Positions 1-64,000 of a DNA stretch of 64,000 nucleotides are shown piece by piece. The stretch comes from Adlercreutzia faecimuris (lineage in GTDB: Bacteria > Actinomycetota > Coriobacteriia > Coriobacteriales > Eggerthellaceae): positions 62,001-126,000 of the forward strand of contig NZ_JAJMLW010000002.1 of assembly GCF_022669055.1 (NCBI RefSeq), in the 5' to 3' direction. Below the pieces are notes generated by a model. It did not search any database. It was given only the letters and a program-made list of their open reading frames with translations, and had not been told where the DNA came from. Both the position numbers and the translations under genes were made by a program. The first letter of the stretch is position 1. Every line of letters begins with the position of its first letter.

Positions 1-1
1 G

Positions 2-799
2 GCGCTCATCGCCGGCGGCGAGCTCATGTACTTCGCCAACTCCTTCGCCGGCGACACGAGCTACTACGGGCCGGCCTACGTGGCCGCCGCCGTGCTGTAC
101 TTCGCCCTGTGCTTCCCGCTGTCGCGCGGCGCGGTCTATCTGGAGCGCCGCATGCTCGCCCACCGGCACGTGACCACGGGCGACGCGACCGAGGAGCTGG
201 CGAGCGATCCCCTGGAGGTGACGCCCGGGTCCCACGACATCACGGGCCACGCGGCGGCCGGCGCGCTCGCCGGCGGCGTGGGCACCATGATGGAGGGCAC
301 CACCTCGCTCGTGCCCGCCCGCCGCGTCCCCTCGCCGCGCCACCCTCTGCACGCCTGGTCCGTCACCATCGTGGCCTGGGACGTGGCGCTGGCCCCCTGC
401 GTCCCGGGTGAGGACGTACCCGGCGCCTGCGCGGGCGGCGTCCCGACCGCCGCGGCCCTCACCGGCAGCTTCGCCCCGGTGGGCTCCGTGCCCTTCCGCC
501 GTGCGCCCTTCAGCGGCAATCAGGCCGCCGAGATAGCCGACGACATCGGCCGCGAGCTGGCCCAGGAGGCCCTTGACGCCTCGGGCGGCGACCGCGGCCG
601 CGCCTGGCAGGCGCTCCACACCCGCGCCGGGCGCCGCCGCCTCGGCCATGGCCGCCCCGGCGCCGGCGCCGGCCGCACCACGCCCCACGGCGCGCTGCCC
701 CGGCCCCGCCGCGGCCGCGGGCCGGCGGCTCCGGGCGGCCATCGCGGCGCGCCCCGCGACCCGAGGCGCCCTGGCGGCGGGGGAGGGGGTGCGCGATGA
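2..799 (+). CDS. Polar amino-acid ABC transporter permease, 5'-truncated
   Basis: The gene enters the window already open; the first residues read ALIAGGELMYFANSF, then a hydrophobic span and an LERRM end. This matches the last membrane helix of HisM/GlnP-type permeases, which import polar amino acids with a partner ATPase and binding protein. Family members stop about here, but this frame stays open for roughly 200 more residues, first moderately polar and then Gly/Arg/Pro-rich near the end. The TGA overlaps the ATG of the next permease (ATGA), so the two are translationally coupled. The tail could be a genuine extension or a frameshifted end; the last 60 residues look least protein-like. 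Confidence 0.75.
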   Translation, partial: ALIAGGELMYFANSFAGDTSYYGPAYVAAAVLYFALCFPLSRGAVYLERRMLAHRHVTTGDATEELASDPLEVTPGSHDITGHAAAGALAGGVGTMMEGTTSLVPARRVPSPRHPLHAWSVTIVAWDVALAPCVPGEDVPGACAGGVPTAAALTGSFAPVGSVPFRRAPFSGNQAAEIADDIGRELAQEALDASGGDRGRAWQALHTRAGRRRLGHGRPGAGAGRTTPHGALPRPRRGRGPAAPGGHRGAPRDPRRPGGGGGGAR

Positions 800-1452
800 G
801 CGACGTCATGGCACTGCTCACCTGGACCAACATCCGCTTCCTCCTGGAGGGGCTCGGCCTCACGCTCGTCATCGCCGCGCTCTCCATCGCATGCTCGGCG
901 GTGCTCGGCGCCGTGCTGTCGGTCATGCGCGGCTCGCGGATCAGGGCGCTGCGCGCGCTGGCGGCCGCCTACGTGGAGCTGTTCAAGAACACGCCGCTGC
1001 TCCTGTGGATCATGTTCACGTTCTTCGTGGCCCAGCTGCCGCCGCTGCCGGCCGCGGTGCTCGCGTTCACCCTGTTCACGAGCGCGTCGGTGGCCGAGAT
1101 CGTCCGCGGCGGGCTGGCTGGCGTACCCCGCGGCCAGTACGAGGCGGCCCGCTCCCAGGGCCTCTCGGGCGCGCAGATGTACGTCCACATCATCCTGCCC
1201 CAGGCCCTGCGCAACATGGTGCCGGCGCTGCTGTCTCAGTTCGTGACCACCATCAAGGACACGTCGTACCTGTGGGGCGCCATGGCGCTCCAGGAGCTCA
1301 TGGGCCGCGGCATGATCCTCATGAACAGCTACAACTCCACGGTGCAGATCTTCGCCATCTTCGCGCTGATGGCGCTTCTGTACTTCATCGTGTGCTTCAC
1401 GCTGTCCCAGGCCGTGCGCGCCTACCAGCGGCGCCTCCGCGGCGACCGCTAA
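796..1452 (+). CDS. Polar amino-acid ABC transporter permease
   Basis: This 218-residue protein is a complete His/Glu/Gln/Arg-type permease with about five hydrophobic spans. It contains the family signatures VELFKNTPLLLW near residue 55 and the EAARSQGLS loop (EAA motif) near residue 115, which contacts the ABC ATPase. Its start overlaps the stop of the preceding permease by four bases, so the two probably form a heterodimeric channel. The ATPase and binding protein of this system are not in the window; the binding protein at 24971 is unlinked. Function is clear by family, but the substrate cannot be told. Confidence 0.92.
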   Translation: MSDVMALLTWTNIRFLLEGLGLTLVIAALSIACSAVLGAVLSVMRGSRIRALRALAAAYVELFKNTPLLLWIMFTFFVAQLPPLPAAVLAFTLFTSASVAEIVRGGLAGVPRGQYEAARSQGLSGAQMYVHIILPQALRNMVPALLSQFVTTIKDTSYLWGAMALQELMGRGMILMNSYNSTVQIFAIFALMALLYFIVCFTLSQAVRAYQRRLRGDR

Positions 1453-1470
1453 GACGCCCCGCGCCCGCCG

Positions 1471-1540
1471 CCCTGCGCGTCCGTCTGCGGGCGCTCCCGA
1501 GGCCCTGCGCGTCCGCCTGCGGGCGCTCCCGAGGCCCTGC
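1471..1540. repeat. Direct tandem repeat, two 32-bp units
   Basis: Two adjacent 32-bp units at 1471-1502 and 1503-1534 differ at a single base, and a third unit begins with ccctgc at 1535. They lie just after the permease stop and before the palindromic element at 1557. Confidence 0.8.
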
Positions 1541-1556
1541 CCTCCCGTTTTCGGCC

Positions 1557-1707
1557 CCCGGCTGCAAATCCGCGCGGTTCTGCACTCCGTTTCGCCGCTC
1601 GAGCGCCCTCAGAGGGCCGTTTTCGCCCGATTTCCGGCAAAAGGGGGCGCCTTTCCGCTTGCGGGGGCGCTCCCTCGAGTGCATAACCGCGCGGATTTGC
1701 AGCCGGG
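1557..1707. repeat. Palindromic intergenic element with 31-bp inverted arms
   Basis: Arms at 1557-1587 and 1677-1707 are reverse complements at 30 of 31 positions and enclose 89 bp of mixed sequence with further partial dyad symmetry (ctcgag-type ends). No credible gene lies inside. The size and structure suggest a REP/MITE-like element or a long hairpin between the permease operon and topA. Together with the 32-bp repeats it fills most of the gene-less interval 1453-1931. I cannot test copy number in the genome. Confidence 0.7.
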
Positions 1708-1757
1708 AGCCCGGAATGCGAGTTCTCCGCCGCCCCGCGCCCGCGCGTTTTGTGCTT

Positions 1758-1788
1758 TTGCGCCCCGCCACCCAAAATCGTGTATTCT
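1758..1788 (+). promoter_or_regulatory. Possible topA promoter
   Basis: TATTCT at 1783-1788 preceded by TTGCGC at 1758-1763 with a 19-bp spacer. The match is weak, but this is the only AT-richer patch upstream of topA. Confidence 0.3.
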
Positions 1789-1931
1789 ATCCCTCGCCGC
1801 GCCCTGCCTCGCGCCGGGCCCGCACGGGCGCCTCCCGGCGCCCCATCCCCGCACACGTTAATAAATGAAGTGGGGCAACCGTGTGAACGAGAGGGCCCGC
1901 CCCGCGGGCCGCAAGGACAGGAGGCAACCCC

Positions 1932-4457
1932 ATGAAGCTGGTGGTTACCGAGAAGAACGACGCCGCCCAGAAGATCGCCGATCTGCTGGGCGCGACCAAG
2001 CCCAAGGCCGACAAGGTGTTCTCCACGCCGGTCTACCGGTTCGACGTGGACGGCGAGGAGTGGGTGACCATCGGCCTGCGCGGCCACATCCTCGAGCCCG
2101 ACTTCGCGCCGCAGCTCGTCTACAAGAAGCGCGGCGGCTGGCAGGGCGTCACCGCCGAGGGCGAGGCCGTCCCCGCCGACATCCCCGCCACGCTGGCCCG
2201 GCCCCCCTTCAAGAAGAAGAAGCCGTTCACCGAGGACGGGGTGGAGCTCAAGTCCTGGAAGATGGAGGCGCTGCCCTACCTGGTCTACGCGCCCATCGAG
2301 AAGCTCCCCAAGGAAAAGGACATCATCCGCAGCCTGAAGAACCTGGCGAAGAAGGCCGACTCCATCGTCATCGCCACCGACTTCGACCGCGAGGGCGAGC
2401 TCATCGGCGCCGACGCGCTGGCGTGCTGCCGCGAGGTGAACCCCACGGCGCCCGTGTCCCGCGCGCGCTACTCCGCCTTCACCAAGGCCGAGATCCAGGG
2501 CGCGTTCTCGAACCTGGTGGCCATGGACGAGGACCTGGCCCAGGCCGGCGCCTCCCGTCAGGACATCGACCTCATCTGGGGCGCGGTGCTCACCCGCTAC
2601 CTGACGCTCGTGAAGTTCGCCGGCTACGGCAACGTGCGCTCGTCGGGCCGCGTGCAGACGCCGACGCTGGCCCTCATCGTGGCCCGCGAGCGCGAGCGCA
2701 TGGCCTTCGTGCCCGAGGACTACTGGGTGATCCGCGGCGCCTTCGACGCCGACGCGACGGCCGGCCCCACCGCCGGCGAGGGCCCCGGCGCCTTCGAGGC
2801 GGGCCATGCCACCGCCCGCTTCAAGTCCGCCGCCGCGGCTGACGCCGCCATGGCCGCCGTCGCCGGCGCCGCGAGCGCGCGGGTGGCCGCGGTCGAGACC
2901 AAGCGCCGCACGGTGGCCGCGCCGGTGCCCTTCAACACCACGTCGCTCCTGGCCGCCGCCTCGTCCGAGGGGCTCTCGCCGGCGCGCACCATGCGCCTGG
3001 CCGAGTCGCTCTACATGGACGGCTACATCTCCTACCCGCGCGTCGACAACACGGTCTACCCCTCCTCGCTCGACCTGGCCGAGGTGGTGCGCACCATCGC
3101 CGACAACCCCGCCTACGCGCCCTACTGCAAGGAGCTTTTGGCCAAGGGCGCGCTCACGGCCACCCGCGGCAAGAAGGAGACCACCGACCACCCGCCCATC
3201 TACCCCACGGCCAAGGCGACGCCGGACGACCTGCCGCCCGCCGAGTACAAGCTCTACAACCTGGTGGCGCGGCGCTTCCTGGCGACGCTGTCCGACCCGG
3301 CGGTGGTGGAGGGCACCAAGGTGTCCCTCGACGTGGCCGGCGAGCCCTTCGTCGCCAAGGGCGACGTGCTGGCGGTGCCGGGCTTCCGCGCCATCTACCC
3401 CTACGGGCTCAAGAAGGACGAGACGCTGCCGGCGCTGGCCGAGGGCGCGACCATCGCCTTCAACGGCGCCACCTGCGCCAAGAAGCAGACCGAGCCGCCC
3501 GCTCGCTACAGCCAGGGTAAGCTCATCCAGGAGATGGAGAAGCTGGGCCTGGGCACCAAGTCGACGCGCCACGCCATCATCGAGCGCCTCTACCAGGTGA
3601 AGTACATCCAGAACGACCCCATCGAGCCGAGCCAGCTGGGCATGGCCGTGGTGGACGCGCTCGACAAGTTCGCGCCGCATATCACGCATCCGGACATGAC
3701 GGCCGATCTCGAGCAGAAGATGGACGACATCGCCGCCGGCGCCACCACCCGCGAGGCGGTGGTCGGCACCTCGCGCAACCTCCTGTCCCAGGAGCTCGGC
3801 GAGCTTCTGCCCCACTCCGAGGACGTGAAGGAGGCCCTGGCCGACGCCGTGGCCGCCGACGCCTACGTGGGGAAGTGCCCCAAGTGCGGCAAGGACCTGC
3901 AGATTCGCGCGTCGCAGAAGACCAAGTCGATGTTCATCGGCTGCGCCGGCTGGCCCGACTGCGACGTGACCTACCCGCTGCCCAAGGGCAAGATCGAGTC
4001 GGTGCCCGAGCCGTGCCCCACCTGCGGCATGCCCCAGGTGAAGGTGACCGCCTTCAGGGCCAAGCCGCGCACCGTGTGCATCGACCCCGCCTGCGCCACC
4101 AACCAGGAGCCCGACGTGGTGGTGGGCGAGTGCCCGGTGTGCAAGGCGGCCGGCAAGGAGTCCAAGCTGGTGGCCCGGCGCAACCCGCGCACGCTCAAGC
4201 GGTCGGTGACCTGCGAGAACTTCGACGAGTGCGGCACGCGCTACCCGCTGCCGCAGTACGGCGCGCTCACGGCCACCGACGAGGTGTGCGAGGCCTGCGG
4301 GGCGCCGATGGTCATCGTGACGACGGCCCGCGGCCCCTGGAAGCTCTGCCCCAACTTCGACTGCCCCGCCAAGGAGCAGGAGGAGGAGAAGAAGGCCGGC
4401 GCGCGCAAGGGCGGCGCCAAGCGCAAGCCCGCGGCCAAGAAGGCGTCCAAGAGGTAG
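1932..4457 (+). CDS. topA: DNA topoisomerase I (type IA)
   Basis: This 841-residue enzyme relaxes negatively supercoiled DNA by cutting one strand through a tyrosine. The Toprim part has Glu7 (TEKND) and the acidic motif ATDFDREGE at residues 148-156. The catalytic Tyr is probably Tyr368 in GYISYPRVDN. The C-terminal 200 residues hold several CxxC zinc ribbons, the first being CPKCG, followed by a Lys/Ala-rich tail ending KKASKR. Typical bacterial TopA has DPDREGE and ITYMRTDS; the forms here look more like archaeal TopA or Topo III. AGGAGG at 1919-1924 lies 7 bases before the ATG and fixes the start. The gene stands alone and ends at a strong hairpin. Confidence 0.92.
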   Translation: MKLVVTEKNDAAQKIADLLGATKPKADKVFSTPVYRFDVDGEEWVTIGLRGHILEPDFAPQLVYKKRGGWQGVTAEGEAVPADIPATLARPPFKKKKPFTEDGVELKSWKMEALPYLVYAPIEKLPKEKDIIRSLKNLAKKADSIVIATDFDREGELIGADALACCREVNPTAPVSRARYSAFTKAEIQGAFSNLVAMDEDLAQAGASRQDIDLIWGAVLTRYLTLVKFAGYGNVRSSGRVQTPTLALIVARERERMAFVPEDYWVIRGAFDADATAGPTAGEGPGAFEAGHATARFKSAAAADAAMAAVAGAASARVAAVETKRRTVAAPVPFNTTSLLAAASSEGLSPARTMRLAESLYMDGYISYPRVDNTVYPSSLDLAEVVRTIADNPAYAPYCKELLAKGALTATRGKKETTDHPPIYPTAKATPDDLPPAEYKLYNLVARRFLATLSDPAVVEGTKVSLDVAGEPFVAKGDVLAVPGFRAIYPYGLKKDETLPALAEGATIAFNGATCAKKQTEPPARYSQGKLIQEMEKLGLGTKSTRHAIIERLYQVKYIQNDPIEPSQLGMAVVDALDKFAPHITHPDMTADLEQKMDDIAAGATTREAVVGTSRNLLSQELGELLPHSEDVKEALADAVAADAYVGKCPKCGKDLQIRASQKTKSMFIGCAGWPDCDVTYPLPKGKIESVPEPCPTCGMPQVKVTAFRAKPRTVCIDPACATNQEPDVVVGECPVCKAAGKESKLVARRNPRTLKRSVTCENFDECGTRYPLPQYGALTATDEVCEACGAPMVIVTTARGPWKLCPNFDCPAKEQEEEKKAGARKGGAKRKPAAKKASKR

Positions 4458-4480
4458 GGCGTCGCTCGACGGGACGCGGC

Positions 4481-4517
4481 GAGGGGGGCCGTCCGCACGA
4501 TGCGGGCGGCCCCCCTC
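4481..4517. terminator. Hairpin between convergent topA and fumarase
   Basis: A 17-bp stem (one G-T pair) with a 3-base loop, placed between the two converging stop codons at 4457 and 4537. There is no clear T-run on either side, so it may work on both strands or only as an RNA 3' end. Confidence 0.6.
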
Positions 4518-4536
4518 TGCGTTCGCGGGGCGCGGA

Positions 4537-6069
4537 CTAGGCGGTTGCGGCGGATTCGACCTCGCGGTAGAGGTCGCGGCCGCGGGCGTCGACGGCCACG
4601 TAGGCGGGGAAGTCGACCAGCTCGAGGCGGCGCAGGGCCTCGGTTCCCAGGTCGTCCCAGGCGACGACCTCGCTTGAGGCGACGGCCTTGGCCAGGAGCG
4701 CCGCGATGCCGCCCACGGCGCACAGGTAGACGCCGCCGGTGGCGCGGCAGGCCTCGACGACCTCGGGCGAGCGCTTGCCCTTGCCGATGGCGGCGACGAT
4801 GCCCGCCTCGAGGAGGCGCGGCGTGGCGAAGTCCATGCGGCTGGCGGTGGTGGGACCGACCGAGCCGAGGGGCCGCCCCGCGGCAGCCGGCGTGGGGCCG
4901 GCGTAGAAGAGCGTGGCGCCCTCGAGGCCGAAGGGCAGCGCGCCCGCCTCGTCGAGGGCGGCCAGCGCGCGGGCGTGGCCGGCGTCGCGCATGGTGTAGA
5001 CCGGGCCGGTGAGCAGCACCTCGTCGCCCGCCTCGAGCCGGGCCGCATCCTCGCGGGAGAGCGGCAGCATGAGGCGGACAGGGCCGCGGTCGGGCTCGCC
5101 GCCGGTGGCCTCGGGCGCCGAGTTGTCCGCCGCCGCGCCGTCCGCGCCGCCCGCGGATCGCGCCGCCGCGCCGTCCGCGTCGCCGTCCTCGCCCCGGGGC
5201 ACCAGCTCCACCGACTTCGAGCGCATCGCGCAGCAGCCCATGTTGACGGCCACGGGCAGGGCGGCGATGTGGCAGGGCGCCGTCTCCAGGTGCACGGCGA
5301 GCGCGGTCGCCGCGCCGCCGAGGGCCGCCGGCCCGATGCCGAGCGCGTTCACCGCGTCGAGCAGCCCGGCCTCCAGCGCCGCCGTCTCGGGCGAGGCCGC
5401 GGGCGCGCCCACGGGCCGCAGCAGCGCGTGCTTGGCGAGGGACGCCACGCGGTCGAAGGTGCCGCCCACGCCCACGCCCACGATGAGCGGCGGGCAGGCG
5501 TTGGCGGCCTTCTCGCGCACGCAGTCGAGCACGACGCGGCGCACGCCCTCCACGCCCTCGCCGGGCGCCAGCATCACCACACGGGAGGCGTTGTCCGACC
5601 CGCCGCCCTTGAGCATCACGTGCAGGGTCGCCCCCCGGCCGGGGACAAGGCGCAGCTCGGAGAAGGCGGGGGTGTTGTCGCCGGTGTTCGCCCGGTCGAG
5701 CAGGGCGTCGCGCAGAAGCGACATGCGCAGGGCCCCGTCGCGGTAGGCGCGGGCCACCGCGTCGTCCACGCCGGCGAGCACGTCGCCGGGGACGGAGAGC
5801 TCCTCGCCGACCTCCAGGCACACCCAGGTGCTGCCGGTGTCCTGGCACAGTGGCACGCCGTCGGCAGCGGCCACGTCGGCGTTGGCCAGGATGCGCCCGA
5901 GCACGCCGGCCGCCCGGCTGCCCGGCTCGGCCGCGTCCCGCGCCCGGGCGACGGCGTCGCGCACGTCGGGGCGCAGCGTCACGGCGCATTCCCGGATGGC
6001 GTCGTAGGCCGCCCGGGCGACGGACTCGCGCGTGAGGCCGCGCGCGGCGGCCCTCTCCTCAGGCTCCAT
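4537..6069 (-). CDS. fumA: Class I fumarate hydratase, alpha and beta parts fused
   Basis: This 510-residue protein interconverts fumarate and malate in the cytoplasm using an oxygen-sensitive 4Fe-4S cluster. The N-terminal alpha part has PLCQDTG (Cys75), the run LKGGGSDNAS, and a later conserved CHIAALPVAVNMGCC stretch. The C-terminal beta part has GDEVLLTGPVYTMRDAGH and GPTTASRMD. In many anaerobes the two parts are separate genes; here they are one. A linker of about 40 Gly/Ala/Asp-rich residues joins them. The ATG at 6069 is preceded by AGGGAG. The frame is open further upstream, with a GTG 78 codons earlier, but that stretch lacks family homology by eye. It sits divergent to malic enzyme, giving a fumarate-malate-pyruvate pair. 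Confidence 0.93.
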   Translation of the reverse strand: MEPEERAAARGLTRESVARAAYDAIRECAVTLRPDVRDAVARARDAAEPGSRAAGVLGRILANADVAAADGVPLCQDTGSTWVCLEVGEELSVPGDVLAGVDDAVARAYRDGALRMSLLRDALLDRANTGDNTPAFSELRLVPGRGATLHVMLKGGGSDNASRVVMLAPGEGVEGVRRVVLDCVREKAANACPPLIVGVGVGGTFDRVASLAKHALLRPVGAPAASPETAALEAGLLDAVNALGIGPAALGGAATALAVHLETAPCHIAALPVAVNMGCCAMRSKSVELVPRGEDGDADGAAARSAGGADGAAADNSAPEATGGEPDRGPVRLMLPLSREDAARLEAGDEVLLTGPVYTMRDAGHARALAALDEAGALPFGLEGATLFYAGPTPAAAGRPLGSVGPTTASRMDFATPRLLEAGIVAAIGKGKRSPEVVEACRATGGVYLCAVGGIAALLAKAVASSEVVAWDDLGTEALRRLELVDFPAYVAVDARGRDLYREVESAATA

Positions 6070-6323
6070 AGGTGCTCCCTTCGCTCGTGGTGGCCCCAGT
6101 GTAGCGCTCCGCCGCCCCGGCGGGCGGCCAGGCGCGCGGAAGCGGCGCGCTGCGCCCGCGGGGCGTTGACAGGCGCACAGCCCGAGCTCGACGTCGCCGA
6201 GCGGGTCGTAGGCCACGGGGTCGTATGCGGTTGGGTGGGGGTAGGGGGTGCGGGGCTCGCCGGTCACTGGTCTCACTGCCTTCCGAACATCGTCTGCCTT
6301 CACGCCGGCGCACGGCGCCGGGA

Positions 6324-6350
6324 AGCCTCGCCCACGAGGCTCCTCTTTTT
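6324..6350 (+). terminator. Rho-independent terminator or attenuator upstream of malic enzyme
   Basis: A 7-bp stem (agcctcg / cgaggct) with a CCCA loop is followed by cctcttttt. No annotated gene ends here on the plus strand, so it may end a leader RNA or small RNA that starts between 6070 and 6300. Confidence 0.5.
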
Positions 6351-6534
6351 GCAAACAATGTCCGTCCGGATGGCCGGGCGGTATCCCCACGGCGCATCTT
6401 AGGGGAGCCGGGCGGCCGTTGTCAGGGCGGCGCGCCCGCGCCGGCCCGGGGGAGCCGCGCCCGGCCCCGCGGGCCGCCCGGCGGGGCGAACGGTGTAGCT
6501 TGCGTGGGGGCCCGCCGCGCCGGCGCGCTTGGGG

Positions 6535-6540
6535 TACAAT
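6535..6540 (+). promoter_or_regulatory. -10 element of malic enzyme
   Basis: TACAAT, 40 bases before the start codon; no recognisable -35 at 16-19 bp. Confidence 0.45.
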
Positions 6541-6580
6541 GGGCAGGTTACGGACACGATCAAGGGAGGATGCGGACGCC

Positions 6581-7747
<1,167 letters not shown>

Positions 7748-7756
7748 GGGGCGGCC

Positions 7757-8545
7757 ATGGCGCGCGGACGCGACCGGGAAGGTGCCGCGGGGGCCCCGCG
7801 CGGCGTCCTCGTCACCTTCGAGGGCGGCGACGGGGCGGGCAAGTCCACCCACATCCGCTTCCTCGCCCGGGCGCTCGCCGACGCGGGGCGCGAGGTCGTG
7901 TCCCTGCGCGAGCCCGGCGGCACGGCGGTGGGGGAGTCCCTGCGCGCGCTCGTGCTCGACCCGGCCAACGAGGGCCTGGCCGACACCGCCGAGCTGCTCA
8001 TCTACGAGGCCGCCCGCGCCCAGCTCGTCGCCGAGGTCATCCGGCCCGCCCTCGAGCGCGGCGCCGTGGTGCTGTGCGACCGCTTCTCCGACTCCACCGT
8101 GGCCTACCAGGTGGCCGGCCGCGGGCTCGACGCCGCCTTCGTGGACGCCGCCAACGCCTTCGCGACCGGCGGCATCGCGCCCGACCGCACCCTCGTGCTC
8201 ACGGCCGGCGACGGCCGCTCGACGCTTGGGCGCGCCACCCACGGCACCGCCGGCGACCGCCTCGAGCGGGCGGGCGACGCCTTCCACGCGCGGGTGAACG
8301 AGGCCTTCCTCGAGCTGGCCCGCCGCGAGCCGGGCCGCGTGCGCGTGGTGGACTCCTCCGGTGCGCGCTCGGCCACCGCCGCCCAGGTCTTCGCGAGCCT
8401 GTCCGACCTGTTCCCCTGGATGGCCGACGTCGCGCGCGCGGACGGGTCCTACTTCTCGGTGCTCGACGACAAGCGCGCGCTGGCGGCGTGGCTCGACCGC
8501 CCCGCCGGCCCCGCCGCGCCCGCCGAGGGGGCCGCCCGTGCCTGA
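7757..8545 (+). CDS. tmk: Thymidylate kinase
   Basis: This 262-residue protein phosphorylates dTMP to dTDP. It shows the P-loop [11 protein letters not shown] near residue 20, REPGGT in the dTMP site, and [11 protein letters not shown] (DRx motif). It is longer than the usual 205-215 residues because of an Arg-rich N-terminus and a C-terminal extension of about 45 residues ([19 protein letters not shown] then an Ala/Pro tail). The Arg of the LID region is hard to place by eye ([12 protein letters not shown]). It overlaps holB by 8 bases, the common tmk-holB arrangement. Confidence 0.93.
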
Positions 8546-9707
8546 CGCGTTCGAGAACATCCTCGGCCAGCCCAAGGTGCGCGAGTTCCTGCGCGCCTCC
8601 GTCGCCTCCGGGCGCGTGAGCCACGCCTACCTGTTCGCCGGCCCCGCCGGCTCGAACAAGACGCTCGCCGCCTACGCGCTCGCCCAGGCCGTCCTGTGCC
8701 CCAAGGGCCCGCGCGGCCCGCGCGGCGGCCGCTGCGGCGACTGCACGGCGTGCGACCGCGTCATGCGCCGCAAGCACCCCGACGTGCGCTACTTCGCGCC
8801 AGAGGGCGCCGCGGGCTACCTGGTCGAGCAGATCCGCGAGCTGGTGGCCGACACGGCGCTCGCCCCCATCCAGGGCGCGCGCAAGGTCTACATCATCGAC
8901 CGGGCCGACCTTTTGGGCACCGCGGCGGCCAACGCCTTCCTCAAGACCCTCGAGGAGCCGCCGGCCGACGTGGTCATCATCCTGCTCGGGCGCACCCGCG
9001 AGTCGGTGCTGCCCACCATCGTGTCCCGCTGCCAGGTGGTGCCCTTCCGGCACATCCCCGCCTCGGAGGCGGCCGGCATCGTGCGCCAGAACACCGGCGC
9101 GTCGCTCGAGACCTCCCGCGCCGCCATCGAGGCCTGCGGCGGGTCCATCACGCGCGCCTGCGAGTTCCTCCGCGCCCCCGGCAACGAGCGGCTGCGCTTC
9201 CGCTCGCGCGTGCTCGAGGTGCTCGCCTCGCTGCGCCGCGCCGACGACTGGGACGTGATCGGCTACGCCGCCGAGATGGTGACCGCCTCCAAGCTGCCGC
9301 TCGACGTGGTGCGCGAGGGGCAGGAGGCCGAGCTGGCCGAGAACGCCGACTTCCTGGCGAAGTCGGCCATCCGCCAGATCGAGGCGCGCAACAAGCGCCA
9401 GATCACGGCGAAGTCGGCCGAGTGCCTGCGCCAGCTCACGGCCATCACGGCCTCGTGGCTGCGCGACGTCCTGGCCACGAGCGCCGGGGCGCCGGAGCTC
9501 GTCATCAACGTCGACGCCCGCGCCGCGGTGGCCGACGCCGCCGCGCTCGCCGATGAGGCGTCGCTGGCCCGGGCGCTCGCGGCGGTCGACCGCTGCGAGG
9601 AGGCCCTTGCGTATAATGTGTCCCCGGAGACGTGCATCGACGTGCTCCTATTCGAGATAAGAGAGGCCCTCAATGGTTCGGGTAGCACCCATCAACATAG
9701 CCTTTAA
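8538..9707 (+). CDS. holB: DNA polymerase III delta' subunit (clamp loader)
   Basis: This 389-residue protein is part of the clamp loader that places the beta clamp on primed DNA. It begins at a GTG inside the tmk 3' end, preceded by GAGGGGG. It has [13 protein letters not shown], the P-loop variant GPAGSNKT near residue 36, four zinc-binding cysteines between residues 52 and 75 (CPKG...CGDCTAC), and the SRC motif ([10 protein letters not shown]). Its last 35 bases overlap the start of ricT, where a strong internal -10 also lies. The C-terminal collar is predicted helical. Confidence 0.9.
9612..9617 (+). promoter_or_regulatory. Internal promoter for ricT inside holB
   Basis: A perfect TATAAT inside the 3' part of holB, 56 bases before the ricT ATG. 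A TCGACC at 9587-9592 with a 19-bp spacer could be its -35. Confidence 0.45.
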
Positions 9708-11232
9708 CCCGCGCACCCTCTGGTTCGACCCGCGCGACCTGGAGATATCCAAGGGAGACCCCGTGGTGGTGACCACGGCCCGCGGCATCGAGTTCGGCCG
9801 CGCCGCCAGCGACGTGATCGAGGTGGACGAGCGCGAGGTCAAGGCGCTCAAGACGCCGCTCAAGCCGGTGAAGCGTCTGGCCACGCCCGAGGACGTCGAG
9901 CGCGCCGAGGACCTCGAGCGCCGAAGCCGCGAGGCCCTGCCCGAGTTCAAGGCCATGGCCGCCGAGGCCCACGCCGACATGCACCCCGTGTCGGTGGAGT
10001 TCCTCTTCGACGGCGACAAGGCGGTCTTCTACTTCGAGGCCGAGGAGCGCGTCGACTTCCGCGACCTGGTGCGCAAGCTGGCGGCCCACTTCCACGTGCG
10101 CATCGACATGCGCCAGATCGGCGTGCGCGACGAGGCGCGCATCGTGGGCGGCCTGGGCCACTGCGGCCAGGAGCTGTGCTGCAAGCGCATGGGCGGCGAG
10201 TTCTGCCCCGTGTCCATCCGCATGGCCAAGGAGCAGGACCTCTCGCTCAACCCCCAGAAGATATCGGGGCTGTGCGGGCGCCTCATGTGCTGCTTGCGCT
10301 ACGAGTACGACGCCTACAAGGACTTCAAGTCGCGCGCGCCCAAGGCCAACGCCACCGTCCAGACCCCGGAGGGGCCGGGGAAGGTGTGCGAGCTCGACGT
10401 GCCGCGCGAGATGGTGTCGATCCGGATAGAGGGCGAGAAGCCGGTCAAGGTGCCGCTCTCCGCCTTCGAGGCCCCCAAGGAGGGCGCCCGCCCCAGCGTG
10501 GTGACCGAGGAGGGCTGGGAGGAGGCCAAGGGCGCCGTCGAGGTGGCCAAGGGCGACGCGGTGGCGTTCCTCACCTCGCAGTTCACCGGGGCGGACAAGC
10601 TGGCCGAGGCGGGCAAGGTGCGCCGCACCCCCGGCGGCAAGAGGGCCCAGGGCGACGGCCGGCGCGGCGCGGGCTCGGGCGGAGGCGCGGGCTCGGGCGG
10701 CTCGCGCGGCGGGCGCGGCAAGGGCCGCGGCCGGGGCGAGGAGCCCCGGGGCGGCGCCGACGAGGCGCGCAAGCCGCGGCGCCGGCGCACCAAGGTGGGC
10801 GAGGGCGGCGCGCCCGAGGCCGGCGGCGCGCCCGCCAAGGGCGCCTCGGCGGCCGACCCCAAGCGCAAGAGCCGCAACCGCAGCCACGGCGGCGACGCCG
10901 CGCAGCGCCAGGCCGGCGCCGCCGAGGGCCGCTCCGGCCGCGGCGAGCGCGCGGCCAAGGGCGGCAAGGGCGCCGCAGGCGGCCGGGCCAAGGAGGGCCA
11001 GGCGCCATCCGGCGCCAAGGGCGCGGGCCCGCGGCCCGGCCAGCGCTCCTCGGGCCTGCGCGGCGAGCGCGGCGACAAGCCCGGCCAGCGCGGCGGCGAG
11101 CGCCCCGCGCGCGACCAGGGGCGCTCCGGCGGCGTGCCCGAGGGCGACGGCGCCCGGCGCCGCCGGCGGCGCAGCCACCGCTCCGGCGGTGCGCCCGAGG
11201 CGGGCGCCGAGGCGAGGGGAGGCGCCGAATGA
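9673..11232 (+). CDS. ricT: PSP1-domain protein (RicT/YaaT type) with long basic tail
   Basis: The first 290 residues are the PSP1 domain of RicT, which in Bacillus works with RicA and RicF as an Fe-S complex that affects RNase Y and development. The Cys-rich signature is clear: CGQELCCKRM...FCPVSIRMAK, then SGLCGRLMCCLRYEY between residues about 165 and 215. After residue 310 comes an unusual tail of some 200 residues rich in Gly, Arg, Lys and Ala, with repeated GRGRG/GGRAKEG-like stretches, suggesting RNA or ribosome binding; normal RicT ends near 280. Neighbours tmk-holB-ricT match the Firmicutes order. AGAGAGG precedes the ATG, which overlaps holB. Its stop overlaps the pncB start (ATGA). 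Confidence 0.88.
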   Translation: MVRVAPINIAFNPRTLWFDPRDLEISKGDPVVVTTARGIEFGRAASDVIEVDEREVKALKTPLKPVKRLATPEDVERAEDLERRSREALPEFKAMAAEAHADMHPVSVEFLFDGDKAVFYFEAEERVDFRDLVRKLAAHFHVRIDMRQIGVRDEARIVGGLGHCGQELCCKRMGGEFCPVSIRMAKEQDLSLNPQKISGLCGRLMCCLRYEYDAYKDFKSRAPKANATVQTPEGPGKVCELDVPREMVSIRIEGEKPVKVPLSAFEAPKEGARPSVVTEEGWEEAKGAVEVAKGDAVAFLTSQFTGADKLAEAGKVRRTPGGKRAQGDGRRGAGSGGGAGSGGSRGGRGKGRGRGEEPRGGADEARKPRRRRTKVGEGGAPEAGGAPAKGASAADPKRKSRNRSHGGDAAQRQAGAAEGRSGRGERAAKGGKGAAGGRAKEGQAPSGAKGAGPRPGQRSSGLRGERGDKPGQRGGERPARDQGRSGGVPEGDGARRRRRRSHRSGGAPEAGAEARGGAE

Positions 11233-12683
11233 GGGTCGACTACGCGCTTCTGACCGACCTCTACCAGATCACCATGGCCCAGGGCTACTGGGACGCGGGC
11301 AAGGGCCGCGAGGAGGCCTGCTTCTCGATGTACTTCCGCGACTACCCCTTCAAGGGGGGCTTCGCGGTGGCCTGCGGCATGGCCCAGCTGGCCGAGATGG
11401 TCGAGTCCTACCGGTTCGCCGACGATGACGTGGCCTACCTGGCCGGGCTCTCGGCGCCCGGCGGCGGGCCGCTGTTCTCCGAGGACTTCCTGGCCTACCT
11501 GGCCGACTTCCGCCTGACCTGCGACATCGACGCGGTGCGCGAGGGCACCGTCGTGTTCCCCCACGAGCCGCTCGTGCGCGTCACCGGCCCCATCATGGAA
11601 TGCCAGCTGCTCGAGACGGCGCTGCTCAACTGCGTGAACTTCCAGACGCTCATCGCCACCAAGGCGGCCCGGGTGTGCCTGGCCGCCGGGGACGCGCCCG
11701 TGGCCGAGTTCGGCCTGCGCCGGGCCCAGGGCCTCGGCGGGGTGTGGGCGAGCCGCGCGGCGGTGGTGGGCGGCTGCGCCTCGACCTCCGACGTGCTGGC
11801 CGGCAAGCTCTTCGACATCCCCGTGTCGGGCACCCACGCGCACTCCTGGGTGATGTCCTTCGACGACGAGCTGACCGCCTTCCGCGAGTACGCGCGCATC
11901 TTCCCCAAGAACTGCGTGCTGCTCGTCGACTCCTACGACGTGGAGCAGGGCATCCGCAACGCCATCACCGTGGGGCTGGAGATGCGCGAGCGCGGCGAGC
12001 GGCTCGCCGGCATCCGCATCGACTCGGGCGACCTGTCGTGGCTGGCCCGCATGGCGCGGCGCATGCTCGACGAGGCGGGGCTCGAGGACTGCGGCATCGT
12101 GCTGTCCAACGACCTGGACGAGCACACCATCAAGTCGATCCTCGACGAGGGGACGCCGGTCACGTCCTGGGGCGTGGGCACCAAGCTCGCCTGCGCCTTC
12201 GACCAGCCCACCCTGGGCGGCGTCTACAAGCTGGCCGCCGTGCGCGAGCCGGGGGCCGAGGAGTGGACGAACCGCCTCAAGATATCGGAGTCGGCCGCCA
12301 AGCTCACCACCCCCGGCGTGCTCGACGTGCGCCGCTACTACCACGACGACGGGCGCATCGCCGGCGACATGGTCTTCGACGTGACGCGGCCCGTCGACGG
12401 GCGCGAGGTGATCGTCGACCCGGTGGACGACCTGCGCCAGAAGCGGCTGGCCGGCAAGCGCTACGAGACGCTGCTCGCGCCGCTGGCCCGGGGCGGGCGC
12501 GCGGTGCTCGCGCCCGAGGACCGCTCGGCCATGGCCGCGCGCGAGCGCGCCCGGGCGGGGCTGGCCACCCTCGACGAGACGCAGAAGCGCATGCTCAACC
12601 CCCACACCTACCCCGTGGGGCTCGAATACGGATTGTTTGAGCGCCGTCGCGAACTTGTCGCGTCGCTGCGCGGCATCGTGTAG
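11229..12683 (+). CDS. pncB: Nicotinate phosphoribosyltransferase
   Basis: This 484-residue protein makes nicotinate mononucleotide from nicotinate and PRPP in the NAD salvage path. Typical segments are LLTDLYQITMAQGYW at the N-terminus, EFGLRRAQG (substrate site), SGTHAHSWVMSF with the catalytic His, IRIDSGDLSWLA, and WGVGTKLACAFDQP. Its ATG overlaps the ricT stop by four bases, so it is translated as part of the tmk-holB-ricT operon. A -10 element directly after its stop marks the start of the next transcript. Confidence 0.94.
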   Translation: MRVDYALLTDLYQITMAQGYWDAGKGREEACFSMYFRDYPFKGGFAVACGMAQLAEMVESYRFADDDVAYLAGLSAPGGGPLFSEDFLAYLADFRLTCDIDAVREGTVVFPHEPLVRVTGPIMECQLLETALLNCVNFQTLIATKAARVCLAAGDAPVAEFGLRRAQGLGGVWASRAAVVGGCASTSDVLAGKLFDIPVSGTHAHSWVMSFDDELTAFREYARIFPKNCVLLVDSYDVEQGIRNAITVGLEMRERGERLAGIRIDSGDLSWLARMARRMLDEAGLEDCGIVLSNDLDEHTIKSILDEGTPVTSWGVGTKLACAFDQPTLGGVYKLAAVREPGAEEWTNRLKISESAAKLTTPGVLDVRRYYHDDGRIAGDMVFDVTRPVDGREVIVDPVDDLRQKRLAGKRYETLLAPLARGGRAVLAPEDRSAMAARERARAGLATLDETQKRMLNPHTYPVGLEYGLFERRRELVASLRGIV

Positions 12684-12685
12684 CC

Positions 12686-12691
12686 TATAAT
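12686..12691 (+). promoter_or_regulatory. -10 element upstream of first degV
   Basis: TATAAT three bases after the pncB stop and 52 bases before the degV ATG. No clear -35. Confidence 0.4.
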
Positions 12692-12743
12692 CGCCGGATA
12701 CCGCAAGCGCGCCCGCGCGGGCGCAGCGCCTGAGAGGACGACA

Positions 12744-13646
12744 ATGATCAGGATCATCACCGACTCGGTTTCCTCCATCCCGGCGGACGTGGCCGCCCGC
12801 CTGGACGTGGAGGTCATCACCCTCTACGTCAACCGCGAGGGCACCGAGTACGCCGACGCCTCCATGGACCTCGACGCGTTCTACGCCGACATCCACGCCA
12901 TGGTCGACGACATCCCCACGTCGAGCCAGCCCTCCCAGGCCGTGCTCGAGGCGGCCTTCGAGGAGGCGGCGCTCGCCGGCGACGAGGTGCTCGGCGTGTT
13001 CATCTCGACGGGGCTCTCCGGCACCTTCGACGGCGCCGTGCGGGCCGCCCGCGCGGTGAAGGCCCGCAACCTGGGCTTCCGCTGCGTCCTCATCGACTCC
13101 ACGTCCTGCGGCTACGACGAGGCGTGGCCCGTCTTCGACGCCGTGGACGCCCGCGACGCCGGCGACGACCTGGCCGCCTGCGCGGCGGCGGTGCATCGCG
13201 GCATCGAGTCCACGCGCTTTCTGTTCACGCCCGAGACGCTCACCTTCCTGAAGAAGGGCGGGCGCATCGGCGGCGCGGCGGCGCTCCTGGGCAACCTCAT
13301 CCAGCTGGCGCCCGTGCTCACCGTCATCGACGGGCGGGCCGACACGCTGGCCAAGGTGCGCACGCGCAAGAAGGCGCTCGCCCGCATCGTCGAGACGATG
13401 CGGGACGACATCGAGGCCCACGGCCTCAAGCGCGTCGTCGTGCACTACATCGGCGACAAGGCGCCGGCCGTCCAGTGGGCCCGCGACGTGATCGAGCCTC
13501 TGGTCGGGCGCGCGGTGGACGTGCTGCCCGTGAGCCCGGTCATCGGCCTGCACGTGGGGCCGGCCGTCGGCGTCGCCTACGAGTGCCTGGAGACCATCGC
13601 CGGTAAGATCACCGGCCCGGCCGCCGAGCGCGAGCTCGCCCTGTAG
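12744..13646 (+). CDS. DegV family fatty-acid-binding protein
   Basis: This 300-residue DegV protein starts MIRIITDSVSSIPAD and contains PTSSQPSQ near residue 52, FISTGLSGTFDGAV, and FLKKGGRIGGAAALLGN near residue 170. DegV/FakB proteins bind a fatty acid and present it to FakA kinase; no FakA is in the window. GAGAGGA lies before the ATG. A second DegV paralogue follows 133 bp downstream. Confidence 0.9.
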   Translation: MIRIITDSVSSIPADVAARLDVEVITLYVNREGTEYADASMDLDAFYADIHAMVDDIPTSSQPSQAVLEAAFEEAALAGDEVLGVFISTGLSGTFDGAVRAARAVKARNLGFRCVLIDSTSCGYDEAWPVFDAVDARDAGDDLAACAAAVHRGIESTRFLFTPETLTFLKKGGRIGGAAALLGNLIQLAPVLTVIDGRADTLAKVRTRKKALARIVETMRDDIEAHGLKRVVVHYIGDKAPAVQWARDVIEPLVGRAVDVLPVSPVIGLHVGPAVGVAYECLETIAGKITGPAAERELAL

Positions 13647-13779
13647 CCGCCTGGGGCCCGCGCCCGGCCCGCCCGCGCGCCGCCTTCCCCGCCCTTTTCG
13701 CCGCCCGGCCCCGCGCCCGGGCGGCGCCACCCCGTCGGGCGCCACCCGCGCCCGCCCGAGAAGAGAGGCCGACCACCCG

Positions 13780-14706
13780 ATGCCCAAGTGCAACCTCATC
13801 ATCGACTCCTGCTGCGATCTGCCCCCCGAGCTGGTGGACCGCGACGGGGTCTACCTGCTCAAGTTCCCCTACATCATGGACGGCGAGCCGCTCGACGACG
13901 ACCTGTTCCGCACCCGCACGGCCGCCGACTTCTACGGCGCCATGCGCGAGGGGGCCGAGCCCTCCACGTCCCAGGTGTCCATCCCCGCGCTCACCGAGGC
14001 CTTCGAGGCCGCGGCCGCCTCGGGCGTCCCCACCGTGTACCTGTGCTTCTCGAGCGGGCTGTCGGGCAGCTACGACGCGGCCGTGCTCGTGCGCGACCAG
14101 GTGGCCGCCGCGCACCCGGACGCCGAGCTCTACGTGGTCGACACGCACCTGGCCTCCATCGCCGAGGGGCTGCTCGTCTACGAGGCGCTCGAGCAGCGCG
14201 CCAAGGGGCTCACCGCCGAGGAGATGGTGCGCTGGGCCGAGGAGGCCCGCTACTTCGTGAACGAGAAGTTCATGGTGGAGGACCTCGACGCGCTGCGCCG
14301 CGGCGGGCGCATCCCCGGCTCGGTGGCCGTGGCCGGGGCGGCCCTCGACGTGAAGCCGCTGCTCGTCATCGCCGCCGACGGGACGCTGTCGCTGTCGGGC
14401 GTGGCCCGCGGCCGCAAGAAGGGCCTGCGCGCCCTCGTCGACTTCTACGCCAAGCACGCCGCGCCGGCCGGCTCGGCCCAGTGCGTGCTGGTGGGCCACG
14501 CCGACGCGCCCAAGGACGCGGCGCGGCTGAAGGACCTGCTGCTCAAGGAGAACGACTCCATCCTCGTGCTGGAGTGCAACATCGGCCCTGTCATCGGCAG
14601 CCACGTGGGCCCCGGGATGGTGGCCGCCGTGTTCTGGGGCGGCGACAAGCGCGACGAGCTGTCGGTGGCCGACCGCATCGCGCGCAAGGTGAAGGGAGTG
14701 AGCTAG
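13780..14706 (+). CDS. DegV family fatty-acid-binding protein, second copy
   Basis: This 308-residue paralogue starts with CNLIIDSCCDLPPEL and shows PSTSQVSIPALTEAF, CFSSGLSGSYDAA, and LRRGGRIPGSVAVAG. It is clearly diverged from the copy at 12744, so this is an old pair rather than a recent duplication. Two FakB-like proteins with different acyl preference are common. The gap before it contains a 10-bp GC hairpin (13699-13726) without a T-run. AGAAGAGAGG precedes the ATG. The next gene starts one base after the TAG. Confidence 0.9.
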   Translation: MPKCNLIIDSCCDLPPELVDRDGVYLLKFPYIMDGEPLDDDLFRTRTAADFYGAMREGAEPSTSQVSIPALTEAFEAAAASGVPTVYLCFSSGLSGSYDAAVLVRDQVAAAHPDAELYVVDTHLASIAEGLLVYEALEQRAKGLTAEEMVRWAEEARYFVNEKFMVEDLDALRRGGRIPGSVAVAGAALDVKPLLVIAADGTLSLSGVARGRKKGLRALVDFYAKHAAPAGSAQCVLVGHADAPKDAARLKDLLLKENDSILVLECNIGPVIGSHVGPGMVAAVFWGGDKRDELSVADRIARKVKGVS

Positions 14707-14707
14707 C

Positions 14708-15667
14708 ATGACCACCGGATACGCCTTCCGCGGCAGCGAGCGCCTCATCGGCGCCGTGGCCGACCGCCTGGCCGGCGCCGGCCTCGCGCCGGTGGCCGAC
14801 GAGGCCGCCGCCGACGTGGTGATAACCTTCGCCACCACCCAGCGCGAGCTGGAAGACCTCTACTTCGGCGACGACGGCTTCGTCCAGTCGCTCGCGCCTG
14901 GCACCCTGCTCATCGACCTGAGCGCCACCACCCCCGGCTTCGCCCGCGAGCTGAACGCCGTGGCGACGGTGAGCGACCTGGTGATGGTGGAGGCGCCGCT
15001 GGTGGTGGACGACCTCGCGCGGCCCGACTCCTTCGCCCGCGACAACCTGAGCTGCTTCGCGGCGGGGGAGGGCGACGGTCTGGCGCGGGCAGCCGGCGTG
15101 CTCGGGGCGCTCTTCGGCGCCGTCCACGAGGTGGGCACGCCCGGCGCCGCCCAGCTGGCGCGCGCCGCGCTCACCCTGCAGGTGGCCGCCCAGGTGATCG
15201 CCGCCATCGAGGCCGACGCGCTCTACCGCGCCGTGCGCCGCTCGCCGGCCGGGTCGGGCCTGGGCGACGCGCGTCCCGACGCGCTGTCCGGCGCGGGCGC
15301 CGCGGTGATCGCGGCCGCCCGTGCCGGCCGCTTCGAGGGCGCCTACACGGTGGAGATGCTCATGGCCGAGCTCTCCGCCGCGCTCATGGCCGCCGACGAC
15401 GCCGAGCTCATCCTGCCCCAGGCCGAGGCCGCCATGCACCTGCTGGAGCTCCTTGCCGTCATCGGCGGCGCCGACAAGGCGCCCGCGGCGCTCTCGCTCG
15501 TCTACGGCGAGGAGTCCGCCTGCGCCGAGGCCGGCCTCGACTGGACGCGCGCCGAGCAGGCCTACGGCCACGCCGAGGACGAGGACGACGGCTGGGACGC
15601 GCCCGAGGACGAGGACGAGGACTGGTCCTCCGACTGGGACGACGGCTTCGACTACCGCTCGAACTAG
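14708..15667 (+). CDS. 6-phosphogluconate/3-hydroxyisobutyrate dehydrogenase-like protein with acidic tail
   Basis: This 319-residue protein resembles beta-hydroxyacid dehydrogenases. Residues 35-75 (ADVVITFATTQRELEDLYFG, then LAPGTLLIDLSATTPGFARELN) are the usual second half of their Rossmann domain. Next come MVEAPLVVDD and the helical C-domain. The N-terminal GxGxxG is not recognisable (the protein begins MTTGYAFRGSERLIGAVADRL), so cofactor binding is uncertain. The last 35 residues are an Asp/Glu/Trp-rich tail (EDEDDGWDAPEDEDEDW...). It is one base downstream of the second degV and probably co-transcribed with it. Substrate unknown. Confidence 0.7.
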   Translation: MTTGYAFRGSERLIGAVADRLAGAGLAPVADEAAADVVITFATTQRELEDLYFGDDGFVQSLAPGTLLIDLSATTPGFARELNAVATVSDLVMVEAPLVVDDLARPDSFARDNLSCFAAGEGDGLARAAGVLGALFGAVHEVGTPGAAQLARAALTLQVAAQVIAAIEADALYRAVRRSPAGSGLGDARPDALSGAGAAVIAAARAGRFEGAYTVEMLMAELSAALMAADDAELILPQAEAAMHLLELLAVIGGADKAPAALSLVYGEESACAEAGLDWTRAEQAYGHAEDEDDGWDAPEDEDEDWSSDWDDGFDYRSN

Positions 15668-15801
15668 CCCCGACCCGCCGGGGGCGCAGTCACGTCCGGC
15701 GCGCCGGTTGGCATTCCGGCGGCGCGCCGGATGCGCTTCGCGGCGCGTGCCTGCGCTGCCGGCGCGGCGTTTCCGTTCCCCGTTCCGAAGGAGCCCCTCC
15801 C

Positions 15802-16800
15802 ATGACCGCCGACGACAGCTACCTCCTCCCGTCCTCCTGCGAGCTGTGCCCGCGGCGGTGCGGGGCGAACCGCGCGGCGGGGGAGCGGGGCGCGTGCGGC
15901 GCCGACGACCGGCTGGTGGTCGCCCGCGCGGCCCTGCACTTCTGGGAGGAGCCGCCGCTGTCGGGCGAGGACGGGTCGGGCGCCGTGTTCTTCTCGCACT
16001 GCCCCCTCGGCTGCTCCTACTGCCAGAACGGCCCCATCGCCCGCGGCCAGGCCGGCGCGCCCGTCACGGTGGCGCGCCTCGCCGAGATGATGCGCGAGCT
16101 CGAGGCCCAGGGAGCCCTCAACGTCAACCTGGTGACGGCCACCCACTACGCGCCCCAGGCGCGCGCTGCCGTCGCGGCGGCCCGCGAGGCGGGGCTGGCG
16201 CTTCCCGTGGTGTGGAACACGAGCGGCTACGAGACCGTCGAGGCCGTGCGCGCCAACCGCGGCACGGTGGACGTGTACCTGGCCGACCTCAAGTACGCCG
16301 ACGCCGGGCTGGCCGCGCGCTACTCGGCGGCGCCCGACTACCCGGCCGTGGCCCTGGCCGCCCTCGACGCCATGGTGGAGGCGGTGGGCGAGCCGGCCTT
16401 CGACGAGCACCGCGGCCAGGAGCGCCTGGTGCGTGGCGTGATCGTACGCCACCTCCTGCTGCCCGGCTGCCTCGACGACTCCCGCGCCGTCGTGCGCCTG
16501 CTCCACGAGCGCTACGGGCCCGCGGTGCGCCTGTCGCTCATGAGCCAGTACACGCCCGTGCTCGCCGCGGCCGCCGAGGCGGGCGACGCCCGCGCGCGCC
16601 GCGTCCTCGAGCGCTGCCCCGAGCTCGCCCATACCGTGCCGGAGGCCGACTACGAGGCCCTCCTCGACTACGCCGACGACCTCGGCGTCGAGGACTACTA
16701 CTGGCAGCAGGGCGCCGCCGCCGAGGAGAGCTTCATCCCCGCCTTCGACCTCACCGGTGTAATCCCGCCCGCCCCAGCGGACAATCCCGCCGACGCCTAG
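15802..16800 (+). CDS. Radical SAM protein of the PflX type (COG1313)
   Basis: This 332-residue protein carries the radical SAM cluster CPLGCSYC (Cys67, Cys71, Cys74), preceded by a second Cys group at 13, 16, 20 and 32 (CELCPRRC...GACG). That layout matches the uncharacterised PflX proteins related to pyruvate formate-lyase activating enzymes. Further landmarks are VNLVTATHYAP, VVWNTSGYE and LADLKYAD. It could activate a glycyl radical enzyme, but none is nearby and the function is not known. GAAGGAG precedes the ATG. The final codons and TAG stop coincide with the first units of the palindromic repeat array, so the C-terminal residues PADNPADA are repeat-encoded. Confidence 0.85.
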   Translation: MTADDSYLLPSSCELCPRRCGANRAAGERGACGADDRLVVARAALHFWEEPPLSGEDGSGAVFFSHCPLGCSYCQNGPIARGQAGAPVTVARLAEMMRELEAQGALNVNLVTATHYAPQARAAVAAAREAGLALPVVWNTSGYETVEAVRANRGTVDVYLADLKYADAGLAARYSAAPDYPAVALAALDAMVEAVGEPAFDEHRGQERLVRGVIVRHLLLPGCLDDSRAVVRLLHERYGPAVRLSLMSQYTPVLAAAAEAGDARARRVLERCPELAHTVPEADYEALLDYADDLGVEDYYWQQGAAAEESFIPAFDLTGVIPPAPADNPADA

Positions 16801-17015
16801 GTCCGCCGCGGCGGGCCGGCAAGCCGGCACCTAGGTTGTCGCGCCGGGCAGCCCCGTCGACGCCTGGGCTTTGCTGCAGCAAGTGGCTCAGTCGACGCCT
16901 GGCTCGCCGCGGCAGGCAATCCTGCCGGAACCTAGTTCGCCGCGTCAGGCAAATCCTGCCGGAACCTAGTTCGCCGCGGCGGACAAATCCCGCTGGCGCC
17001 TAAGCCCGCCGCAGG
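16768..17015. repeat. Array of about seven 33-35-bp palindromic repeats
   Basis: Units start with CCTAG/CCTGG/CCTAA at 16796, 16830, 16863, 16898, 16931, 16965 and 16999, with a partial unit before them inside the preceding gene. Each unit carries its own dyad, for example GGCAGG-CAAT-CCTGCC in the fourth, CCGGC-AA-GCCGG in the first and TTGCTGCAGCAA in the third. Units 4-6 are most alike. There are no unique spacers, so this is not a CRISPR array. Confidence 0.8.
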
Positions 17016-17188
17016 CCTCTTCTCCGATTGCCGGGCTTTAATTATTAGTAATTAACTCATATTTACCGCTCCCCTTCCATCTTCTCTTCCGGATTCGGGC
17101 CTTCCCGGGCGCCTTCTGCGATTGGCGATCGAGGAAGACGCCTCGCGGTCTTTCAACTCATGCTGAATGTGCATCAGAAGCAAACGAA
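17016..17188. other. Non-coding interval with an AT-rich patch before parS
   Basis: Bases 17036-17072 are strikingly AT-rich for this genome (taatta repeats). No gene, no DnaA box of the TTATNCACA form seen. Confidence 0.5.
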
Positions 17189-17204
17189 TGTTTCACGTGA
17201 AACA
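17189..17204. promoter_or_regulatory. parS site 1 (ParB binding)
   Basis: Exact 16-bp palindrome TGTTTCACGTGAAACA, the canonical bacterial parS sequence that loads ParB for chromosome segregation. Confidence 0.95.
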
Positions 17205-17479
17205 TTCTCGGCCCGTAAATGCGGCACACGCCGCAAGACGGGCAGCGGGTGTCGGCGAGGCGCGCCAGCGGAGCTGGGGTTCGTGCGATCGGAAGCGCAG
17301 ATGGGACTGCGCGATCGGAGGAGCAGGTGAGGTCACGCGGACGGGGGGCGCTGGTGGAAGTCGCACGAATGGAAGGGCTGGTGGGAATCGCGTGAGTGGA
17401 GGTGCTGGTCAGCCTGGTATTTGGCGTGTCTGGCGAGGCGCGTCGTCTGTCGGGGCGTGTCGCCTACAACCTAAACAAA
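17205..17479. other. Spacer between the two parS sites
   Basis: 275 bp with a G/A-biased plus strand. A reading frame spans it and both parS sites (each translating as MFHVKH), but its composition is not gene-like. Nothing else seen. Confidence 0.5.
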
Positions 17480-17495
17480 TGTTTCACGTGAAACA
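17480..17495. promoter_or_regulatory. parS site 2 (ParB binding)
   Basis: A second exact TGTTTCACGTGAAACA, here extended to a 22-bp perfect palindrome at 17477-17498. It lies 291 bp from site 1. Confidence 0.95.
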
Positions 17496-17535
17496 TTTCT
17501 GCAGAGATTCGCGCTTTGGAGGAGGGTAACAAGGG

Positions 17536-17701
17536 GCACTTGGGGCCGCGGGGCGCCCTGCATGGCGGAAGAGGGTCGCAGAGCGGGGCACGAGGAGCTA
17601 GCGGGTGGCGAGGGCGGGCGCTTGGGGCTGCGGGGCGTCCCATGTGGCAGAGGGAGCTGGCGGGGCTAGGGCGCGGGAGGCTAGCGGGTGGCGAGGGCGG
17701 G
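17536..17701. repeat. Imperfect 83-84-bp tandem duplication overlapping a gene 3' end
   Basis: Units 17536-17618 and 17619-17701. Their last 21 bp (17598-17618 and 17681-17701) are identical and, in the second unit, encode the last residues and stop of the minus-strand gene. Confidence 0.7.
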
Positions 17702-18616
17702 GAGATCCTCCTGCATCTCGGTGAGGTGGCGCCAGAAGCGCTGGGGCATGAGGCGCTGGCGCAGCTCGGGGTTGTAGCGCGACTCGACGGCCACAGCGCG
17801 GTAGAAGCGGCGCCAGGCCTGCTGCATGACGGCCTCCTCGGCCGTGCGGCCGGGCAGGGCGTCCTCGGCGAGGCCGTCGACGGGGGCGAGCACCCAGCTT
17901 CTGCCGTCGTAGACGCCGGCGAGGCGGTGGGCCTCGTCGTAGATGACGAAGGGCTGGTCGTTGAGGCGCCCGGCGAAGTGATCCATGACGAGCGGCACCG
18001 CGTTCGCCTTGGGGCTGCAGCGCGCGAGCCACAGGCCGTCCTCGAGCTGCTCGAAGCGGATGAACTGGAGCAGGTGCTCCCGCTCGACGAAGACCGAGCG
18101 CGCCAGGCGGTGGACGGCGCCGATGACGGGATGCGCGAGGTCGGATGCCATGGCGCCGCGCACCTTGGGGCAGTGGGCGCGGCCGGGTCGGCCCTGCGGG
18201 TTGGAGGCGCCGGGGCACGAGCGGCGGCGTCGGCAGCGCGCGCAGCCGCGGCTGGCGTTGAGGGCCATGCCGTGGCGGATGTAGCGGAAGACGGCCGCCG
18301 GCGCCCCGGGCTCGTCGGAGAGGGCCGCCCGCTCGGCGTAGGCGAGCGCCTTGGCGCCGCAGGCCGCGCGGAAGCCCGCCCGCACGCGCCCGGCCCTCTC
18401 CGGGTCGGCGTCGATGCGCGAGAGGTGCTGGCCGAGACGTGCCTGGAGGCCGCCCTCGGGCAGTACGTCGGCGGGATCTTCGTGGCGCTCGTAGGAGACG
18501 AACACGGCCGAGAAGAGGCCCTCGAGGGTCCCGTCGAACACGTAGGCCAGCTCGTCGTAGAGCTCCGCCGCCCCCGTGGCGGCCGTATCGGCGACGTCTT
18601 GCGCGCGCGGGCTCAT
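17681..18616 (-). CDS. Partner protein of the DNA-repair-like radical SAM enzyme (TIGR03915 type)
   Basis: This 311-residue protein starts MSPRAQDVADTA and continues YDELAYVFDGTLEGLFSAVFVSYERHEDP, the typical opening of the TIGR03915 family (probable DNA metabolism protein) always found next to a radical SAM gene. The C-terminal part has HPVIGAVHRLARSVFVEREHLLQFIRFEQLEDGLW, PLVMDHFAGRLNDQPFVIYDEAHRLAG, and YNPELRQRLMPQRFWRHLTEM. A Cys cluster (CARCRRRRSCPG) sits near residue 120. Its ATG overlaps the stop of the radical SAM gene (ATGA), so the two are coupled. Biochemical role unknown; DNA repair or modification is assumed from the family pairing. Confidence 0.85.
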   Translation of the reverse strand: MSPRAQDVADTAATGAAELYDELAYVFDGTLEGLFSAVFVSYERHEDPADVLPEGGLQARLGQHLSRIDADPERAGRVRAGFRAACGAKALAYAERAALSDEPGAPAAVFRYIRHGMALNASRGCARCRRRRSCPGASNPQGRPGRAHCPKVRGAMASDLAHPVIGAVHRLARSVFVEREHLLQFIRFEQLEDGLWLARCSPKANAVPLVMDHFAGRLNDQPFVIYDEAHRLAGVYDGRSWVLAPVDGLAEDALPGRTAEEAVMQQAWRRFYRAVAVESRYNPELRQRLMPQRFWRHLTEMQEDLPALATR

Positions 18617-20139
18617 GCGAAGATCATCTCCGGCGTGGCGTCGGCGGGGACGGCCCGCGCCCGCCGCGCCATCGCGCCCGCGCCGGCGCCCGACGTTCCG
18701 GAGGCGGCGCGGGTGGGGACGGGGCGCCGCTCCCTCGCCCGCGAAAGTCGCGCCCCGGCGGCGGGAGCGCCGGCGAGGGCCGCCTTGGGCCCCTCGCCGC
18801 GCACGGCGGCCTTCTCGGGGGTGTCCACGGCGTCGAAGAGGCTCAGCTGGCCGGGCGTCGCGCGGTCGGCGCGCCGGCCGTGGCGCCCGCCGTCGATGGG
18901 GGAGACGAGCTGGGCGCGGAGGGCCTCGCGCGTGAAGGCGACGCCCGAGCCGGCGTAGCGCCCGTCGCAGGTGACGAAGAAGCGCGCCCGCTTGTAGGCG
19001 ATGCCGAGCTTGCGCAGGGCATCCTCGCGCAGGGTGGCGTGGCGCCGGGCGCGCAGGATGAGCTTGGCCCCGCGCACGCCGATGCCCGGCACGCGCAGCA
19101 GCGTCTCGTAGGGAGCCGTGTTCACCTCCACGGGGAAGAGCTCCAGGTGGTTGAGGGCCCAGTTGGCCTTGGGGTCGACGAGCGGGTCGAGGAAGGGGGC
19201 GTCGGCGTCGATGACCTCGTCCACCTTGAAGCCGTAGAAGCGCAGGAGCCAGTCGGCCTGGTAGAGCCGGTGCTCGCGGTCGAGCTGCACCGCGTCGGTG
19301 GAGGGGAGGCGGGCGTCGTCGTTCACGGGCAGGTAGGCGCTGAAGAACACGCGCCTGAGGCCGAGCGACTGGTAGAGCGCGGCCGCCAGGTTGAGGATGT
19401 GGTGGTCGCTCTCCGGCGTGGCGCCGACGATCATCTGGGTGCTCTGGCCCGCCGGCGCGAAGGCGCGCGTCTTGCGCTTGGGGGCCGTCGGCGTGAGGTA
19501 GGTGGTGCGCTTGCGCATGAGGGCGCGGGTGTCGGCGTCCTCGGCCATGGAGGCCATGATCTGGCGCATGGGCGACAGGATGCTCGCGCGCGACTTGTCG
19601 GGGGCGAGCAGGCGCAGGCTGTCGGCCGAGGGCAGCTCGAGGTTCACCGACAGGCGGTCGGCCAGGTGCCCGAGGCGGTCGAGCAGCTCGGGCGAGGCGC
19701 CCGGCACCGCCTTGGCGTGGATGTAGCCGCGGAAGCGGTGCTCGTCGCGCAGGATCTCGAGGGTCTCGATCATGAGCTCGGTCGTGAAGTCGGCGTCGCG
19801 GATGACGCCGGAGCTGAGGAAGAGCCCCTCGATGTAGTTGCGCCGGTAGAACCCGATGGTGAGGTCGGCCAGCTCCCGCGGGCGGAACGCGGCGCGCGCC
19901 ACCTCCTCGTTGCTCGCGCGGTTCACGCAGTAGGCGCAGTCGTAGGCGCAGACGTTGGTGAGGAGCACCTTGAGCAGCGTGATGCAGCGCCCGTCGGCCG
20001 CGAAGCTGTGGCAGATGCCCGCCTGGGAGGCGCTGCCGAGCGAGCCGCGCCGGGGCCCGCGGCTGACGCCGGACGACGTGCAGGCCACGTCGTACTTCGC
20101 CGCGTCGGCGAGGATGTCCAGCTTCTCCGCCACGTCCAC
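18613..20139 (-). CDS. Radical SAM protein with helix-hairpin-helix, putative DNA repair/modification (TIGR03916 type)
   Basis: This protein of about 508 residues has the radical SAM motif CAYDCAYC (Cys64, Cys68, Cys71), with extra cysteines at 20, 43 and 52 upstream, and a helix-hairpin-helix (LLRVPGIGVRGAKLI) near residue 360 that normally binds DNA. The last 100 residues are low-complexity Ala/Arg. I chose the GTG at 20139 because AAGGGAG lies just before it; an in-frame ATG at 20160 is the alternative. The family is annotated as putative DNA modification/repair and pairs with the following gene. The promoter overlaps two LexA-like sites, which supports a DNA-damage role. Confidence 0.88.
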   Translation of the reverse strand: MDVAEKLDILADAAKYDVACTSSGVSRGPRRGSLGSASQAGICHSFAADGRCITLLKVLLTNVCAYDCAYCVNRASNEEVARAAFRPRELADLTIGFYRRNYIEGLFLSSGVIRDADFTTELMIETLEILRDEHRFRGYIHAKAVPGASPELLDRLGHLADRLSVNLELPSADSLRLLAPDKSRASILSPMRQIMASMAEDADTRALMRKRTTYLTPTAPKRKTRAFAPAGQSTQMIVGATPESDHHILNLAAALYQSLGLRRVFFSAYLPVNDDARLPSTDAVQLDREHRLYQADWLLRFYGFKVDEVIDADAPFLDPLVDPKANWALNHLELFPVEVNTAPYETLLRVPGIGVRGAKLILRARRHATLREDALRKLGIAYKRARFFVTCDGRYAGSGVAFTREALRAQLVSPIDGGRHGRRADRATPGQLSLFDAVDTPEKAAVRGEGPKAALAGAPAAGARLSRARERRPVPTRAASGTSGAGAGAMARRARAVPADATPEMIFA

Positions 20140-20169
20140 GGAAACTCCCTTCACGCACATCTGTACTAA

Positions 20170-20206
20170 CGAATATCTGTTTGCTATAATAGGGAACAGA
20201 TATTCG
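20170..20206. promoter_or_regulatory. Inverted repeat with two LexA-like (SOS) boxes
   Basis: Perfect 12-bp arms at 20170-20181 and 20195-20206. Each arm with its flank resembles the CGAAC-N4-GTTYC SOS box: CGAATATCTGTTTG at 20170-20183, and on the other strand CGAATATCTGTTCC at 20193-20206. The boxes cover the spacer and flank the -10 of the promoter. Confidence 0.6.
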
Positions 20207-20214
20207 CCCGTCAA
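20186..20214 (-). promoter_or_regulatory. Promoter of the radical SAM operon
   Basis: On the minus strand TTGACG (20209-20214), 17-bp spacer, TATTAT (20186-20191). One of the best promoter matches in the window. Confidence 0.7.
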
Positions 20215-20244
20215 GGAAAAAAGAGGGAAGGGAGAGGAAAGGGA

Positions 20245-20272
20245 GAAGGCCGGGCGCGGAGCCTCGGCCTTC
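20245..20272 (-). terminator. Terminator of tRNA-Thr
   Basis: An 8-bp stem (GAAGGCCG / CGGCCTTC) with a 12-base loop, followed on the minus strand by a long pyrimidine tract ending in six T. Confidence 0.6.
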
Positions 20273-20281
20273 GGGAAGTCG

Positions 20282-20356
20282 TGGAGCCGGTGACAGGAAT
20301 CGAACCCGCAACCCACTGATTACAAATCAGTTGCTCTACCGTTGAGCCACACCGGC
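20282..20356 (-). tRNA. tRNA-Thr (anticodon TGT)
   Basis: A full cloverleaf on the minus strand: acceptor GCCGGTG paired with CACCGGC, D arm GGCTCAACGGTAGAGC, anticodon stem CTGAT/ATCAG around TGT (20322-20324), T arm with GGTTCGATTCC, discriminator T, and encoded CCA. It reads codon ACA. Without CCA it spans 20285-20356. Confidence 0.97.
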
Positions 20357-20429
20357 GGGCGGGCGGCACGGCGCCGCCGCATCCGGGTATTGTACGCCAA
20401 CGCCGCCGGATAGGGAAGCGCGCCGCGGG

Positions 20430-21605
20430 CTAGCGCTCCCCGGCCAGGGCGTCGGCGTCCAGAGCGCGGGCGAGGGCGGTGGCCGACTCGCTCGCGCCCT
20501 CATCGCCCTCTGCGATCGGCGATCCGCAGGCCGCCGCCTCGCCGAGGGACACCGCGCCTCGCACCCCGCCGCGGGGTGCCGTACCTCGAGCTTCGCCGCC
20601 GGCTGCCCCGCCGTCCGCCGAGCCCGCCGCGTCGGCCCCCGCGCCATCGCGCGCGCCCTGGGGGCGCCCGCGCGCGGCGGCGAGGGCGCCGGGCAGCCAC
20701 TCGCTCACCAGCACGGCGGCGAAGATGAGCGCGAAGCCGGCCACCATGGGGCCCGTGAGCGCCTCGCCGAGCAGCAGCACCGAGAACAGCACCCCGAAGA
20801 CCGACTCGAGGCTGAGCAGCAGCGCGCCCGTCGACGGGCTCACCCGCGCGAGCCCCAGGTTCTGCAGCAGGAGGGCCAGGCAGGTGGCGAGGAGGACGAG
20901 GTAGGCCAGGTTGCCGAGGACGGCCGGGTCGGCCAGCACCTCCATCGTGGGCGTCGGCTCGCAGAGCGCGCCGAGGGCCACGCCCAGAAGGCCGCACACG
21001 ACGAACTGGAGCGCCGTGAGCACGGGCATGTCGCGGCCGCCGGCCAGGCGGGAGGTGGCCGTCACGTGGAAGCCCAGGAACACGGCGGACGCGAGGGTCA
21101 GCGCCTCCCCGGCGCCGAAGGCGAGCCCGCCTTCGCCCCCGGGCAGCGACACGAGCGCGATGCCCGCCAGGCACAGCAGGCCGGCGCCCACGTTGAACGC
21201 CGTGGGCCGCCGGCGCATCACGAGCCACGCCTGGAAGGGCACGAGCACGCAGTAGGTGCCCGTGAGGAACGCGCTTCGGGCGGCCGTGGTGGCCGTCAGC
21301 GCGCCGGTGTTCAGCAGGTAGGCGGCGCCGATGAGGACGCCGAGGACCAGGCTCGCGCGCAGGTGGTCGCCGAGCCGCCCCTCGCGGGCCAGGCGCGCCA
21401 GGCGCGGGGCGAACAGGACGCAGAAGAGGGCGCCCGCGGACAGGAAGCGGATGCCCACGAGCCACAGCGGCGGGAACCCGCCCACCGTGTCCTTGATGAC
21501 CACGGTGGCCAGGCCCCAGATGGCGGCGGCGAGCACGAGCAGGAGCCCGAAGGCCCGGGCGGTGCGCGGGGAGGGGGAGTCGGTATGCGAGGTGAGGTCA
21601 GCCAT
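20430..21605 (-). CDS. EamA/DMT-family transporter
   Basis: This 391-residue membrane protein has about ten hydrophobic helices in two EamA repeats: first AAAIWGLATVVIKDTVGGFPPLWLVGIRFL, second ALTLASAVFLGFHVTATSRL through LLLSLESVFGVLFSVLLLGEALT. Such proteins export amino acids or other metabolites. After residue 305 a soluble Ala/Gly-rich tail of about 85 residues follows, which is not family-like. I start at MADLTSH (21605), though no good ribosome binding site precedes it. It stands alone, downstream of nothing on the same strand. Confidence 0.82.
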   Translation of the reverse strand: MADLTSHTDSPSPRTARAFGLLLVLAAAIWGLATVVIKDTVGGFPPLWLVGIRFLSAGALFCVLFAPRLARLAREGRLGDHLRASLVLGVLIGAAYLLNTGALTATTAARSAFLTGTYCVLVPFQAWLVMRRRPTAFNVGAGLLCLAGIALVSLPGGEGGLAFGAGEALTLASAVFLGFHVTATSRLAGGRDMPVLTALQFVVCGLLGVALGALCEPTPTMEVLADPAVLGNLAYLVLLATCLALLLQNLGLARVSPSTGALLLSLESVFGVLFSVLLLGEALTGPMVAGFALIFAAVLVSEWLPGALAAARGRPQGARDGAGADAAGSADGGAAGGEARGTAPRGGVRGAVSLGEAAACGSPIAEGDEGASESATALARALDADALAGER

Positions 21606-21949
21606 AGGGCGCAGGGTAAGGGGAGCGCTCGCCGAAGGCAACCCCCGGCCGGCCGCGCGGCGCCGATTCCACAGGCTGCGCACCTCGGCGGCCCGGGAGC
21701 GCCCTCTCGCGGCCGCGCCCGTCGTCCGTTTGTGGAGCCGATGTGCAGAACATTTGGCGAAACGGCCGCGGTTCGCCCCTGCGGCATACAAAAACGTCAC
21801 TTTGGGCGAAAGGGGGCCAACGGCCCCGCTGAAGTGGCTATACTGTCAAAAGTTTGTGCGTGCGCGGCCCGTCCGCGCGAAACCGCCCGCCGCCGGCCCC
21901 GGGCCGGCGCGCCGCGAGGGATCGCGGCGGCCCTGAAGGAGCAAGAGCC
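21606..21949. other. Divergent intergenic region of EamA gene and glycosyltransferase
   Basis: Contains TATACT at 21839-21844, a plausible -10 for the glycosyltransferase about 105 bases upstream of its start, and a small hairpin GGGGCC-AAC-GGCCCC at 21813-21827. Otherwise no gene seen. Confidence 0.4.
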
Positions 21950-23263
21950 GTGCTTGATTCGCTGATGTCGCAGGTCTCGTTCGTCGAGGTGTTCAACTTC
22001 TGCGTCTTCATCACCTTCACGATCTGCTACACCTACCAGCTGTTCTATGTGCTGGTGGTGCTCACCCGCAAGGCGCCGCGCCACGTCGCCCAGCGCAACC
22101 ACCGCTACGCCGTCATGGTGGCCGCCCGCAACGAGAGCGCGGTCATCGCCGACCTCATCCACTCCATCAAGGTGCAGAACTACCCGGCCGAGCTCATCGA
22201 CGTGTTCGTCATCGCCGACAACTGCACCGACGACACCGCCGAGGTGGCACGCGACGCCGGCGCCATCGTCTTCCCGCGCTCCAACGACAAGCTGGTGGGG
22301 AAGGGCTACGCGCTCGACTACGGCTTCAAGGCCATCCGCGAGCAGTACGGCGAGCGCGGCTACGAGGCCTACTTCGTCTTCGACGCCGACAACGTGCTCG
22401 ACGTCAACTACTTCCGCGAGATGAACGCCACCTTCGACTCCGGCGCCAAGGCCTCCACGTCCTACCGCAACTCCAAGAACTACGGCTCCAACTGGATCTC
22501 GGCCGGCTACGCGGTGTGGTTCCTGCGCGAGGCGAAGTTCCTCAACCAGGCGCGCCTCACCCTCAACACCTCCTGCGCCGTGTCGGGCACCGGCTTCTTC
22601 ATCGCCGCCGACATCCTCGAGGAGGCGGGCGGCTGGAAGTGGCACCTGCTGACCGAGGACATCGAGTTCTCGGCGTCCTCCATCGCCGCGGGCACGCGCA
22701 TCGCCTACTGCCCCACGGCCATCCTCTACGACGAGCAGCCCATCACCTTCCGCGACTCGTGGAACCAGCGCTTCCGCTGGGCCAAGGGCTTCTACCAGGT
22801 CTTCGCCCACTATGCCGGCAGCCTCGTGCGCGGCATCGCGAAGAACCCGCGCGGCTACCGCTTCGCCTGCTACGACATGCTCATGACCATCGCGCCGGGC
22901 ATGCTGCTGTCGATCATCGCCATCCTGTTCAACAGCATCATCATCGTGCTGGCGCTCTCGGGCGTCATGTCGGTGGGCCAGACGGTGGCCAGCTCGCTGT
23001 CGTCTATCTTCTTCTGCCTGTTCAACTACCTCATGTTCATGTTCGTCTTCGGCGTGCTCACCACCTTCGTCGAGTGGGACTCCATCCACTCGACCACGGC
23101 GAAGAAGATCCGCTACATGTTCACCTTCCCGCTGTTCATGCTCACCTACATCCCCATCGCGCTCATCGCTCTGGTGAAGAAGGCCAGCTGGAAGCCCATC
23201 CGCCACTCCATCTCGGTGGACGTGAGCGAGTTCTCCGACGCCGCCGACCGCGAGCGCGCCTAG
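21950..23263 (+). CDS. Membrane family 2 glycosyltransferase
   Basis: This 437-residue processive-type GT2 has an N-terminal helix (residues 12-38), the donor site VMVAARNES, IADNCTDD, the metal-binding FVFDADN (Asp145, Asp147), the catalytic LTEDIEF, and QRFRWAKG (QxxRW). Three or four more helices follow between 300 and 415. That layout is shared with hyaluronan, cellulose and poly-GlcNAc synthases, so it likely polymerises or transfers sugars to the cell surface from the cytoplasmic side. The polymer is not identifiable. Start is a GTG with AAGGAG 8 bases upstream. It is monocistronic, ending at a strong terminator. Confidence 0.88.
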   Translation: MLDSLMSQVSFVEVFNFCVFITFTICYTYQLFYVLVVLTRKAPRHVAQRNHRYAVMVAARNESAVIADLIHSIKVQNYPAELIDVFVIADNCTDDTAEVARDAGAIVFPRSNDKLVGKGYALDYGFKAIREQYGERGYEAYFVFDADNVLDVNYFREMNATFDSGAKASTSYRNSKNYGSNWISAGYAVWFLREAKFLNQARLTLNTSCAVSGTGFFIAADILEEAGGWKWHLLTEDIEFSASSIAAGTRIAYCPTAILYDEQPITFRDSWNQRFRWAKGFYQVFAHYAGSLVRGIAKNPRGYRFACYDMLMTIAPGMLLSIIAILFNSIIIVLALSGVMSVGQTVASSLSSIFFCLFNYLMFMFVFGVLTTFVEWDSIHSTTAKKIRYMFTFPLFMLTYIPIALIALVKKASWKPIRHSISVDVSEFSDAADRERA

Positions 23264-23333
23264 GCGCAGGGCCGGCGCCGCCCGCCCGAGCGCGCCGGAT
23301 GCCGCCCGCCCTGGTGGCGGGGAAGCTGATGAG

Positions 23334-23364
23334 GGGGCCGTCCCGTGAGGGGCGGCCCCTTTTT
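23334..23364 (+). terminator. Rho-independent terminator of the glycosyltransferase gene
   Basis: An 11-bp GC stem (23334-23344 with 23349-23359, one G-T pair), GTGA loop, then five T. Confidence 0.9.
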
Positions 23365-23425
23365 CGCGTCCGTCGCCGACCGCGAGCGCGTCCGGCCTCG
23401 GAACCGGCTCCGGGCGGCCCGGGGG

Positions 23426-24262
23426 TCAGGCCCGGGCGAACGTGAGGGCGTAGACGGGGCCCGCGCCCGCGGCGGCCAGCGCCTCGGCGGCGGCGCAGAG
23501 GGTCGCCCCGGTGGTGGCCACGTCGTCGACCACGATGACGGCACCGGGGGCCGTGGCGCCGGGCAGGGCGGCGAGGGATCCCGCCATGTTGGCAGCGCGC
23601 CCGGCCCGCGAGAGGCGGCGCTGGTCGGCCGCGCGCGGGCGGCGCAGCAGGGGCGCGCAGGCAAGCCCGAGCAGCCCCGCCACGGCGCAGGCGAGCTCCT
23701 CGCCGTGGTCGAACCCGCGCCGGCGCCGGGCGGCCCCCGAGGCGGGGACGAAGGTGACCAGGGTCTCTGGCGCCACCCAGGCCGGCGGCGCGCAGGCGGC
23801 CATGCGCGCCGCCATCACCGAGGCCAGGCGCCGCTCCCCGCGGTCCTTGTAGGTGACCACGACCGCCCGGGCCGCCTCGTCCAGGATGACCGCGGCCGCC
23901 CCCTCGGCGTAGGGCAGCGCCTCCCTGCCCGAGGCCGCCAGCATGACGGGGTTGCACTCGCTGCACTGGACGCGTCCCCAGGGCGCCCCGCATCGCGGGC
24001 AGGCGTCCCACCGGTCGATGACGGCGAGCGCGTCCGCGCAGCGATCGCACAGCACCGCGCCCGGCTCGTCGCAGACGGCGCAGCGCGTGGGCCACGCCGT
24101 CTCGACGACGGCCTCCCGCAGGAGGCGCGCCGCGCGCCGCCCCCGGCCGGCCGGCTCGGGCTGGGGGCGGGGCACGGGCGTGGGCGCGGCGGGCCGCCCG
24201 CGGCGTGTCGGAGGCGCCGCGGGCGGACGGGAGGGCGGGTATGCGAGGGCGGATCGGCTCAT
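23426..24262 (-). CDS. comF: ComF family phosphoribosyltransferase-like protein
   Basis: This 278-residue protein has an N-terminal zinc finger with four CxxC-type pairs (CAVC, CDRC, CPRC, CSEC between residues 65 and 110) and a C-terminal PRTase motif VIVVDDVATTGATL. ComF acts in DNA uptake and recombination in competent bacteria. The window also encodes DprA and a YifB/ComM-like helicase, so parts of a transformation set are present. The first 55 residues are an Ala/Pro/Arg-rich extension; the ATG at 24262 is a guess with a weak ribosome site. Confidence 0.85.
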   Translation of the reverse strand: MSRSALAYPPSRPPAAPPTRRGRPAAPTPVPRPQPEPAGRGRRAARLLREAVVETAWPTRCAVCDEPGAVLCDRCADALAVIDRWDACPRCGAPWGRVQCSECNPVMLAASGREALPYAEGAAAVILDEAARAVVVTYKDRGERRLASVMAARMAACAPPAWVAPETLVTFVPASGAARRRRGFDHGEELACAVAGLLGLACAPLLRRPRAADQRRLSRAGRAANMAGSLAALPGATAPGAVIVVDDVATTGATLCAAAEALAAAGAGPVYALTFARA

Positions 24263-24689
24263 GGCCCCATCATCGCGCCCCCGGCGTCTCGCGGGCGCCT
24301 CACGGGCGTCGCGGCTGCGGCCGCCCCGCGGGATCCGCCCGCCACCCCCGCTCCATCGACGCCCCGCTCCGGCGTCCCGCCGGCGCCGCCCCGCGCCGCC
24401 TCGGATCCCCTGCGTCCCCGCCCCCGCCATGCGCGGGCCCCGCCGCGTCCGAGCCCCATCCCGCCGCAGGCGCCCCTCGGCCCTACCTCATCCCCATCCC
24501 TGCCATGGGCGGGCCCTCCGCTCCCGCCATGGGCGGCCTCCCGCTCCGCCGCGGGCCCCGCCCGGACCCCAGCGCCACGCCGCCTTCGCCTCCCACCGCA
24601 TCGCGGCCCCCGCCACACCTCCGCCCGCCGCGGGCCCCCGCACGGCCCGACCTGGCATGACGCCTCCGCGCGGGGCGCGCTTCTGCTAC
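24263..24689. other. Low-complexity GC-rich intergenic stretch
   Basis: C-rich on the plus strand with short repeats such as gccatgggcgg (twice near 24502 and 24530). Long open frames exist on both strands only because of composition. I see no gene. Confidence 0.5.
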
Positions 24690-24970
24690 ACTGTACGGTG
24701 CTTCCTTCGGGTCTGTAGTTGCGGGGGGCGCGTGCGCCTCCTCAGTCCATGGCAGATGCGGTCGAAAGGATCCACGTAAGCGGGCCCGTCCCGTGAGCAC
24801 GGCGTATCCTAGAGGTAAGCCGCACCGCCCGTCTTACCTTATCCGCGGCACGAGGCCGCGGCGGGCGAGAGGGTCGCTAGCGCAAGCGAAGGCCCCGGTG
24901 CGCGAGTGTGGGGTCGAAGACTAGGTCAGCCGGAGGAAGCGCTCTCGAAGTCTCGAAGACGGAGGTCAAG
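24690..24970 (+). ncRNA. Structured 5' leader of the amino-acid-binding lipoprotein, unassigned
   Basis: About 280 bases with several short stems: CCGTG-AG-CACGG near 24795, GGTAAG/CTTACC near 24814-24838, CCGCGGC/GCCGCGG near 24843-24862, and TCGCT/AGCGA near 24873-24888. The sequence has lower GC and mixed composition unlike coding DNA. It may be a riboswitch or other cis-regulatory RNA. I could not match it to a known class. Confidence 0.35.
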
Positions 24971-25891
24971 TTGGGAAAGCGTACCCGTGCGCTCGTCGCC
25001 CTGGCGACCGCCATGACGTGCCTCGCGCTCGTCCTGGGCGGCTGCGCCAGCTCGAGCTACCAGCCCGCGCTCAAGGATCCCACGGTGGCGCCGCCGACCA
25101 TCGGCCAGGCGGGCACCCTGCGGGTGGGCGTCGACACCACCAACCCGCCCTTGGCGGGCATGGGCTCGGACAAGATCATCGGCATCGACGTGGACATCGC
25201 GGCCGCCCTGGCCGACCAGATGGGGTTGAAGCTGTCCATCGTGGACGTCGGATCCGACCCGGAGGGCGCGCTCGCCGAGGGGAAGGTCGACGTCGTCATG
25301 GGCATCGACCAGTCCGAGGGCGGCGACTTCTGGATGTCGGACGCCTACTTGCCCACGGGCGTGGCCGCCTTCGCCACCTCGCCCGACGCGCCGGTTCCCG
25401 CGGCATCCGCCTCGCCCAAGTTCGCCGCGCAGATATCCTCCAAGAGCGCCTGGGCCGTGACCAACGAGTTCGGCGAGTCGGCGCTCACCTCCACCACCAA
25501 CCTCACCGACGCCTTCGCCGACCTGTCCTCCGGGACGGACGACTACGTGGCCGCCGACGCCATCATCGGCTCCTACGCGGCCCACGGCCAGGGCGTCGAT
25601 GTGTCCATCGTCGCCATGCTCCTGACGCCGAGCGGCTACTGCATCGGCGTGTCCAAGGACAACGCCGATCTGCAGGCCTCCGTCGCCCAGGGGGTGTCCG
25701 ACCTCACGAACGGCGGCGTCATCGACGTGATCGAGCGCAAGTGGCTCGGCACCGCGCTCGACCTGTCCGCCGTGCCCCAGACGGCCGGCGCCTCGGCCGC
25801 CACCCAGGAGGAGGACGACGGCGATGACGACGGAGACCTGCCCTCGACCGTCGGTGGCAACGCCGTGGGGGCGAGCCCCTCGCGCAGCTAG
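24971..25891 (+). CDS. Amino-acid ABC transporter substrate-binding lipoprotein
   Basis: This protein of about 306 residues has a lipoprotein signal: basic KRTR, a hydrophobic core, and LVLGGC with the lipidated Cys25. The mature part is a family 3 periplasmic-type binding domain: TLRVGVDTTNPPLAGMGSDKIIGIDVDIAAALADQMGLKL, then AWAVTNEFGES and YCIGVSKDN. It would capture a polar amino acid outside the membrane for an ABC permease. An Asp/Glu-rich tail follows. I chose the TTG at 24971 because GGAGG precedes it and it gives a normal signal peptide; a GTG at 24908 is in frame but lies in the leader. No permease is adjacent. Confidence 0.87.
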   Translation: MGKRTRALVALATAMTCLALVLGGCASSSYQPALKDPTVAPPTIGQAGTLRVGVDTTNPPLAGMGSDKIIGIDVDIAAALADQMGLKLSIVDVGSDPEGALAEGKVDVVMGIDQSEGGDFWMSDAYLPTGVAAFATSPDAPVPAASASPKFAAQISSKSAWAVTNEFGESALTSTTNLTDAFADLSSGTDDYVAADAIIGSYAAHGQGVDVSIVAMLLTPSGYCIGVSKDNADLQASVAQGVSDLTNGGVIDVIERKWLGTALDLSAVPQTAGASAATQEEDDGDDDGDLPSTVGGNAVGASPSRS

Positions 25892-25922
25892 CAGGCGCGA
25901 GAACGCAGGGAACGCAAAGAGA

Positions 25923-25960
25923 GAGGGGGCGGCTCCGCCGGGAGCCGCCCCCTCTTCTTC
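25923..25960 (+). terminator. Rho-independent terminator of the binding-protein gene
   Basis: A perfect 14-bp stem (25923-25936 with 25941-25954), GCCG loop, then ttcttc. Confidence 0.9.
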
Positions 25961-25973
25961 TATCCGGGCGGCC

Positions 25974-26015
25974 CCGCAGCCACCCTCCTCGCGACCGCAG
26001 CCACCCTCCTCGCGA
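25974..26015. repeat. Exact 21-bp tandem duplication between two terminators
   Basis: Two identical 21-bp copies, 25974-25994 and 25995-26015, in the gap between converging transcripts. Confidence 0.85.
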
Positions 26016-26051
26016 AAAAAGGGGGGAGCGGCCCGCAAGCCGCCCCCCCCC
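26015..26051 (-). terminator. Rho-independent terminator of the suf operon
   Basis: On the minus strand a GC stem (26021-26032 with 26039-26051, one bulge) is followed by six T, just after the SufB-like stop at 26064. Confidence 0.88.
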
Positions 26052-26063
26052 TTCGCGAGCGCC

Positions 26064-26993
26064 CTAGTTCAGGAAGTCCTCGAGGATCTCCTGCTCGGCC
26101 TCCTCCTCGGTGAGCCCGAGGGTCATCAGCTTCACGATCTGGTCGCCGGCGATCTTGCCGATGGCCGCCTCGTGGACGAGCATGGCGTCCTCGCTGGCCG
26201 CCTCGATGCCGGGGATGGCCTTCACCTTGGCGTTGCCCATGATGATGGCGTCGCACTGGACGTGGCCGCGGCAGGCCGCCTCGCCGATGACGAGCGGGTT
26301 GAACACCTGCACCGAGTCATCCTGGGCCACCGAGCGCGAGATCACCTGCACCGACGACCCCTCGCCCTTGAGCTCCACCTTCATGTTGGACTCGGCCGTC
26401 TGGCGGTCGTGGGTGAGCAGCTTCTCGACCAGCACGAGCTTGGCGTCGGCGCCCAGCTCGGCGTTGGTGTCGCGCACCGTGGAGGTGACGCCGCGCAGCT
26501 GCACCATCTCCATCTCGCAGTAGGCGCCCTCCTCGAGGTAGACGTTGGTGGTGGGGTTGAGGATGCGCTCACCGGTGCCCTCGCCCTCGCCGTAATGCTT
26601 CTCGACGTAGACCACGCGGCTGTTCTTGCCGCAGTAGAAGCTGTGGATGCCGTCGTGCTCGGAGGCCTGGTCGCTGTGGTTGTGGATGCCGCAGCCGGCC
26701 ACGATCTTCACGTCGCAGTCCTCGCCGATGTAGAAGGTGTTGTACACGACGTCCTTGAGCCCCGACTGGGTGACGATGACGGGGATGTAGACGGTCTCGC
26801 CCTTGGTGCCCGGGGCGATGCGGATGTCGATGCCGGGGACGTCGGTCTTGGTGGATATCTCGATGAACGCCGAGGAGTGGCGCTCCACCAGCTCGCCGTC
26901 CTTGCGGATGTTGAAGGCGCCCTTGGGCATGCCGTGGAGGTTCGCGATCTCCGCGAGCAGCCCCTCGTCGATGGGGGAAAGGTCAACGGCCAT
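26064..26993 (-). CDS. SufB/SufD-like scaffold of a minimal Suf (SMS) Fe-S system
   Basis: This 309-residue protein is a short SufB/D beta-helix protein, well below SufB (about 490) or SufD (about 420). It contains GCGIHNHSDQASEHDGIHSFYCGKNSRVVYVEKHYGEG, then PTTNVYLEEGAYCEMEMVQL, and ends with the typical LTEEEAEQEILEDFLN. With the adjacent SufC-like ATPase it forms a two-gene set like the SMS (SmsCB) systems known from archaea and some anaerobic bacteria, thought to assemble Fe-S clusters. No SufS, SufU or full SufBD is nearby. AAGGAG precedes the ATG. It lies 39 bp downstream of the ATPase gene. Confidence 0.9.
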   Translation of the reverse strand: MAVDLSPIDEGLLAEIANLHGMPKGAFNIRKDGELVERHSSAFIEISTKTDVPGIDIRIAPGTKGETVYIPVIVTQSGLKDVVYNTFYIGEDCDVKIVAGCGIHNHSDQASEHDGIHSFYCGKNSRVVYVEKHYGEGEGTGERILNPTTNVYLEEGAYCEMEMVQLRGVTSTVRDTNAELGADAKLVLVEKLLTHDRQTAESNMKVELKGEGSSVQVISRSVAQDDSVQVFNPLVIGEAACRGHVQCDAIIMGNAKVKAIPGIEAASEDAMLVHEAAIGKIAGDQIVKLMTLGLTEEEAEQEILEDFLN

Positions 26994-27032
26994 GGTTGTC
27001 TCCTTCTAGGGGGAAGCGTGCGCGGGCGTCCG

Positions 27033-27812
27033 CTAGCACGTGGTGGGAATCTCGGTCAGGTGCAGCTCGGTGGGGGTGGACAGCGGGCAGCCGTAGTCGT
27101 CGAGGCCGCGCGCCGCGAAGCCGAGCTTGGGCATGAGCTCCTCGGGCGTGCCCGTCTCGACCACCTGGCCGTTGCGCAAAAGCACGATCTCGTCGGCCAG
27201 CTGGATGATGCGCTCCTGGTGCGAGATGATGACGATGGAGCGGCCGTCGCGCGCGGCGTGGATGTCGCGGAACGTCTCGGTGAGGCGGTCGAAGCTCCAC
27301 AGGTCGATGCCGGCCTCGGGCTCGTCGTAGATGGCCAGCTTCGGGTCGCGGGCCAGGATGGTGGCGATCTCGATGCGCTTGACCTCACCGCCCGACAGCG
27401 ACTTGTCCACCTCGCGGGTGAGGTAGCTGGCCGAGCACAGGCCCACCTTCGCCAGGTACTCGTTGCAGGCGAGCATGGGCAGCTTCCTGCCGGCGGCGAT
27501 GTCGAGCAGCTTCTTCACGGTCATGCCCTTGAAGCGGGCCGGCTGCTGGAAGCCGTAGCCGATGCCGAGGCGGGCGCGCTCGGTGATGGGCAGGGCGGTG
27601 ATGTCCTGCCCATCGAACAGGATCTGGCCGCTCGTGGGCGTCTCGATGCCCATGATGAGCTTGGCCAGGGTGGACTTGCCCCCGCCGTTGGGGCCGGTGA
27701 TGACCGTGAAGCGGTCGTCGCCGATGGAGAGCGACAGGTCGTCGATGATGCGCTTCACGTCCCCGTCGGGGCCGGAGGGCACCTCGAACACGAGGTTCTT
27801 CAGCTCTAGCAT
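27033..27812 (-). CDS. SufC-like ATPase of the minimal Suf system
   Basis: This 259-residue ABC-type ATPase powers Fe-S assembly with the SufB-like partner. It shows Walker A GPNGGGKST near residue 41, Q-loop FQQPARFKGM, signature LSGGE, Walker B LAIYDEPEAGID and the H-loop IISHQ, all typical of SufC. The last 25 residues (GCPLSTPTELHLTEIPTTC) extend past SufC and contain two cysteines. It has no signal or membrane segment. First gene of the two-gene operon with its own promoter. Confidence 0.9.
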   Translation of the reverse strand: MLELKNLVFEVPSGPDGDVKRIIDDLSLSIGDDRFTVITGPNGGGKSTLAKLIMGIETPTSGQILFDGQDITALPITERARLGIGYGFQQPARFKGMTVKKLLDIAAGRKLPMLACNEYLAKVGLCSASYLTREVDKSLSGGEVKRIEIATILARDPKLAIYDEPEAGIDLWSFDRLTETFRDIHAARDGRSIVIISHQERIIQLADEIVLLRNGQVVETGTPEELMPKLGFAARGLDDYGCPLSTPTELHLTEIPTTC

Positions 27813-27918
27813 GTTCCATGTCTCCGATCGTTCAGGCGCGCCGCCCTCGTCGAAAGCGCGGGCGCCCCGCTGGGGGACGCCCGTCGGCGCGCGGCACGTG
27901 ATCCAGGTTTCCCTGGCT

Positions 27919-27946
27919 ATTGTAGCCGTCCGCGGCGAATTGCAAA
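27919..27946 (-). promoter_or_regulatory. Promoter of the minimal suf operon
   Basis: On the minus strand TTTGCA (27941-27946), 16-bp spacer, TACAAT (27919-27924), about 107 bases before the start codon. Confidence 0.5.
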
Positions 27947-27959
27947 GGGGGTTTCTCCG

Positions 27960-30929
27960 CTAGCCGTTCAGCAGGTCGACCACCGTGAAGTCGAGGCCCG
28001 ACTGCTCGATGAGGGAGCGGTTGCCCACGGTGCACACCAGCTGCTCGTCGGTGGCGCGGGTGATGGCCGGCCCCAGCTCGCGCACCTGCTCGGGCGTGGC
28101 GGCGATGACCTCCGAGCGCACGCGGGCGCGCTGCTCGGGGGTGAAGTGCGAGAAGAACTGGCCGTCCTGGCGCCGCATGAGCTCGCGTGCCTTGAGCGGC
28201 ACGTCGATGCCGGCGATGGTGGACACCACGTAGCCGTCCATCTCGGCCGGCGTGGGGTCGAAGTCCGCCACCCAGCCCCCGGCGCCCTCGAAGCGGGCCA
28301 CCGTCTCGTCGATGTGCGGGTCGCGGTAGGAGTAGAAGCGCATCGAGCCGGGGCGCGTCATCTGGAAGCCGGCGCCGTAGGCCCCGCCCTTCACGCGCAC
28401 CTCGTTCCACAGGTAGTCGTAGGACAGCGCGCGGCTGGCCAGCATCCAGATGCCGGTGAAGGGGCCGTCGAAGAGGCGGCGGTCGTAGCCCATGGCGGTG
28501 TAGGTGACGTCGCTGGGCACGACGAAGGCCTCGCGGCGCGGCACCGGCTCGGCGGCGATGAGGCGGGCGGCCACTCCGGCGTCGGAGAGCCCGAGCCGGC
28601 CGCCGGCGGCCCAGTAGCGGTCGAGGTCGTCGTCGGTGCCGGCGAAGCTCAGGATGCAGCCGTCGTCGGCGAACAGGCGCGCGCTGATGTCGCGCAGCGT
28701 GGCCTCCAGCTCGTCGGCGCGCTCGTCGAAATGCTCGATGAGGTCGCGGAGGAAGCGGTAGAAGTCCATGCCGCCCATCTGCTCGCGCACCACGGCGGCG
28801 GGCAGGTAGTAGGAGGCGACGCGCGCCATGGCCGAGCTGTGGCCGGCGTTGGCGATGCCCTGCTCCATGGTGACGCGCTTCTGGTTGAGGATGTCGAGGA
28901 TCTTGGCGTGGTCCGAGAAGTCGGTCTCGGAGAGGATCTCGTCGGGCAGCGACGCGCAGTAGCCGGCGTTCTCGGAGAGGGCCGAGGTGCTGGCCACGAA
29001 CTTCGCGGTGTAGGCGGTGCGCTCGACGGCGTCCTCGTGGACCTCGGTGAAGAACGACAGGTTGCCGAGGCGCGACTGGGCCAGGGTGTCGATCTCGGCG
29101 GCCGTGCGGTGCGCCGTGGGGAGCTTGCCGAGCACCATGGCGAGCACCGTGGCGTAGGGCAGCTCCTCGAAGGTGAGCCGCGACAGGTCGAAGTAGCGGT
29201 AGGCGAACACGAGCCCGCGGGTGTGCAGGTCGTGGCGCAGGCACGGCACCGGGGTGTGGCGCGAGGTCATGCCGTAGAAGGGCTCCTCGGGCGCGTCGGC
29301 CAGGTCGGCCACGGTGAGGGCCGGCAGGCAGGCGAGGGCCTCCGGTGGGTCGGGGCGCTCCTGGACGGCGCGCAGGGCGTCTACGGCCCGCCGCACGGCG
29401 TCCAGGTCGTCCTCGCCCATGCCGGCCTCGAGCGCGGCGAGCCGCTCGCGCAGGGCGGCGTCGCCGTCGCCCTCGACGGGGACGAGCTCGACTGAGGCGC
29501 GGTGCGGGTTGTCCAGGAGCAGCTCGCGCAGGAGCCGCTCGAACCACCCCTCGGCCAGCTTGGCCCGCAGGGCGGCGAAGGCGTCCTCGTAGCGCAGGTA
29601 GGCGCAGGCGTCATCGTCGTCGTAGAGCCAGCCGGACAGGGCCGACATGGCCAGCAGCACGCCGTCGGGGTAGCCGAAGTTGCGCTCGCGCATGACGAAC
29701 TCGGCATGGGAGAGCGCCGCGTCGATGAGGGCGCGGTCGAGCCCGCCGCCGGCCAGCCGCGCCGCCTCGGCCGCGACGAGGGCCTCGAGGCGCTCCAGGG
29801 CGTCCGGGGCGCGCAGCCCCTTGAGCTCGATGACGGCGAAGGGCTGGGCGACGGCGTCGGCGAGGAAGCCCGAGGCGTCGTCGGCCAGGCCGGCGTCGAG
29901 GATGGCGCGCTTGAGGGGCGCCTCGTTGGAGCCCATGAGGGCGTCGAGCAGGATGTCGGCGGCCAGCACCCGCTCGCGGTCGGCGGCCCGGCCCACGACG
30001 AGGCCGAGGGCGCAGGCGGCGTTCTCGGGTGCGGTGGCCATCTCGCGGCGCACGCCGCGGGCCTCGACGGGCGCCTGCTCGCCGAGGGGGTTGGGCGCGC
30101 CCGCCCCGCGGGGGCTCGCGGCCAGAGGCGCGAGGTAGCCGTCGTCGATGAGGGCGAGGAAGGCGTCGAGGTCGAGGTCGCCGTAGAGCGTGAGGTAGCA
30201 GTTGGACGGCTGGTAGTGGCGCGCGTGGGCGTCGAGGAAGCCCTCGAAGGTGAGCGTGGGGATGGCCTCGGGCGTGCCGCCGGACTCGAAGCGGTAGGTG
30301 GTGTCGGGGAACAGCGCCGCCGACAGGGCGTCGTAGAGCACCGAGTCGGGGTCGGACAGCGCCCCCTTCATCTCGTTGAAGACCACGCCGTTGTAGGCGA
30401 GGCGCGGCCGTCCGGGCCCCGCCGGATCCGCGCCGTCGCCGGGCGCGCCGTCGGCGTCGACGAGCTCGAGGTGCCAGCCCTCCTGCTCGAAGGTGGTGCG
30501 CTTGTCGTAGATGGCCGGGCGGAACACGGCGTCGAGGTAGACGTCGGCCAGGTTGAGCAGGTCGCGCTCGTTGGTGGAGGCCACCGGGTACATGGTCTTG
30601 TCGGGGAAGGTCATGGCGTTGAGGAACGTCTGCATGGACCCCTTGAGCAGGTTGACGAAGGGCTCCTTGACGGGGAACTTCTCCGACCCGCACAGGACCG
30701 AGTGCTCCAGGATGTGGAACACGCCGGTGTCGTCGGCGGCGGGGGTCTTGAAGGAGACGGAGAACGCCTTGTTGGCGTCGTCGTTGCGCAGGTAGAGCAG
30801 GCGCGCGCCGGTCGCGTCGTGGCGCAGGGTGAGGGCGGTGCCCTCGATCTCGGGGAGCTCCTGCTGGTCGACGGGGGAGAACCCGTGCCGGCGGGCCGTC
30901 TCGAGGACGGCGGGATCGAACGTGGTCAT
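27960..30929 (-). CDS. M16C family (presequence-protease-like) metallopeptidase
   Basis: This 989-residue single-chain M16 peptidase has the inverted zinc motif HILEH (His72, Glu75, His76) followed by SVLCGSEKFPVKEPFVNLLKGSMQTFLNAMTFPDKTMYP. Residues about 470-530 are the coiled M16C-associated region, and the C-terminal half repeats the fold without a zinc site (FHNVE-like motif absent). Length matches PreP/SPPase-type enzymes that degrade short peptides in a closed chamber. No signal peptide, so cytosolic. GAAAGG precedes the ATG. Transcribed toward the suf operon but separated from it by 147 bp. Confidence 0.92.
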   Translation of the reverse strand: MTTFDPAVLETARRHGFSPVDQQELPEIEGTALTLRHDATGARLLYLRNDDANKAFSVSFKTPAADDTGVFHILEHSVLCGSEKFPVKEPFVNLLKGSMQTFLNAMTFPDKTMYPVASTNERDLLNLADVYLDAVFRPAIYDKRTTFEQEGWHLELVDADGAPGDGADPAGPGRPRLAYNGVVFNEMKGALSDPDSVLYDALSAALFPDTTYRFESGGTPEAIPTLTFEGFLDAHARHYQPSNCYLTLYGDLDLDAFLALIDDGYLAPLAASPRGAGAPNPLGEQAPVEARGVRREMATAPENAACALGLVVGRAADRERVLAADILLDALMGSNEAPLKRAILDAGLADDASGFLADAVAQPFAVIELKGLRAPDALERLEALVAAEAARLAGGGLDRALIDAALSHAEFVMRERNFGYPDGVLLAMSALSGWLYDDDDACAYLRYEDAFAALRAKLAEGWFERLLRELLLDNPHRASVELVPVEGDGDAALRERLAALEAGMGEDDLDAVRRAVDALRAVQERPDPPEALACLPALTVADLADAPEEPFYGMTSRHTPVPCLRHDLHTRGLVFAYRYFDLSRLTFEELPYATVLAMVLGKLPTAHRTAAEIDTLAQSRLGNLSFFTEVHEDAVERTAYTAKFVASTSALSENAGYCASLPDEILSETDFSDHAKILDILNQKRVTMEQGIANAGHSSAMARVASYYLPAAVVREQMGGMDFYRFLRDLIEHFDERADELEATLRDISARLFADDGCILSFAGTDDDLDRYWAAGGRLGLSDAGVAARLIAAEPVPRREAFVVPSDVTYTAMGYDRRLFDGPFTGIWMLASRALSYDYLWNEVRVKGGAYGAGFQMTRPGSMRFYSYRDPHIDETVARFEGAGGWVADFDPTPAEMDGYVVSTIAGIDVPLKARELMRRQDGQFFSHFTPEQRARVRSEVIAATPEQVRELGPAITRATDEQLVCTVGNRSLIEQSGLDFTVVDLLNG

Positions 30930-31269
30930 GATGAGCCTTTCGCGCGTTGGCGTCTTGCCGGACCTGTTGGAGCGTGCGGTGCTAAGACGTGTCGGGTGTG
31001 CGGTGGAGCGGGGTGATGCGGTGACGTGCGTGACGTGCGTTGCGTGCTCTCAGGTGGGCGCGGTGCGGCCCAGGTGACTTGAGAGACATTCTACTCGTTC
31101 ACCGTGCTTTATAACACGTGGAGCGAACTCCAAGTTGAAGAAATGCCATCCGGGCGAAACATCCACACACCGGCCCGGCGGGTGGCCCGCGGCGTGGGGA
31201 TTTCCCGGAATGGGGCGCCCGGCGCGCCCGGCGCGGTATAATGCCCCGGTTAGGAGAAAGGACGGCGGC
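30930..31269. other. Divergent intergenic region of M16 peptidase and small membrane protein
   Basis: Holds short direct repeats (gacgtgcgt twice near 31023-31040), an inverted repeat TGGAG-CGAA-CTCCA at 31119-31132 that could be an operator, AT-richer sequence near 31090-31115 suited to a minus-strand promoter, and a plus-strand -10 at 31237. No gene seen. Confidence 0.4.
31237..31242 (+). promoter_or_regulatory. -10 element of the tail-anchored protein gene
   Basis: TATAAT 27 bases before the ATG; no -35. Confidence 0.45.
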
Positions 31270-31602
31270 ATGACCGAGGCCCAGAGGTACTCCCATATAA
31301 AGGTGAGCGACGTCGACGACGACATCGTCATCCAGGCGGGCGCCGTGGGCGGCCCCGTGCCCCGCGCCGGCGACGCGCCCGCGCCCGCCCCGGCCCCCGA
31401 CGCCGCGCCGGCCCCCGAGGAGGCCCCGGTCCCGGCGGGAAAACCCCGCCCTGCGCCGCGCGCGCCCAAGGCGGACGCCTACCGCGAGACCACGCTGGAG
31501 GACCTGGAGTCCTCCAAGATGGGCACCGCCCAGAAGGCGGTCATCGTGCTGGCGGTCCTCGGCGTCATCGCCTTCGCCGTCTGGTACTGCCTGCTGAGGT
31601 AG
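31270..31602 (+). CDS. Small tail-anchored membrane protein, function unknown
   Basis: This 110-residue protein has an acidic N-terminus (KVSDVDDDIVIQAG), a Pro/Ala-rich linker at residues 35-65, a basic-acidic helix (YRETTLEDLESSKMG) and one C-terminal membrane helix (AVIVLAVLGVIAFAVWYCLL), ending at the membrane. I do not recognise a family. AGGAG and AGGACGG lie upstream of the ATG. It is 45 bp before another single-pass membrane protein and probably shares its transcript. Confidence 0.7.
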   Translation: MTEAQRYSHIKVSDVDDDIVIQAGAVGGPVPRAGDAPAPAPAPDAAPAPEEAPVPAGKPRPAPRAPKADAYRETTLEDLESSKMGTAQKAVIVLAVLGVIAFAVWYCLLR

Positions 31603-31647
31603 GCCGCCCGCGGCCGCCCCGCACCCCGAGGAAAAAGGAACGGACCC

Positions 31648-32829
31648 ATGCCCAAACGAACCAGAGACGAAGCCAACGGCACCCCCGACGAGGCCCCCCT
31701 CGGCCTCACCCAGGCCTTCGAGGCCCCCTCCGACGACGCCCTCGTGGACGCCCGCGCCCGCCGGCGCCGGCCCACGTCGTGCGACGCCCCCGACGGCGCC
31801 CCCATGGGGCTCACCGAGGCGTTCTCGCCCGTGGTCCCGTCGTGCCGCGAGGAGGACGCGGGCGACGCGTGGATGCCCGACGACGCCGACTGGTCGGCGC
31901 CGGCCCCGGGCGAGCTGCCCCCGGCCCCCGAGGTGGACGGCGAGCCCGGCGCCGAGGACCGCCCGCGCGGCCGCCACGGCCGCCACGGCAGGGCCGCCCA
32001 CACCGGCGCGCCCGAGGCGGGCGGCCGGCGCGGGGACGAGGAGGTTCCCGCCTACCTGCGCAAGTCGCGCCGCATGCGCCGCATCCTCATCGCCGTGTCC
32101 GTCGTGCTCGTGCTGCTGCTGGCCGCCGGCGCCTACTTCACCGTGCAGCTGGTGAAGGTGGCCGAGACCTCGGCGTCCCAGCAGGCCCAGACCCACCAGG
32201 ACCAGCAGCAGGCCGCCACGCTCGACGCCGATAACACCTCCGACGCCTCCACGGCCACGGCCAAGAAGACCACGGTGCCCAACCTCGTGGCGCTGCTCGG
32301 CATGGGGCAGGACGAGGCCGTCGAGTACCTGGCCCACGGGGCCCAGGTGTCCAGCTCGCGCGAGGTGAACGAGGAGGACAACCCCATCAGGCTCGAGGTG
32401 CGCGTGGCGCTCACCTCCGAGCCGGCCGACGTCCGCACGGGCACGCCGACGGTCTACCTGGGCCTGGACGAGGCCGGCCTGGTCGTCCAGGCGGGCTACT
32501 CCACCTCCACCACCTCGCTGGGGTACGGCTCGCTCAGCTTCTCGGACGCCGTGCGCAACGAGGCCATCATCGAGAAGACCCTGGCCGAGGCCGGCGTCGA
32601 CGTGGCGCCCGGCAGCGTGGAGCTGCCCGAGGACAAGGCGAGCTACTCCACCTACGACACCGACGGCAAGACCCTCATCAAGGAGTACTGCTCGTTCTCC
32701 GGCCCGGCGGAGGGCGAGGGCGCCGTGCGCGAGTGGTCGGCGGTGCTGTCCTACGACTACACCATGGCCAACGCCACCGGCAACCTGGCCGACACGGTGC
32801 GCACCATCTACGTGTACGTGAACGCCTAG
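31648..32829 (+). CDS. Single-pass membrane protein with a PASTA-like extracellular part
   Basis: This 393-residue protein has a cytoplasmic N-terminus with two short repeats, PLGLTQAFEAP (residues 17-27) and PMGLTEAFSP (residues 51-61), then an Arg-rich region and one membrane helix near residues 147-169. Outside, the segment VPNLVALLGMGQDEAVEYL resembles the start of a PASTA domain, which binds cell-wall fragments in Ser/Thr kinases, although no kinase is present here. The remainder is a beta-rich domain of unknown family. The GLT(Q/E)AF repeats may be docking or phosphorylation sites. Function unknown. Confidence 0.72.
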   Translation: MPKRTRDEANGTPDEAPLGLTQAFEAPSDDALVDARARRRRPTSCDAPDGAPMGLTEAFSPVVPSCREEDAGDAWMPDDADWSAPAPGELPPAPEVDGEPGAEDRPRGRHGRHGRAAHTGAPEAGGRRGDEEVPAYLRKSRRMRRILIAVSVVLVLLLAAGAYFTVQLVKVAETSASQQAQTHQDQQQAATLDADNTSDASTATAKKTTVPNLVALLGMGQDEAVEYLAHGAQVSSSREVNEEDNPIRLEVRVALTSEPADVRTGTPTVYLGLDEAGLVVQAGYSTSTTSLGYGSLSFSDAVRNEAIIEKTLAEAGVDVAPGSVELPEDKASYSTYDTDGKTLIKEYCSFSGPAEGEGAVREWSAVLSYDYTMANATGNLADTVRTIYVYVNA

Positions 32830-32890
32830 GCGCCCCGCGGTGCGGCCCGCGGGGCCGTCCGGCTCCTCGCGGGGCGCGCCCCATTTTTCC
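32830..32890 (+). terminator. Probable terminator before rplS
   Basis: GCGCCCCGCG after the stop can pair with CGCGGGGCGC 45 bases later, followed by ccccattttt. Long loop, so moderate support. Confidence 0.5.
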
Positions 32891-32891
32891 C

Positions 32892-32920
32892 TTGCATAAC
32901 GGGAGAGGGGGCGATATACT
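32892..32920 (+). promoter_or_regulatory. rplS promoter
   Basis: TTGCAT (32892-32897), 17-bp spacer, TATACT (32915-32920). The leader of about 60 bases contains a small GTCT/AGAC hairpin. Confidence 0.75.
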
Positions 32921-32988
32921 ATCAAATCGCGTCTTTATGCAGACGGTACCCAAGGGTCAGACATAGGCAGTATATAGAAGGAATCGAC

Positions 32989-33336
32989 ATGGACATCATT
33001 CGCGCTATCGAGCAGCAGCAGATCAAGCAGGACCTCCCTGAGTTCAACGTGGGCGACAACGTGAAGGTCCATTACCGCATCACCGAGGGCAACCGCGAGC
33101 GCATCCAGGTGTTCCAGGGCGACGTCATCCGCCGCCAGGGCGCCTCGAGCCGCGAGACCTTCACCGTCCGCAAGATCAGCTTCTCCGTGGGCGTCGAGCG
33201 CACCTTCCCCGTGCACTCCCCGAAGATCGAGAAGATCGAAGTCGTCCGCCGCGGCGACGTGCGCCGCGCCAAGCTGTACTACCTGCGCGACAAGGTGGGC
33301 AAGGCCGCCAAGATCAAGGAGAAGGCGTACCGCTAG
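32989..33336 (+). CDS. rplS: 50S ribosomal protein L19
   Basis: This 115-residue protein lies at the 30S/50S interface. It has the family run [51 protein letters not shown] and [24 protein letters not shown] precedes the ATG. It has its own good promoter and terminator. In many Gram-positives lepB follows; here rnhB comes directly. Confidence 0.97.
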
Positions 33337-33365
33337 GACGCGGCTTCTCAGAGCTGAGCAAGACC

Positions 33366-33391
33366 GAAGGGGCCCGCGGGCCCCTTCTTCG
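33366..33391 (+). terminator. rplS terminator
   Basis: A near-perfect palindrome GAAGGGGCCC/GGGCCCCTTC with a 2-base loop, followed by ttcgt. Confidence 0.8.
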
Positions 33392-33410
33392 TATGCGGAG
33401 GGAGGCGCCG

Positions 33411-34199
33411 ATGCAGGGCGAGACGGTCGCGGAGGTGAGGGCGCGGCTCCAGCGGGCCGACGAGGGGGAGTTCGCCGTGCTGGAGCGGGCGCTCGTCGCC
33501 GACGGGCGCAAGGGGGTGCGCGCCGCCGTGGAGGCGGCCCGGCGCCGGCTGGCGGCCGAGGCCGCCGAGCGGGAGAGGCTCGCGGGCCTCTACGGCTTCG
33601 AGCGGGCGCTCGCCGACGCCCGGGGCGCCTCGGTGGTGGTCGGGCTCGACGAGGTGGGCCGCGGGCCCCTGGCCGGGCCCCTGGCCGTGGGCGCCGTCAT
33701 CCTGGGGCCGGGCGAGCCCATCGCGGGGCTCAACGACTCCAAGCAGCTGCGGCCCGAGGCGCGCGAGGCCGTGGCGGCCGAGGTGCGCGAGCGGGCGCTC
33801 GCCTGGGCGGTGCGCTACGTCGAGCCGGCCGAGATCGACGCCGCGGGCATGACGGCGTGCCTGGTCACCGCCTTCCGCCGCGCGCTCGCCGCGGTGGAGG
33901 AGACGGTGCGGGCCGACCTGGTGCTGCTCGACGGCAACCCCCTGCGCCTGGACCCGCGCGAGGCCAACGTCGTCAAGGGCGACGGGCGGTGCGCCTCCAT
34001 CGCGGCGGCGTCGGTGGTGGCGAAGGTGGAGCGCGACCGCCTCATGGAGGCCTACGACACGGAGTACCCGGGCTACGGGCTGGCGGAGAACAAGGGCTAC
34101 GCGAGTCCCTCCCACATCGCGGCCATCCGCGAGCACGGGCTCACGCCCATCCACCGCGCGTCGTTCTGCACCGCGTTCGCGCAGCCGACGCTGTTCTAG
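33411..34199 (+). CDS. rnhB: Ribonuclease HII
   Basis: This protein of about 262 residues removes RNA from RNA-DNA hybrids. It carries GLDEVGRGPLAGP (first two acidic residues), the LLDGN and DGRCASIAAASVVAKVERD motifs, and a YPGYGLAENKGYAS end. A helical N-terminal extension of about 70 residues precedes the catalytic core, as in many Gram-positive enzymes. I chose the ATG at 33411 because GGAGGGAGG lies 5 bases upstream; the ATG at 33393 is in frame. Followed by a terminator. Confidence 0.94.
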   Translation: MQGETVAEVRARLQRADEGEFAVLERALVADGRKGVRAAVEAARRRLAAEAAERERLAGLYGFERALADARGASVVVGLDEVGRGPLAGPLAVGAVILGPGEPIAGLNDSKQLRPEAREAVAAEVRERALAWAVRYVEPAEIDAAGMTACLVTAFRRALAAVEETVRADLVLLDGNPLRLDPREANVVKGDGRCASIAAASVVAKVERDRLMEAYDTEYPGYGLAENKGYASPSHIAAIREHGLTPIHRASFCTAFAQPTLF

Positions 34200-34237
34200 G
34201 GCCCGGCGCGCCCGGCGCGCGCGGACGGCCGCCTGAC

Positions 34238-34272
34238 GAGGGCGATCCCCGAGGGGGTCGCCCTCTTGCTTT
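34238..34272 (+). terminator. rnhB terminator
   Basis: An 8-bp stem GAGGGCGA/TCGCCCTC enclosing a further CCCC/GGGG pairing, then ttgcttt. Confidence 0.85.
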
Positions 34273-34550
34273 GCCCGCGGGGCGGGGCGGGCGCGCGGAC
34301 GCCCGGGGGCGCGGCAGGCGGGGCGCCCTCGGGCGGCGGGGGCGATGCCGCGCGGGCGCCCTCGGGCGGCGGGGGAGCGGCGCGCGCGACGCCGCGGGCC
34401 GCCGGGGGCGGCGCCGGCGCGGGCCTCGGACGAGGCGGGGCGGGCGCGCGGGGCGGCGCGCGGGGCGGCGGGGCGCCTCTCGCGGCGGCGCGGGGCGGTC
34501 GCAGCTGAGGCGCCGCCGCGGCGCCGTCGGGCCGCCGGGGGCGTCTAGGC
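34273..34550. repeat. Very GC-rich low-complexity repeat region
   Basis: Almost entirely G and C, with a near-exact 20-bp direct repeat (gcgccctcgggcggcggggg at about 34323 and 34359) and many ggcggggcgg-type iterations. Open frames here are compositional. No gene seen. Confidence 0.6.
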
Positions 34551-34580
34551 TTCCTCTCCACGACGACGAGAGGAGGGCCC

Positions 34581-34982
34581 ATGGCCGTCAAGGAGAGGGA
34601 GGGCGCCGCCCGGCGCGGCGTCCGCAACCGGGAGCTCGGCAGGCGCGGGGAGGACGCCGCGGCCAAGTTCCTGCACCGCCACGGCTACGACGTGGTGGAG
34701 CGCAACTGGACCTGCTTCGCGGGGGAGGCCGACATCATCGCGCGGGACGGGGACACGCTCGTGTTCGTGGAGGTGAAGACGCGGCGGGGCACCGACCACG
34801 GGTTCCCCGGCGAGGCGGTGGGCCCGGCCAAGCGCGAGCGCTACGAGCGCATCGCGCTGGCCTACGCGACCGAGCGGGGGATGGACGGCGCCCTCGTGCG
34901 CTTCGACGTGGTGTCCATCGTGGTGACGTCGGCGGGCCGCGCGGTGGTGCGCCACCACATCAACGCCTTCGACGCCCTATGA
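34581..34982 (+). CDS. yraN: YraN family endonuclease-fold protein (UPF0102)
   Basis: This 133-residue protein has ELGRRGEDAAAKFLHRHGYDVVERNW, then GEADIIARDGDTLVFVEVKTRRG, the PD-(D/E)xK nuclease-like core of the YraN family, role uncertain. It sits in the classic rnhB-yraN-yifB-dprA order. AGGAGGG precedes the ATG. Its stop overlaps the start of the next gene (ATGA). Confidence 0.95.
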   Translation: MAVKEREGAARRGVRNRELGRRGEDAAAKFLHRHGYDVVERNWTCFAGEADIIARDGDTLVFVEVKTRRGTDHGFPGEAVGPAKRERYERIALAYATERGMDGALVRFDVVSIVVTSAGRAVVRHHINAFDAL

Positions 34983-36490
34983 CGGGGGCGTTCGGGCGCT
35001 GCTCGGTGGCCGGCGCCACCCTGCGCGGGGTCGAGGCGCTGCCGGTGCAGGTGGAGGTGGCGGTGTCGGGCGGCCTGCCGGGCATGGCGGTGGTGGGGAT
35101 GCCCGACGCCGCCGTCCAGGAGGCCCGCGAGCGCGTGCGCGCCGCCATCCGCGCCGCGGGCTTCGCCATGCCCAACGAGAAGATAGTGGTGAGCCTGGCG
35201 CCGGGCGACCTGCGCAAGACGGGCACCGGCTTCGACCTGCCCATCGCCGTGGGCATCCTGGCGGCCACCGGCCAGCTCGCCCCCGCCGCCGTGGAGGGGC
35301 GGCTGTTCGTGGGGGAGCTGTCGCTGGAGGGACGGGTGCGCCCGGCCTCCGGGGCGCTCGCCTTCGGCATCTGCGCCCGGGACCGGGGGCTCTCCCTGGT
35401 GGGCAGCGCCGAGGCGGCCCGGCTGCCCATCGCCGAGGTGGAGCAGCTGGGGCTCGAGCGCCTGTCCGACCTGCGGCCCGGCGGCCCGGGCCCGCGCACC
35501 CTCGCCGAGCGCCCGCGGGCCCGGGACGCGGGCGCGGAGCCGGACTTCAGCGACGTTGCGGGCCACGAGGTGGCCAAGCGGGCCCTCCAGGTGGCCGCGG
35601 CCGGCGGCCACGGGGTGCTGCTCATGGGGCCGCCGGGCAGCGGCAAGACGCTGCTCGCCTCGCGGCTCACCACCATCCTGCCGCCGCTGACCCCCGACGA
35701 GATGCTCGAGGCCGCCGTGGTGCACTCGGTGGCCGGCGAGGACGTGGCGCCCATCCTGGCCGGGCGGCGCCCCTTCCGCAGCCCGCACCACAGCGCGTCC
35801 CAGGCCGGGCTCGTGGGCGGCAGCAGCCCCGTGCGCCCCGGCGAGATATCCCTCGCCCACCAGGGGGTGCTGTTCCTCGACGAGCTGCCCGAGTTCGCCG
35901 GTTCGGTGCTCCAGGGCCTGCGCCAGCCTCTCGAGTCGGGCTACGTCTGCATCACCCGCGCCGACGGCAACGTGCGGCTGCCGGCCCGGTTCATGCTGGT
36001 GGCCGCCGCGAACCCGTGTCCCTGCGGCTACTACGGCGCCGACGAGGGGGAGCGGGGCTGCCGCTGCACGGAGGCCCAGGTGCGCCAGTACCAGGGGCGC
36101 ATCGGCGGCCCGCTCATGGACCGCATCGACCTGCACCTCGACGTCCAGCGCCTTCCGCCGGAGAGCGTGATGGCGACCGGCGGGGGCACCGACTCGGCGA
36201 CCCTGCGTGCCGGGGTGATGAGGGCGCGGGAGTACGCCTCGTGGCGCGCCGCGCGCGAGGAGGGCGTGCCGGCGGGGCCCCAGGGCACGGTGGCGCGCTG
36301 CCGCCTGTCCGACGACGATCGGGGCTTCCTCGAGTCGATGGCGCGCGCCTGGCGCATGAGCGGGCGGGCCATCATCCGCACGCTGGGGGTGGCGCGCACC
36401 CTGGCGGACATGGACGAGGCGGCGGCCGTGGGGCGCGGGCATCTCGCCGAGGCGCTCGGGTTCCGGCTGCGCGAGGGGATGGGGGGATGA
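34979..36490 (+). CDS. comM: YifB/ComM family Mg-chelatase-like AAA+ ATPase
   Basis: This 503-residue protein has the N-terminal YifB domain (VEVAVSGGLPGMAVVGMPDAAVQEARERVRAAI), Walker A GPPGSGKT near residue 219, GVLFLDELPEF as Walker B, ANPCPCGYYG with a Cys group (CPCG...CRC), and the C-terminal Mg-chelatase part. ComM acts as a branch-migration helicase during natural transformation in some bacteria. It is coupled by 4-base overlaps to yraN upstream and dprA downstream, supporting a role in DNA uptake or recombination. Confidence 0.94.
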   Translation: MTGAFGRCSVAGATLRGVEALPVQVEVAVSGGLPGMAVVGMPDAAVQEARERVRAAIRAAGFAMPNEKIVVSLAPGDLRKTGTGFDLPIAVGILAATGQLAPAAVEGRLFVGELSLEGRVRPASGALAFGICARDRGLSLVGSAEAARLPIAEVEQLGLERLSDLRPGGPGPRTLAERPRARDAGAEPDFSDVAGHEVAKRALQVAAAGGHGVLLMGPPGSGKTLLASRLTTILPPLTPDEMLEAAVVHSVAGEDVAPILAGRRPFRSPHHSASQAGLVGGSSPVRPGEISLAHQGVLFLDELPEFAGSVLQGLRQPLESGYVCITRADGNVRLPARFMLVAAANPCPCGYYGADEGERGCRCTEAQVRQYQGRIGGPLMDRIDLHLDVQRLPPESVMATGGGTDSATLRAGVMRAREYASWRAAREEGVPAGPQGTVARCRLSDDDRGFLESMARAWRMSGRAIIRTLGVARTLADMDEAAAVGRGHLAEALGFRLREGMGG

Positions 36491-37431
36491 CGATGGCGCG
36501 GGATCGGATACGGGGCGAGCGCCACGTGCTCGCGCGCGGCGAGGCGGGCTACCCCGCGCGGCTGGAGGAGGTGGGCCACCCGCCGGCGCGGCTCTACGTC
36601 ATCGGGAACCCGGCGGCGCTCGCGCCGGGGCTCGCCGTGGTGGGCGCGCGCCGGGCGACGCCCTACGGCCTGGGCTGCGCGCGGCGCTTCGCCGGCCTGG
36701 CGGCCGAGCGCGGAGTGCCGATCATATCGGGCGGGGCGCGCGGCTGCGACGCGGCGGCCCACGAGGCGGCGCTCGCGGCCGGCGCGCCCACCGTCGCCTT
36801 CCTCGGCGGCGGCCTGGACGAGCCCTACCCGCGGGCCAACGTGGGGCTGTTCCAGCGCATCGTGGACGCGGGCGGGGCGCTCGCGTCCGAGCACGAGTGG
36901 GGCTTCGCGCCCCTGCCCTTCACCTTCCGCGAGCGCAACCGGCTCATCGCGGGGCTCGCGCGGGCCACGCTCATCGTGGAGGCGGGGCTGCCGTCGGGGA
37001 CGTTCTCGACGGCGGACGCGGCGCTCGCGGCCGGGCGGGAGGTGCTCGTGGTGCCAGGGGCCATCACCTCGGCGTCGTCGCGCGGGGCCAACCGGCTGCT
37101 CTGCCAGGGCGCGGTGCCCGTGGTGGACGACGACTCGCTCGCCGACGCGCTCATGGGCGCCTTCGGGTGCCTGCGGCGGGAGGAGGCGCCCGGCGGCGCG
37201 GCCCGCGCCCGGCCCCCGCGCCCCGGTGGGGCCGCCGGCGCGCTGCTGGCGGCGCTCGAGGCCGAGCCGCTGGGGATGGAGGCCCTCGGCGAGCTGGCCG
37301 TGCGCCACCGCGGCGGCACCGACGCCCTCACCTGGCTCATGGTGTGGCTCGCCGAGGCCCAGCGCGACGGCCTGGTGGCCCGCTACCCCGACGGCCGCTA
37401 CGGCCCCGTCGTCCGCCCTCCGCGCTCCTAG
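36487..37431 (+). CDS. dprA: DNA processing protein DprA
   Basis: This 314-residue protein loads RecA on incoming single-stranded DNA. It shows the Rossmann-like core VVGARRATPYG, IISGGARGCDAAAH, PTVAFLGGGLDEPYP, FRERNRLIAG, PSGTFSTADAALAAGREV and VPGAITS, plus a C-terminal winged-helix-like segment after residue 240. ATGA overlap with comM. With comF at 23426 it suggests remnants or a full set of competence functions, though no com pilus genes lie here. Confidence 0.94.
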   Translation: MTMARDRIRGERHVLARGEAGYPARLEEVGHPPARLYVIGNPAALAPGLAVVGARRATPYGLGCARRFAGLAAERGVPIISGGARGCDAAAHEAALAAGAPTVAFLGGGLDEPYPRANVGLFQRIVDAGGALASEHEWGFAPLPFTFRERNRLIAGLARATLIVEAGLPSGTFSTADAALAAGREVLVVPGAITSASSRGANRLLCQGAVPVVDDDSLADALMGAFGCLRREEAPGGAARARPPRPGGAAGALLAALEAEPLGMEALGELAVRHRGGTDALTWLMVWLAEAQRDGLVARYPDGRYGPVVRPPRS

Positions 37432-37448
37432 GTGTCCGGGGTATTCCG

Positions 37449-37463
37449 TATAGGTACCTTATA
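37449..37463. promoter_or_regulatory. Possible operator of the BrnT/BrnA operon
   Basis: AGGTACCT palindrome (37452-37459) flanked by TATA on both sides, 36 bases before brnT. Ribbon-helix-helix antitoxins usually bind such a site in their own promoter. Confidence 0.35.
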
Positions 37464-37498
37464 GGCATCTGTTGAGAATCCGAGAGGAGCATGGTAAG

Positions 37499-37783
37499 AT
37501 GGCGGAGAAGTTCGTCTACAACGTTGCCAAGAGCCGCGCGAACCTGCTCAAGCATGGGATCGACTTCGAGGAGGCGCAGCGGCTCTGGGATGACCGGCAC
37601 CGGCTGTCCATGTCCTTGGAGAGCCGTGGCGAGGAGCGTCGGATGCTCATCGCGCGGTATGGCGGTTGTTGCTGGTCGGCCGTCTACGTCGGGCGGCTGG
37701 GAGCTATACGCCTCATCTCCGTGAGGCGCGCGACCAAGAGGGAGGTAAGCTGCTATGACCGCGCGCGAAACGCCAACCGCTAG
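37499..37783 (+). CDS. brnT: BrnT family toxin
   Basis: This 94-residue protein has the BrnT layout: FVYNVAKSRANLLKHGIDFEEAQRLWDD at the start, then ERRMLIARYGGCCWSAVYV and RLISVRRATKREVSCYDRA at the end. BrnT is an RNase-type toxin of type II systems. AGAGGAG lies before the ATG at 37499; a competing ATG at 37491 is out of frame. The 3' end overlaps the antitoxin gene by 29 bases. Confidence 0.88.
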   Translation: MAEKFVYNVAKSRANLLKHGIDFEEAQRLWDDRHRLSMSLESRGEERRMLIARYGGCCWSAVYVGRLGAIRLISVRRATKREVSCYDRARNANR

Positions 37784-38021
37784 CGAGATCGACCGCATGT
37801 TCGACGAGGGCGTGGACATGACCCCCTACGTCATACCCGGTACCGAGATCTGCGCCGCCACGGCGCGCAAGGTGGGCGTCACCATGTCGCCCTGGATGAT
37901 CGAGGAGCTCGACCGTGAGGCCGACCGGCTCGCCGTCAGCCGCCAGTCGCTCATCGTCATCTGGCTGGCCGAGCGGATCCAGGAGGAGAGGGAGCGGCGC
38001 GGCCGGCTGGCCGAGGGGTAG
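37755..38021 (+). CDS. brnA: BrnA-like ribbon-helix-helix antitoxin
   Basis: This 88-residue protein has an extended N-terminus (SEIDRMFDEGVDMTPYVIPGTEI) and a C-terminal ribbon-helix-helix region (KVGVTMSPWMIEELDREADRLAVSRQSLIVIWLAERIQEE) that would bind DNA and autoregulate the pair. Overlap with brnT supports coupled translation, toxin first as in brnTA. GAGGGAGG precedes the ATG. Confidence 0.87.
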   Translation: MTARETPTASEIDRMFDEGVDMTPYVIPGTEICAATARKVGVTMSPWMIEELDREADRLAVSRQSLIVIWLAERIQEERERRGRLAEG

Positions 38022-38079
38022 GTCGTGGGGGTCTTCTGGCCTTCCGCCGCGGCCGGCGGGCCGGGCGCGCGCCTTCTGC

Positions 38080-38085
38080 TATGCT
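38080..38085 (+). promoter_or_regulatory. -10 element for a leaderless trmFO transcript
   Basis: TATGCT ends 7 bases before the ATG at 38093 and no ribosome binding site is present, the arrangement typical of leaderless mRNAs in actinobacteria. Confidence 0.5.
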
Positions 38086-38092
38086 GGCGCCC

Positions 38093-39481
38093 ATGGAAGA
38101 GAAGATCACCGTCATAGGAGGCGGCCTCGCCGGGAGCGAGGCCGCCCTCACCCTGGCCGACCGCGGCTTTTCCGTGCGCCTCGTCGAGATGCGCCCGGAC
38201 GTGCCCACGGCCGTCCACCACACGGGCCGGCTCGCCGAGCTCGTGTGCTCGAACTCCCTCAAGTCGACCAAGCCCGACAGCGCCGCGGGCATGCTCAAGG
38301 CCGAGCTCGACCGGCTCGGCTCGCGCGTCTTCGCGGCGGCCCGGCGCCATCCGGTGGCCGCGGGCGGGGCCCTCGCCGTGGATCGCGACGCCTTCGCGGC
38401 CGACGTGACCGCCCAGGTGGAGGCGCACCCGCGCATCGCCCTCGACCGCGCCGAGGCCGTCGACGTGGCCGCCGAGGCCGCCCGGGCCGACGCGGTGGTG
38501 CTGGCCACGGGCCCGCTCACCTCCGACGCGCTCTCGGAGTCGATCGAGGCGCTCACCGGCGCCGACCACCTGGCCTTCTACGACGCGGCGGCCCCCGTCG
38601 TCATGGCCGACTCGCTCGACTACGGCCGCCTCTTCCGCCAGAGCCGCTACGAGGAGGGCGCCGGCGACTACCTGAACGCCCCCTTCGACCGCGACGAGTA
38701 CGAGGCGTTCGTCGACGCGCTCTTGGGCGCGCGGCGCGTCATCGACAAGGCCTTCGGGTCCAAGGACCTGTTCCAGGCCTGCCAGCCCATCGAGGAGATC
38801 GCCCGCGCCGGGCGCGACGCCCCGCGCTTCGGCACCCTGAAGCCGGTCGGCCTCACCGACCCCCGCACGGGGCGGCGCCCCTGGGCCGCGCTCCAGCTGC
38901 GCGCCGAGGACGCGGCCGGCCAGAGCTACAACCTGGTGGGCTTCCAGACCAACCTCGCCTTCCCCGAGCAGGAGCGCGTCTTCCGCATGGTGCCGGGCCT
39001 CGAGCACGCGGAGTTCGCCCGCTTCGGCGTGATGCACCGCAACACCTTCATCGACGCCCCGCGCCTGCTCGACTCCCACGGGCGCCTCATGACCGAGGCG
39101 GCCCGCCGGCTGCCGGCGCCCGTCTACGTGGCCGGGCAGCTCTCCGGCACCGAGGGCTACGCCGAGGCCATCCGCTCGGGGCTGCACGTGGCCCTGGCCG
39201 CGGCCGCCGACCTGCGCGGCACGTCCCTGCCCGCCCTGCCGCGGCACACCGCCTACGGGGCGCTCATGGCCTACGCCACCGACCCCGCCACCGCCGACTA
39301 CCAGCCCATGCACGTGAACTTCGGCATCATGGAGCCGCTCGACCCGCCCGTGCGCAGCAAGGGCGCCCGCTACCACGCCTACGCCGAGCGCGCCGCCGCC
39401 GCCCTCGAGGCCTACGCCCGGGCCCTCGAGGGGGCCGGGCTGCTCGCACCGGGCGCCGGCGCGGCGGAAGGCGGCCGCTAG
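38093..39481 (+). CDS. trmFO: Folate/FAD-dependent tRNA (uracil-54-C5) methyltransferase
   Basis: This protein of about 462 residues makes ribothymidine in the T loop of tRNA using methylene-THF and FADH2. It has the FAD site VIGGGLAGSEAALTLADRG, LAELVCSNSLKS with the catalytic Cys, MLKAELDRLGS, the long core FGSKDLFQACQPIEEIAR, MHRNTFID, and ends with HVNFGIMEPL. The start at 38093 fits both homology and the leaderless promoter. It lies 2 bp before xerC, an order common in Firmicutes-type genomes. Confidence 0.95.
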   Translation: MEEKITVIGGGLAGSEAALTLADRGFSVRLVEMRPDVPTAVHHTGRLAELVCSNSLKSTKPDSAAGMLKAELDRLGSRVFAAARRHPVAAGGALAVDRDAFAADVTAQVEAHPRIALDRAEAVDVAAEAARADAVVLATGPLTSDALSESIEALTGADHLAFYDAAAPVVMADSLDYGRLFRQSRYEEGAGDYLNAPFDRDEYEAFVDALLGARRVIDKAFGSKDLFQACQPIEEIARAGRDAPRFGTLKPVGLTDPRTGRRPWAALQLRAEDAAGQSYNLVGFQTNLAFPEQERVFRMVPGLEHAEFARFGVMHRNTFIDAPRLLDSHGRLMTEAARRLPAPVYVAGQLSGTEGYAEAIRSGLHVALAAAADLRGTSLPALPRHTAYGALMAYATDPATADYQPMHVNFGIMEPLDPPVRSKGARYHAYAERAAAALEAYARALEGAGLLAPGAGAAEGGR

Positions 39482-39482
39482 C

Positions 39483-40430
39483 ATGGGGGAGGGGCCCCTC
39501 GCCGACGAGGCCCTGCCGGGCGCGGCTGAGGTTGAGGGCTTCTGCGAGTCGCTGCGCGTGGAACGGGCCCTGTCGGCCCACACCGTGCGCGCCTACCGGG
39601 TTGACCTGTCCGACTACCTGCGCTGGGCGGCGCGGGAGGGGCTCGACCCCCTCGCCGTCACCCACCGCCAGCTGCGCCGCTACCTGGGCGAGCTCGACCA
39701 GGCCCGCTACGCGCGCCGGACGGTGGCCCGGCGCCTTTCGGCCCTGCGCGGCTTCTTCCGCTGGCTCAACGTCGCGGGCCTGGCGCAGGGCGACCCGGCG
39801 AGCGTGCTCCAGGGGCCGCGGCTGCCCTCGTCGCTGCCCAAGGTCATCCCGCCCGCCGACATGGCGCGCCTGCTGGCCGTCCACGGCAAGCGCGGGCCCG
39901 ACGGCGAGCCGCGCGACCAGACGCCCCAGGACATGCGCGACCTGGCCCTGCTCGAGTTCCTCTACGCCTGCGGTGCCCGCGTCTCCGAGGCGTCCGGGCT
40001 CGCTCTGGACGCCGTCGACTTCGAGCGCGCCCAGGCCAAGGTCCTCGGCAAGGGATCCAAGGAGCGCATCATCCCCGTCCACGACCTGGCCCTCGACGCG
40101 ATGCGCGCCTACCTGCTCGTCGGCCGGCCGCGGCTTCTGGGCGGCCGCGAGTGCGACCGGTTCTTCGTGTCGTCGCGCGGCAACCCCGTGAGCCCCGACG
40201 CCATCCGCAAGATGTTCAAGGCCACCGTGCGCGCCGCCGGGCTCGACGACGGGCTGTCGCCCCACGACATGCGCCACACCTTCGCCACCGACCTGCTCTC
40301 CGGCGGCGCCGACCTGCGCTCGGTCCAGGAGCTGCTCGGGCACGTGAGCCTGTCGACCACCCAGGTCTACACCCACGTCTCGCCCGAGCGCCTGCGCGCC
40401 GCCCACGCCGCGGCGCATCCCCGCGCCTAG
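39483..40430 (+). CDS. xerC: Tyrosine recombinase XerC
   Basis: This 315-residue enzyme resolves chromosome dimers. The N-terminal SAM-like domain contains RALSAHTVRAYRVDLSDYLRW. The catalytic domain has Arg in CGARVSE, Lys in LGKGSKERIIP, HDMRH, GHVSLSTTQVYTH with the nucleophile Tyr. GGAAGG lies upstream, inside trmFO. Proximity to trmFO and dprA supports the housekeeping XerC rather than a phage integrase; no integrase-like neighbours. Confidence 0.94.
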   Translation: MGEGPLADEALPGAAEVEGFCESLRVERALSAHTVRAYRVDLSDYLRWAAREGLDPLAVTHRQLRRYLGELDQARYARRTVARRLSALRGFFRWLNVAGLAQGDPASVLQGPRLPSSLPKVIPPADMARLLAVHGKRGPDGEPRDQTPQDMRDLALLEFLYACGARVSEASGLALDAVDFERAQAKVLGKGSKERIIPVHDLALDAMRAYLLVGRPRLLGGRECDRFFVSSRGNPVSPDAIRKMFKATVRAAGLDDGLSPHDMRHTFATDLLSGGADLRSVQELLGHVSLSTTQVYTHVSPERLRAAHAAAHPRA

Positions 40431-40762
40431 CCGCCGCGCGCGGCTCGCGGGAGGGCCGCGCGCGTCCCCGCCCGCGTCCGCCGGGGCGCCGCCGGCCTTC
40501 GTGCCGCGTCCATGGCCGCCGCGTGCGCGCCTGCCTCCACCCCGCCTCCTCCGCCGCGGTTACCGGCCGCTTGCCGTCGGGTTACGGGGCGGTGGCAAGG
40601 TGACGGGGCGGCGCCCGCCGCGCCACGGCCGCGCTGCGGATCGGCTGCGGCGCCCCCACGATCGCCCGGCGCCCGGGACGGCGCCCCCGCGTGCGCGCGA
40701 CAATCCCCCTAGCAAGCGATGGCGGCACTGCGGTGCCGCAGGCCACGGCGGAGGGAGGACCC
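40431..40762. other. GC-rich gap between xerC and a tiny ORF
   Basis: A perfect 10-bp hairpin (40435-40444 with 40455-40464) right after the xerC stop may end the transcript. A GACAAT -10-like hexamer lies at 40699-40704. No full-size gene seen. Confidence 0.45.
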
Positions 40763-40837
40763 ATGAGTCGCAAGAAGGCAAGGACGCTGTTCTGGGCCGC
40801 GCTCGTCGTCTTGGCGTACATCCCGTTCTTCCTGTAG
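40763..40837 (+). CDS. 24-residue single-helix membrane peptide
   Basis: The peptide reads MSRKKARTLFWAALVVLAYI, then PFFL and TAG: four basic residues followed by one hydrophobic helix. A near-perfect ribosome site, GGAGGGAGGA at 40750-40758, lies 4 bases before the ATG, far better than expected by chance. A -10-like GACAAT is 58 bases upstream. No family recognised. It could be a small membrane regulator or a leader peptide for uvrA. Confidence 0.55.
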   Translation: MSRKKARTLFWAALVVLAYIPFFL

Positions 40838-40886
40838 CCGCCCCGGGCCGCGGGCGATCCCCCAATTGTGGACACTCTTTGAATAA

Positions 40887-40900
40887 CGAACAAAAGTTCC
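40887..40900. promoter_or_regulatory. LexA (SOS) box upstream of uvrA
   Basis: CGAACAAAAGTTCC matches the Gram-positive SOS consensus CGAACRNRYGTTYC at 13 of 14 positions and lies 119 bases before the uvrA start. Confidence 0.75.
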
Positions 40901-40931
40901 CCTATCGCACCTCGCGTCCGGGGTTTTGGGT

Positions 40932-40937
40932 TAGAAT
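40932..40937 (+). promoter_or_regulatory. -10 element of uvrA
   Basis: TAGAAT, 82 bases before the start; no clear -35. The SOS box lies about 31 bases further upstream. Confidence 0.4.
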
Positions 40938-41019
40938 GGCGCCCTGAGAAAACCTAAGTCGGACGGTAGCGCCCCTCGCCGTGGCGCGCCCTCCGCGGAG
41001 CAGAGGAACGAACCAGGCA

Positions 41020-43911
<2,892 letters not shown>

Positions 43912-43914
43912 GCC

Positions 43915-45045
43915 ATGGGGGACAGCCGGCCGGCCGCGCGGCCCGGTGATCCCGCGGCCGCCGACGGTGAGCCCGCGGGCGCCGTCGCCGGCGGGGCGCC
44001 CGCGCGGCCGCATCTGGCGCGCGGGGTGGCCTGCGCGCTCGCGGGCGGCGTGTTCTGGGGGTTCTCGGCCAACTGCGCCGAGGTGCTCATGGGCACGTGG
44101 GCCGTGCCGGTCGAGTGGATCACCTGCGCGCGCCTGGTGTGCGCCGCCGCCTTCTTCCTGGCCCTCGCCGTCGCGCGGGAGGGGCGCCGGGTGCTCGCCG
44201 TCCTCGCCGACGGCTCGTCGCTCGCGCGCATCGCGGGCTTCGCCATCCTGGGCATCCTGCTCACCCAGGTGAGCTACCTGTCGGCCATCGGGCTGGCGGG
44301 CGCCGGCACCGCGCTGCTCCTCGAGCAGCTGGGCCTCGTGCTCGTGATGCTGTTCGCCTGCCTCCAGGCGCGCCGCTCGCCATGCCCACGCGAGCTGGCG
44401 GGCCTGGCCTGCGCGCTCGCCGGCGTGGTGCTCATCGCCACCCAGGGCGACCTGGGCACGCTCGCGGTGCCCCTGGCCGGGCTCGTGTGGGGCCTCGTGT
44501 CGGCGGTGTCGCTCGCCTTCTACAACCTCATGCCCGTCCGCCCGCTCGCACGCTACGGGTCGTTCCTGGTGACGGGTGTCGCCATGGCGCTGGCCGGGGC
44601 GGTGGCGCTCATCGCCTTCCGCCCGTGGGAGCAGCCCGTCGTGCTGCCACCGGAGGGCTGGGCCGTGTTCGCCGCCATCGTCGGGGTGGGCACCATCCTC
44701 GCCTACCTGCTCTTCGTCCAGGGCATCAAGGACGCCGGGCCCGTGCGCGCCGGGCTCCTCGGCAGCGTGGAGCCGGTCTCGGCGCTCGTTATCTCGGCCG
44801 TGTGGCTGGGCACGCCCGTGAGCCCCTGGGACGTCGCGGGCGCGGCGGCCATCGTGGCCATGATCTTCCTGGTGAGCCAGCGCGAGGGCGCGCCCGCGCC
44901 GGCCCGCGACGCGCCCCCCTCGGGCTCGCCGGCACCGGCCGGCGGCGACGCGGCGCCGATCCTGTCCGCCCCGTCCGCTGCGGCGCCCGCCTCGCCGGCC
45001 CGCGACGCGGCCCTCGGGGATGACGCTGACCTCGCCTGCGACTGA
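43915..45045 (+). CDS. EamA/DMT-family transporter, second
   Basis: This 376-residue protein has about ten membrane helices: GGVFWGFSANCAEVLMGTWAVPVEWITCARLV for the first EamA unit and GLVWGLVSAVSLAFYNLMPVRPLARYG for the second, ending GPVRAGLLGSVEPVSALVISAVWLGTPVS. A 35-residue Ala/Pro N-terminus and a 60-residue soluble C-tail flank it. Such proteins are metabolite exporters; substrate unknown. It begins 4 bp after uvrA and likely shares its transcript. It is not close to the EamA copy at 20430 in sequence. Confidence 0.87.
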   Translation: MGDSRPAARPGDPAAADGEPAGAVAGGAPARPHLARGVACALAGGVFWGFSANCAEVLMGTWAVPVEWITCARLVCAAAFFLALAVAREGRRVLAVLADGSSLARIAGFAILGILLTQVSYLSAIGLAGAGTALLLEQLGLVLVMLFACLQARRSPCPRELAGLACALAGVVLIATQGDLGTLAVPLAGLVWGLVSAVSLAFYNLMPVRPLARYGSFLVTGVAMALAGAVALIAFRPWEQPVVLPPEGWAVFAAIVGVGTILAYLLFVQGIKDAGPVRAGLLGSVEPVSALVISAVWLGTPVSPWDVAGAAAIVAMIFLVSQREGAPAPARDAPPSGSPAPAGGDAAPILSAPSAAAPASPARDAALGDDADLACD

Positions 45046-45132
45046 ACCTGAAGGCGCCTTAAGGCTTGCGTATTTCCTGTCCGGGCGCCGTCCGGCCGCG
45101 GAGGCGCCAGGGGAGGGCCGGCGCGGGGGCGC

Positions 45133-45138
45133 TATAAT
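45133..45138 (+). promoter_or_regulatory. -10 element of the gene at 45149
   Basis: TATAAT ends 10 bases before the ATG and no ribosome site is present, so the transcript would have almost no leader. Confidence 0.5.
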
Positions 45139-45148
45139 CCATGACACT

Positions 45149-45895
45149 ATGGATAAGGCTTCCCGGGAAAAGATCGCCCTCGTCGTGTTCCTGCTCCTCG
45201 TCGCGTTCGCCGGCGTGGTGCTGACGAGCTACTTCTCCACCGCGCGCACGTGGAACGTCGCGGCGTCCTTCGTCGACGACACGGTCGGGCGCATGGACGG
45301 CTACACCGTCCTCGTCTACGCCGGCACGGTGAGCCCCGAGGACGCGGCCGCCGAGGCCGACCCGGCCGCCGACCCGGCGCCACCCGACGTCGACCCGGCC
45401 ACCAACAGCATCGGCCTGGCCATCCTGCCGCTCCTCGGCTCCTTCGGGGGCACCGAGGCCGAGGCCCCGACGGTCTTCGTGTCGGACGTGCGCTCGCTCT
45501 ACGAGCAGAAGGACGCAGCGGTGCTCTCCCTCGACATCGCCGACGCCGCGCGCTACGACGAGCCCCAGATTCTGCGGGCCGGCGGCAAGCGCGTCGGCGT
45601 CTACGCGGTCAGCTCCTACGCCTCGGCCACGCTGCTGTCCTGCTACGAGCGCCACCTGCGCGAGGAGGGGGCCGACCTCGTGGTCTGCATCGCGCCGAGC
45701 AGCCGGATGCTCGGCTCCTACGACCACGTCGACGTGGTCGTGGTGACCGGCGCGGAGCGGGGGCTGCCGACCACCGGCGAGGACCGCGGGCGCGCCTTCG
45801 TGGTGGAGTCGCCCGAGCGCGGGTCGGTGGGGGTGGTGGTCGTCACCTCGAGCAACGTGCGCTCGGCCCGGGTCATCGACCCGCCCGAGGCCTGA
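45149..45895 (+). CDS. Membrane-anchored protein, possibly related to calcineurin-like phosphoesterases
   Basis: This 248-residue protein has one N-terminal helix (IALVVFLLLVAFAGVVLTSYF) and an extracellular domain. Two stretches recall metallophosphoesterases of the 5'-nucleotidase kind: VGVYAVSSYASATLL...EEGADLVVCIAPSS and YDHVDVVVVTGAERG. The metal-binding His and Asp residues of that family (GxHD, GNHE, GHTH) are missing, so activity of that type is doubtful. A short Pro/Asp linker lies at residues 65-85. It is probably leaderless. Its stop is 5 bp from the convergent lysozyme gene. Confidence 0.6.
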   Translation: MDKASREKIALVVFLLLVAFAGVVLTSYFSTARTWNVAASFVDDTVGRMDGYTVLVYAGTVSPEDAAAEADPAADPAPPDVDPATNSIGLAILPLLGSFGGTEAEAPTVFVSDVRSLYEQKDAAVLSLDIADAARYDEPQILRAGGKRVGVYAVSSYASATLLSCYERHLREEGADLVVCIAPSSRMLGSYDHVDVVVVTGAERGLPTTGEDRGRAFVVESPERGSVGVVVVTSSNVRSARVIDPPEA

Positions 45896-45900
45896 TCGCC

Positions 45901-47100
45901 CTAGCTCTCGGGGAAGCGGATGTTGAGGTCGACCGTGCGCCCGATGCCGGCCACCTCGCCCTCGTCGGTGTACTGCCAGATGGAGAAGCGGCCCAGGCGG
46001 CTGGGGATGGTGGCGCCGTACTCGGCGAACCAGATGCCGTAGCCCGGCAGGTCGGCGAGCGAGTAGCGGGCCAGGCCCGCGGCGTTGCCGTAGATCATGG
46101 CCGGGTAGCCGGCCTCGTCGATGCGGTCGCAGAACGCCTTGGCGTTAGCCGTCATCTGCTCGACGCTCAGGTCGTCGGCGCGCCCCTCGACCCCCTCGAC
46201 GGGCTCGTGGTCGTAGACGACCGGGTAGTCCAGCTCGCGCCCCTTGAGGTGCTCGATCACGAAGTCGGCCTCGGCGCGCGCCTCCTCCTCGTCTATGGCC
46301 TGGGAGAAGAAGTAGACGCCCACGTCCAGGCCCGCCTCCCGCGCGCCGGCGAGGTTCCGGGCGTAGCAGGCGTCCTCGCGCACCTCGCCCTCCGCCGCGC
46401 CGCGCCAGCCCAGGCGGATGATGGCGAACTCGATGCCGTCGCCGGCCACGGCGTGCCAGTCGATCTCGCCCTGGTGCTCGGACACGTCGATGCCGGCCGT
46501 CGAGGCCACGTGCCCGTCGACGGTGTAGACCATGCGGCCGTCCTCCTCGTGGAGGTCGGCCCAGTCCGGCGTCTGGTGGGACACGAAGTCGGCCGAGGTG
46601 GGCCGCGCCGCGGCGGCCGTGGACGAGCAGGAGCCGACGGCGGAGGCGACGCCCCAGGCCATGAGCGCGATGACGACGGCGACGGCCGCGATCCGCGCCC
46701 GGCGCGACGCGAGGAGCGCCCCCACCGCGTCCGCCGCCGTCGCGCGGCCCGCCGCCTCGCGCCCCCGCTCCCCGGCCGGCTGGCGGCCCTCGGACGCCCG
46801 GCGCTCATCCCCGGCCCGCCGCCCCTCGGCACCGCGCCGGCCCTCGGGCGCCCGCCGCGTCCCCTCGGCCGCCCGGCGCCCGTCGGCCTCGCGGCGTCCG
46901 CGCTCCCGCGTCCCCCGCGGCGGCTCCGCCGCGCGCCGCCCGGCGCGGGCCTGCTCCCCGCGCCCCCGCGCGTCCCGGCCCCGATCACCGCGGGCGCGAT
47001 CCCCCCGTCCGCCCGCGGCCGCCTCCCGCGAGGGAGACGGCTCCGCCCCGCGGGGCCTGCGCCCGCGTGCTTCGTCGCTGTTTCGTTGCCGATTTTCCAT
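45901..47100 (-). CDS. GH25 family lysozyme-like cell-wall hydrolase
   Basis: This 399-residue protein has a cytoplasmic N-terminus of 130 residues that is extremely Arg/Glu/Gly-rich, one membrane helix (residues 136-156), and a GH25 muramidase domain: GIDVSEHQGEIDW (Asp205), FAIIRLGWRG, GVYFFSQA, YPVVYDHEP (Asp297, Glu299), and WQYTDEG. It cuts the glycan of peptidoglycan outside the membrane. The charged N-terminus is unusual and may bind nucleic acid or membrane lipids. A TAGTAT hexamer lies 10 bases before the ATG without a ribosome site. Confidence 0.9.
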   Translation of the reverse strand: MENRQRNSDEARGRRPRGAEPSPSREAAAGGRGDRARGDRGRDARGRGEQARAGRRAAEPPRGTRERGRREADGRRAAEGTRRAPEGRRGAEGRRAGDERRASEGRQPAGERGREAAGRATAADAVGALLASRRARIAAVAVVIALMAWGVASAVGSCSSTAAAARPTSADFVSHQTPDWADLHEEDGRMVYTVDGHVASTAGIDVSEHQGEIDWHAVAGDGIEFAIIRLGWRGAAEGEVREDACYARNLAGAREAGLDVGVYFFSQAIDEEEARAEADFVIEHLKGRELDYPVVYDHEPVEGVEGRADDLSVEQMTANAKAFCDRIDEAGYPAMIYGNAAGLARYSLADLPGYGIWFAEYGATIPSRLGRFSIWQYTDEGEVAGIGRTVDLNIRFPES

Positions 47101-47221
47101 ACTTGAGAGGATACTACGAAAACAGGCGCGTCCGGCGCGATTATGGCGATAAGGGGGAAATAGCGCCCACAGGTTGTGCGATCCCGTGCTCGCAGGCGCA
47201 CATGTTGTGCCCGGAGACGAA

Positions 47222-47254
47222 GAGGGGGCCGGGGCACGCGGCCCCGGCCCCCTC
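47222..47254 (-). terminator. Terminator of gdhA
   Basis: A perfect 14-bp GC stem with a 5-base loop, followed on the minus strand by ttcgtct, 28 bases after the gdhA stop. Confidence 0.8.
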
Positions 47255-47281
47255 GCCGGCGATCCTTAGGCGGGCGCGTCC

Positions 47282-48733
<1,452 letters not shown>

Positions 48734-48810
48734 TTAACGTTCGCGAAACAAAGGGCCGGCGAGGGGCCCCGCCCCCGCGCCGGCGGCGCCAGACGCGGGG
48801 GCGCGTGCGC

Positions 48811-48816
48811 TACAAT
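48811..48816 (+). promoter_or_regulatory. -10 element of the zinc-ribbon protein gene
   Basis: TACAAT 36 bases before the ATG; no -35. Confidence 0.45.
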
Positions 48817-48852
48817 GGGCGCGTCAGCTACCGGATGAGGAGAGGTGCGGCC

Positions 48853-49968
48853 ATGGCATACTGCCCCCAGTGCGGCGAGGCCCTCGACGAGGGAGCGCGC
48901 TTCTGCGCCGAGTGCGGCGCACCCGTGGAGGGCGCGCGGCCCGCGCCCGGTGGCGCCGGCGCGGGGGCGGGGGACGTCGCGTCGGCCCCGGACGCCACCG
49001 TCGCGATGACCGCCGCCCCGCGGGACGCGGCGCCCGCCCGCCCGGACGCCACGGCCGCCGCCCCGGACGCCACCGCCGCGATGCCCCCGGCCGGCGGCGC
49101 CGACGCGGCCCGGCGCGCGGCCGACGCGGCCCGGGCGATGGACGCCCTCGGCGCCGGCGCCGGCGGGGTGCGCCCCGTGACCGGCCCGGTGTCGGTGGGG
49201 TCGGGCTCGACCCGGCGCATGCCCGCGGTGACGACGCCCCAGGCGCGCCCGGTGGGCTCGCGCCGGCCGGTCACCTACTCGGCGCGCAACACCGTGCGCA
49301 GAAGCCGCGTGCCGCTCGTCGTCGGCATCGTCGTGGCGGCGCTGCTGGTGGGTATGGGCGCCTTCGCGGCCGTCACCTGGGCCAACCGCGACCATGCCGG
49401 CGGCGGCGCGGCGGGCACGAGCTTCCTGTCCGACGGGGCGGCCGACGCGCCGGCGCCCCCCGCGCCCGACCCGGAGCCCGCCGACGGCCGCGCGCCCGCC
49501 ACGGCAGAGCGGCTGCCGGGGGCGCAGGATGACGCCCAGGCCGCGCTCGCCGCGTACTACGGCGAGCTGCCCGGTCTCGACGGCCGGGTGTCGGCGGCCG
49601 CCCAGGAGTTCAACGGGCTCTACGTCAGCGGCAGCCTGGAGGAGCGCCGCGCCGCCCTCGGCCGCTGCGAGGCCCTGCGCGCCGACATCGCCGAGGCGCG
49701 CGACGAGGTAGCGGCCCTCGGCATCCCCGCCGACTCCCCCTACCGCGGCTGCGCCGCCGACATCGCCGCCCTCTACGAGGACCTGTGGCAGCGCATCGAC
49801 GTCATCGTGCGCTCGTGGGAGGTCGACGTGGGCTTCGAGGATCCCGCCGGGCACTCCGACGAGATCTGCGCGCCCATGGCCGCCGCCAACGAGGGCGGCG
49901 TCAACCGCTACCTCAGGGACTACCAGGAGCGCTACCCCGGCGCCGACCCGGCCAAGGTCGAGGCCTAG
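48853..49968 (+). CDS. Zinc-ribbon membrane protein, function unknown
   Basis: This 371-residue protein starts with a zinc ribbon (YCPQCGEALDEGARFCAECGAPV), followed by 110 residues of Ala/Pro-rich linker with repeated PDAT units (PDATVAM, PDATAAA, PDATAAM), one membrane helix near residues 155-175, and an extracellular helical domain (residues 220-371) of no recognised family. GAGGAGAGG precedes the ATG. Proteins of this plan are common in Gram-positives and mostly uncharacterised. No operon partner. Confidence 0.75.
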   Translation: MAYCPQCGEALDEGARFCAECGAPVEGARPAPGGAGAGAGDVASAPDATVAMTAAPRDAAPARPDATAAAPDATAAMPPAGGADAARRAADAARAMDALGAGAGGVRPVTGPVSVGSGSTRRMPAVTTPQARPVGSRRPVTYSARNTVRRSRVPLVVGIVVAALLVGMGAFAAVTWANRDHAGGGAAGTSFLSDGAADAPAPPAPDPEPADGRAPATAERLPGAQDDAQAALAAYYGELPGLDGRVSAAAQEFNGLYVSGSLEERRAALGRCEALRADIAEARDEVAALGIPADSPYRGCAADIAALYEDLWQRIDVIVRSWEVDVGFEDPAGHSDEICAPMAAANEGGVNRYLRDYQERYPGADPAKVEA

Positions 49969-49993
49969 TCGCGCACGGGCGGAGGCGGATTCG

Positions 49994-50142
49994 CGCCAAA
50001 AAGCGGGCTTGTGAACCCGTGGGGCGCGGGAGGGGCGGCTGAGGCGCCCTCCCAGGAGTCGATGCCCGCATCTTCCCAGGAAAATCCCTCAGCTAACTTC
50101 TTCGAAGCTTTCCCCTGCGGTTCACAAGTCCGCTTTTTGGCG
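49994..50142. repeat. Palindromic intergenic element with 24-bp inverted arms
   Basis: Arms at 49994-50017 and 50119-50142 are reverse complements at 23 of 24 positions and enclose 101 bp. It begins 26 bp after the zinc-ribbon gene. The size is close to the element at 1557-1707 but the arm sequence differs. The rest of the gap 50143-50304 is GC-rich with a -10 at 50268. Confidence 0.75.
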
Positions 50143-50267
50143 GAAACGCGCCGTGCGTCTGACGACCTAGCCGTCCGCGCCCCCGCACCCCCCGCGCCCG
50201 GCCGCCGGCCCTCGTGGAATCGCGGTGGCCGCCGCCGGCGCGGGCGCCCCGCGTGGCCCGCCAGCGG

Positions 50268-50273
50268 TAGAAT
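50268..50273 (+). promoter_or_regulatory. -10 element of recQ
   Basis: TAGAAT 31 bases before the ATG; no -35. Confidence 0.4.
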
Positions 50274-50304
50274 GGCCCTCCGAGACACGAGGGAGGGAGG
50301 CGCC

Positions 50305-52212
50305 ATGGCGCTCGCGACGATGGATGAGGCCCGGCATGTGCTCGCCGAGCGGTTCGGCTACGCCAGCTTCCGCCCGGGGCAGGAGGCCCTGGTCGAGGCC
50401 GTGCTCGAGGGCCGCGACGTGCTCGGCGTCATGCCGACGGGCGCGGGCAAGTCGCTGTGCTACCAGGTGCCCGGCGTGGCGGCCCACGGCATGGCGCTCG
50501 TGGTGAGCCCGCTCGTGTCGCTCATGGGCGACCAGGTGCGCTCGCTGCTCGACGCCGGCGTGCGCGGCGCCTACCTCAACTCCACGCTCACCCCGGGCCA
50601 GCAGGGCACCGTCATGCGCCGCGCGCTCGAGGGCGCCTACGACGTCATGTACGTGGCGCCCGAGCGCCTGGCCGACCCGCGCTTCACCGACTTCGCCGCC
50701 CAGGCCGACATCGCGCTCGTCGCCGTGGACGAGGCCCACTGCGTGTCCCAGTGGGGCCAGGACTTCCGCCCGTCCTACCTGGCCGTGGGCGACTTCATCG
50801 CCACGCTGCCCGCGCGCCCTCCCGTCTGCGCGCTCACCGCCACGGCCACGGGCCGCGTGCGCGCCGACATCACGCGTCTCCTGGGCCTGCGCGACCCGCT
50901 CGTGCTGGTCACCGGGTTCGACCGACCCAACCTGGGCTTCGCCGTGGAGCGTCTGGAGCCCAAGCGCAAGATCGCCCGCATCGCCGCCCGCGCGCTCGCG
51001 AGCCCCGCGGAGTCGGGCATCGTCTACTGCTCCACGCGCAAGGACGTCGAGCGCGTCCACGAGGCGCTCGTGGCGGCCGGCGTGCCCGCCACCCGCTACC
51101 ACGCGGGGCTGGCCAAGGAGGAGCGCGCCGCCAACCAGCGCGCCTTCATCGACGACGACGCGCCCGTGATGGTGGCCACCAACGCCTTCGGCATGGGCAT
51201 CGACAAGTCCAACGTGCGCTACGTCATCCACCACAACCTGCCCGGCTCCATGGAGGCCTACTACCAGGAGGCGGGCCGCGCCGGCCGCGACGGCGAGCCG
51301 TCGGAGTGCCTGCTTCTGTGGAGCGACGGCGACATATCCACCTGCCGCTTCTTCATCGAGCAGGAGTCGGGCAACGAGGAGCTCACGCCCGAGGAGGCCG
51401 ACGCGGTGCGCGCCACGCGGCGGCGGATGCTCGAGACGATGGTGGGCTACTGCTACACCGTCGACTGCCTGCGCGGCTACATCCTGCGCTACTTCGGCGA
51501 GCCGGCCGAGGGCGGCTGCGGCAACTGCGGGAACTGCACTGGCGGCGTGGAGGCGGTCGACGTGACGGCTGAGGCCCGCGCCGTCATGCGCTGCGTGCAC
51601 GAGCTGCGCGGGCGCTTCGGGAAGGGGATCGTGGCCGACGTGCTGCGCGGGCACGCCTCGGATCGCGTGGAGGAGCTGGGGCTCTCCGCCTGCGGCTGCT
51701 TCGGCGACCTGGCCGAGGGCGCGCCCGCGGGGCCGGCCGGCACGCCGCTTCCCGCCGCGGTGCCGGCGGCGCGCATCCGCGAGGTGGTGGAGCTTCTGGC
51801 CGCGGGCGGGTACCTGGTGGTGACCGAGGGGACGTACCCGACGGTGCAGCTGGGCCCGCGCTTCCGCGAGGCGGCCGAGCCCGGGTTCTCGCTGGCCATG
51901 AAGTCGGTGTCGCGCAAGGCCGCCCGCGGCGGCGCCGGCGCGGGCGGCGGCCGCGCCTTCGGGAGCTCGGGCGGCGCGCCCGCGGGCGACGAGGGGCTCT
52001 TCGAGTGCCTACGCGCTCTGCGCAAGGACATCGCGACCAAGCTGGGAAAGCCGCCCTACGTCGTGTTCTCGGACGCGACCCTGCGCGACATGTGCGCCCG
52101 CCGCCCCGCCACCGACGAGGAGTTCCTCGAGGTGTCCGGCGTCGGTCTCGCCAAGCTCAAGCGCTACGGCGCCGACTTCATGGCCGCCATCCGCGATTAC
52201 GAGGGGGAATAG
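50305..52212 (+). CDS. recQ: ATP-dependent DNA helicase RecQ
   Basis: This 635-residue 3'-5' helicase acts in recombination and fork repair. It has FGYASFRPGQEALVEAV, Walker A MPTGAGKSLCYQ, Walker B AVDEAHCVSQWGQDFRPSY, TATAT, HAGLAKEER, NAFGMGIDKSNVR, and QEAGRAGRDG. The zinc site is CYTVDCLRGYILRYF...CGNCGNC, followed by a winged helix and a C-terminal HRDC domain near residues 560-630. An Ala/Gly insert lies near 535-555. GGGAGGGAGG precedes the ATG at 50305. Confidence 0.96.
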   Translation: MALATMDEARHVLAERFGYASFRPGQEALVEAVLEGRDVLGVMPTGAGKSLCYQVPGVAAHGMALVVSPLVSLMGDQVRSLLDAGVRGAYLNSTLTPGQQGTVMRRALEGAYDVMYVAPERLADPRFTDFAAQADIALVAVDEAHCVSQWGQDFRPSYLAVGDFIATLPARPPVCALTATATGRVRADITRLLGLRDPLVLVTGFDRPNLGFAVERLEPKRKIARIAARALASPAESGIVYCSTRKDVERVHEALVAAGVPATRYHAGLAKEERAANQRAFIDDDAPVMVATNAFGMGIDKSNVRYVIHHNLPGSMEAYYQEAGRAGRDGEPSECLLLWSDGDISTCRFFIEQESGNEELTPEEADAVRATRRRMLETMVGYCYTVDCLRGYILRYFGEPAEGGCGNCGNCTGGVEAVDVTAEARAVMRCVHELRGRFGKGIVADVLRGHASDRVEELGLSACGCFGDLAEGAPAGPAGTPLPAAVPAARIREVVELLAAGGYLVVTEGTYPTVQLGPRFREAAEPGFSLAMKSVSRKAARGGAGAGGGRAFGSSGGAPAGDEGLFECLRALRKDIATKLGKPPYVVFSDATLRDMCARRPATDEEFLEVSGVGLAKLKRYGADFMAAIRDYEGE

Positions 52213-52248
52213 AAAAAGCGGCCGGCAGGATTGTGTCCTGCCGGCCGC
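52213..52248 (-). terminator. Terminator between recQ and the YbjN-like gene
   Basis: A perfect 13-bp stem (52218-52230 with 52236-52248) with a TTGTG loop. The minus strand has a five-T run directly after the stem, so it best terminates the YbjN-side transcript; it may also serve recQ. Confidence 0.85.
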
Positions 52249-52269
52249 CCCTGGGTTCTAGCAGTCTCC

Positions 52270-52707
52270 CTACGCCCAGACGGCTCGCATGAAGTCGGCG
52301 TAGACGTCGTCGATGATGGAGGCGGTGCGGCCGACGAGCTCGGTGAGCACCTCGCCGGCGGTGGGCTCGGAGATGATGGCGTCGGCCTCGGCGATGAGGT
52401 CGTTGTCGTCGTCGATGTAGAACTTCACCCAGCGGAAGCGCGTATTTGCGCTGTTCACGGCCAGGAGCACCGCGGCGGTCTTGTCCGCCGGGATCGAGGC
52501 GATGGGGGACGTGACCACCTGGGCGCTCTCGCCGTCGAAGTCGAAGAAGACGTGGATGCGGACGTGGTTGTAGGAGAAGTCGCCGCCGCCGAAGTTGAGG
52601 GCCACGAGCGGCTTGTCGCCCTCGGCCACCTCCACGCGGTCGAACTTGAGCCCGTGGGCCTCCAGCGCGCGCTCGAAGTCGAGGGCCTGGGACGCTGCGT
52701 CTGCCAT
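52270..52707 (-). CDS. YbjN-domain protein
   Basis: This 145-residue protein resembles YbjN/secretion-chaperone-like folds: DFERALEAHGLKFDRVE, VRIHVFFDFDGESAQVVTSPIASIPADKTAAVLLAVNSANTRFRWVKFYIDDDNDLIAEADAI. YbjN proteins are small cytosolic adaptors linked to stress and motility control in enterobacteria, with no known enzyme activity. It lies 37 bp downstream of the 130-residue partner of the AAA+ protease and may belong to the same transcript. AAAGGAAC precedes the ATG. Confidence 0.75.
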   Translation of the reverse strand: MADAASQALDFERALEAHGLKFDRVEVAEGDKPLVALNFGGGDFSYNHVRIHVFFDFDGESAQVVTSPIASIPADKTAAVLLAVNSANTRFRWVKFYIDDDNDLIAEADAIISEPTAGEVLTELVGRTASIIDDVYADFMRAVWA

Positions 52708-52744
52708 GTTGGTTCCTTTCGCCGGTTTCTCTCTGCTGCCTATG

Positions 52745-53137
52745 TTAGCGCTCCTCGGGCGCTGCTGCGTTCAGAATGTCCTCGCAGGATCGCAGCTCCG
52801 CGAGGAAACGGGCGCGCTCCGCGGCGGCCGGGTCGGCCTCGGGAAGGGGAGCGGCGGTCACCTCGGCCGGGGCGGCGCCGGTCACCGGCGCGGCATCCGG
52901 AGCAGCCGGGGCGGGCGCGGTGGAGCTGCCCGCCCCGGCGGGCGCGGACGGGATGGTGCCGACGCCACCGGCGGCGGACGGGGCGGTCGCCGCGGGCGCG
53001 GCTGCGGGCTGCGTGGGCAGCGCGGGCACCGCGGCCTGCGCCTCCTCGGCGGCCTCGCGGGCCTCCTTCACGCCCCTGCCGCCGAGGGCCGCCTTCAGGC
53101 TGGCCAGCAGGTCGGACTCTTCAGGCTTCGTGCTCAT
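52745..53137 (-). CDS. Ala/Pro-rich partner of the AAA+ protease, function unknown
   Basis: This 130-residue protein starts STKPEESDLLASLKAALGGRGVKEAREAAEEAQ (predicted helix), has a long Ala/Pro linker at residues 37-100, and ends with a second helix AAAERARFLAELRSCEDILNAAAPEER. No family recognised. Its ATG overlaps the stop of the protease gene by four bases, and GAGGAGGAAG precedes it, so it is made with the protease. It could be an adaptor or substrate-delivery peptide. The two short helices joined by a flexible linker fit that idea, but it is inference. Confidence 0.75.
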   Translation of the reverse strand: MSTKPEESDLLASLKAALGGRGVKEAREAAEEAQAAVPALPTQPAAAPAATAPSAAGGVGTIPSAPAGAGSSTAPAPAAPDAAPVTGAAPAEVTAAPLPEADPAAAERARFLAELRSCEDILNAAAPEER

Positions 53138-56100
53138 CGGACTTCCTCCTCGCCGGCGCCGTCGGCCGGCGCCCCTTCCTCGTCCTCGCCAGCCCCGCCG
53201 CCCGCGCGGTGGCGCTCCCACAGCGCGACGATCTCCTCGCCGCGCAGCGTGCGGCCCGTGAGCAGCGCGTCGCGCAGCGCCTCGAAGGCCGCCGCGTTCC
53301 CGTCGATGACCTCCCGCGCCCGGGCGAGCGCCGCGGCCATGAGTTCGTTCATCCGCGCCAGCACCGCCTCGGGCAGCTCGGCGGTGGGGCAGCGCTCGCC
53401 GCGGGCGTCCGGCGCCACCAGCTGCACGAGGCCCGCGCCCGACATGCCGTAGGTGGCCACGTAGGCGCGCGCGAGCGCCGTGGCCTGGGTGAGATCGGAG
53501 CTGTTGCCGGCCGAGAACGCCCCGCACTCGCGCTCCTCGGCGGCCATGCCCGCCATGAGCATGGCCAGCTCGGCCTGAAGATCGGCGGCGGTGGGCAGGG
53601 GCCGGGCCCGGTTCTTCTCGTGCTGGACGTAGCCGAGGGTGCCGGTGCCCTCCTGCTCGATGGTGACCGCCTTCACGTCGGTGCGCCCCGTCTCGGCCAG
53701 GCCGACGAGCGCGTGGCCCGCCTCGTGGGCCGCCACGCGCCGGCGCGCGTCGTCGCCCGCCACGTCCACCGGGTCGAAGACCGTCGTGGCCGACAGCTTG
53801 CAGAAGTGCCCGACGTCCGGCACGTCGTCTGCCAGCACCTCGCGCACGTCCCCGCCCGCGCGGCCGGCGCGCCGGGCGATCACCTGCTGGAGCACCTCGT
53901 CGACGAAGCGGCCGTTGCCGAAGTTCTCGACGTTGTGGAAGTAGCGCAGCACGTCGGCCGCGGCCGCGAGCGCCCCCTCCTCCAGCGCAAGGCCGGCCGC
54001 CTCGGCCTTGCGGCGAAGCATCTCGGCCAGGTCGTCGGGCTCGTAGTCCTCGAAGCGCAGGCGGTAGCCGATGCGCGAGGCTATGCCCGGGTTCGCGTCG
54101 AGGAACGCGCGCATGGGCCCGTCGTAGCCGGCGAGCATCACCACGAGCTCGCCCTTGCGGTCCTCCATCGCCTTCACGAGGATGGCGAGCGCCTCCTGGC
54201 CCGATGAGGTCTCGGTGAGCGCGTAGGCCTCGTCGATGAACAGCACGCCGCCGAGCGCCCGCTCGATGAGCTTGGTCGTCTCGTCGGAGGTGCCGCCCAC
54301 GTACCAGCTGACCAGGTCCTTCGCCTGCACCTCGGTGAAGCGGTCGCCGGGCACGGCGCCCGTGGCGAACAGCACGCGCCCGATGATGCGCGCCATGGTG
54401 GTCTTGCCGGTGCCGGCCGGGCCGGTGAGCGCCATGTGCAGGTTCTGCGGCGGCAGCGCGAGGCCCTCGGCGGCCGCGCGGGCGCGGAACGCGGTGACGC
54501 GCTCGATCTCGCGCACGCGCTCCTTGACCTCGTCGAGCCCCACGATGGGCGCCATCAGCTCGTCGGCCGTGGCGCAGGCCCCGTCGAGCACGTCCATCAT
54601 CTCGCGGCGCGAGGGGATGTCGGCGGCCTCGATCACGCGGGTGGCCTCGCGGCCCTCGTCGCGCGCGGCCACGGCGTGCCGCACGAGCGCGCGCTGGAGC
54701 ACCTCGCAGGCGAAGCGCCCGTTGCCGAAGCTCTTGAACCCGGCGAAGTAGCCGAACAGCTCGTCGAGCCGCGCGTCCACGCCGGGGCCGGCCTCGAAGC
54801 CGCCGCGGGCGAGCTCGAGGGCGAACACCTCGGCCAGCTCGTCGCGGGTGAGGTCGGCGAAGTGGAAGGTGTAGCCGATGCGGGACGCCAGGCCCGGGTT
54901 CGCGTCGATGAAGTCGGCCATCTCGCGCTCGTAGCCGGCCACGATGACCACCAGATCGTCGCGGTAGTCCTCCATGAGCTTGACGAGCTCGGCCAAAGCC
55001 TCGTAGCCGAAGGAGGCGGAGTGGTGCGGATCGGGCGCCAGCGCGTAGGCCTCGTCGATGAACAGCACGCCGCCGCGCGCCCTCTGCACCACGTCGAACA
55101 CCTGCTTGTCGGTGTGGCCCACGTAGCGTGCGATGAGGTCCTTCGACGTGACCTCCACGCACTTGTTCTGGCTGATGATCCCTATCTTGTAGAGCATGGT
55201 GGCGATGATGCGCGCCACGGTGGTCTTGCCGGTGCCGGGGTTGCCCATGAAGGCCATGTGCAGGTTGGTCTTGGGCATGGAGAGGCCCTGGCCCTCGGCC
55301 TGCTTGGCGAACAGCGCGTAGGCCTCCAGCTGGCGGATGGTCTCCTTCACCGAGCGCAGGCCGACGATGCCGTCGAGCATCTCCTGGAGCGAGGACGATC
55401 GGTAGCGGCTCGGCGGCAGGGCCAGCACGCCGCGGGCGTTGGAGGTCTTGGCCAGGTAGTCAGCGAGCTCCTTGCCGCGGAAGGGGAGGATGTCGAGGTT
55501 GAAGTCGACGAAGGCGGTGAACTCGGCGCGGAAGGCGTCGTCGGCCTCGGCGCGCACGGCCTCGTCGAGCTCCTCGAGGTAGAGCTCGTAGATGTCGGCG
55601 GCGGAAAGCCCCGCCAGCTCGAGCCGGTGCTCTCCGAGCAGGAGCTCGAGGGTGGGGGACAGCCCCAGGAACCGGGCGAGCTCGCCCTTGGTGCCGGCGA
55701 GCACGAGGTAGCGGTGGTCCACCACGTGCCCGAAGCGCTCCACCAGGTAGCGGGCTGAGAAGTCGCGCTCGGGGTCGCGCTCGAAGAAGTCGTCGAGCCG
55801 GTCGACGACGTAGAGGCGCCGGGCCTTGAGGTTCTCGTCGCGGGTGGCGTGGAAGGTGGCCTCCACCGGGTTCACCGAGCGCAGGAGCGCGCCGATGTGG
55901 CGCCGCTCGAGGCCGTCCTCGTCGATCTTGCCCATCTTCGCCAGGATGTGGGCCAGGTCGGCCGTGAACTCGTCGAGGTAGGTGTCGTCGTCCACCACGA
56001 GGATGCCCGAGAAGTCGTCCTCGGAGCGGGCGAGCAGCAGGTTGAGCGCCGTGTCCGAGCGGATGAGGCGCGGCGCCCAGGTGCGGCGGAAGCGCGCGAT

Positions 56101-56523
56101 GGCCCGAGACACGTCGAGGGCCTCGGAGTAGAGGGGGATGACGGTGGCGCCCAGGTCGTCCAGGGCGCGGAAGCACGCGGCTAGGGCGAAGGGGCACAGC
56201 GCGCGGGGGCACGCGTCGCCGCGGGAGCACTTGAGGTCGCCGTGGCCCTGCTTCATGACGGCGCCGCGGGCCCGGGGAAGCGTGCCGTCCAGAAGCGCGC
56301 AGGCGCCCGCGTCCACGCAGCCGGCGGCCACGGCGGCCGCGGCGGCGGGGTCGGGAAGCGCGAAGCCGATGGCGCGCCCTCCCAGGGCCTCGTCCTCCAC
56401 GACGGCCACGAGCCCCTCGTCGAAGAGCGCCCCGGCCGCCTCCTGGGCGGCGGCGTCCTCGGCCTCGAGGCTGTCGAGGACCGACTCGACGTCGGTGCGG
56501 GTGTAGGTGAGCGCGCGCCGCAT
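53134..56523 (-). CDS. Triple AAA+ (CbbX/SpoVK-type) protein fused to an M41 (FtsH-type) zinc protease
   Basis: This 1129-residue protein combines modules I have not seen together. Residues 1-150: Ala-rich, with Cys99, Cys105, Cys110, Cys117. Residues 150-375: a degenerate AAA+ domain; YVVDRLDDFF (238-247) and YLVLAGTKGELARFLGLSP (272-290) align with the Walker B and following strand of the next domain, but Walker A is missing. Residues 380-640: AAA+ domain 2 with GNPGTGKTT (427-435) and LFIDEAYA (487-494). Residues 655-900: AAA+ domain 3 with GPAGTGKTT (701-709) and LFIDEAYA (761-768). Residues 920-1100: M41 protease with HEAGH (933-937) and the third ligand Asp1010 in GNSSDLTQATALAR. No membrane segment, unlike FtsH. 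Coupled to the WYL regulator (TGATG overlap). Confidence 0.92.
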   Translation of the reverse strand: MRRALTYTRTDVESVLDSLEAEDAAAQEAAGALFDEGLVAVVEDEALGGRAIGFALPDPAAAAAVAAGCVDAGACALLDGTLPRARGAVMKQGHGDLKCSRGDACPRALCPFALAACFRALDDLGATVIPLYSEALDVSRAIARFRRTWAPRLIRSDTALNLLLARSEDDFSGILVVDDDTYLDEFTADLAHILAKMGKIDEDGLERRHIGALLRSVNPVEATFHATRDENLKARRLYVVDRLDDFFERDPERDFSARYLVERFGHVVDHRYLVLAGTKGELARFLGLSPTLELLLGEHRLELAGLSAADIYELYLEELDEAVRAEADDAFRAEFTAFVDFNLDILPFRGKELADYLAKTSNARGVLALPPSRYRSSSLQEMLDGIVGLRSVKETIRQLEAYALFAKQAEGQGLSMPKTNLHMAFMGNPGTGKTTVARIIATMLYKIGIISQNKCVEVTSKDLIARYVGHTDKQVFDVVQRARGGVLFIDEAYALAPDPHHSASFGYEALAELVKLMEDYRDDLVVIVAGYEREMADFIDANPGLASRIGYTFHFADLTRDELAEVFALELARGGFEAGPGVDARLDELFGYFAGFKSFGNGRFACEVLQRALVRHAVAARDEGREATRVIEAADIPSRREMMDVLDGACATADELMAPIVGLDEVKERVREIERVTAFRARAAAEGLALPPQNLHMALTGPAGTGKTTMARIIGRVLFATGAVPGDRFTEVQAKDLVSWYVGGTSDETTKLIERALGGVLFIDEAYALTETSSGQEALAILVKAMEDRKGELVVMLAGYDGPMRAFLDANPGIASRIGYRLRFEDYEPDDLAEMLRRKAEAAGLALEEGALAAAADVLRYFHNVENFGNGRFVDEVLQQVIARRAGRAGGDVREVLADDVPDVGHFCKLSATTVFDPVDVAGDDARRRVAAHEAGHALVGLAETGRTDVKAVTIEQEGTGTLGYVQHEKNRARPLPTAADLQAELAMLMAGMAAEERECGAFSAGNSSDLTQATALARAYVATYGMSGAGLVQLVAPDARGERCPTAELPEAVLARMNELMAAALARAREVIDGNAAAFEALRDALLTGRTLRGEEIVALWERHRAGGGAGEDEEGAPADGAGEEEVR

Positions 56524-57557
56524 CAGGCCGTCCCGCCTTCCGCGACGGCGCCGTCGTCCCCGGCGCCCAGCCCCTCGCCGTGGGCGGCGAGGATGGCGCG
56601 CAGGTGGTCGGCGTAGGCGCGGGCCAGCGACGTCGGCTTCTCCACCACCACGGCGTCGCCGAATTGGGCGAGCCAGCCGAACAGCACGGGGCTGGCCATG
56701 GCGGTGGCGGCCACGTGGGCCCAGCCCTCGCCGGCCGGCGTGGCGGTCACGTCGCGGCCGAGGCGGTCGATCACGCCGCTCATGGCGTCCTCGCGCACGC
56801 GCAGCGTCAGGGGCACCGGGTCGCCCTGGTACATCCCGAAGGCGCGGCGCTCGTGCTCGGCCACGTCGAACGACGATATCAGCTCGCTTCTCGCCGCCTT
56901 CTCGTCGCAGATCATGAGCGAGGTCATGCGGTCGACGCGGTAGGTGACGAGGCTGTCGTGGCGGTCGTTGTAGGCGATGAGGTAGTAGAAGCCGTCGCTG
57001 TAGACCAGCTGCACCGGCGTCTCGACGTAGGGCTGGCCGCCGTGCTGCATGACGCGGCGCTTGTCGACGCCGTACTTGAAGTACTTGAACGACACCTTGC
57101 GCTTCTCGCGCAGGGCCTCGTGGATGCAGTCGACGTTGGAGAAGACGCTCTCGTTCTGCGTCTTGACGCGGCCCTCGACGTGGGTGCGCTTGGCGAGCGC
57201 CTTGGCCTGGTGGCGCGACCCGAGGGTCTTGATGGAGCGCACGAGCGCGTCGGACTTGCCCTGGGTGAGGAAGCGCGACCCCTGGACGGCGTCGGCGAGC
57301 AGCAGCATCTCGGACAGCGAGAACTCGCGGCTGGCCAGGGCGTACTCCACGGGGCGGCGCGGCAGGGTGGTGATGTCGAGGCCGAAGGAGCGCAGCGCCT
57401 CGATGTCGCGGTAGATGGCCTTGCGCTCGGCGGTGATGCCCTTGCCGGCCAGGTGCTCGAGGATCTGCGGCATGGTGAGCCCGTGGTCGGGGTCGGTCTC
57501 CTCGTGGAAGAGGCGCACGAGGTGGAGGAGCTTGAGCTTCTGGTTCTCCTGGGGCAT
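56523..57557 (-). CDS. WYL-domain transcriptional regulator
   Basis: This 344-residue protein has an N-terminal winged helix (LLHLVRLFHEETDPDHGLTMPQILEHLAGKGITAERKAIYRDIEALRSFGLD), a middle region, and a WYL-type domain where GFYYLIAYND...TYRVDRM stands for the WYL motif. WYL proteins often sense nucleic acids or metabolites and control defence or DNA-damage genes. It is the first gene of the minus-strand operon; its stop shares a base with the protease start. It could bind the 187-bp divergent promoter region shared with the HIRAN gene. Confidence 0.92.
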   Translation of the reverse strand: MPQENQKLKLLHLVRLFHEETDPDHGLTMPQILEHLAGKGITAERKAIYRDIEALRSFGLDITTLPRRPVEYALASREFSLSEMLLLADAVQGSRFLTQGKSDALVRSIKTLGSRHQAKALAKRTHVEGRVKTQNESVFSNVDCIHEALREKRKVSFKYFKYGVDKRRVMQHGGQPYVETPVQLVYSDGFYYLIAYNDRHDSLVTYRVDRMTSLMICDEKAARSELISSFDVAEHERRAFGMYQGDPVPLTLRVREDAMSGVIDRLGRDVTATPAGEGWAHVAATAMASPVLFGWLAQFGDAVVVEKPTSLARAYADHLRAILAAHGEGLGAGDDGAVAEGGTA

Positions 57558-57642
57558 GGCGTACTCCCGGTCGCGGCGCGCCGTGGCGAGGACCCGGGAG
57601 GCCCGGGCGCGGCCGACGCGCGAAAGGCTTCTGTGAGTACCG

Positions 57643-57648
57643 ATTATA
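57643..57648 (-). promoter_or_regulatory. -10 element of the WYL operon
   Basis: TATAAT on the minus strand, 85 bases before the WYL start, embedded in an AT-rich patch between the two divergent operons. Confidence 0.45.
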
Positions 57649-57673
57649 GTACAGCTTGGGAAGGGGCGGGGAC

Positions 57674-57679
57674 TATTAT
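57674..57679 (+). promoter_or_regulatory. -10 element of the HIRAN operon
   Basis: TATTAT 65 bases before the HIRAN ATG; about 26 bp from the opposing -10, so the two promoters nearly touch. Confidence 0.4.
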
Positions 57680-57744
57680 GGGCGCATTCGGACGGTCATT
57701 CGCGACGGACGGCCCCGGTGGGGCCCGTCGGGTGGGAGGTAGCC

Positions 57745-58236
57745 ATGGAATCGAGGATCATCGCGTTTCGGGAGGCGCGCGGGGACGCGGCGGCGGGTGC
57801 GGCCGGGGCCGGGATTGCCGCGCGGGCCGGGGAGACCGGCGGGACGGGCGCGCGGGCCGCGCAGTCCGGCGGGGACGCGGCGGCGCGGCGGCGGGTGCAC
57901 GCGGGGGCCGGGGCCGGCCCGGGGCGCTCGCTTCCCCTGGTGGAGAGCACGGCCGTGGCGGGGACGCGCCACGTGCCCGGGGTGCGCTCGCTGGCCGAGG
58001 GGCTCGCCCCCGGCGACGAGCTGGCGCTGGTGCGGGACCGGCGCAACCCCTACGACCCCTGGGCCACCGAGGTGCGCGACGGCCGCGGCAACCGCCTGGG
58101 GTACGTGTCCTGCGAGCACAACGAGGTGGTGGCGCGCCTCCTGGACGGCGGCCGCGACGTGGCCGGCGTGGTGGGGTCGGTGGACCAGCTGGGGAACTGG
58201 ACGCGCATCCAGATGGAGGTGAGGCTCTATGCCTAG
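57745..58236 (+). CDS. HIRAN-domain protein
   Basis: This 163-residue protein has an Ala/Gly-rich N-terminal half and a C-terminal HIRAN domain: VAGTRHVPGVRSLAEGLAPGDELALVRDRRNPYDPWATEVRDGRGNRLGYVSCEHNEVVARLLDGG. HIRAN domains bind free DNA 3' ends, as in HLTF, and stand-alone bacterial forms are linked to repair or mobile elements. GGGAGGT precedes the ATG at 57745. It overlaps the Sel1 gene by 8 bases, and is divergent to the WYL-AAA+ protease operon. Confidence 0.88.
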   Translation: MESRIIAFREARGDAAAGAAGAGIAARAGETGGTGARAAQSGGDAAARRRVHAGAGAGPGRSLPLVESTAVAGTRHVPGVRSLAEGLAPGDELALVRDRRNPYDPWATEVRDGRGNRLGYVSCEHNEVVARLLDGGRDVAGVVGSVDQLGNWTRIQMEVRLYA

Positions 58237-59374
58237 GATGATGGCGGCGGCCGCGTGCGGCGCGGCGGCGATGGCGCCTGCGGGCGCGGGGCGCGTGCGG
58301 CCGGCCGGCGCGGCGGCGCGGGCGCGGGAGCGCGGGACGGCGGGCGCGTCCCGGGGGCCGCAGGCGGCGCCCGTGCGCCGGGCGGATCCCGTGCGGCGGC
58401 CGGGGGCGAGCCTGGCCGAGGCGGCTCGCGCCGCGCTCGCGCCGCGCCCGCGCGCGGTGGGGCTCGGCGCGCGGGCGTCGTGGCTGCTGTTCGGCTCGCC
58501 GAGCGTGCGGCGCGCCAACGGCGGGGCCGAGGCGAGCCTCGTGCCCGGGCGGCTGCGGGGCGAGCGCTGGCGGGCCCGGCGCGCCGCGACGCCGGTGTTC
58601 GCCGTCGACCGCCGCGGCCGCGGGGCCGCCGAGCGCCTGCCCCGGGTGTGGGTGAGCGAGCCGGTGCTCGACCCGGCCACGGGCGAGCGCGTCGGGCGGG
58701 TGCTCACCGGGTCCTATCCCAACGACCGCGACCCCGGCGGCGCCAAGGCGCGCCAGCTCGCCGACGGCCTGTTCGCCGAGGCCCTGGCGACCTGCGACGC
58801 TGCCGACGCCGAGCTGCGCGCCGAGTGCTTCCGCGCCGCCGAGCTGCTCTACCTGCACGCCGCCGAGCGCGGGGACGCGGGGGCGTGGGGGCGGCTGGGG
58901 GTCATCTACCGCGACGACCTGGGCCGGGGCCGCTACTGGCGGACGCGGCTCGAGGAGCGGGCCCTGCACACGGCCCCGCGCCCGCTGGCCGCCCGCGCCG
59001 CGGAGTGCCTGCGCCGCGGGGCCGAGGCGGCCGACGCCGAGGCCTGCTGGGCGCTCGGCGACATGACGGCGGCCGGTGAGGGATGCGTGGCCGACCCGGC
59101 TCGGGCGCTCGCCTGGTACGCCCGGGCCCGCGAGCTGGCGCTGGCCTCCGGCGACGACGCGGCCCTCGGCAACGCGGCCCTGCGCCTGGCCCGCGCCTGC
59201 GAGGGGGCGCTCGGGCGGCCGCACTCCTTCGAGGAGGCGCAGGCGTGGTACGAGGAGGCCGCCGACGCGCTCGGCCGGGCCCTCGGCGAGGGCGCCTGGT
59301 TCTTCAAGCGGCCGCTCCACGAGGCCCGCGTGGGCGCCCGGCGCATGGCCCAGGAGATCCACGGCGGCTACTAG
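58229..59374 (+). CDS. Sel1-like repeat protein
   Basis: This 381-residue protein has an Ala/Arg-rich N-terminus of 70 residues, a middle part (SWLLFGSPSVRRANGGAEASLV, PVLDPATGERVGRVLTGSYP), and then Sel1/TPR-type helix pairs: AECFRAAELLYLHAAERGDAGAWGRLGVIYRDD, AAECLRRGAEAADAEACWALGDMTAAGEGCVADPARALAWYARA, and EEAQAWYEEAADAL. Sel1 repeats assemble protein complexes. No signal peptide. Translationally coupled to the HIRAN gene. Together they may act with the divergent protease operon. Confidence 0.85.
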   Translation: MPRMMAAAACGAAAMAPAGAGRVRPAGAAARARERGTAGASRGPQAAPVRRADPVRRPGASLAEAARAALAPRPRAVGLGARASWLLFGSPSVRRANGGAEASLVPGRLRGERWRARRAATPVFAVDRRGRGAAERLPRVWVSEPVLDPATGERVGRVLTGSYPNDRDPGGAKARQLADGLFAEALATCDAADAELRAECFRAAELLYLHAAERGDAGAWGRLGVIYRDDLGRGRYWRTRLEERALHTAPRPLAARAAECLRRGAEAADAEACWALGDMTAAGEGCVADPARALAWYARARELALASGDDAALGNAALRLARACEGALGRPHSFEEAQAWYEEAADALGRALGEGAWFFKRPLHEARVGARRMAQEIHGGY

Positions 59375-59397
59375 GCGCCCCGGTTGCGACGAAGCCC

Positions 59398-59421
59398 CCC
59401 CCGGCGGACGGTCGCCGGGGG
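59398..59421. terminator. GC hairpin after the Sel1 gene
   Basis: Perfect 9-bp stem CCCCCGGCG/CGCCGGGGG with a 6-base loop between convergent genes; no T-run. Confidence 0.5.
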
Positions 59422-59513
59422 CCTCGCGGGGTCGTGACGGGGCCGGAATCGTGGCGGGCCGGGGCGCCGGCGGGCGATGCCCGCGACGCGCTCCGCGCCC
59501 GCCGTGGCCCGCG

Positions 59514-60275
59514 CTACTGCGTGATGAGCGCGATGCCCTGGTCGAGCCGCGCCTCGTCGAGGGCGCCCATGGCGCGCCCGGCGACGTTGCCGTCGGCGTC
59601 GACGAACCAGGTCTGCGGGATGGAGCTCACCCCGTAGGCGCGCGCCGCCGAGCCGTTCTGGTCGAAGAAGACGGGGAAGCTGTAGTCCTCGGCCTCGATG
59701 AGGCGCATCGCCGTCTCGCGCGACTCGCCGTTCATGCCCGTCATGTTGACCATGAGGAACTGCACCTCGTCGCCGTAGCGGTCGAAGGCGGCCTGGAAGG
59801 CGGGCATCTCGTGCTGGCACGGGCCGCACCAGCTGGCCCAGAAGTTGAGCACGACGGGCCGCCCGCGGAAGTCGGCCAGGGTGACCTCGCGGCCGTCGGC
59901 GTCTACGGCGGTGAAGTCGGGCGCGGCCACGGGCTCGGACGCCGCGCCGGCGGAGGAGCCGTCCGCGCGGCCCGGCGCGGCGTTGCCGCCGGGCTGGGAG
60001 GCCTCGGGCTTGTAGGAGGGCTGGGCGACGAGATCCTCCCTCTCGGCCGCGGGCGCCAGCGCGTTGTAGGCCACGCCGGCGGCCACCAGCAGCACGGCGA
60101 AGGCGACGATGCCGATGAGGAGCGCGCGGTGGCTCTTGCGGTCGGCCGCCGCGGGGCCGCCCGCCCCGCCGGGCCTCGGGCCGCTCGCCTCGGGCGGCAT
60201 GCCGGCCGCCTCGGGTCGCGTGTCGTCCGCCGCGTCGGGCCGCGCGTCGGTCGTCTCGGGTCGCTTCTCTTCCAT
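59514..60275 (-). CDS. Membrane-anchored TlpA/ResA-like thiol-disulfide oxidoreductase
   Basis: This 253-residue protein has a 50-residue cytoplasmic N-terminus (rich in Pro, Glu, Arg), one membrane helix (52-69), a linker, and an extracellular thioredoxin domain with [16 protein letters not shown] (Cys150, Cys153) and cis-Pro in [12 protein letters not shown]. It reduces disulfides in exported or cytochrome proteins. CcdA, its usual electron donor in the membrane, is encoded 13 bp upstream in the same operon. Confidence 0.92.
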
Positions 60276-60288
60276 GGTCTGGTCCTTT

Positions 60289-60951
60289 CTAGCTCAGCAG
60301 CGACAGCAGGTTGCCCAGAAGGCCCGTGGCCATGAGGATGCCCACGGCGACGAGGAACCAGCCGCACGCCTTGGTGATGACGTCGTAGTGGCGCTTGATG
60401 GCGTCGAAGGCGCCCTTCAGCTTGTCGATGAGCACGGCGGCCAGGACGAAGGGCAGCCCCAGCCCGGCCGAGTAGCACAGAAGCATCCCCACGCCCACGG
60501 CCACCGACCCCTGGGTGGAGGCCAGCATGAGCGCCGAGCCCAGGAAGGCTCCGACGCAGGGCGTCCAGCCGACGGAGAACACCACGCCGAAGGCCATCGA
60601 CGAGGCGAACCCCAGCTGGCGGCCGGCCATCGAGGCGCTTGTGCCGCGCAGGAAGCCCAGCTTGACCACGCCGAGGAAGTACAGGCCGAACAGGACGACC
60701 ACGGCGCCGCAGACGACGTTGACGATGCCCTGGTACGCGACGAGGAAGGCGCCCACCGAGGAGGCGAGCGCGCCCATGGCCACGAACACGACGGTGAAGC
60801 CGAGCACGAAGCCGAGGGCGTTCTTGAGCACCGTGCGCACCGGCGCCTCCTCGCCGGCGGCGAAGTAGGTGACGTAGAGGGGGATCATGGGCAGCAGGCA
60901 GGGCGACACGAAGGTGATGACGCCCTCGAGGAACGATATGAGGTACTGCAT
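60289..60951 (-). CDS. ccdA: Cytochrome c biogenesis protein CcdA (thiol electron carrier)
   Basis: This 220-residue protein has six hydrophobic helices and the two redox Cys motifs FVSPCLLPMIP near residue 15 and GWTPCVGAFLGSA near 135. It passes reducing power from cytosolic thioredoxin to extracellular partners such as the TlpA-like protein that follows. GGAAGG precedes the ATG at 60951. TATACT on the minus strand at 61004-61009 is a likely -10. Confidence 0.94.
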   Translation of the reverse strand: MQYLISFLEGVITFVSPCLLPMIPLYVTYFAAGEEAPVRTVLKNALGFVLGFTVVFVAMGALASSVGAFLVAYQGIVNVVCGAVVVLFGLYFLGVVKLGFLRGTSASMAGRQLGFASSMAFGVVFSVGWTPCVGAFLGSALMLASTQGSVAVGVGMLLCYSAGLGLPFVLAAVLIDKLKGAFDAIKRHYDVITKACGWFLVAVGILMATGLLGNLLSLLS

Positions 60952-61003
60952 GGCCTGCCTTCCCGTCTGTCGCGCCGTCGGGGCGCGCTGCCCATGGGAG
61001 GGG

Positions 61004-61009
61004 AGTATA
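61004..61009 (-). promoter_or_regulatory. -10 element of the ccdA-tlpA operon
   Basis: TATACT on the minus strand, 52 bases before the ccdA start. Confidence 0.45.
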
Positions 61010-61164
61010 GCAGCGCCCGCGCCCCTTGCGCGGCCCGGGCCGCCAGCCGTTCCCGTCCGCTTACCCGGGGGCTGCCGCCCCGTGGTCGCGGGACGCGGCG
61101 GGCGGGGCGGGGATGGGCGCGTCCTCGTGCCCCGGATCTCGCGGCTGCGTGCGGGGGGCCGGCC

Positions 61165-61170
61165 TATAAT
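61165..61170 (+). promoter_or_regulatory. -10 element of the GH5 gene
   Basis: TATAAT 27 bases before the ATG; no -35. Confidence 0.45.
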
Positions 61171-61197
61171 CGTGGCGTCTGATGTGAAGGAGGCCCC

Positions 61198-62379
61198 ATG
61201 TTTCGCCTGACTCCGATCCGCGTCCCCACTGCCGGCCCCTCGGCCCTTACCGTCCGCCTCGTCGCCCTCGTCGCGCTGGCCGTCCTGCTCGCCGGGTGCT
61301 CGGCGCCCGCGCCGGCGGGGCCGGGCGCCTCCGAGGGGCCGGCGCCCGAGGCTGCCGCGCCCTCCCCGGACGCGGAGGGCGCCTCGCTGGCCGAGGATCC
61401 CGCGCCCGCCTCCGCCGAGGCCCCGGCCGCGCCCGACCCGGCCGCCGCCACGCCCTCGACCGCCGGCGCGCTCCAGGTTCGGGGCGCGCGGCTCTGCGGC
61501 GCCGACGGCGCCCCGGTGCAGCTGCGCGGCGTGTCCACCCACGGGCTGGCGTGGTTCCCGCAGTACGTGAACCCCGCGCTCTTCGCCGAGCTGCGCGACG
61601 ACTGGGGCGCCAACGTGGTGCGCCTGGCGCTCTACACCGCCGAGTACGGCGGGTGGTGCGCGGGCGGCGACCGCGAGGCGCTCGGCCGGCTCGTGCGCGA
61701 CGGCGTGGCCTGGGCCGCCGACGCCGACCTCTACGCCATCGTCGACTGGCACGTGCTCTCCGACCAGACGCCGCTCGCCCACGCCGACGAGGCCGTGGCC
61801 TTCTTCTCCGTCGTCTCGGCCGACCTGGCCGGGCGCGACAACGTGCTCTACGAGATCTGCAACGAGCCCAACGGGTCGGTCACCTGGGACGATGTGCGGG
61901 CCTACGCCGAGCGCGTCATCCCCGCCATCCGCGCCAACGACCCCGACGCCGTCGTCATCGTGGGCACGCCCGAGTGGTCCCAGCGCGTGGACGAGGCCGC
62001 GGCGGCCCCGCTTGCGGGCGAGCTCGGCGACAACGTCCTCTACGCGCTGCACTTCTACGCGGCCACCCACCAGCAGCCGCTGCGCGACCGCCTGGCCGCG
62101 GCCGTGGCGGCGGGGCTGCCCGTGTTCGTGAGCGAGTTCGGCATCTGCGACGCGAGCGGCAGCGGCGCGGTGGACTACGCCTCGGCCGACGCGTGGGTGG
62201 CGCTCATGGACGAGCTCGGCGTGAGCTACGTGTGCTGGAACCTGTCGAACAAGGACGAGTCCTCGGCGCTCTTCCTGCCCGGCTGCGAGAAGGAGAGCGG
62301 CTTCACCGACGCCGACCTGTCCGCCGAGGGCCGCTGGCTGCGCGCGGTGCTCCGCGGCGAGGCCCCGCCCGCCGCCTAG
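61198..62379 (+). CDS. GH5 family glycoside hydrolase, lipoprotein
   Basis: This 393-residue enzyme has a lipoprotein signal ending LLAGC (Cys34), an Ala/Pro/Glu linker to residue 90, and a GH5 barrel: LRGVSTHGLAWFPQYVN, NVVRLALYT, VDWHVLSD, YEICNEPNG with acid/base Glu223, LHFYAATH, and FVSEFGICD with nucleophile Glu313. This matches the endoglucanase/cellulase-like GH5 group; it would act on beta-glucans outside the cell. GAAGGAGG precedes the ATG. Its TAG overlaps the convergent hicB stop, and its 3' end is duplicated beyond hicA at 63220. Confidence 0.92.
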   Translation: MFRLTPIRVPTAGPSALTVRLVALVALAVLLAGCSAPAPAGPGASEGPAPEAAAPSPDAEGASLAEDPAPASAEAPAAPDPAAATPSTAGALQVRGARLCGADGAPVQLRGVSTHGLAWFPQYVNPALFAELRDDWGANVVRLALYTAEYGGWCAGGDREALGRLVRDGVAWAADADLYAIVDWHVLSDQTPLAHADEAVAFFSVVSADLAGRDNVLYEICNEPNGSVTWDDVRAYAERVIPAIRANDPDAVVIVGTPEWSQRVDEAAAAPLAGELGDNVLYALHFYAATHQQPLRDRLAAAVAAGLPVFVSEFGICDASGSGAVDYASADAWVALMDELGVSYVCWNLSNKDESSALFLPGCEKESGFTDADLSAEGRWLRAVLRGEAPPAA

Positions 62380-62397
62380 AGCGCCGCGGCTATCGCG
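62287..62397. repeat. Left copy of a 111-bp direct repeat flanking HicAB
   Basis: The last 93 bp of the GH5 gene plus 18 bp. It matches 63220-63330 at 105 of 111 positions, same orientation. Confidence 0.9.
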
Positions 62398-62705
62398 GCG
62401 GCGACGAACTGGTTGAGGGACTCCCGGCGCTCGGCGGCCGCGAGGGCCGCGCGCCGGTGCAGCTCCGGGTTCACGCGCACGTTGAAGGATCCCTTGAACG
62501 GCTTCTCGGGCTCCTTCCCCTTCTCCGCGCAGAAGGAGAGGTAGTCGTCCACGGCCGCGTGGAAGCGCGCCTCGACGTCCGAGGCGCCCTCGGCCTCGAA
62601 GAAGATGCCGTCCCGTATGCCCGCGACGGATCCGGTCAGGATCATCCGCTCTCCGTCGAACTCGACCGGGGCGGAATAGCCCTTGTAGCTCAGGACGTTA
62701 CTCAT
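62376..62705 (-). CDS. hicB: HicB family antitoxin
   Basis: This 109-residue protein has the HicB fold LSYKGYSAPVEFDGERMILTGSVAGIRDGIFFEAEGASDVEARFHAAVDDYLSFC and a C-terminal helix region (FNVRVNPELHRRAALAAAERRESLNQFVAAAI) that is ribbon-helix-helix-like and binds DNA. It neutralises HicA and represses the operon. It overlaps hicA by 8 bases. Its last codons are encoded by sequence antisense to the GH5 3' end. Confidence 0.92.
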   Translation of the reverse strand: MSNVLSYKGYSAPVEFDGERMILTGSVAGIRDGIFFEAEGASDVEARFHAAVDDYLSFCAEKGKEPEKPFKGSFNVRVNPELHRRAALAAAERRESLNQFVAAAIAAAL

Positions 62706-62961
62706 CGTCGGCCTCCTCGCCGTAGAGGAACCGCGCCGCGTACCGGATGGCGCCGGCGCTCATCTCGTCGCCGGGATGCGGGCTGTGCATGATGAGCATG
62801 CGCCCGTCCCGCGGGCGGTAGAACCGGACGCGGGAGCCCGAGGTGCGCCCCTTCTGGTCTATCTCGTAGCCGTAGTGGCCCATGACCCTCGCGAAGTCGC
62901 TGAAGCGGAAGGCGCTCGGCTCAGACCTCAGCTTGGCCGCGAGCTTCTCGACGCGCGTCAT
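62698..62961 (-). CDS. hicA: HicA family toxin
   Basis: This 87-residue protein has VEKLAAKLRSEPSAFRFSDFARVMGHYGYEIDQKGRTSGSRVRFYRP, then MLIMHSPHPGDEMSAGAI, which contains the conserved His-Pro region of HicA mRNA-binding toxins (double-stranded-RBD fold). It is a little longer than the usual 60 residues. GAGGAAG precedes the ATG at 62961. First gene of the pair. Confidence 0.9.
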   Translation of the reverse strand: MTRVEKLAAKLRSEPSAFRFSDFARVMGHYGYEIDQKGRTSGSRVRFYRPRDGRMLIMHSPHPGDEMSAGAIRYAARFLYGEEADDE

Positions 62962-63204
62962 CCCGGCTTCCTCATGGTAACTGAAAAACAGTTGCAAATC
63001 AAAGGGGGAGACGCGCGAGGGCGCGTCCGGCATGACGGCGGGAGAGGGGGGTGCTTTGGGAGGTGGGTGGCGCGGGGCATGGCGGCTCCTCTGCGTGTCG
63101 CGGCTCTCATGGCAGAGGATCTTGCGGGGCGGCGAGCGGTGTCGCAGCCGGCGTTCCGGCCCCCGTACTGGCTCTAGGGGCATGATAACACAAAACAAGA
63201 ACAA
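62962..63204. other. Region upstream of hicA
   Basis: Contains the hicA promoter and operator at 62974-63002. From about 63181 GC content drops sharply (cacaaaacaagaac), unlike the rest of the window. A CAAGAA / TTCTTG inverted pair lies at 63196-63220. No gene seen. Confidence 0.5.
62974..63002 (-). promoter_or_regulatory. hicAB promoter with operator palindrome
   Basis: On the minus strand TTGATT (62997-63002), 17-bp spacer, TACCAT (62974-62979). The spacer holds the perfect inverted repeat AACTG-AAAAA-CAGTT (62979-62993), a likely HicB binding site. Confidence 0.6.
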
Positions 63205-63312
63205 ATGATCGATATTCTTGAGAAGAAAAGCGGCTTCAACGAGGCCAACCTGTCCGCCGAGGGCCGCTGGCTGCGCGCGGTGCTCCGCGGCGAGGCCCCG
63301 CCCGCCGCCTAG
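63205..63312 (+). pseudogene. Remnant of a second GH5 gene 3' end
   Basis: After an ATG the frame reads MIDILEKKSGFNEANLSAEG and continues to the same APPAA end and TAG as the GH5 enzyme at 61198. Only the last 33 residues of the family remain, with five base changes from the intact copy before the stop. No signal, barrel or catalytic residues are left, so it cannot be active. It looks like the tail of a former tandem paralogue, cut when the HicAB segment came in or by deletion. Confidence 0.75.
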
Positions 63313-63330
63313 GGCGCCGCGGCTATCGCG
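63220..63330. repeat. Right copy of the 111-bp direct repeat flanking HicAB
   Basis: Matches 62287-62397 with six differences, including 15 bp beyond the stop codon. The two copies are 933 bp apart. Confidence 0.9.
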
Positions 63331-63426
63331 CCCCCGGCCGCCGCGGAGGCTTACGATTCTGTGAGATAGGGGCGGCGGGGGCCGGGAGATGGTATCGTGG
63401 GCGCAGCCTGAGGGAAGGGGGCTGCC

Positions 63427-64000
63427 GTGGCCATGGGGGCCGTCCGACATACCGCGCGCGTCGTCGCCATCGTCGTCGCCTGCCTCCTGGTGACGGCGCT
63501 TCTGGCCGTGGAGGCGCGCTACGCGGACGCCGCCGGCGTGCGGCGCGGGGCCGCGTCGCACGCGCCGGCGGCCGCGTGGGCCACGGGCGCCGAGGGCCCC
63601 GCGACGGCCGCGACGGCGCCCTCCCGGCGCGTGGTGGCGGCCGAGTACCTCTCCGAGGCGGCCGCCCTGGCGTCCTGGGCGGGCCATCCCGCCGCCCGGG
63701 GCGGCGCCTCGGCGCGCCTGGCGTGGGACGACCGCTGGCTGCTGGCCGACTCCTTCTCCTACAACCACGACCTGGCCCGGGCCTGCGCGGTGCTCTCCGC
63801 CGTGTGCAACGCCGAGTCGTGCTGGTACAGCGGCGCGGCGGGCGGCCGGCCCTTCGCCGAGCGAACGCTCGCGTCGCTGGGGTTCACCGCCATCCGCACC
63901 GACTCCTACGCCTGGCGCAGCAGCCTCCTCGACGAGGTGGGCGCCTTCCTCACCGGGTCGCACGAGGGGGTCGCCTACACCTTCGCGTCCAAGATGGTCG
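63427..64000 (+). CDS. Secreted lipase-like protein, 3'-truncated
   Basis: The frame is open to the window edge for 191 codons. A membrane anchor or signal helix (VVAIVVACLLVTALLAVEA) lies at residues 12-30, then an Ala-rich linker. The segment LADSFSYNHDLARACAVLSAVCNAE, followed by ASLGFTAIRTDSYAWRSSLLDEVGAFLTG and GVAYTFASKMV, resembles the N-terminal part of class 3 lipase/DUF2974-type hydrolases; the catalytic GxSxG would lie past the edge. I chose the GTG at 63427, since AGGGAAGGGG lies 6 bases upstream; an ATG at 63433 is also possible. Confidence 0.6.
   Translation, partial: MAMGAVRHTARVVAIVVACLLVTALLAVEARYADAAGVRRGAASHAPAAAWATGAEGPATAATAPSRRVVAAEYLSEAAALASWAGHPAARGGASARLAWDDRWLLADSFSYNHDLARACAVLSAVCNAESCWYSGAAGGRPFAERTLASLGFTAIRTDSYAWRSSLLDEVGAFLTGSHEGVAYTFASKMV

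Follow-up and report, generated by a model that had tools for sequence, protein, structure and literature searches.

The window, a 64,000-nucleotide stretch of the Adlercreutzia faecimuris genome, contains a minus-strand gene that runs from ATG to stop over 53134-56523, the coordinates given by a sequence-only reading of this DNA, and encodes a protein of 1129 residues. The gene lies in a run with an overlapping WYL regulator gene, a small Ala/Pro-rich ORF and a YbjN/TY-Chap1 gene (Table 1).

Table 1. Genes at the locus and features encoded within the protease gene, with positions in the window
Feature	Position	Strand	Remarks
YbjN/TY-Chap1 protein, 145 aa	52273..52707	minus	Pfam PF10722, 1.1e-12; conserved neighbour of the protease in Coriobacteriales
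Small Ala/Pro-rich ORF	52748..53137	minus	ATGA overlap with protease stop; also at same-genus locus L040; no Pfam match
Protease CDS, 1129 aa	53137..56523	minus	ATG start; stop 53134-53136; order from N- to C-terminus: Cys-rich N-terminus, pseudo-AAA, AAA1, AAA2, M41 peptidase
WYL/WCX-domain transcriptional regulator	56526..57557	minus	Directly upstream; stop overlaps protease start (shared base 56523); conserved in genus only
Cys-rich motif, residues 99-117	56173..56229	minus	C-x5-C-x4-CP-x-A-x-AA-C; from alignment; ahead of the pseudo-AAA module
Degenerate CbbX-like AAA+ module, residues 128-375	55399..56142	minus	AF2 model, Foldseek, VIA Z 12.1; without Walker A
AAA1, CbbX/SpoVK type, residues 381-621	54661..55383	minus	Walker A 427-434, Walker B 487-493
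AAA2, CbbX/SpoVK type, residues 654-890	53854..54564	minus	Walker A 701-708, Walker B 761-767
Peptidase_M41 domain, residues 924-1100	53224..53754	minus	Profile, fold, conservation
HEAGH zinc/catalytic motif, residues 933-937	53713..53727	minus	Alignment, invariance
Asp1010, aligned with Asp of the FtsH zinc site	53494..53496	minus	Alignment; invariant in family

Pfam profiles match the protein at PF00004 (two stretches, 4.3e-33) and PF17866 (AAA_lid_6, 7.5e-12), and leave residues 1-385 without a match. Of the solved structures, CbbX is the match for the AAA part (3.5e-48), and FtsH that for the C-terminus. The peptidase assignment had been staked beforehand on the Peptidase_M41 profile, and PF01434 matches residues 924-1100 with 98 bits, far above its gathering cut-off of 29.9 (8.4e-28); the excised domain reaches 87 bits against the FtsH model, at that model's C-terminal end.

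The predicted fold agrees with the profile. A model of the M41 domain (AF2, built from family members only; pLDDT 79.5, pTM 0.75) matches FtsH protease domains with Z between 14.7 and 22.1, the top 22 rows all being of the FtsH family and the best of them 3kds_F (Z 22.1, rmsd 3.5, 181 residues aligned). Below these rows come a 125-residue Vibrio protein (Z 9.2) and then site-2 proteases (Z 4.5-4.9). In alignment with solved FtsH chains, His933, Glu934, His937 and Asp1010 fall on HEAGH and Asp; with the Thermotoga-type chains HEAGHA is identical, and Asp1010, which sits in GNSSDL, falls on the Asp of the SGxxxD segment, which we take to be the third zinc ligand of FtsH. By gathering score, by HExGH and Asp ligands and by predicted fold the domain belongs to peptidase family M41, as had been proposed from the two motifs and their context. 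A zinc site made of His933, His937 and Asp1010 is supported by predicted fold, alignment and conservation.

The two central modules are intact and of the CbbX/SpoVK type, in agreement with the sequence-only reading: both have complete Walker A (GNPGTGKT in AAA1, GPAGTGKT in AAA2) and Walker B (LFIDEAYAL in each) motifs, pore loops (YVGHT and YVGGT) and an SRIGY segment after NPG. Both also carry, in the sensor-1 region, the GY signature (VIVAGYE and VMLAGYD) that is a criterion of the CbbX/SpoVK/EccA clade (PMC10659427). When the modules are excised, the SpoVK model scores best (213 bits for AAA1, 190 bits for AAA2), with CbbX and EccA next, and no FtsH model reaches 1e-8 against either piece. 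The curated cut-offs of the two nearest equivalogs are nevertheless not reached, with 397 bits summed over the two modules against 423 for SpoVK (TIGR02881) and 343 against 459 for CbbX (TIGR02880), and we have rejected full membership of either. The pore tyrosine of AAA1 is retained in most Coriobacteriales members of the family described below. The pore-loop aromatic of AAA2 is missing in several of them (FQF, RSG), and AAA2 may therefore not translocate in every member from this order.

The N-terminal third contains a further AAA-like module, detected by fold only, Pfam being blank here. An AlphaFold model of this part (mean pLDDT 85) finds CbbX as its best match, both by Foldseek (4.6e-6) and as the best PDB match by Z (12.1 over 239 residues, at 13% identity). 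No Walker A or P-loop is present in residues 128-375, and the Walker B-like strand reads LYVVDRLDDF, so that the first of the three modules is, on the predicted fold, a pseudo-ATPase. The description of the protein as a triple AAA+ protein thus holds for the predicted fold, but not for the number of modules with a P-loop. All four cysteines of the motif ahead of this module are kept in the 8 Coriobacteriales members aligned, while in Clostridial members related three-Cys motifs are visible, sometimes duplicated.

The claim that the protein is soluble is supported by hydropathy. The highest value for 19 residues, 1.83, falls in an Ala-rich stretch, whereas the two helices of FtsH from the same genome reach 2.68 and 2.47, and nowhere in the 1129 residues is there a segment as hydrophobic as those helices. 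Against the full-length FtsH family model (TIGR01241) the protein scores 105 bits, where the curated cut-off is 600, and the best stretch is the C-terminal M41 part; hydropathy gives no N-terminal transmembrane anchor, and the AAA tree does not place the modules in the FtsH clade. We have therefore rejected membership of the FtsH family. Bacterial M41 proteases are regarded as membrane-anchored FtsH enzymes, and M41 enzymes degrade as hexamers (PMC9020784). Given that YME1L is active when a soluble hexameriser substitutes for its anchor (PMC5095350), we see no obstacle in the missing membrane helix.

The fusion is not a single oddity, and its homologues bear out the term class used for it earlier: we found 16 intact members and two broken or split copies, in Coriobacteriales and Clostridia. 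Homologues that are full-length or nearly so show 87-88% identity in the same genus (one copy is split over contigs) and 49% identity, at the same length, in a second genus of the family; two further families of the order and five Clostridial genomes also have them. No fusion outside Coriobacteriales turned up among 396 genomes sampled from the phylum, nor at E 1e-62 among 250 Bacilli and 198 Bacteroidia genomes, a threshold so strict that the latter result is weak evidence. A chimaeric contig or run-on ORF that joined an AAA gene to a fragment of ftsH might be suspected from the unusual architecture, and from nothing beyond it; but the same junction recurs in all the intact members, which come from independent genomes in two phyla; between genera it is conserved at 49-51% identity, and the A. 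faecimuris genome has a separate ftsH of 790 aa. We have thus rejected an assembly or gene-calling artefact, and consider the chance of one vanishingly small. A phage or plasmid origin was rejected as well, no viral, phage or plasmid record holding the fusion (matches there are to AAA modules only), as was a defence system, for which PADLOC gave generic AAA and WYL matches only.

The tree of M41 domains has one branch (95/85) that separates the 16 fusions from 17 FtsH proteins, a topology compatible with a single origin of the M41 domain of the fusions. In the tree of AAA modules, a branch with support 100 sets 12 FtsH rows apart, while the fusion modules, with few exceptions, cluster together in the CbbX-type part. 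Taken together, the trees indicate that the M41 domain is attached to motors from the sister clade of FtsH.

This finding contradicts what has been published on that clade. The SpoVK study that defined it, a 2023 preprint, found no peptidase fusions or associations; the characterised members are dedicated chaperones, rather than unfoldases that feed a protease, and the role proposed for the clade is confined to assembly and activation (PMC10659427). It could be argued from this that the present protein is likewise a dedicated AAA+ chaperone or remodelling factor, in which M41 would be retained, with little or no proteolysis, as a platform for oligomerisation or substrate binding. Plants have inactive M41 relatives (FtsHi, PMC8197885), and within the genus M41 has the highest dN/dS of four regions (0.37-0.41, against about 0.25 over the gene, which is under purifying selection), evolving faster than the AAA modules. 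However, the 16 aligned intact sequences from two phyla show no variation at the active-site His, Glu, Gly, His and Asp, with domain identity down to 26%, and no member was found to have lost HExGH or the zinc-ligand Asp; such constancy is not what a pseudo-protease would lead one to expect. We therefore regard a chaperone with little or no proteolysis as improbable, and prefer to read the protein as a protease.

Among the neighbours of the gene, only YbjN is conserved beyond the genus. Of the 12 Coriobacteriales genomes with a readable flank, 11 have a YbjN gene next to that of the protease, on either strand (one of the 11 has two copies). The twelfth (G298) has a weaker YbjN match, located on a different contig, and in genome G060 the contig stops just beyond the protease gene. 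All 13 Coriobacteriales carriers have YbjN matches, as against 4 of 50 non-carriers sampled from the class (Fisher p 2e-10), a co-occurrence that is biased by a profile built from the neighbours themselves and by the relatedness of the carriers, for which p is not corrected. None of the five Clostridial carriers has a YbjN gene. We rejected the WYL regulator as the functional core, given that it is conserved in the genus only, and likewise rejected a conserved upstream partner, none being found in the neighbourhoods compared. At locus L107 a convergent gene next to that of the protease encodes a distant WYL protein, and at L104 and L105 the proteins beside the protease gene are weakly alike (22-23%), with no significant Pfam match.

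The fold of YbjN proteins is that of a type III secretion chaperone (PMC5398634). For TY-Chap1, which was first met in ADP-ribose conflict systems, a role as peptide-binding chaperone is predicted (PMC9503650). Together these properties make it plausible that YbjN serves as a substrate adaptor of the protease in Coriobacteriales; no link between the YbjN/TY-Chap1 family and an AAA+ protease was found in the literature searched. The protease had been called self-contained: motors and M41 do lie in one chain, but the word is perhaps too strong, since in Coriobacteriales the protease gene is accompanied by one of YbjN type. The tight linkage to a gene for a type III secretion chaperone-like protein, together with the narrow targets typical of this AAA clade (PMC10659427), would also suit a processing protease. 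Such an enzyme would cut a dedicated partner, for instance a YbjN-bound protein or the small Ala/Pro-rich neighbour, at one or a few specific sites, and so activate rather than destroy it. Against this, the neighbourhoods contain no conserved substrate gene besides YbjN, and the Clostridial carriers do not have even that; we think such a role unlikely, if less so than that of a chaperone.

The reading that we favour, and consider probable, is that of a cytosolic, membrane-free, ATP-dependent zinc metalloprotease, a hexameric barrel that would thread its substrate into M41, perhaps with the assistance of YbjN in Coriobacteriales. We infer that the protein would have ATPase and protease activity, and that six chains probably stack into the barrel, with a ring of inactive CbbX-like modules at the N-terminal end, a pair of ATP-driven rings of the CbbX/SpoVK type and an M41 ring of the FtsH type. 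The Cys-rich and pseudo-AAA N-terminus would be a docking platform that chooses or delivers the substrate, and in Coriobacteriales the YbjN/TY-Chap protein may do the same. Pore-loop tyrosines of the AAA rings would then draw in the selected substrate and feed it to the M41 chamber, AAA1 acting as main motor and AAA2 as coupling ring, to be cut at the zinc bound by HEAGH and Asp1010. Counted against this mechanism are the chaperone nature of all characterised relatives in the AAA clade (PMC10659427), the AAA2 aromatic losses, the Clostridial members without YbjN and the faster evolution of M41 within the genus.

Neither M41 proteases driven by ATP nor motors of the CbbX type are new, and it is their natural fusion that appears undescribed: as had been supposed earlier, the open-access literature yielded no description of a CbbX-M41 protein, whether sought by its architecture, by its parts or as a soluble FtsH. 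The wider proposal is evenly balanced in our judgement, namely that these proteins form an undescribed class of soluble AAA+ metalloproteases in Coriobacteriales and Clostridia, with two to four CbbX/SpoVK-clade modules, some inactive, joined to M41, and with a dedicated YbjN-type adaptor in Coriobacteriales. The family breaks two rules, that M41 is membrane-anchored (PMC9020784) and that the CbbX/SpoVK/EccA clade is free of peptidases (PMC10659427). For structural work it provides an M41 machine that is soluble by nature, and it allows a test of what separates a remodelling chaperone motor from a degrading one. It also gives the YbjN proteins, which have had no settled role, a concrete candidate partner in gut bacteria.

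Set beside known systems, the protein appears to be a cytosolic relative of membrane-bound FtsH. With the FtsH, m-AAA and i-AAA proteases (MEROPS M41) it shares an M41 domain placed C-terminal to AAA+, the HExGH and Asp zinc site and the predicted fold (Z up to 22). It differs from FtsH in the clade of its AAA modules, in having two of active type and one degenerate where FtsH has one, and in its lack of transmembrane helices. The engineered soluble hexYME1L (PMC5095350) is likewise an M41 protease off the membrane with another oligomerisation element, but it is man-made and keeps a canonical FtsH-type AAA, whereas the CbbX-M41 fusion is natural and its AAA is of another clade. The neighbouring gene, by its match to PF10722, resembles those of the YbjN/TY-Chap1 proteins AmyR and DR1245. 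The chaperones CbbX, SpoVK and EccA (TIGR02880, TIGR02881, TIGR03922) provide the models on which both AAA modules score best, CbbX being the nearest solved homologue of the AAA part, and relatives that have no M41 also carry tandem modules (for example at L008); what sets the present family apart from that clade as reported (PMC10659427) is the M41 domain fused to the motors in each of its intact members.

In four of the Coriobacteriales loci carrying the protease gene (L101, L102, L103 and L007), the pore-loop aromatic of AAA2, the second CbbX/SpoVK-type module, is shifted or replaced (FQF, IVG, RSG), whereas the YVG of AAA1 is retained. Because the aromatic is lost or displaced in one module and stays in the other, this pattern suggests that labour is divided between the two AAA rings. 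In locus L108 (genome G399), a frameshift between AAA2 and M41 (approximately 9229-9416, reversed strand) breaks the gene, reflecting either real decay or a sequencing error.

Features of the protease gene, its neighbourhood and a Clostridial relative
Feature	Location	Description
Cys-rich motif	window 56173-56229	protease N-terminus; ends CPxAxAAC
YbjN/TY-Chap1 gene	window 52270-52707	neighbours protease gene, an arrangement conserved in Coriobacteriales
L203 family member	L203:4848-10265	Clostridial, 1805 aa; three intact CbbX-type modules and M41

The YbjN/TY-Chap1 gene is present in two copies in Coriobacteriales locus L105, at 1657 and 10521. Upstream of the G114 protease gene, L039:5369-7099 (reversed orientation) encodes a repeat-rich protein with SIAALMG-type repeats, for which Pfam returned no significant match.

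The Cys-rich motif is possibly a metal site. Related three-Cys motifs occur in duplicate in the large Clostridial members at L203 and L206, the Cys-rich N-terminal region being duplicated in the former. A further unusual M41 protein, from a Clostridial genome (L216:1717-5001, minus strand), is a single frame of 1094 residues, still open where the fetched piece ends, comprising in order an N-terminal region that is Clp-like AAA by eye, a middle stretch, an FtsH-type AAA domain and M41.
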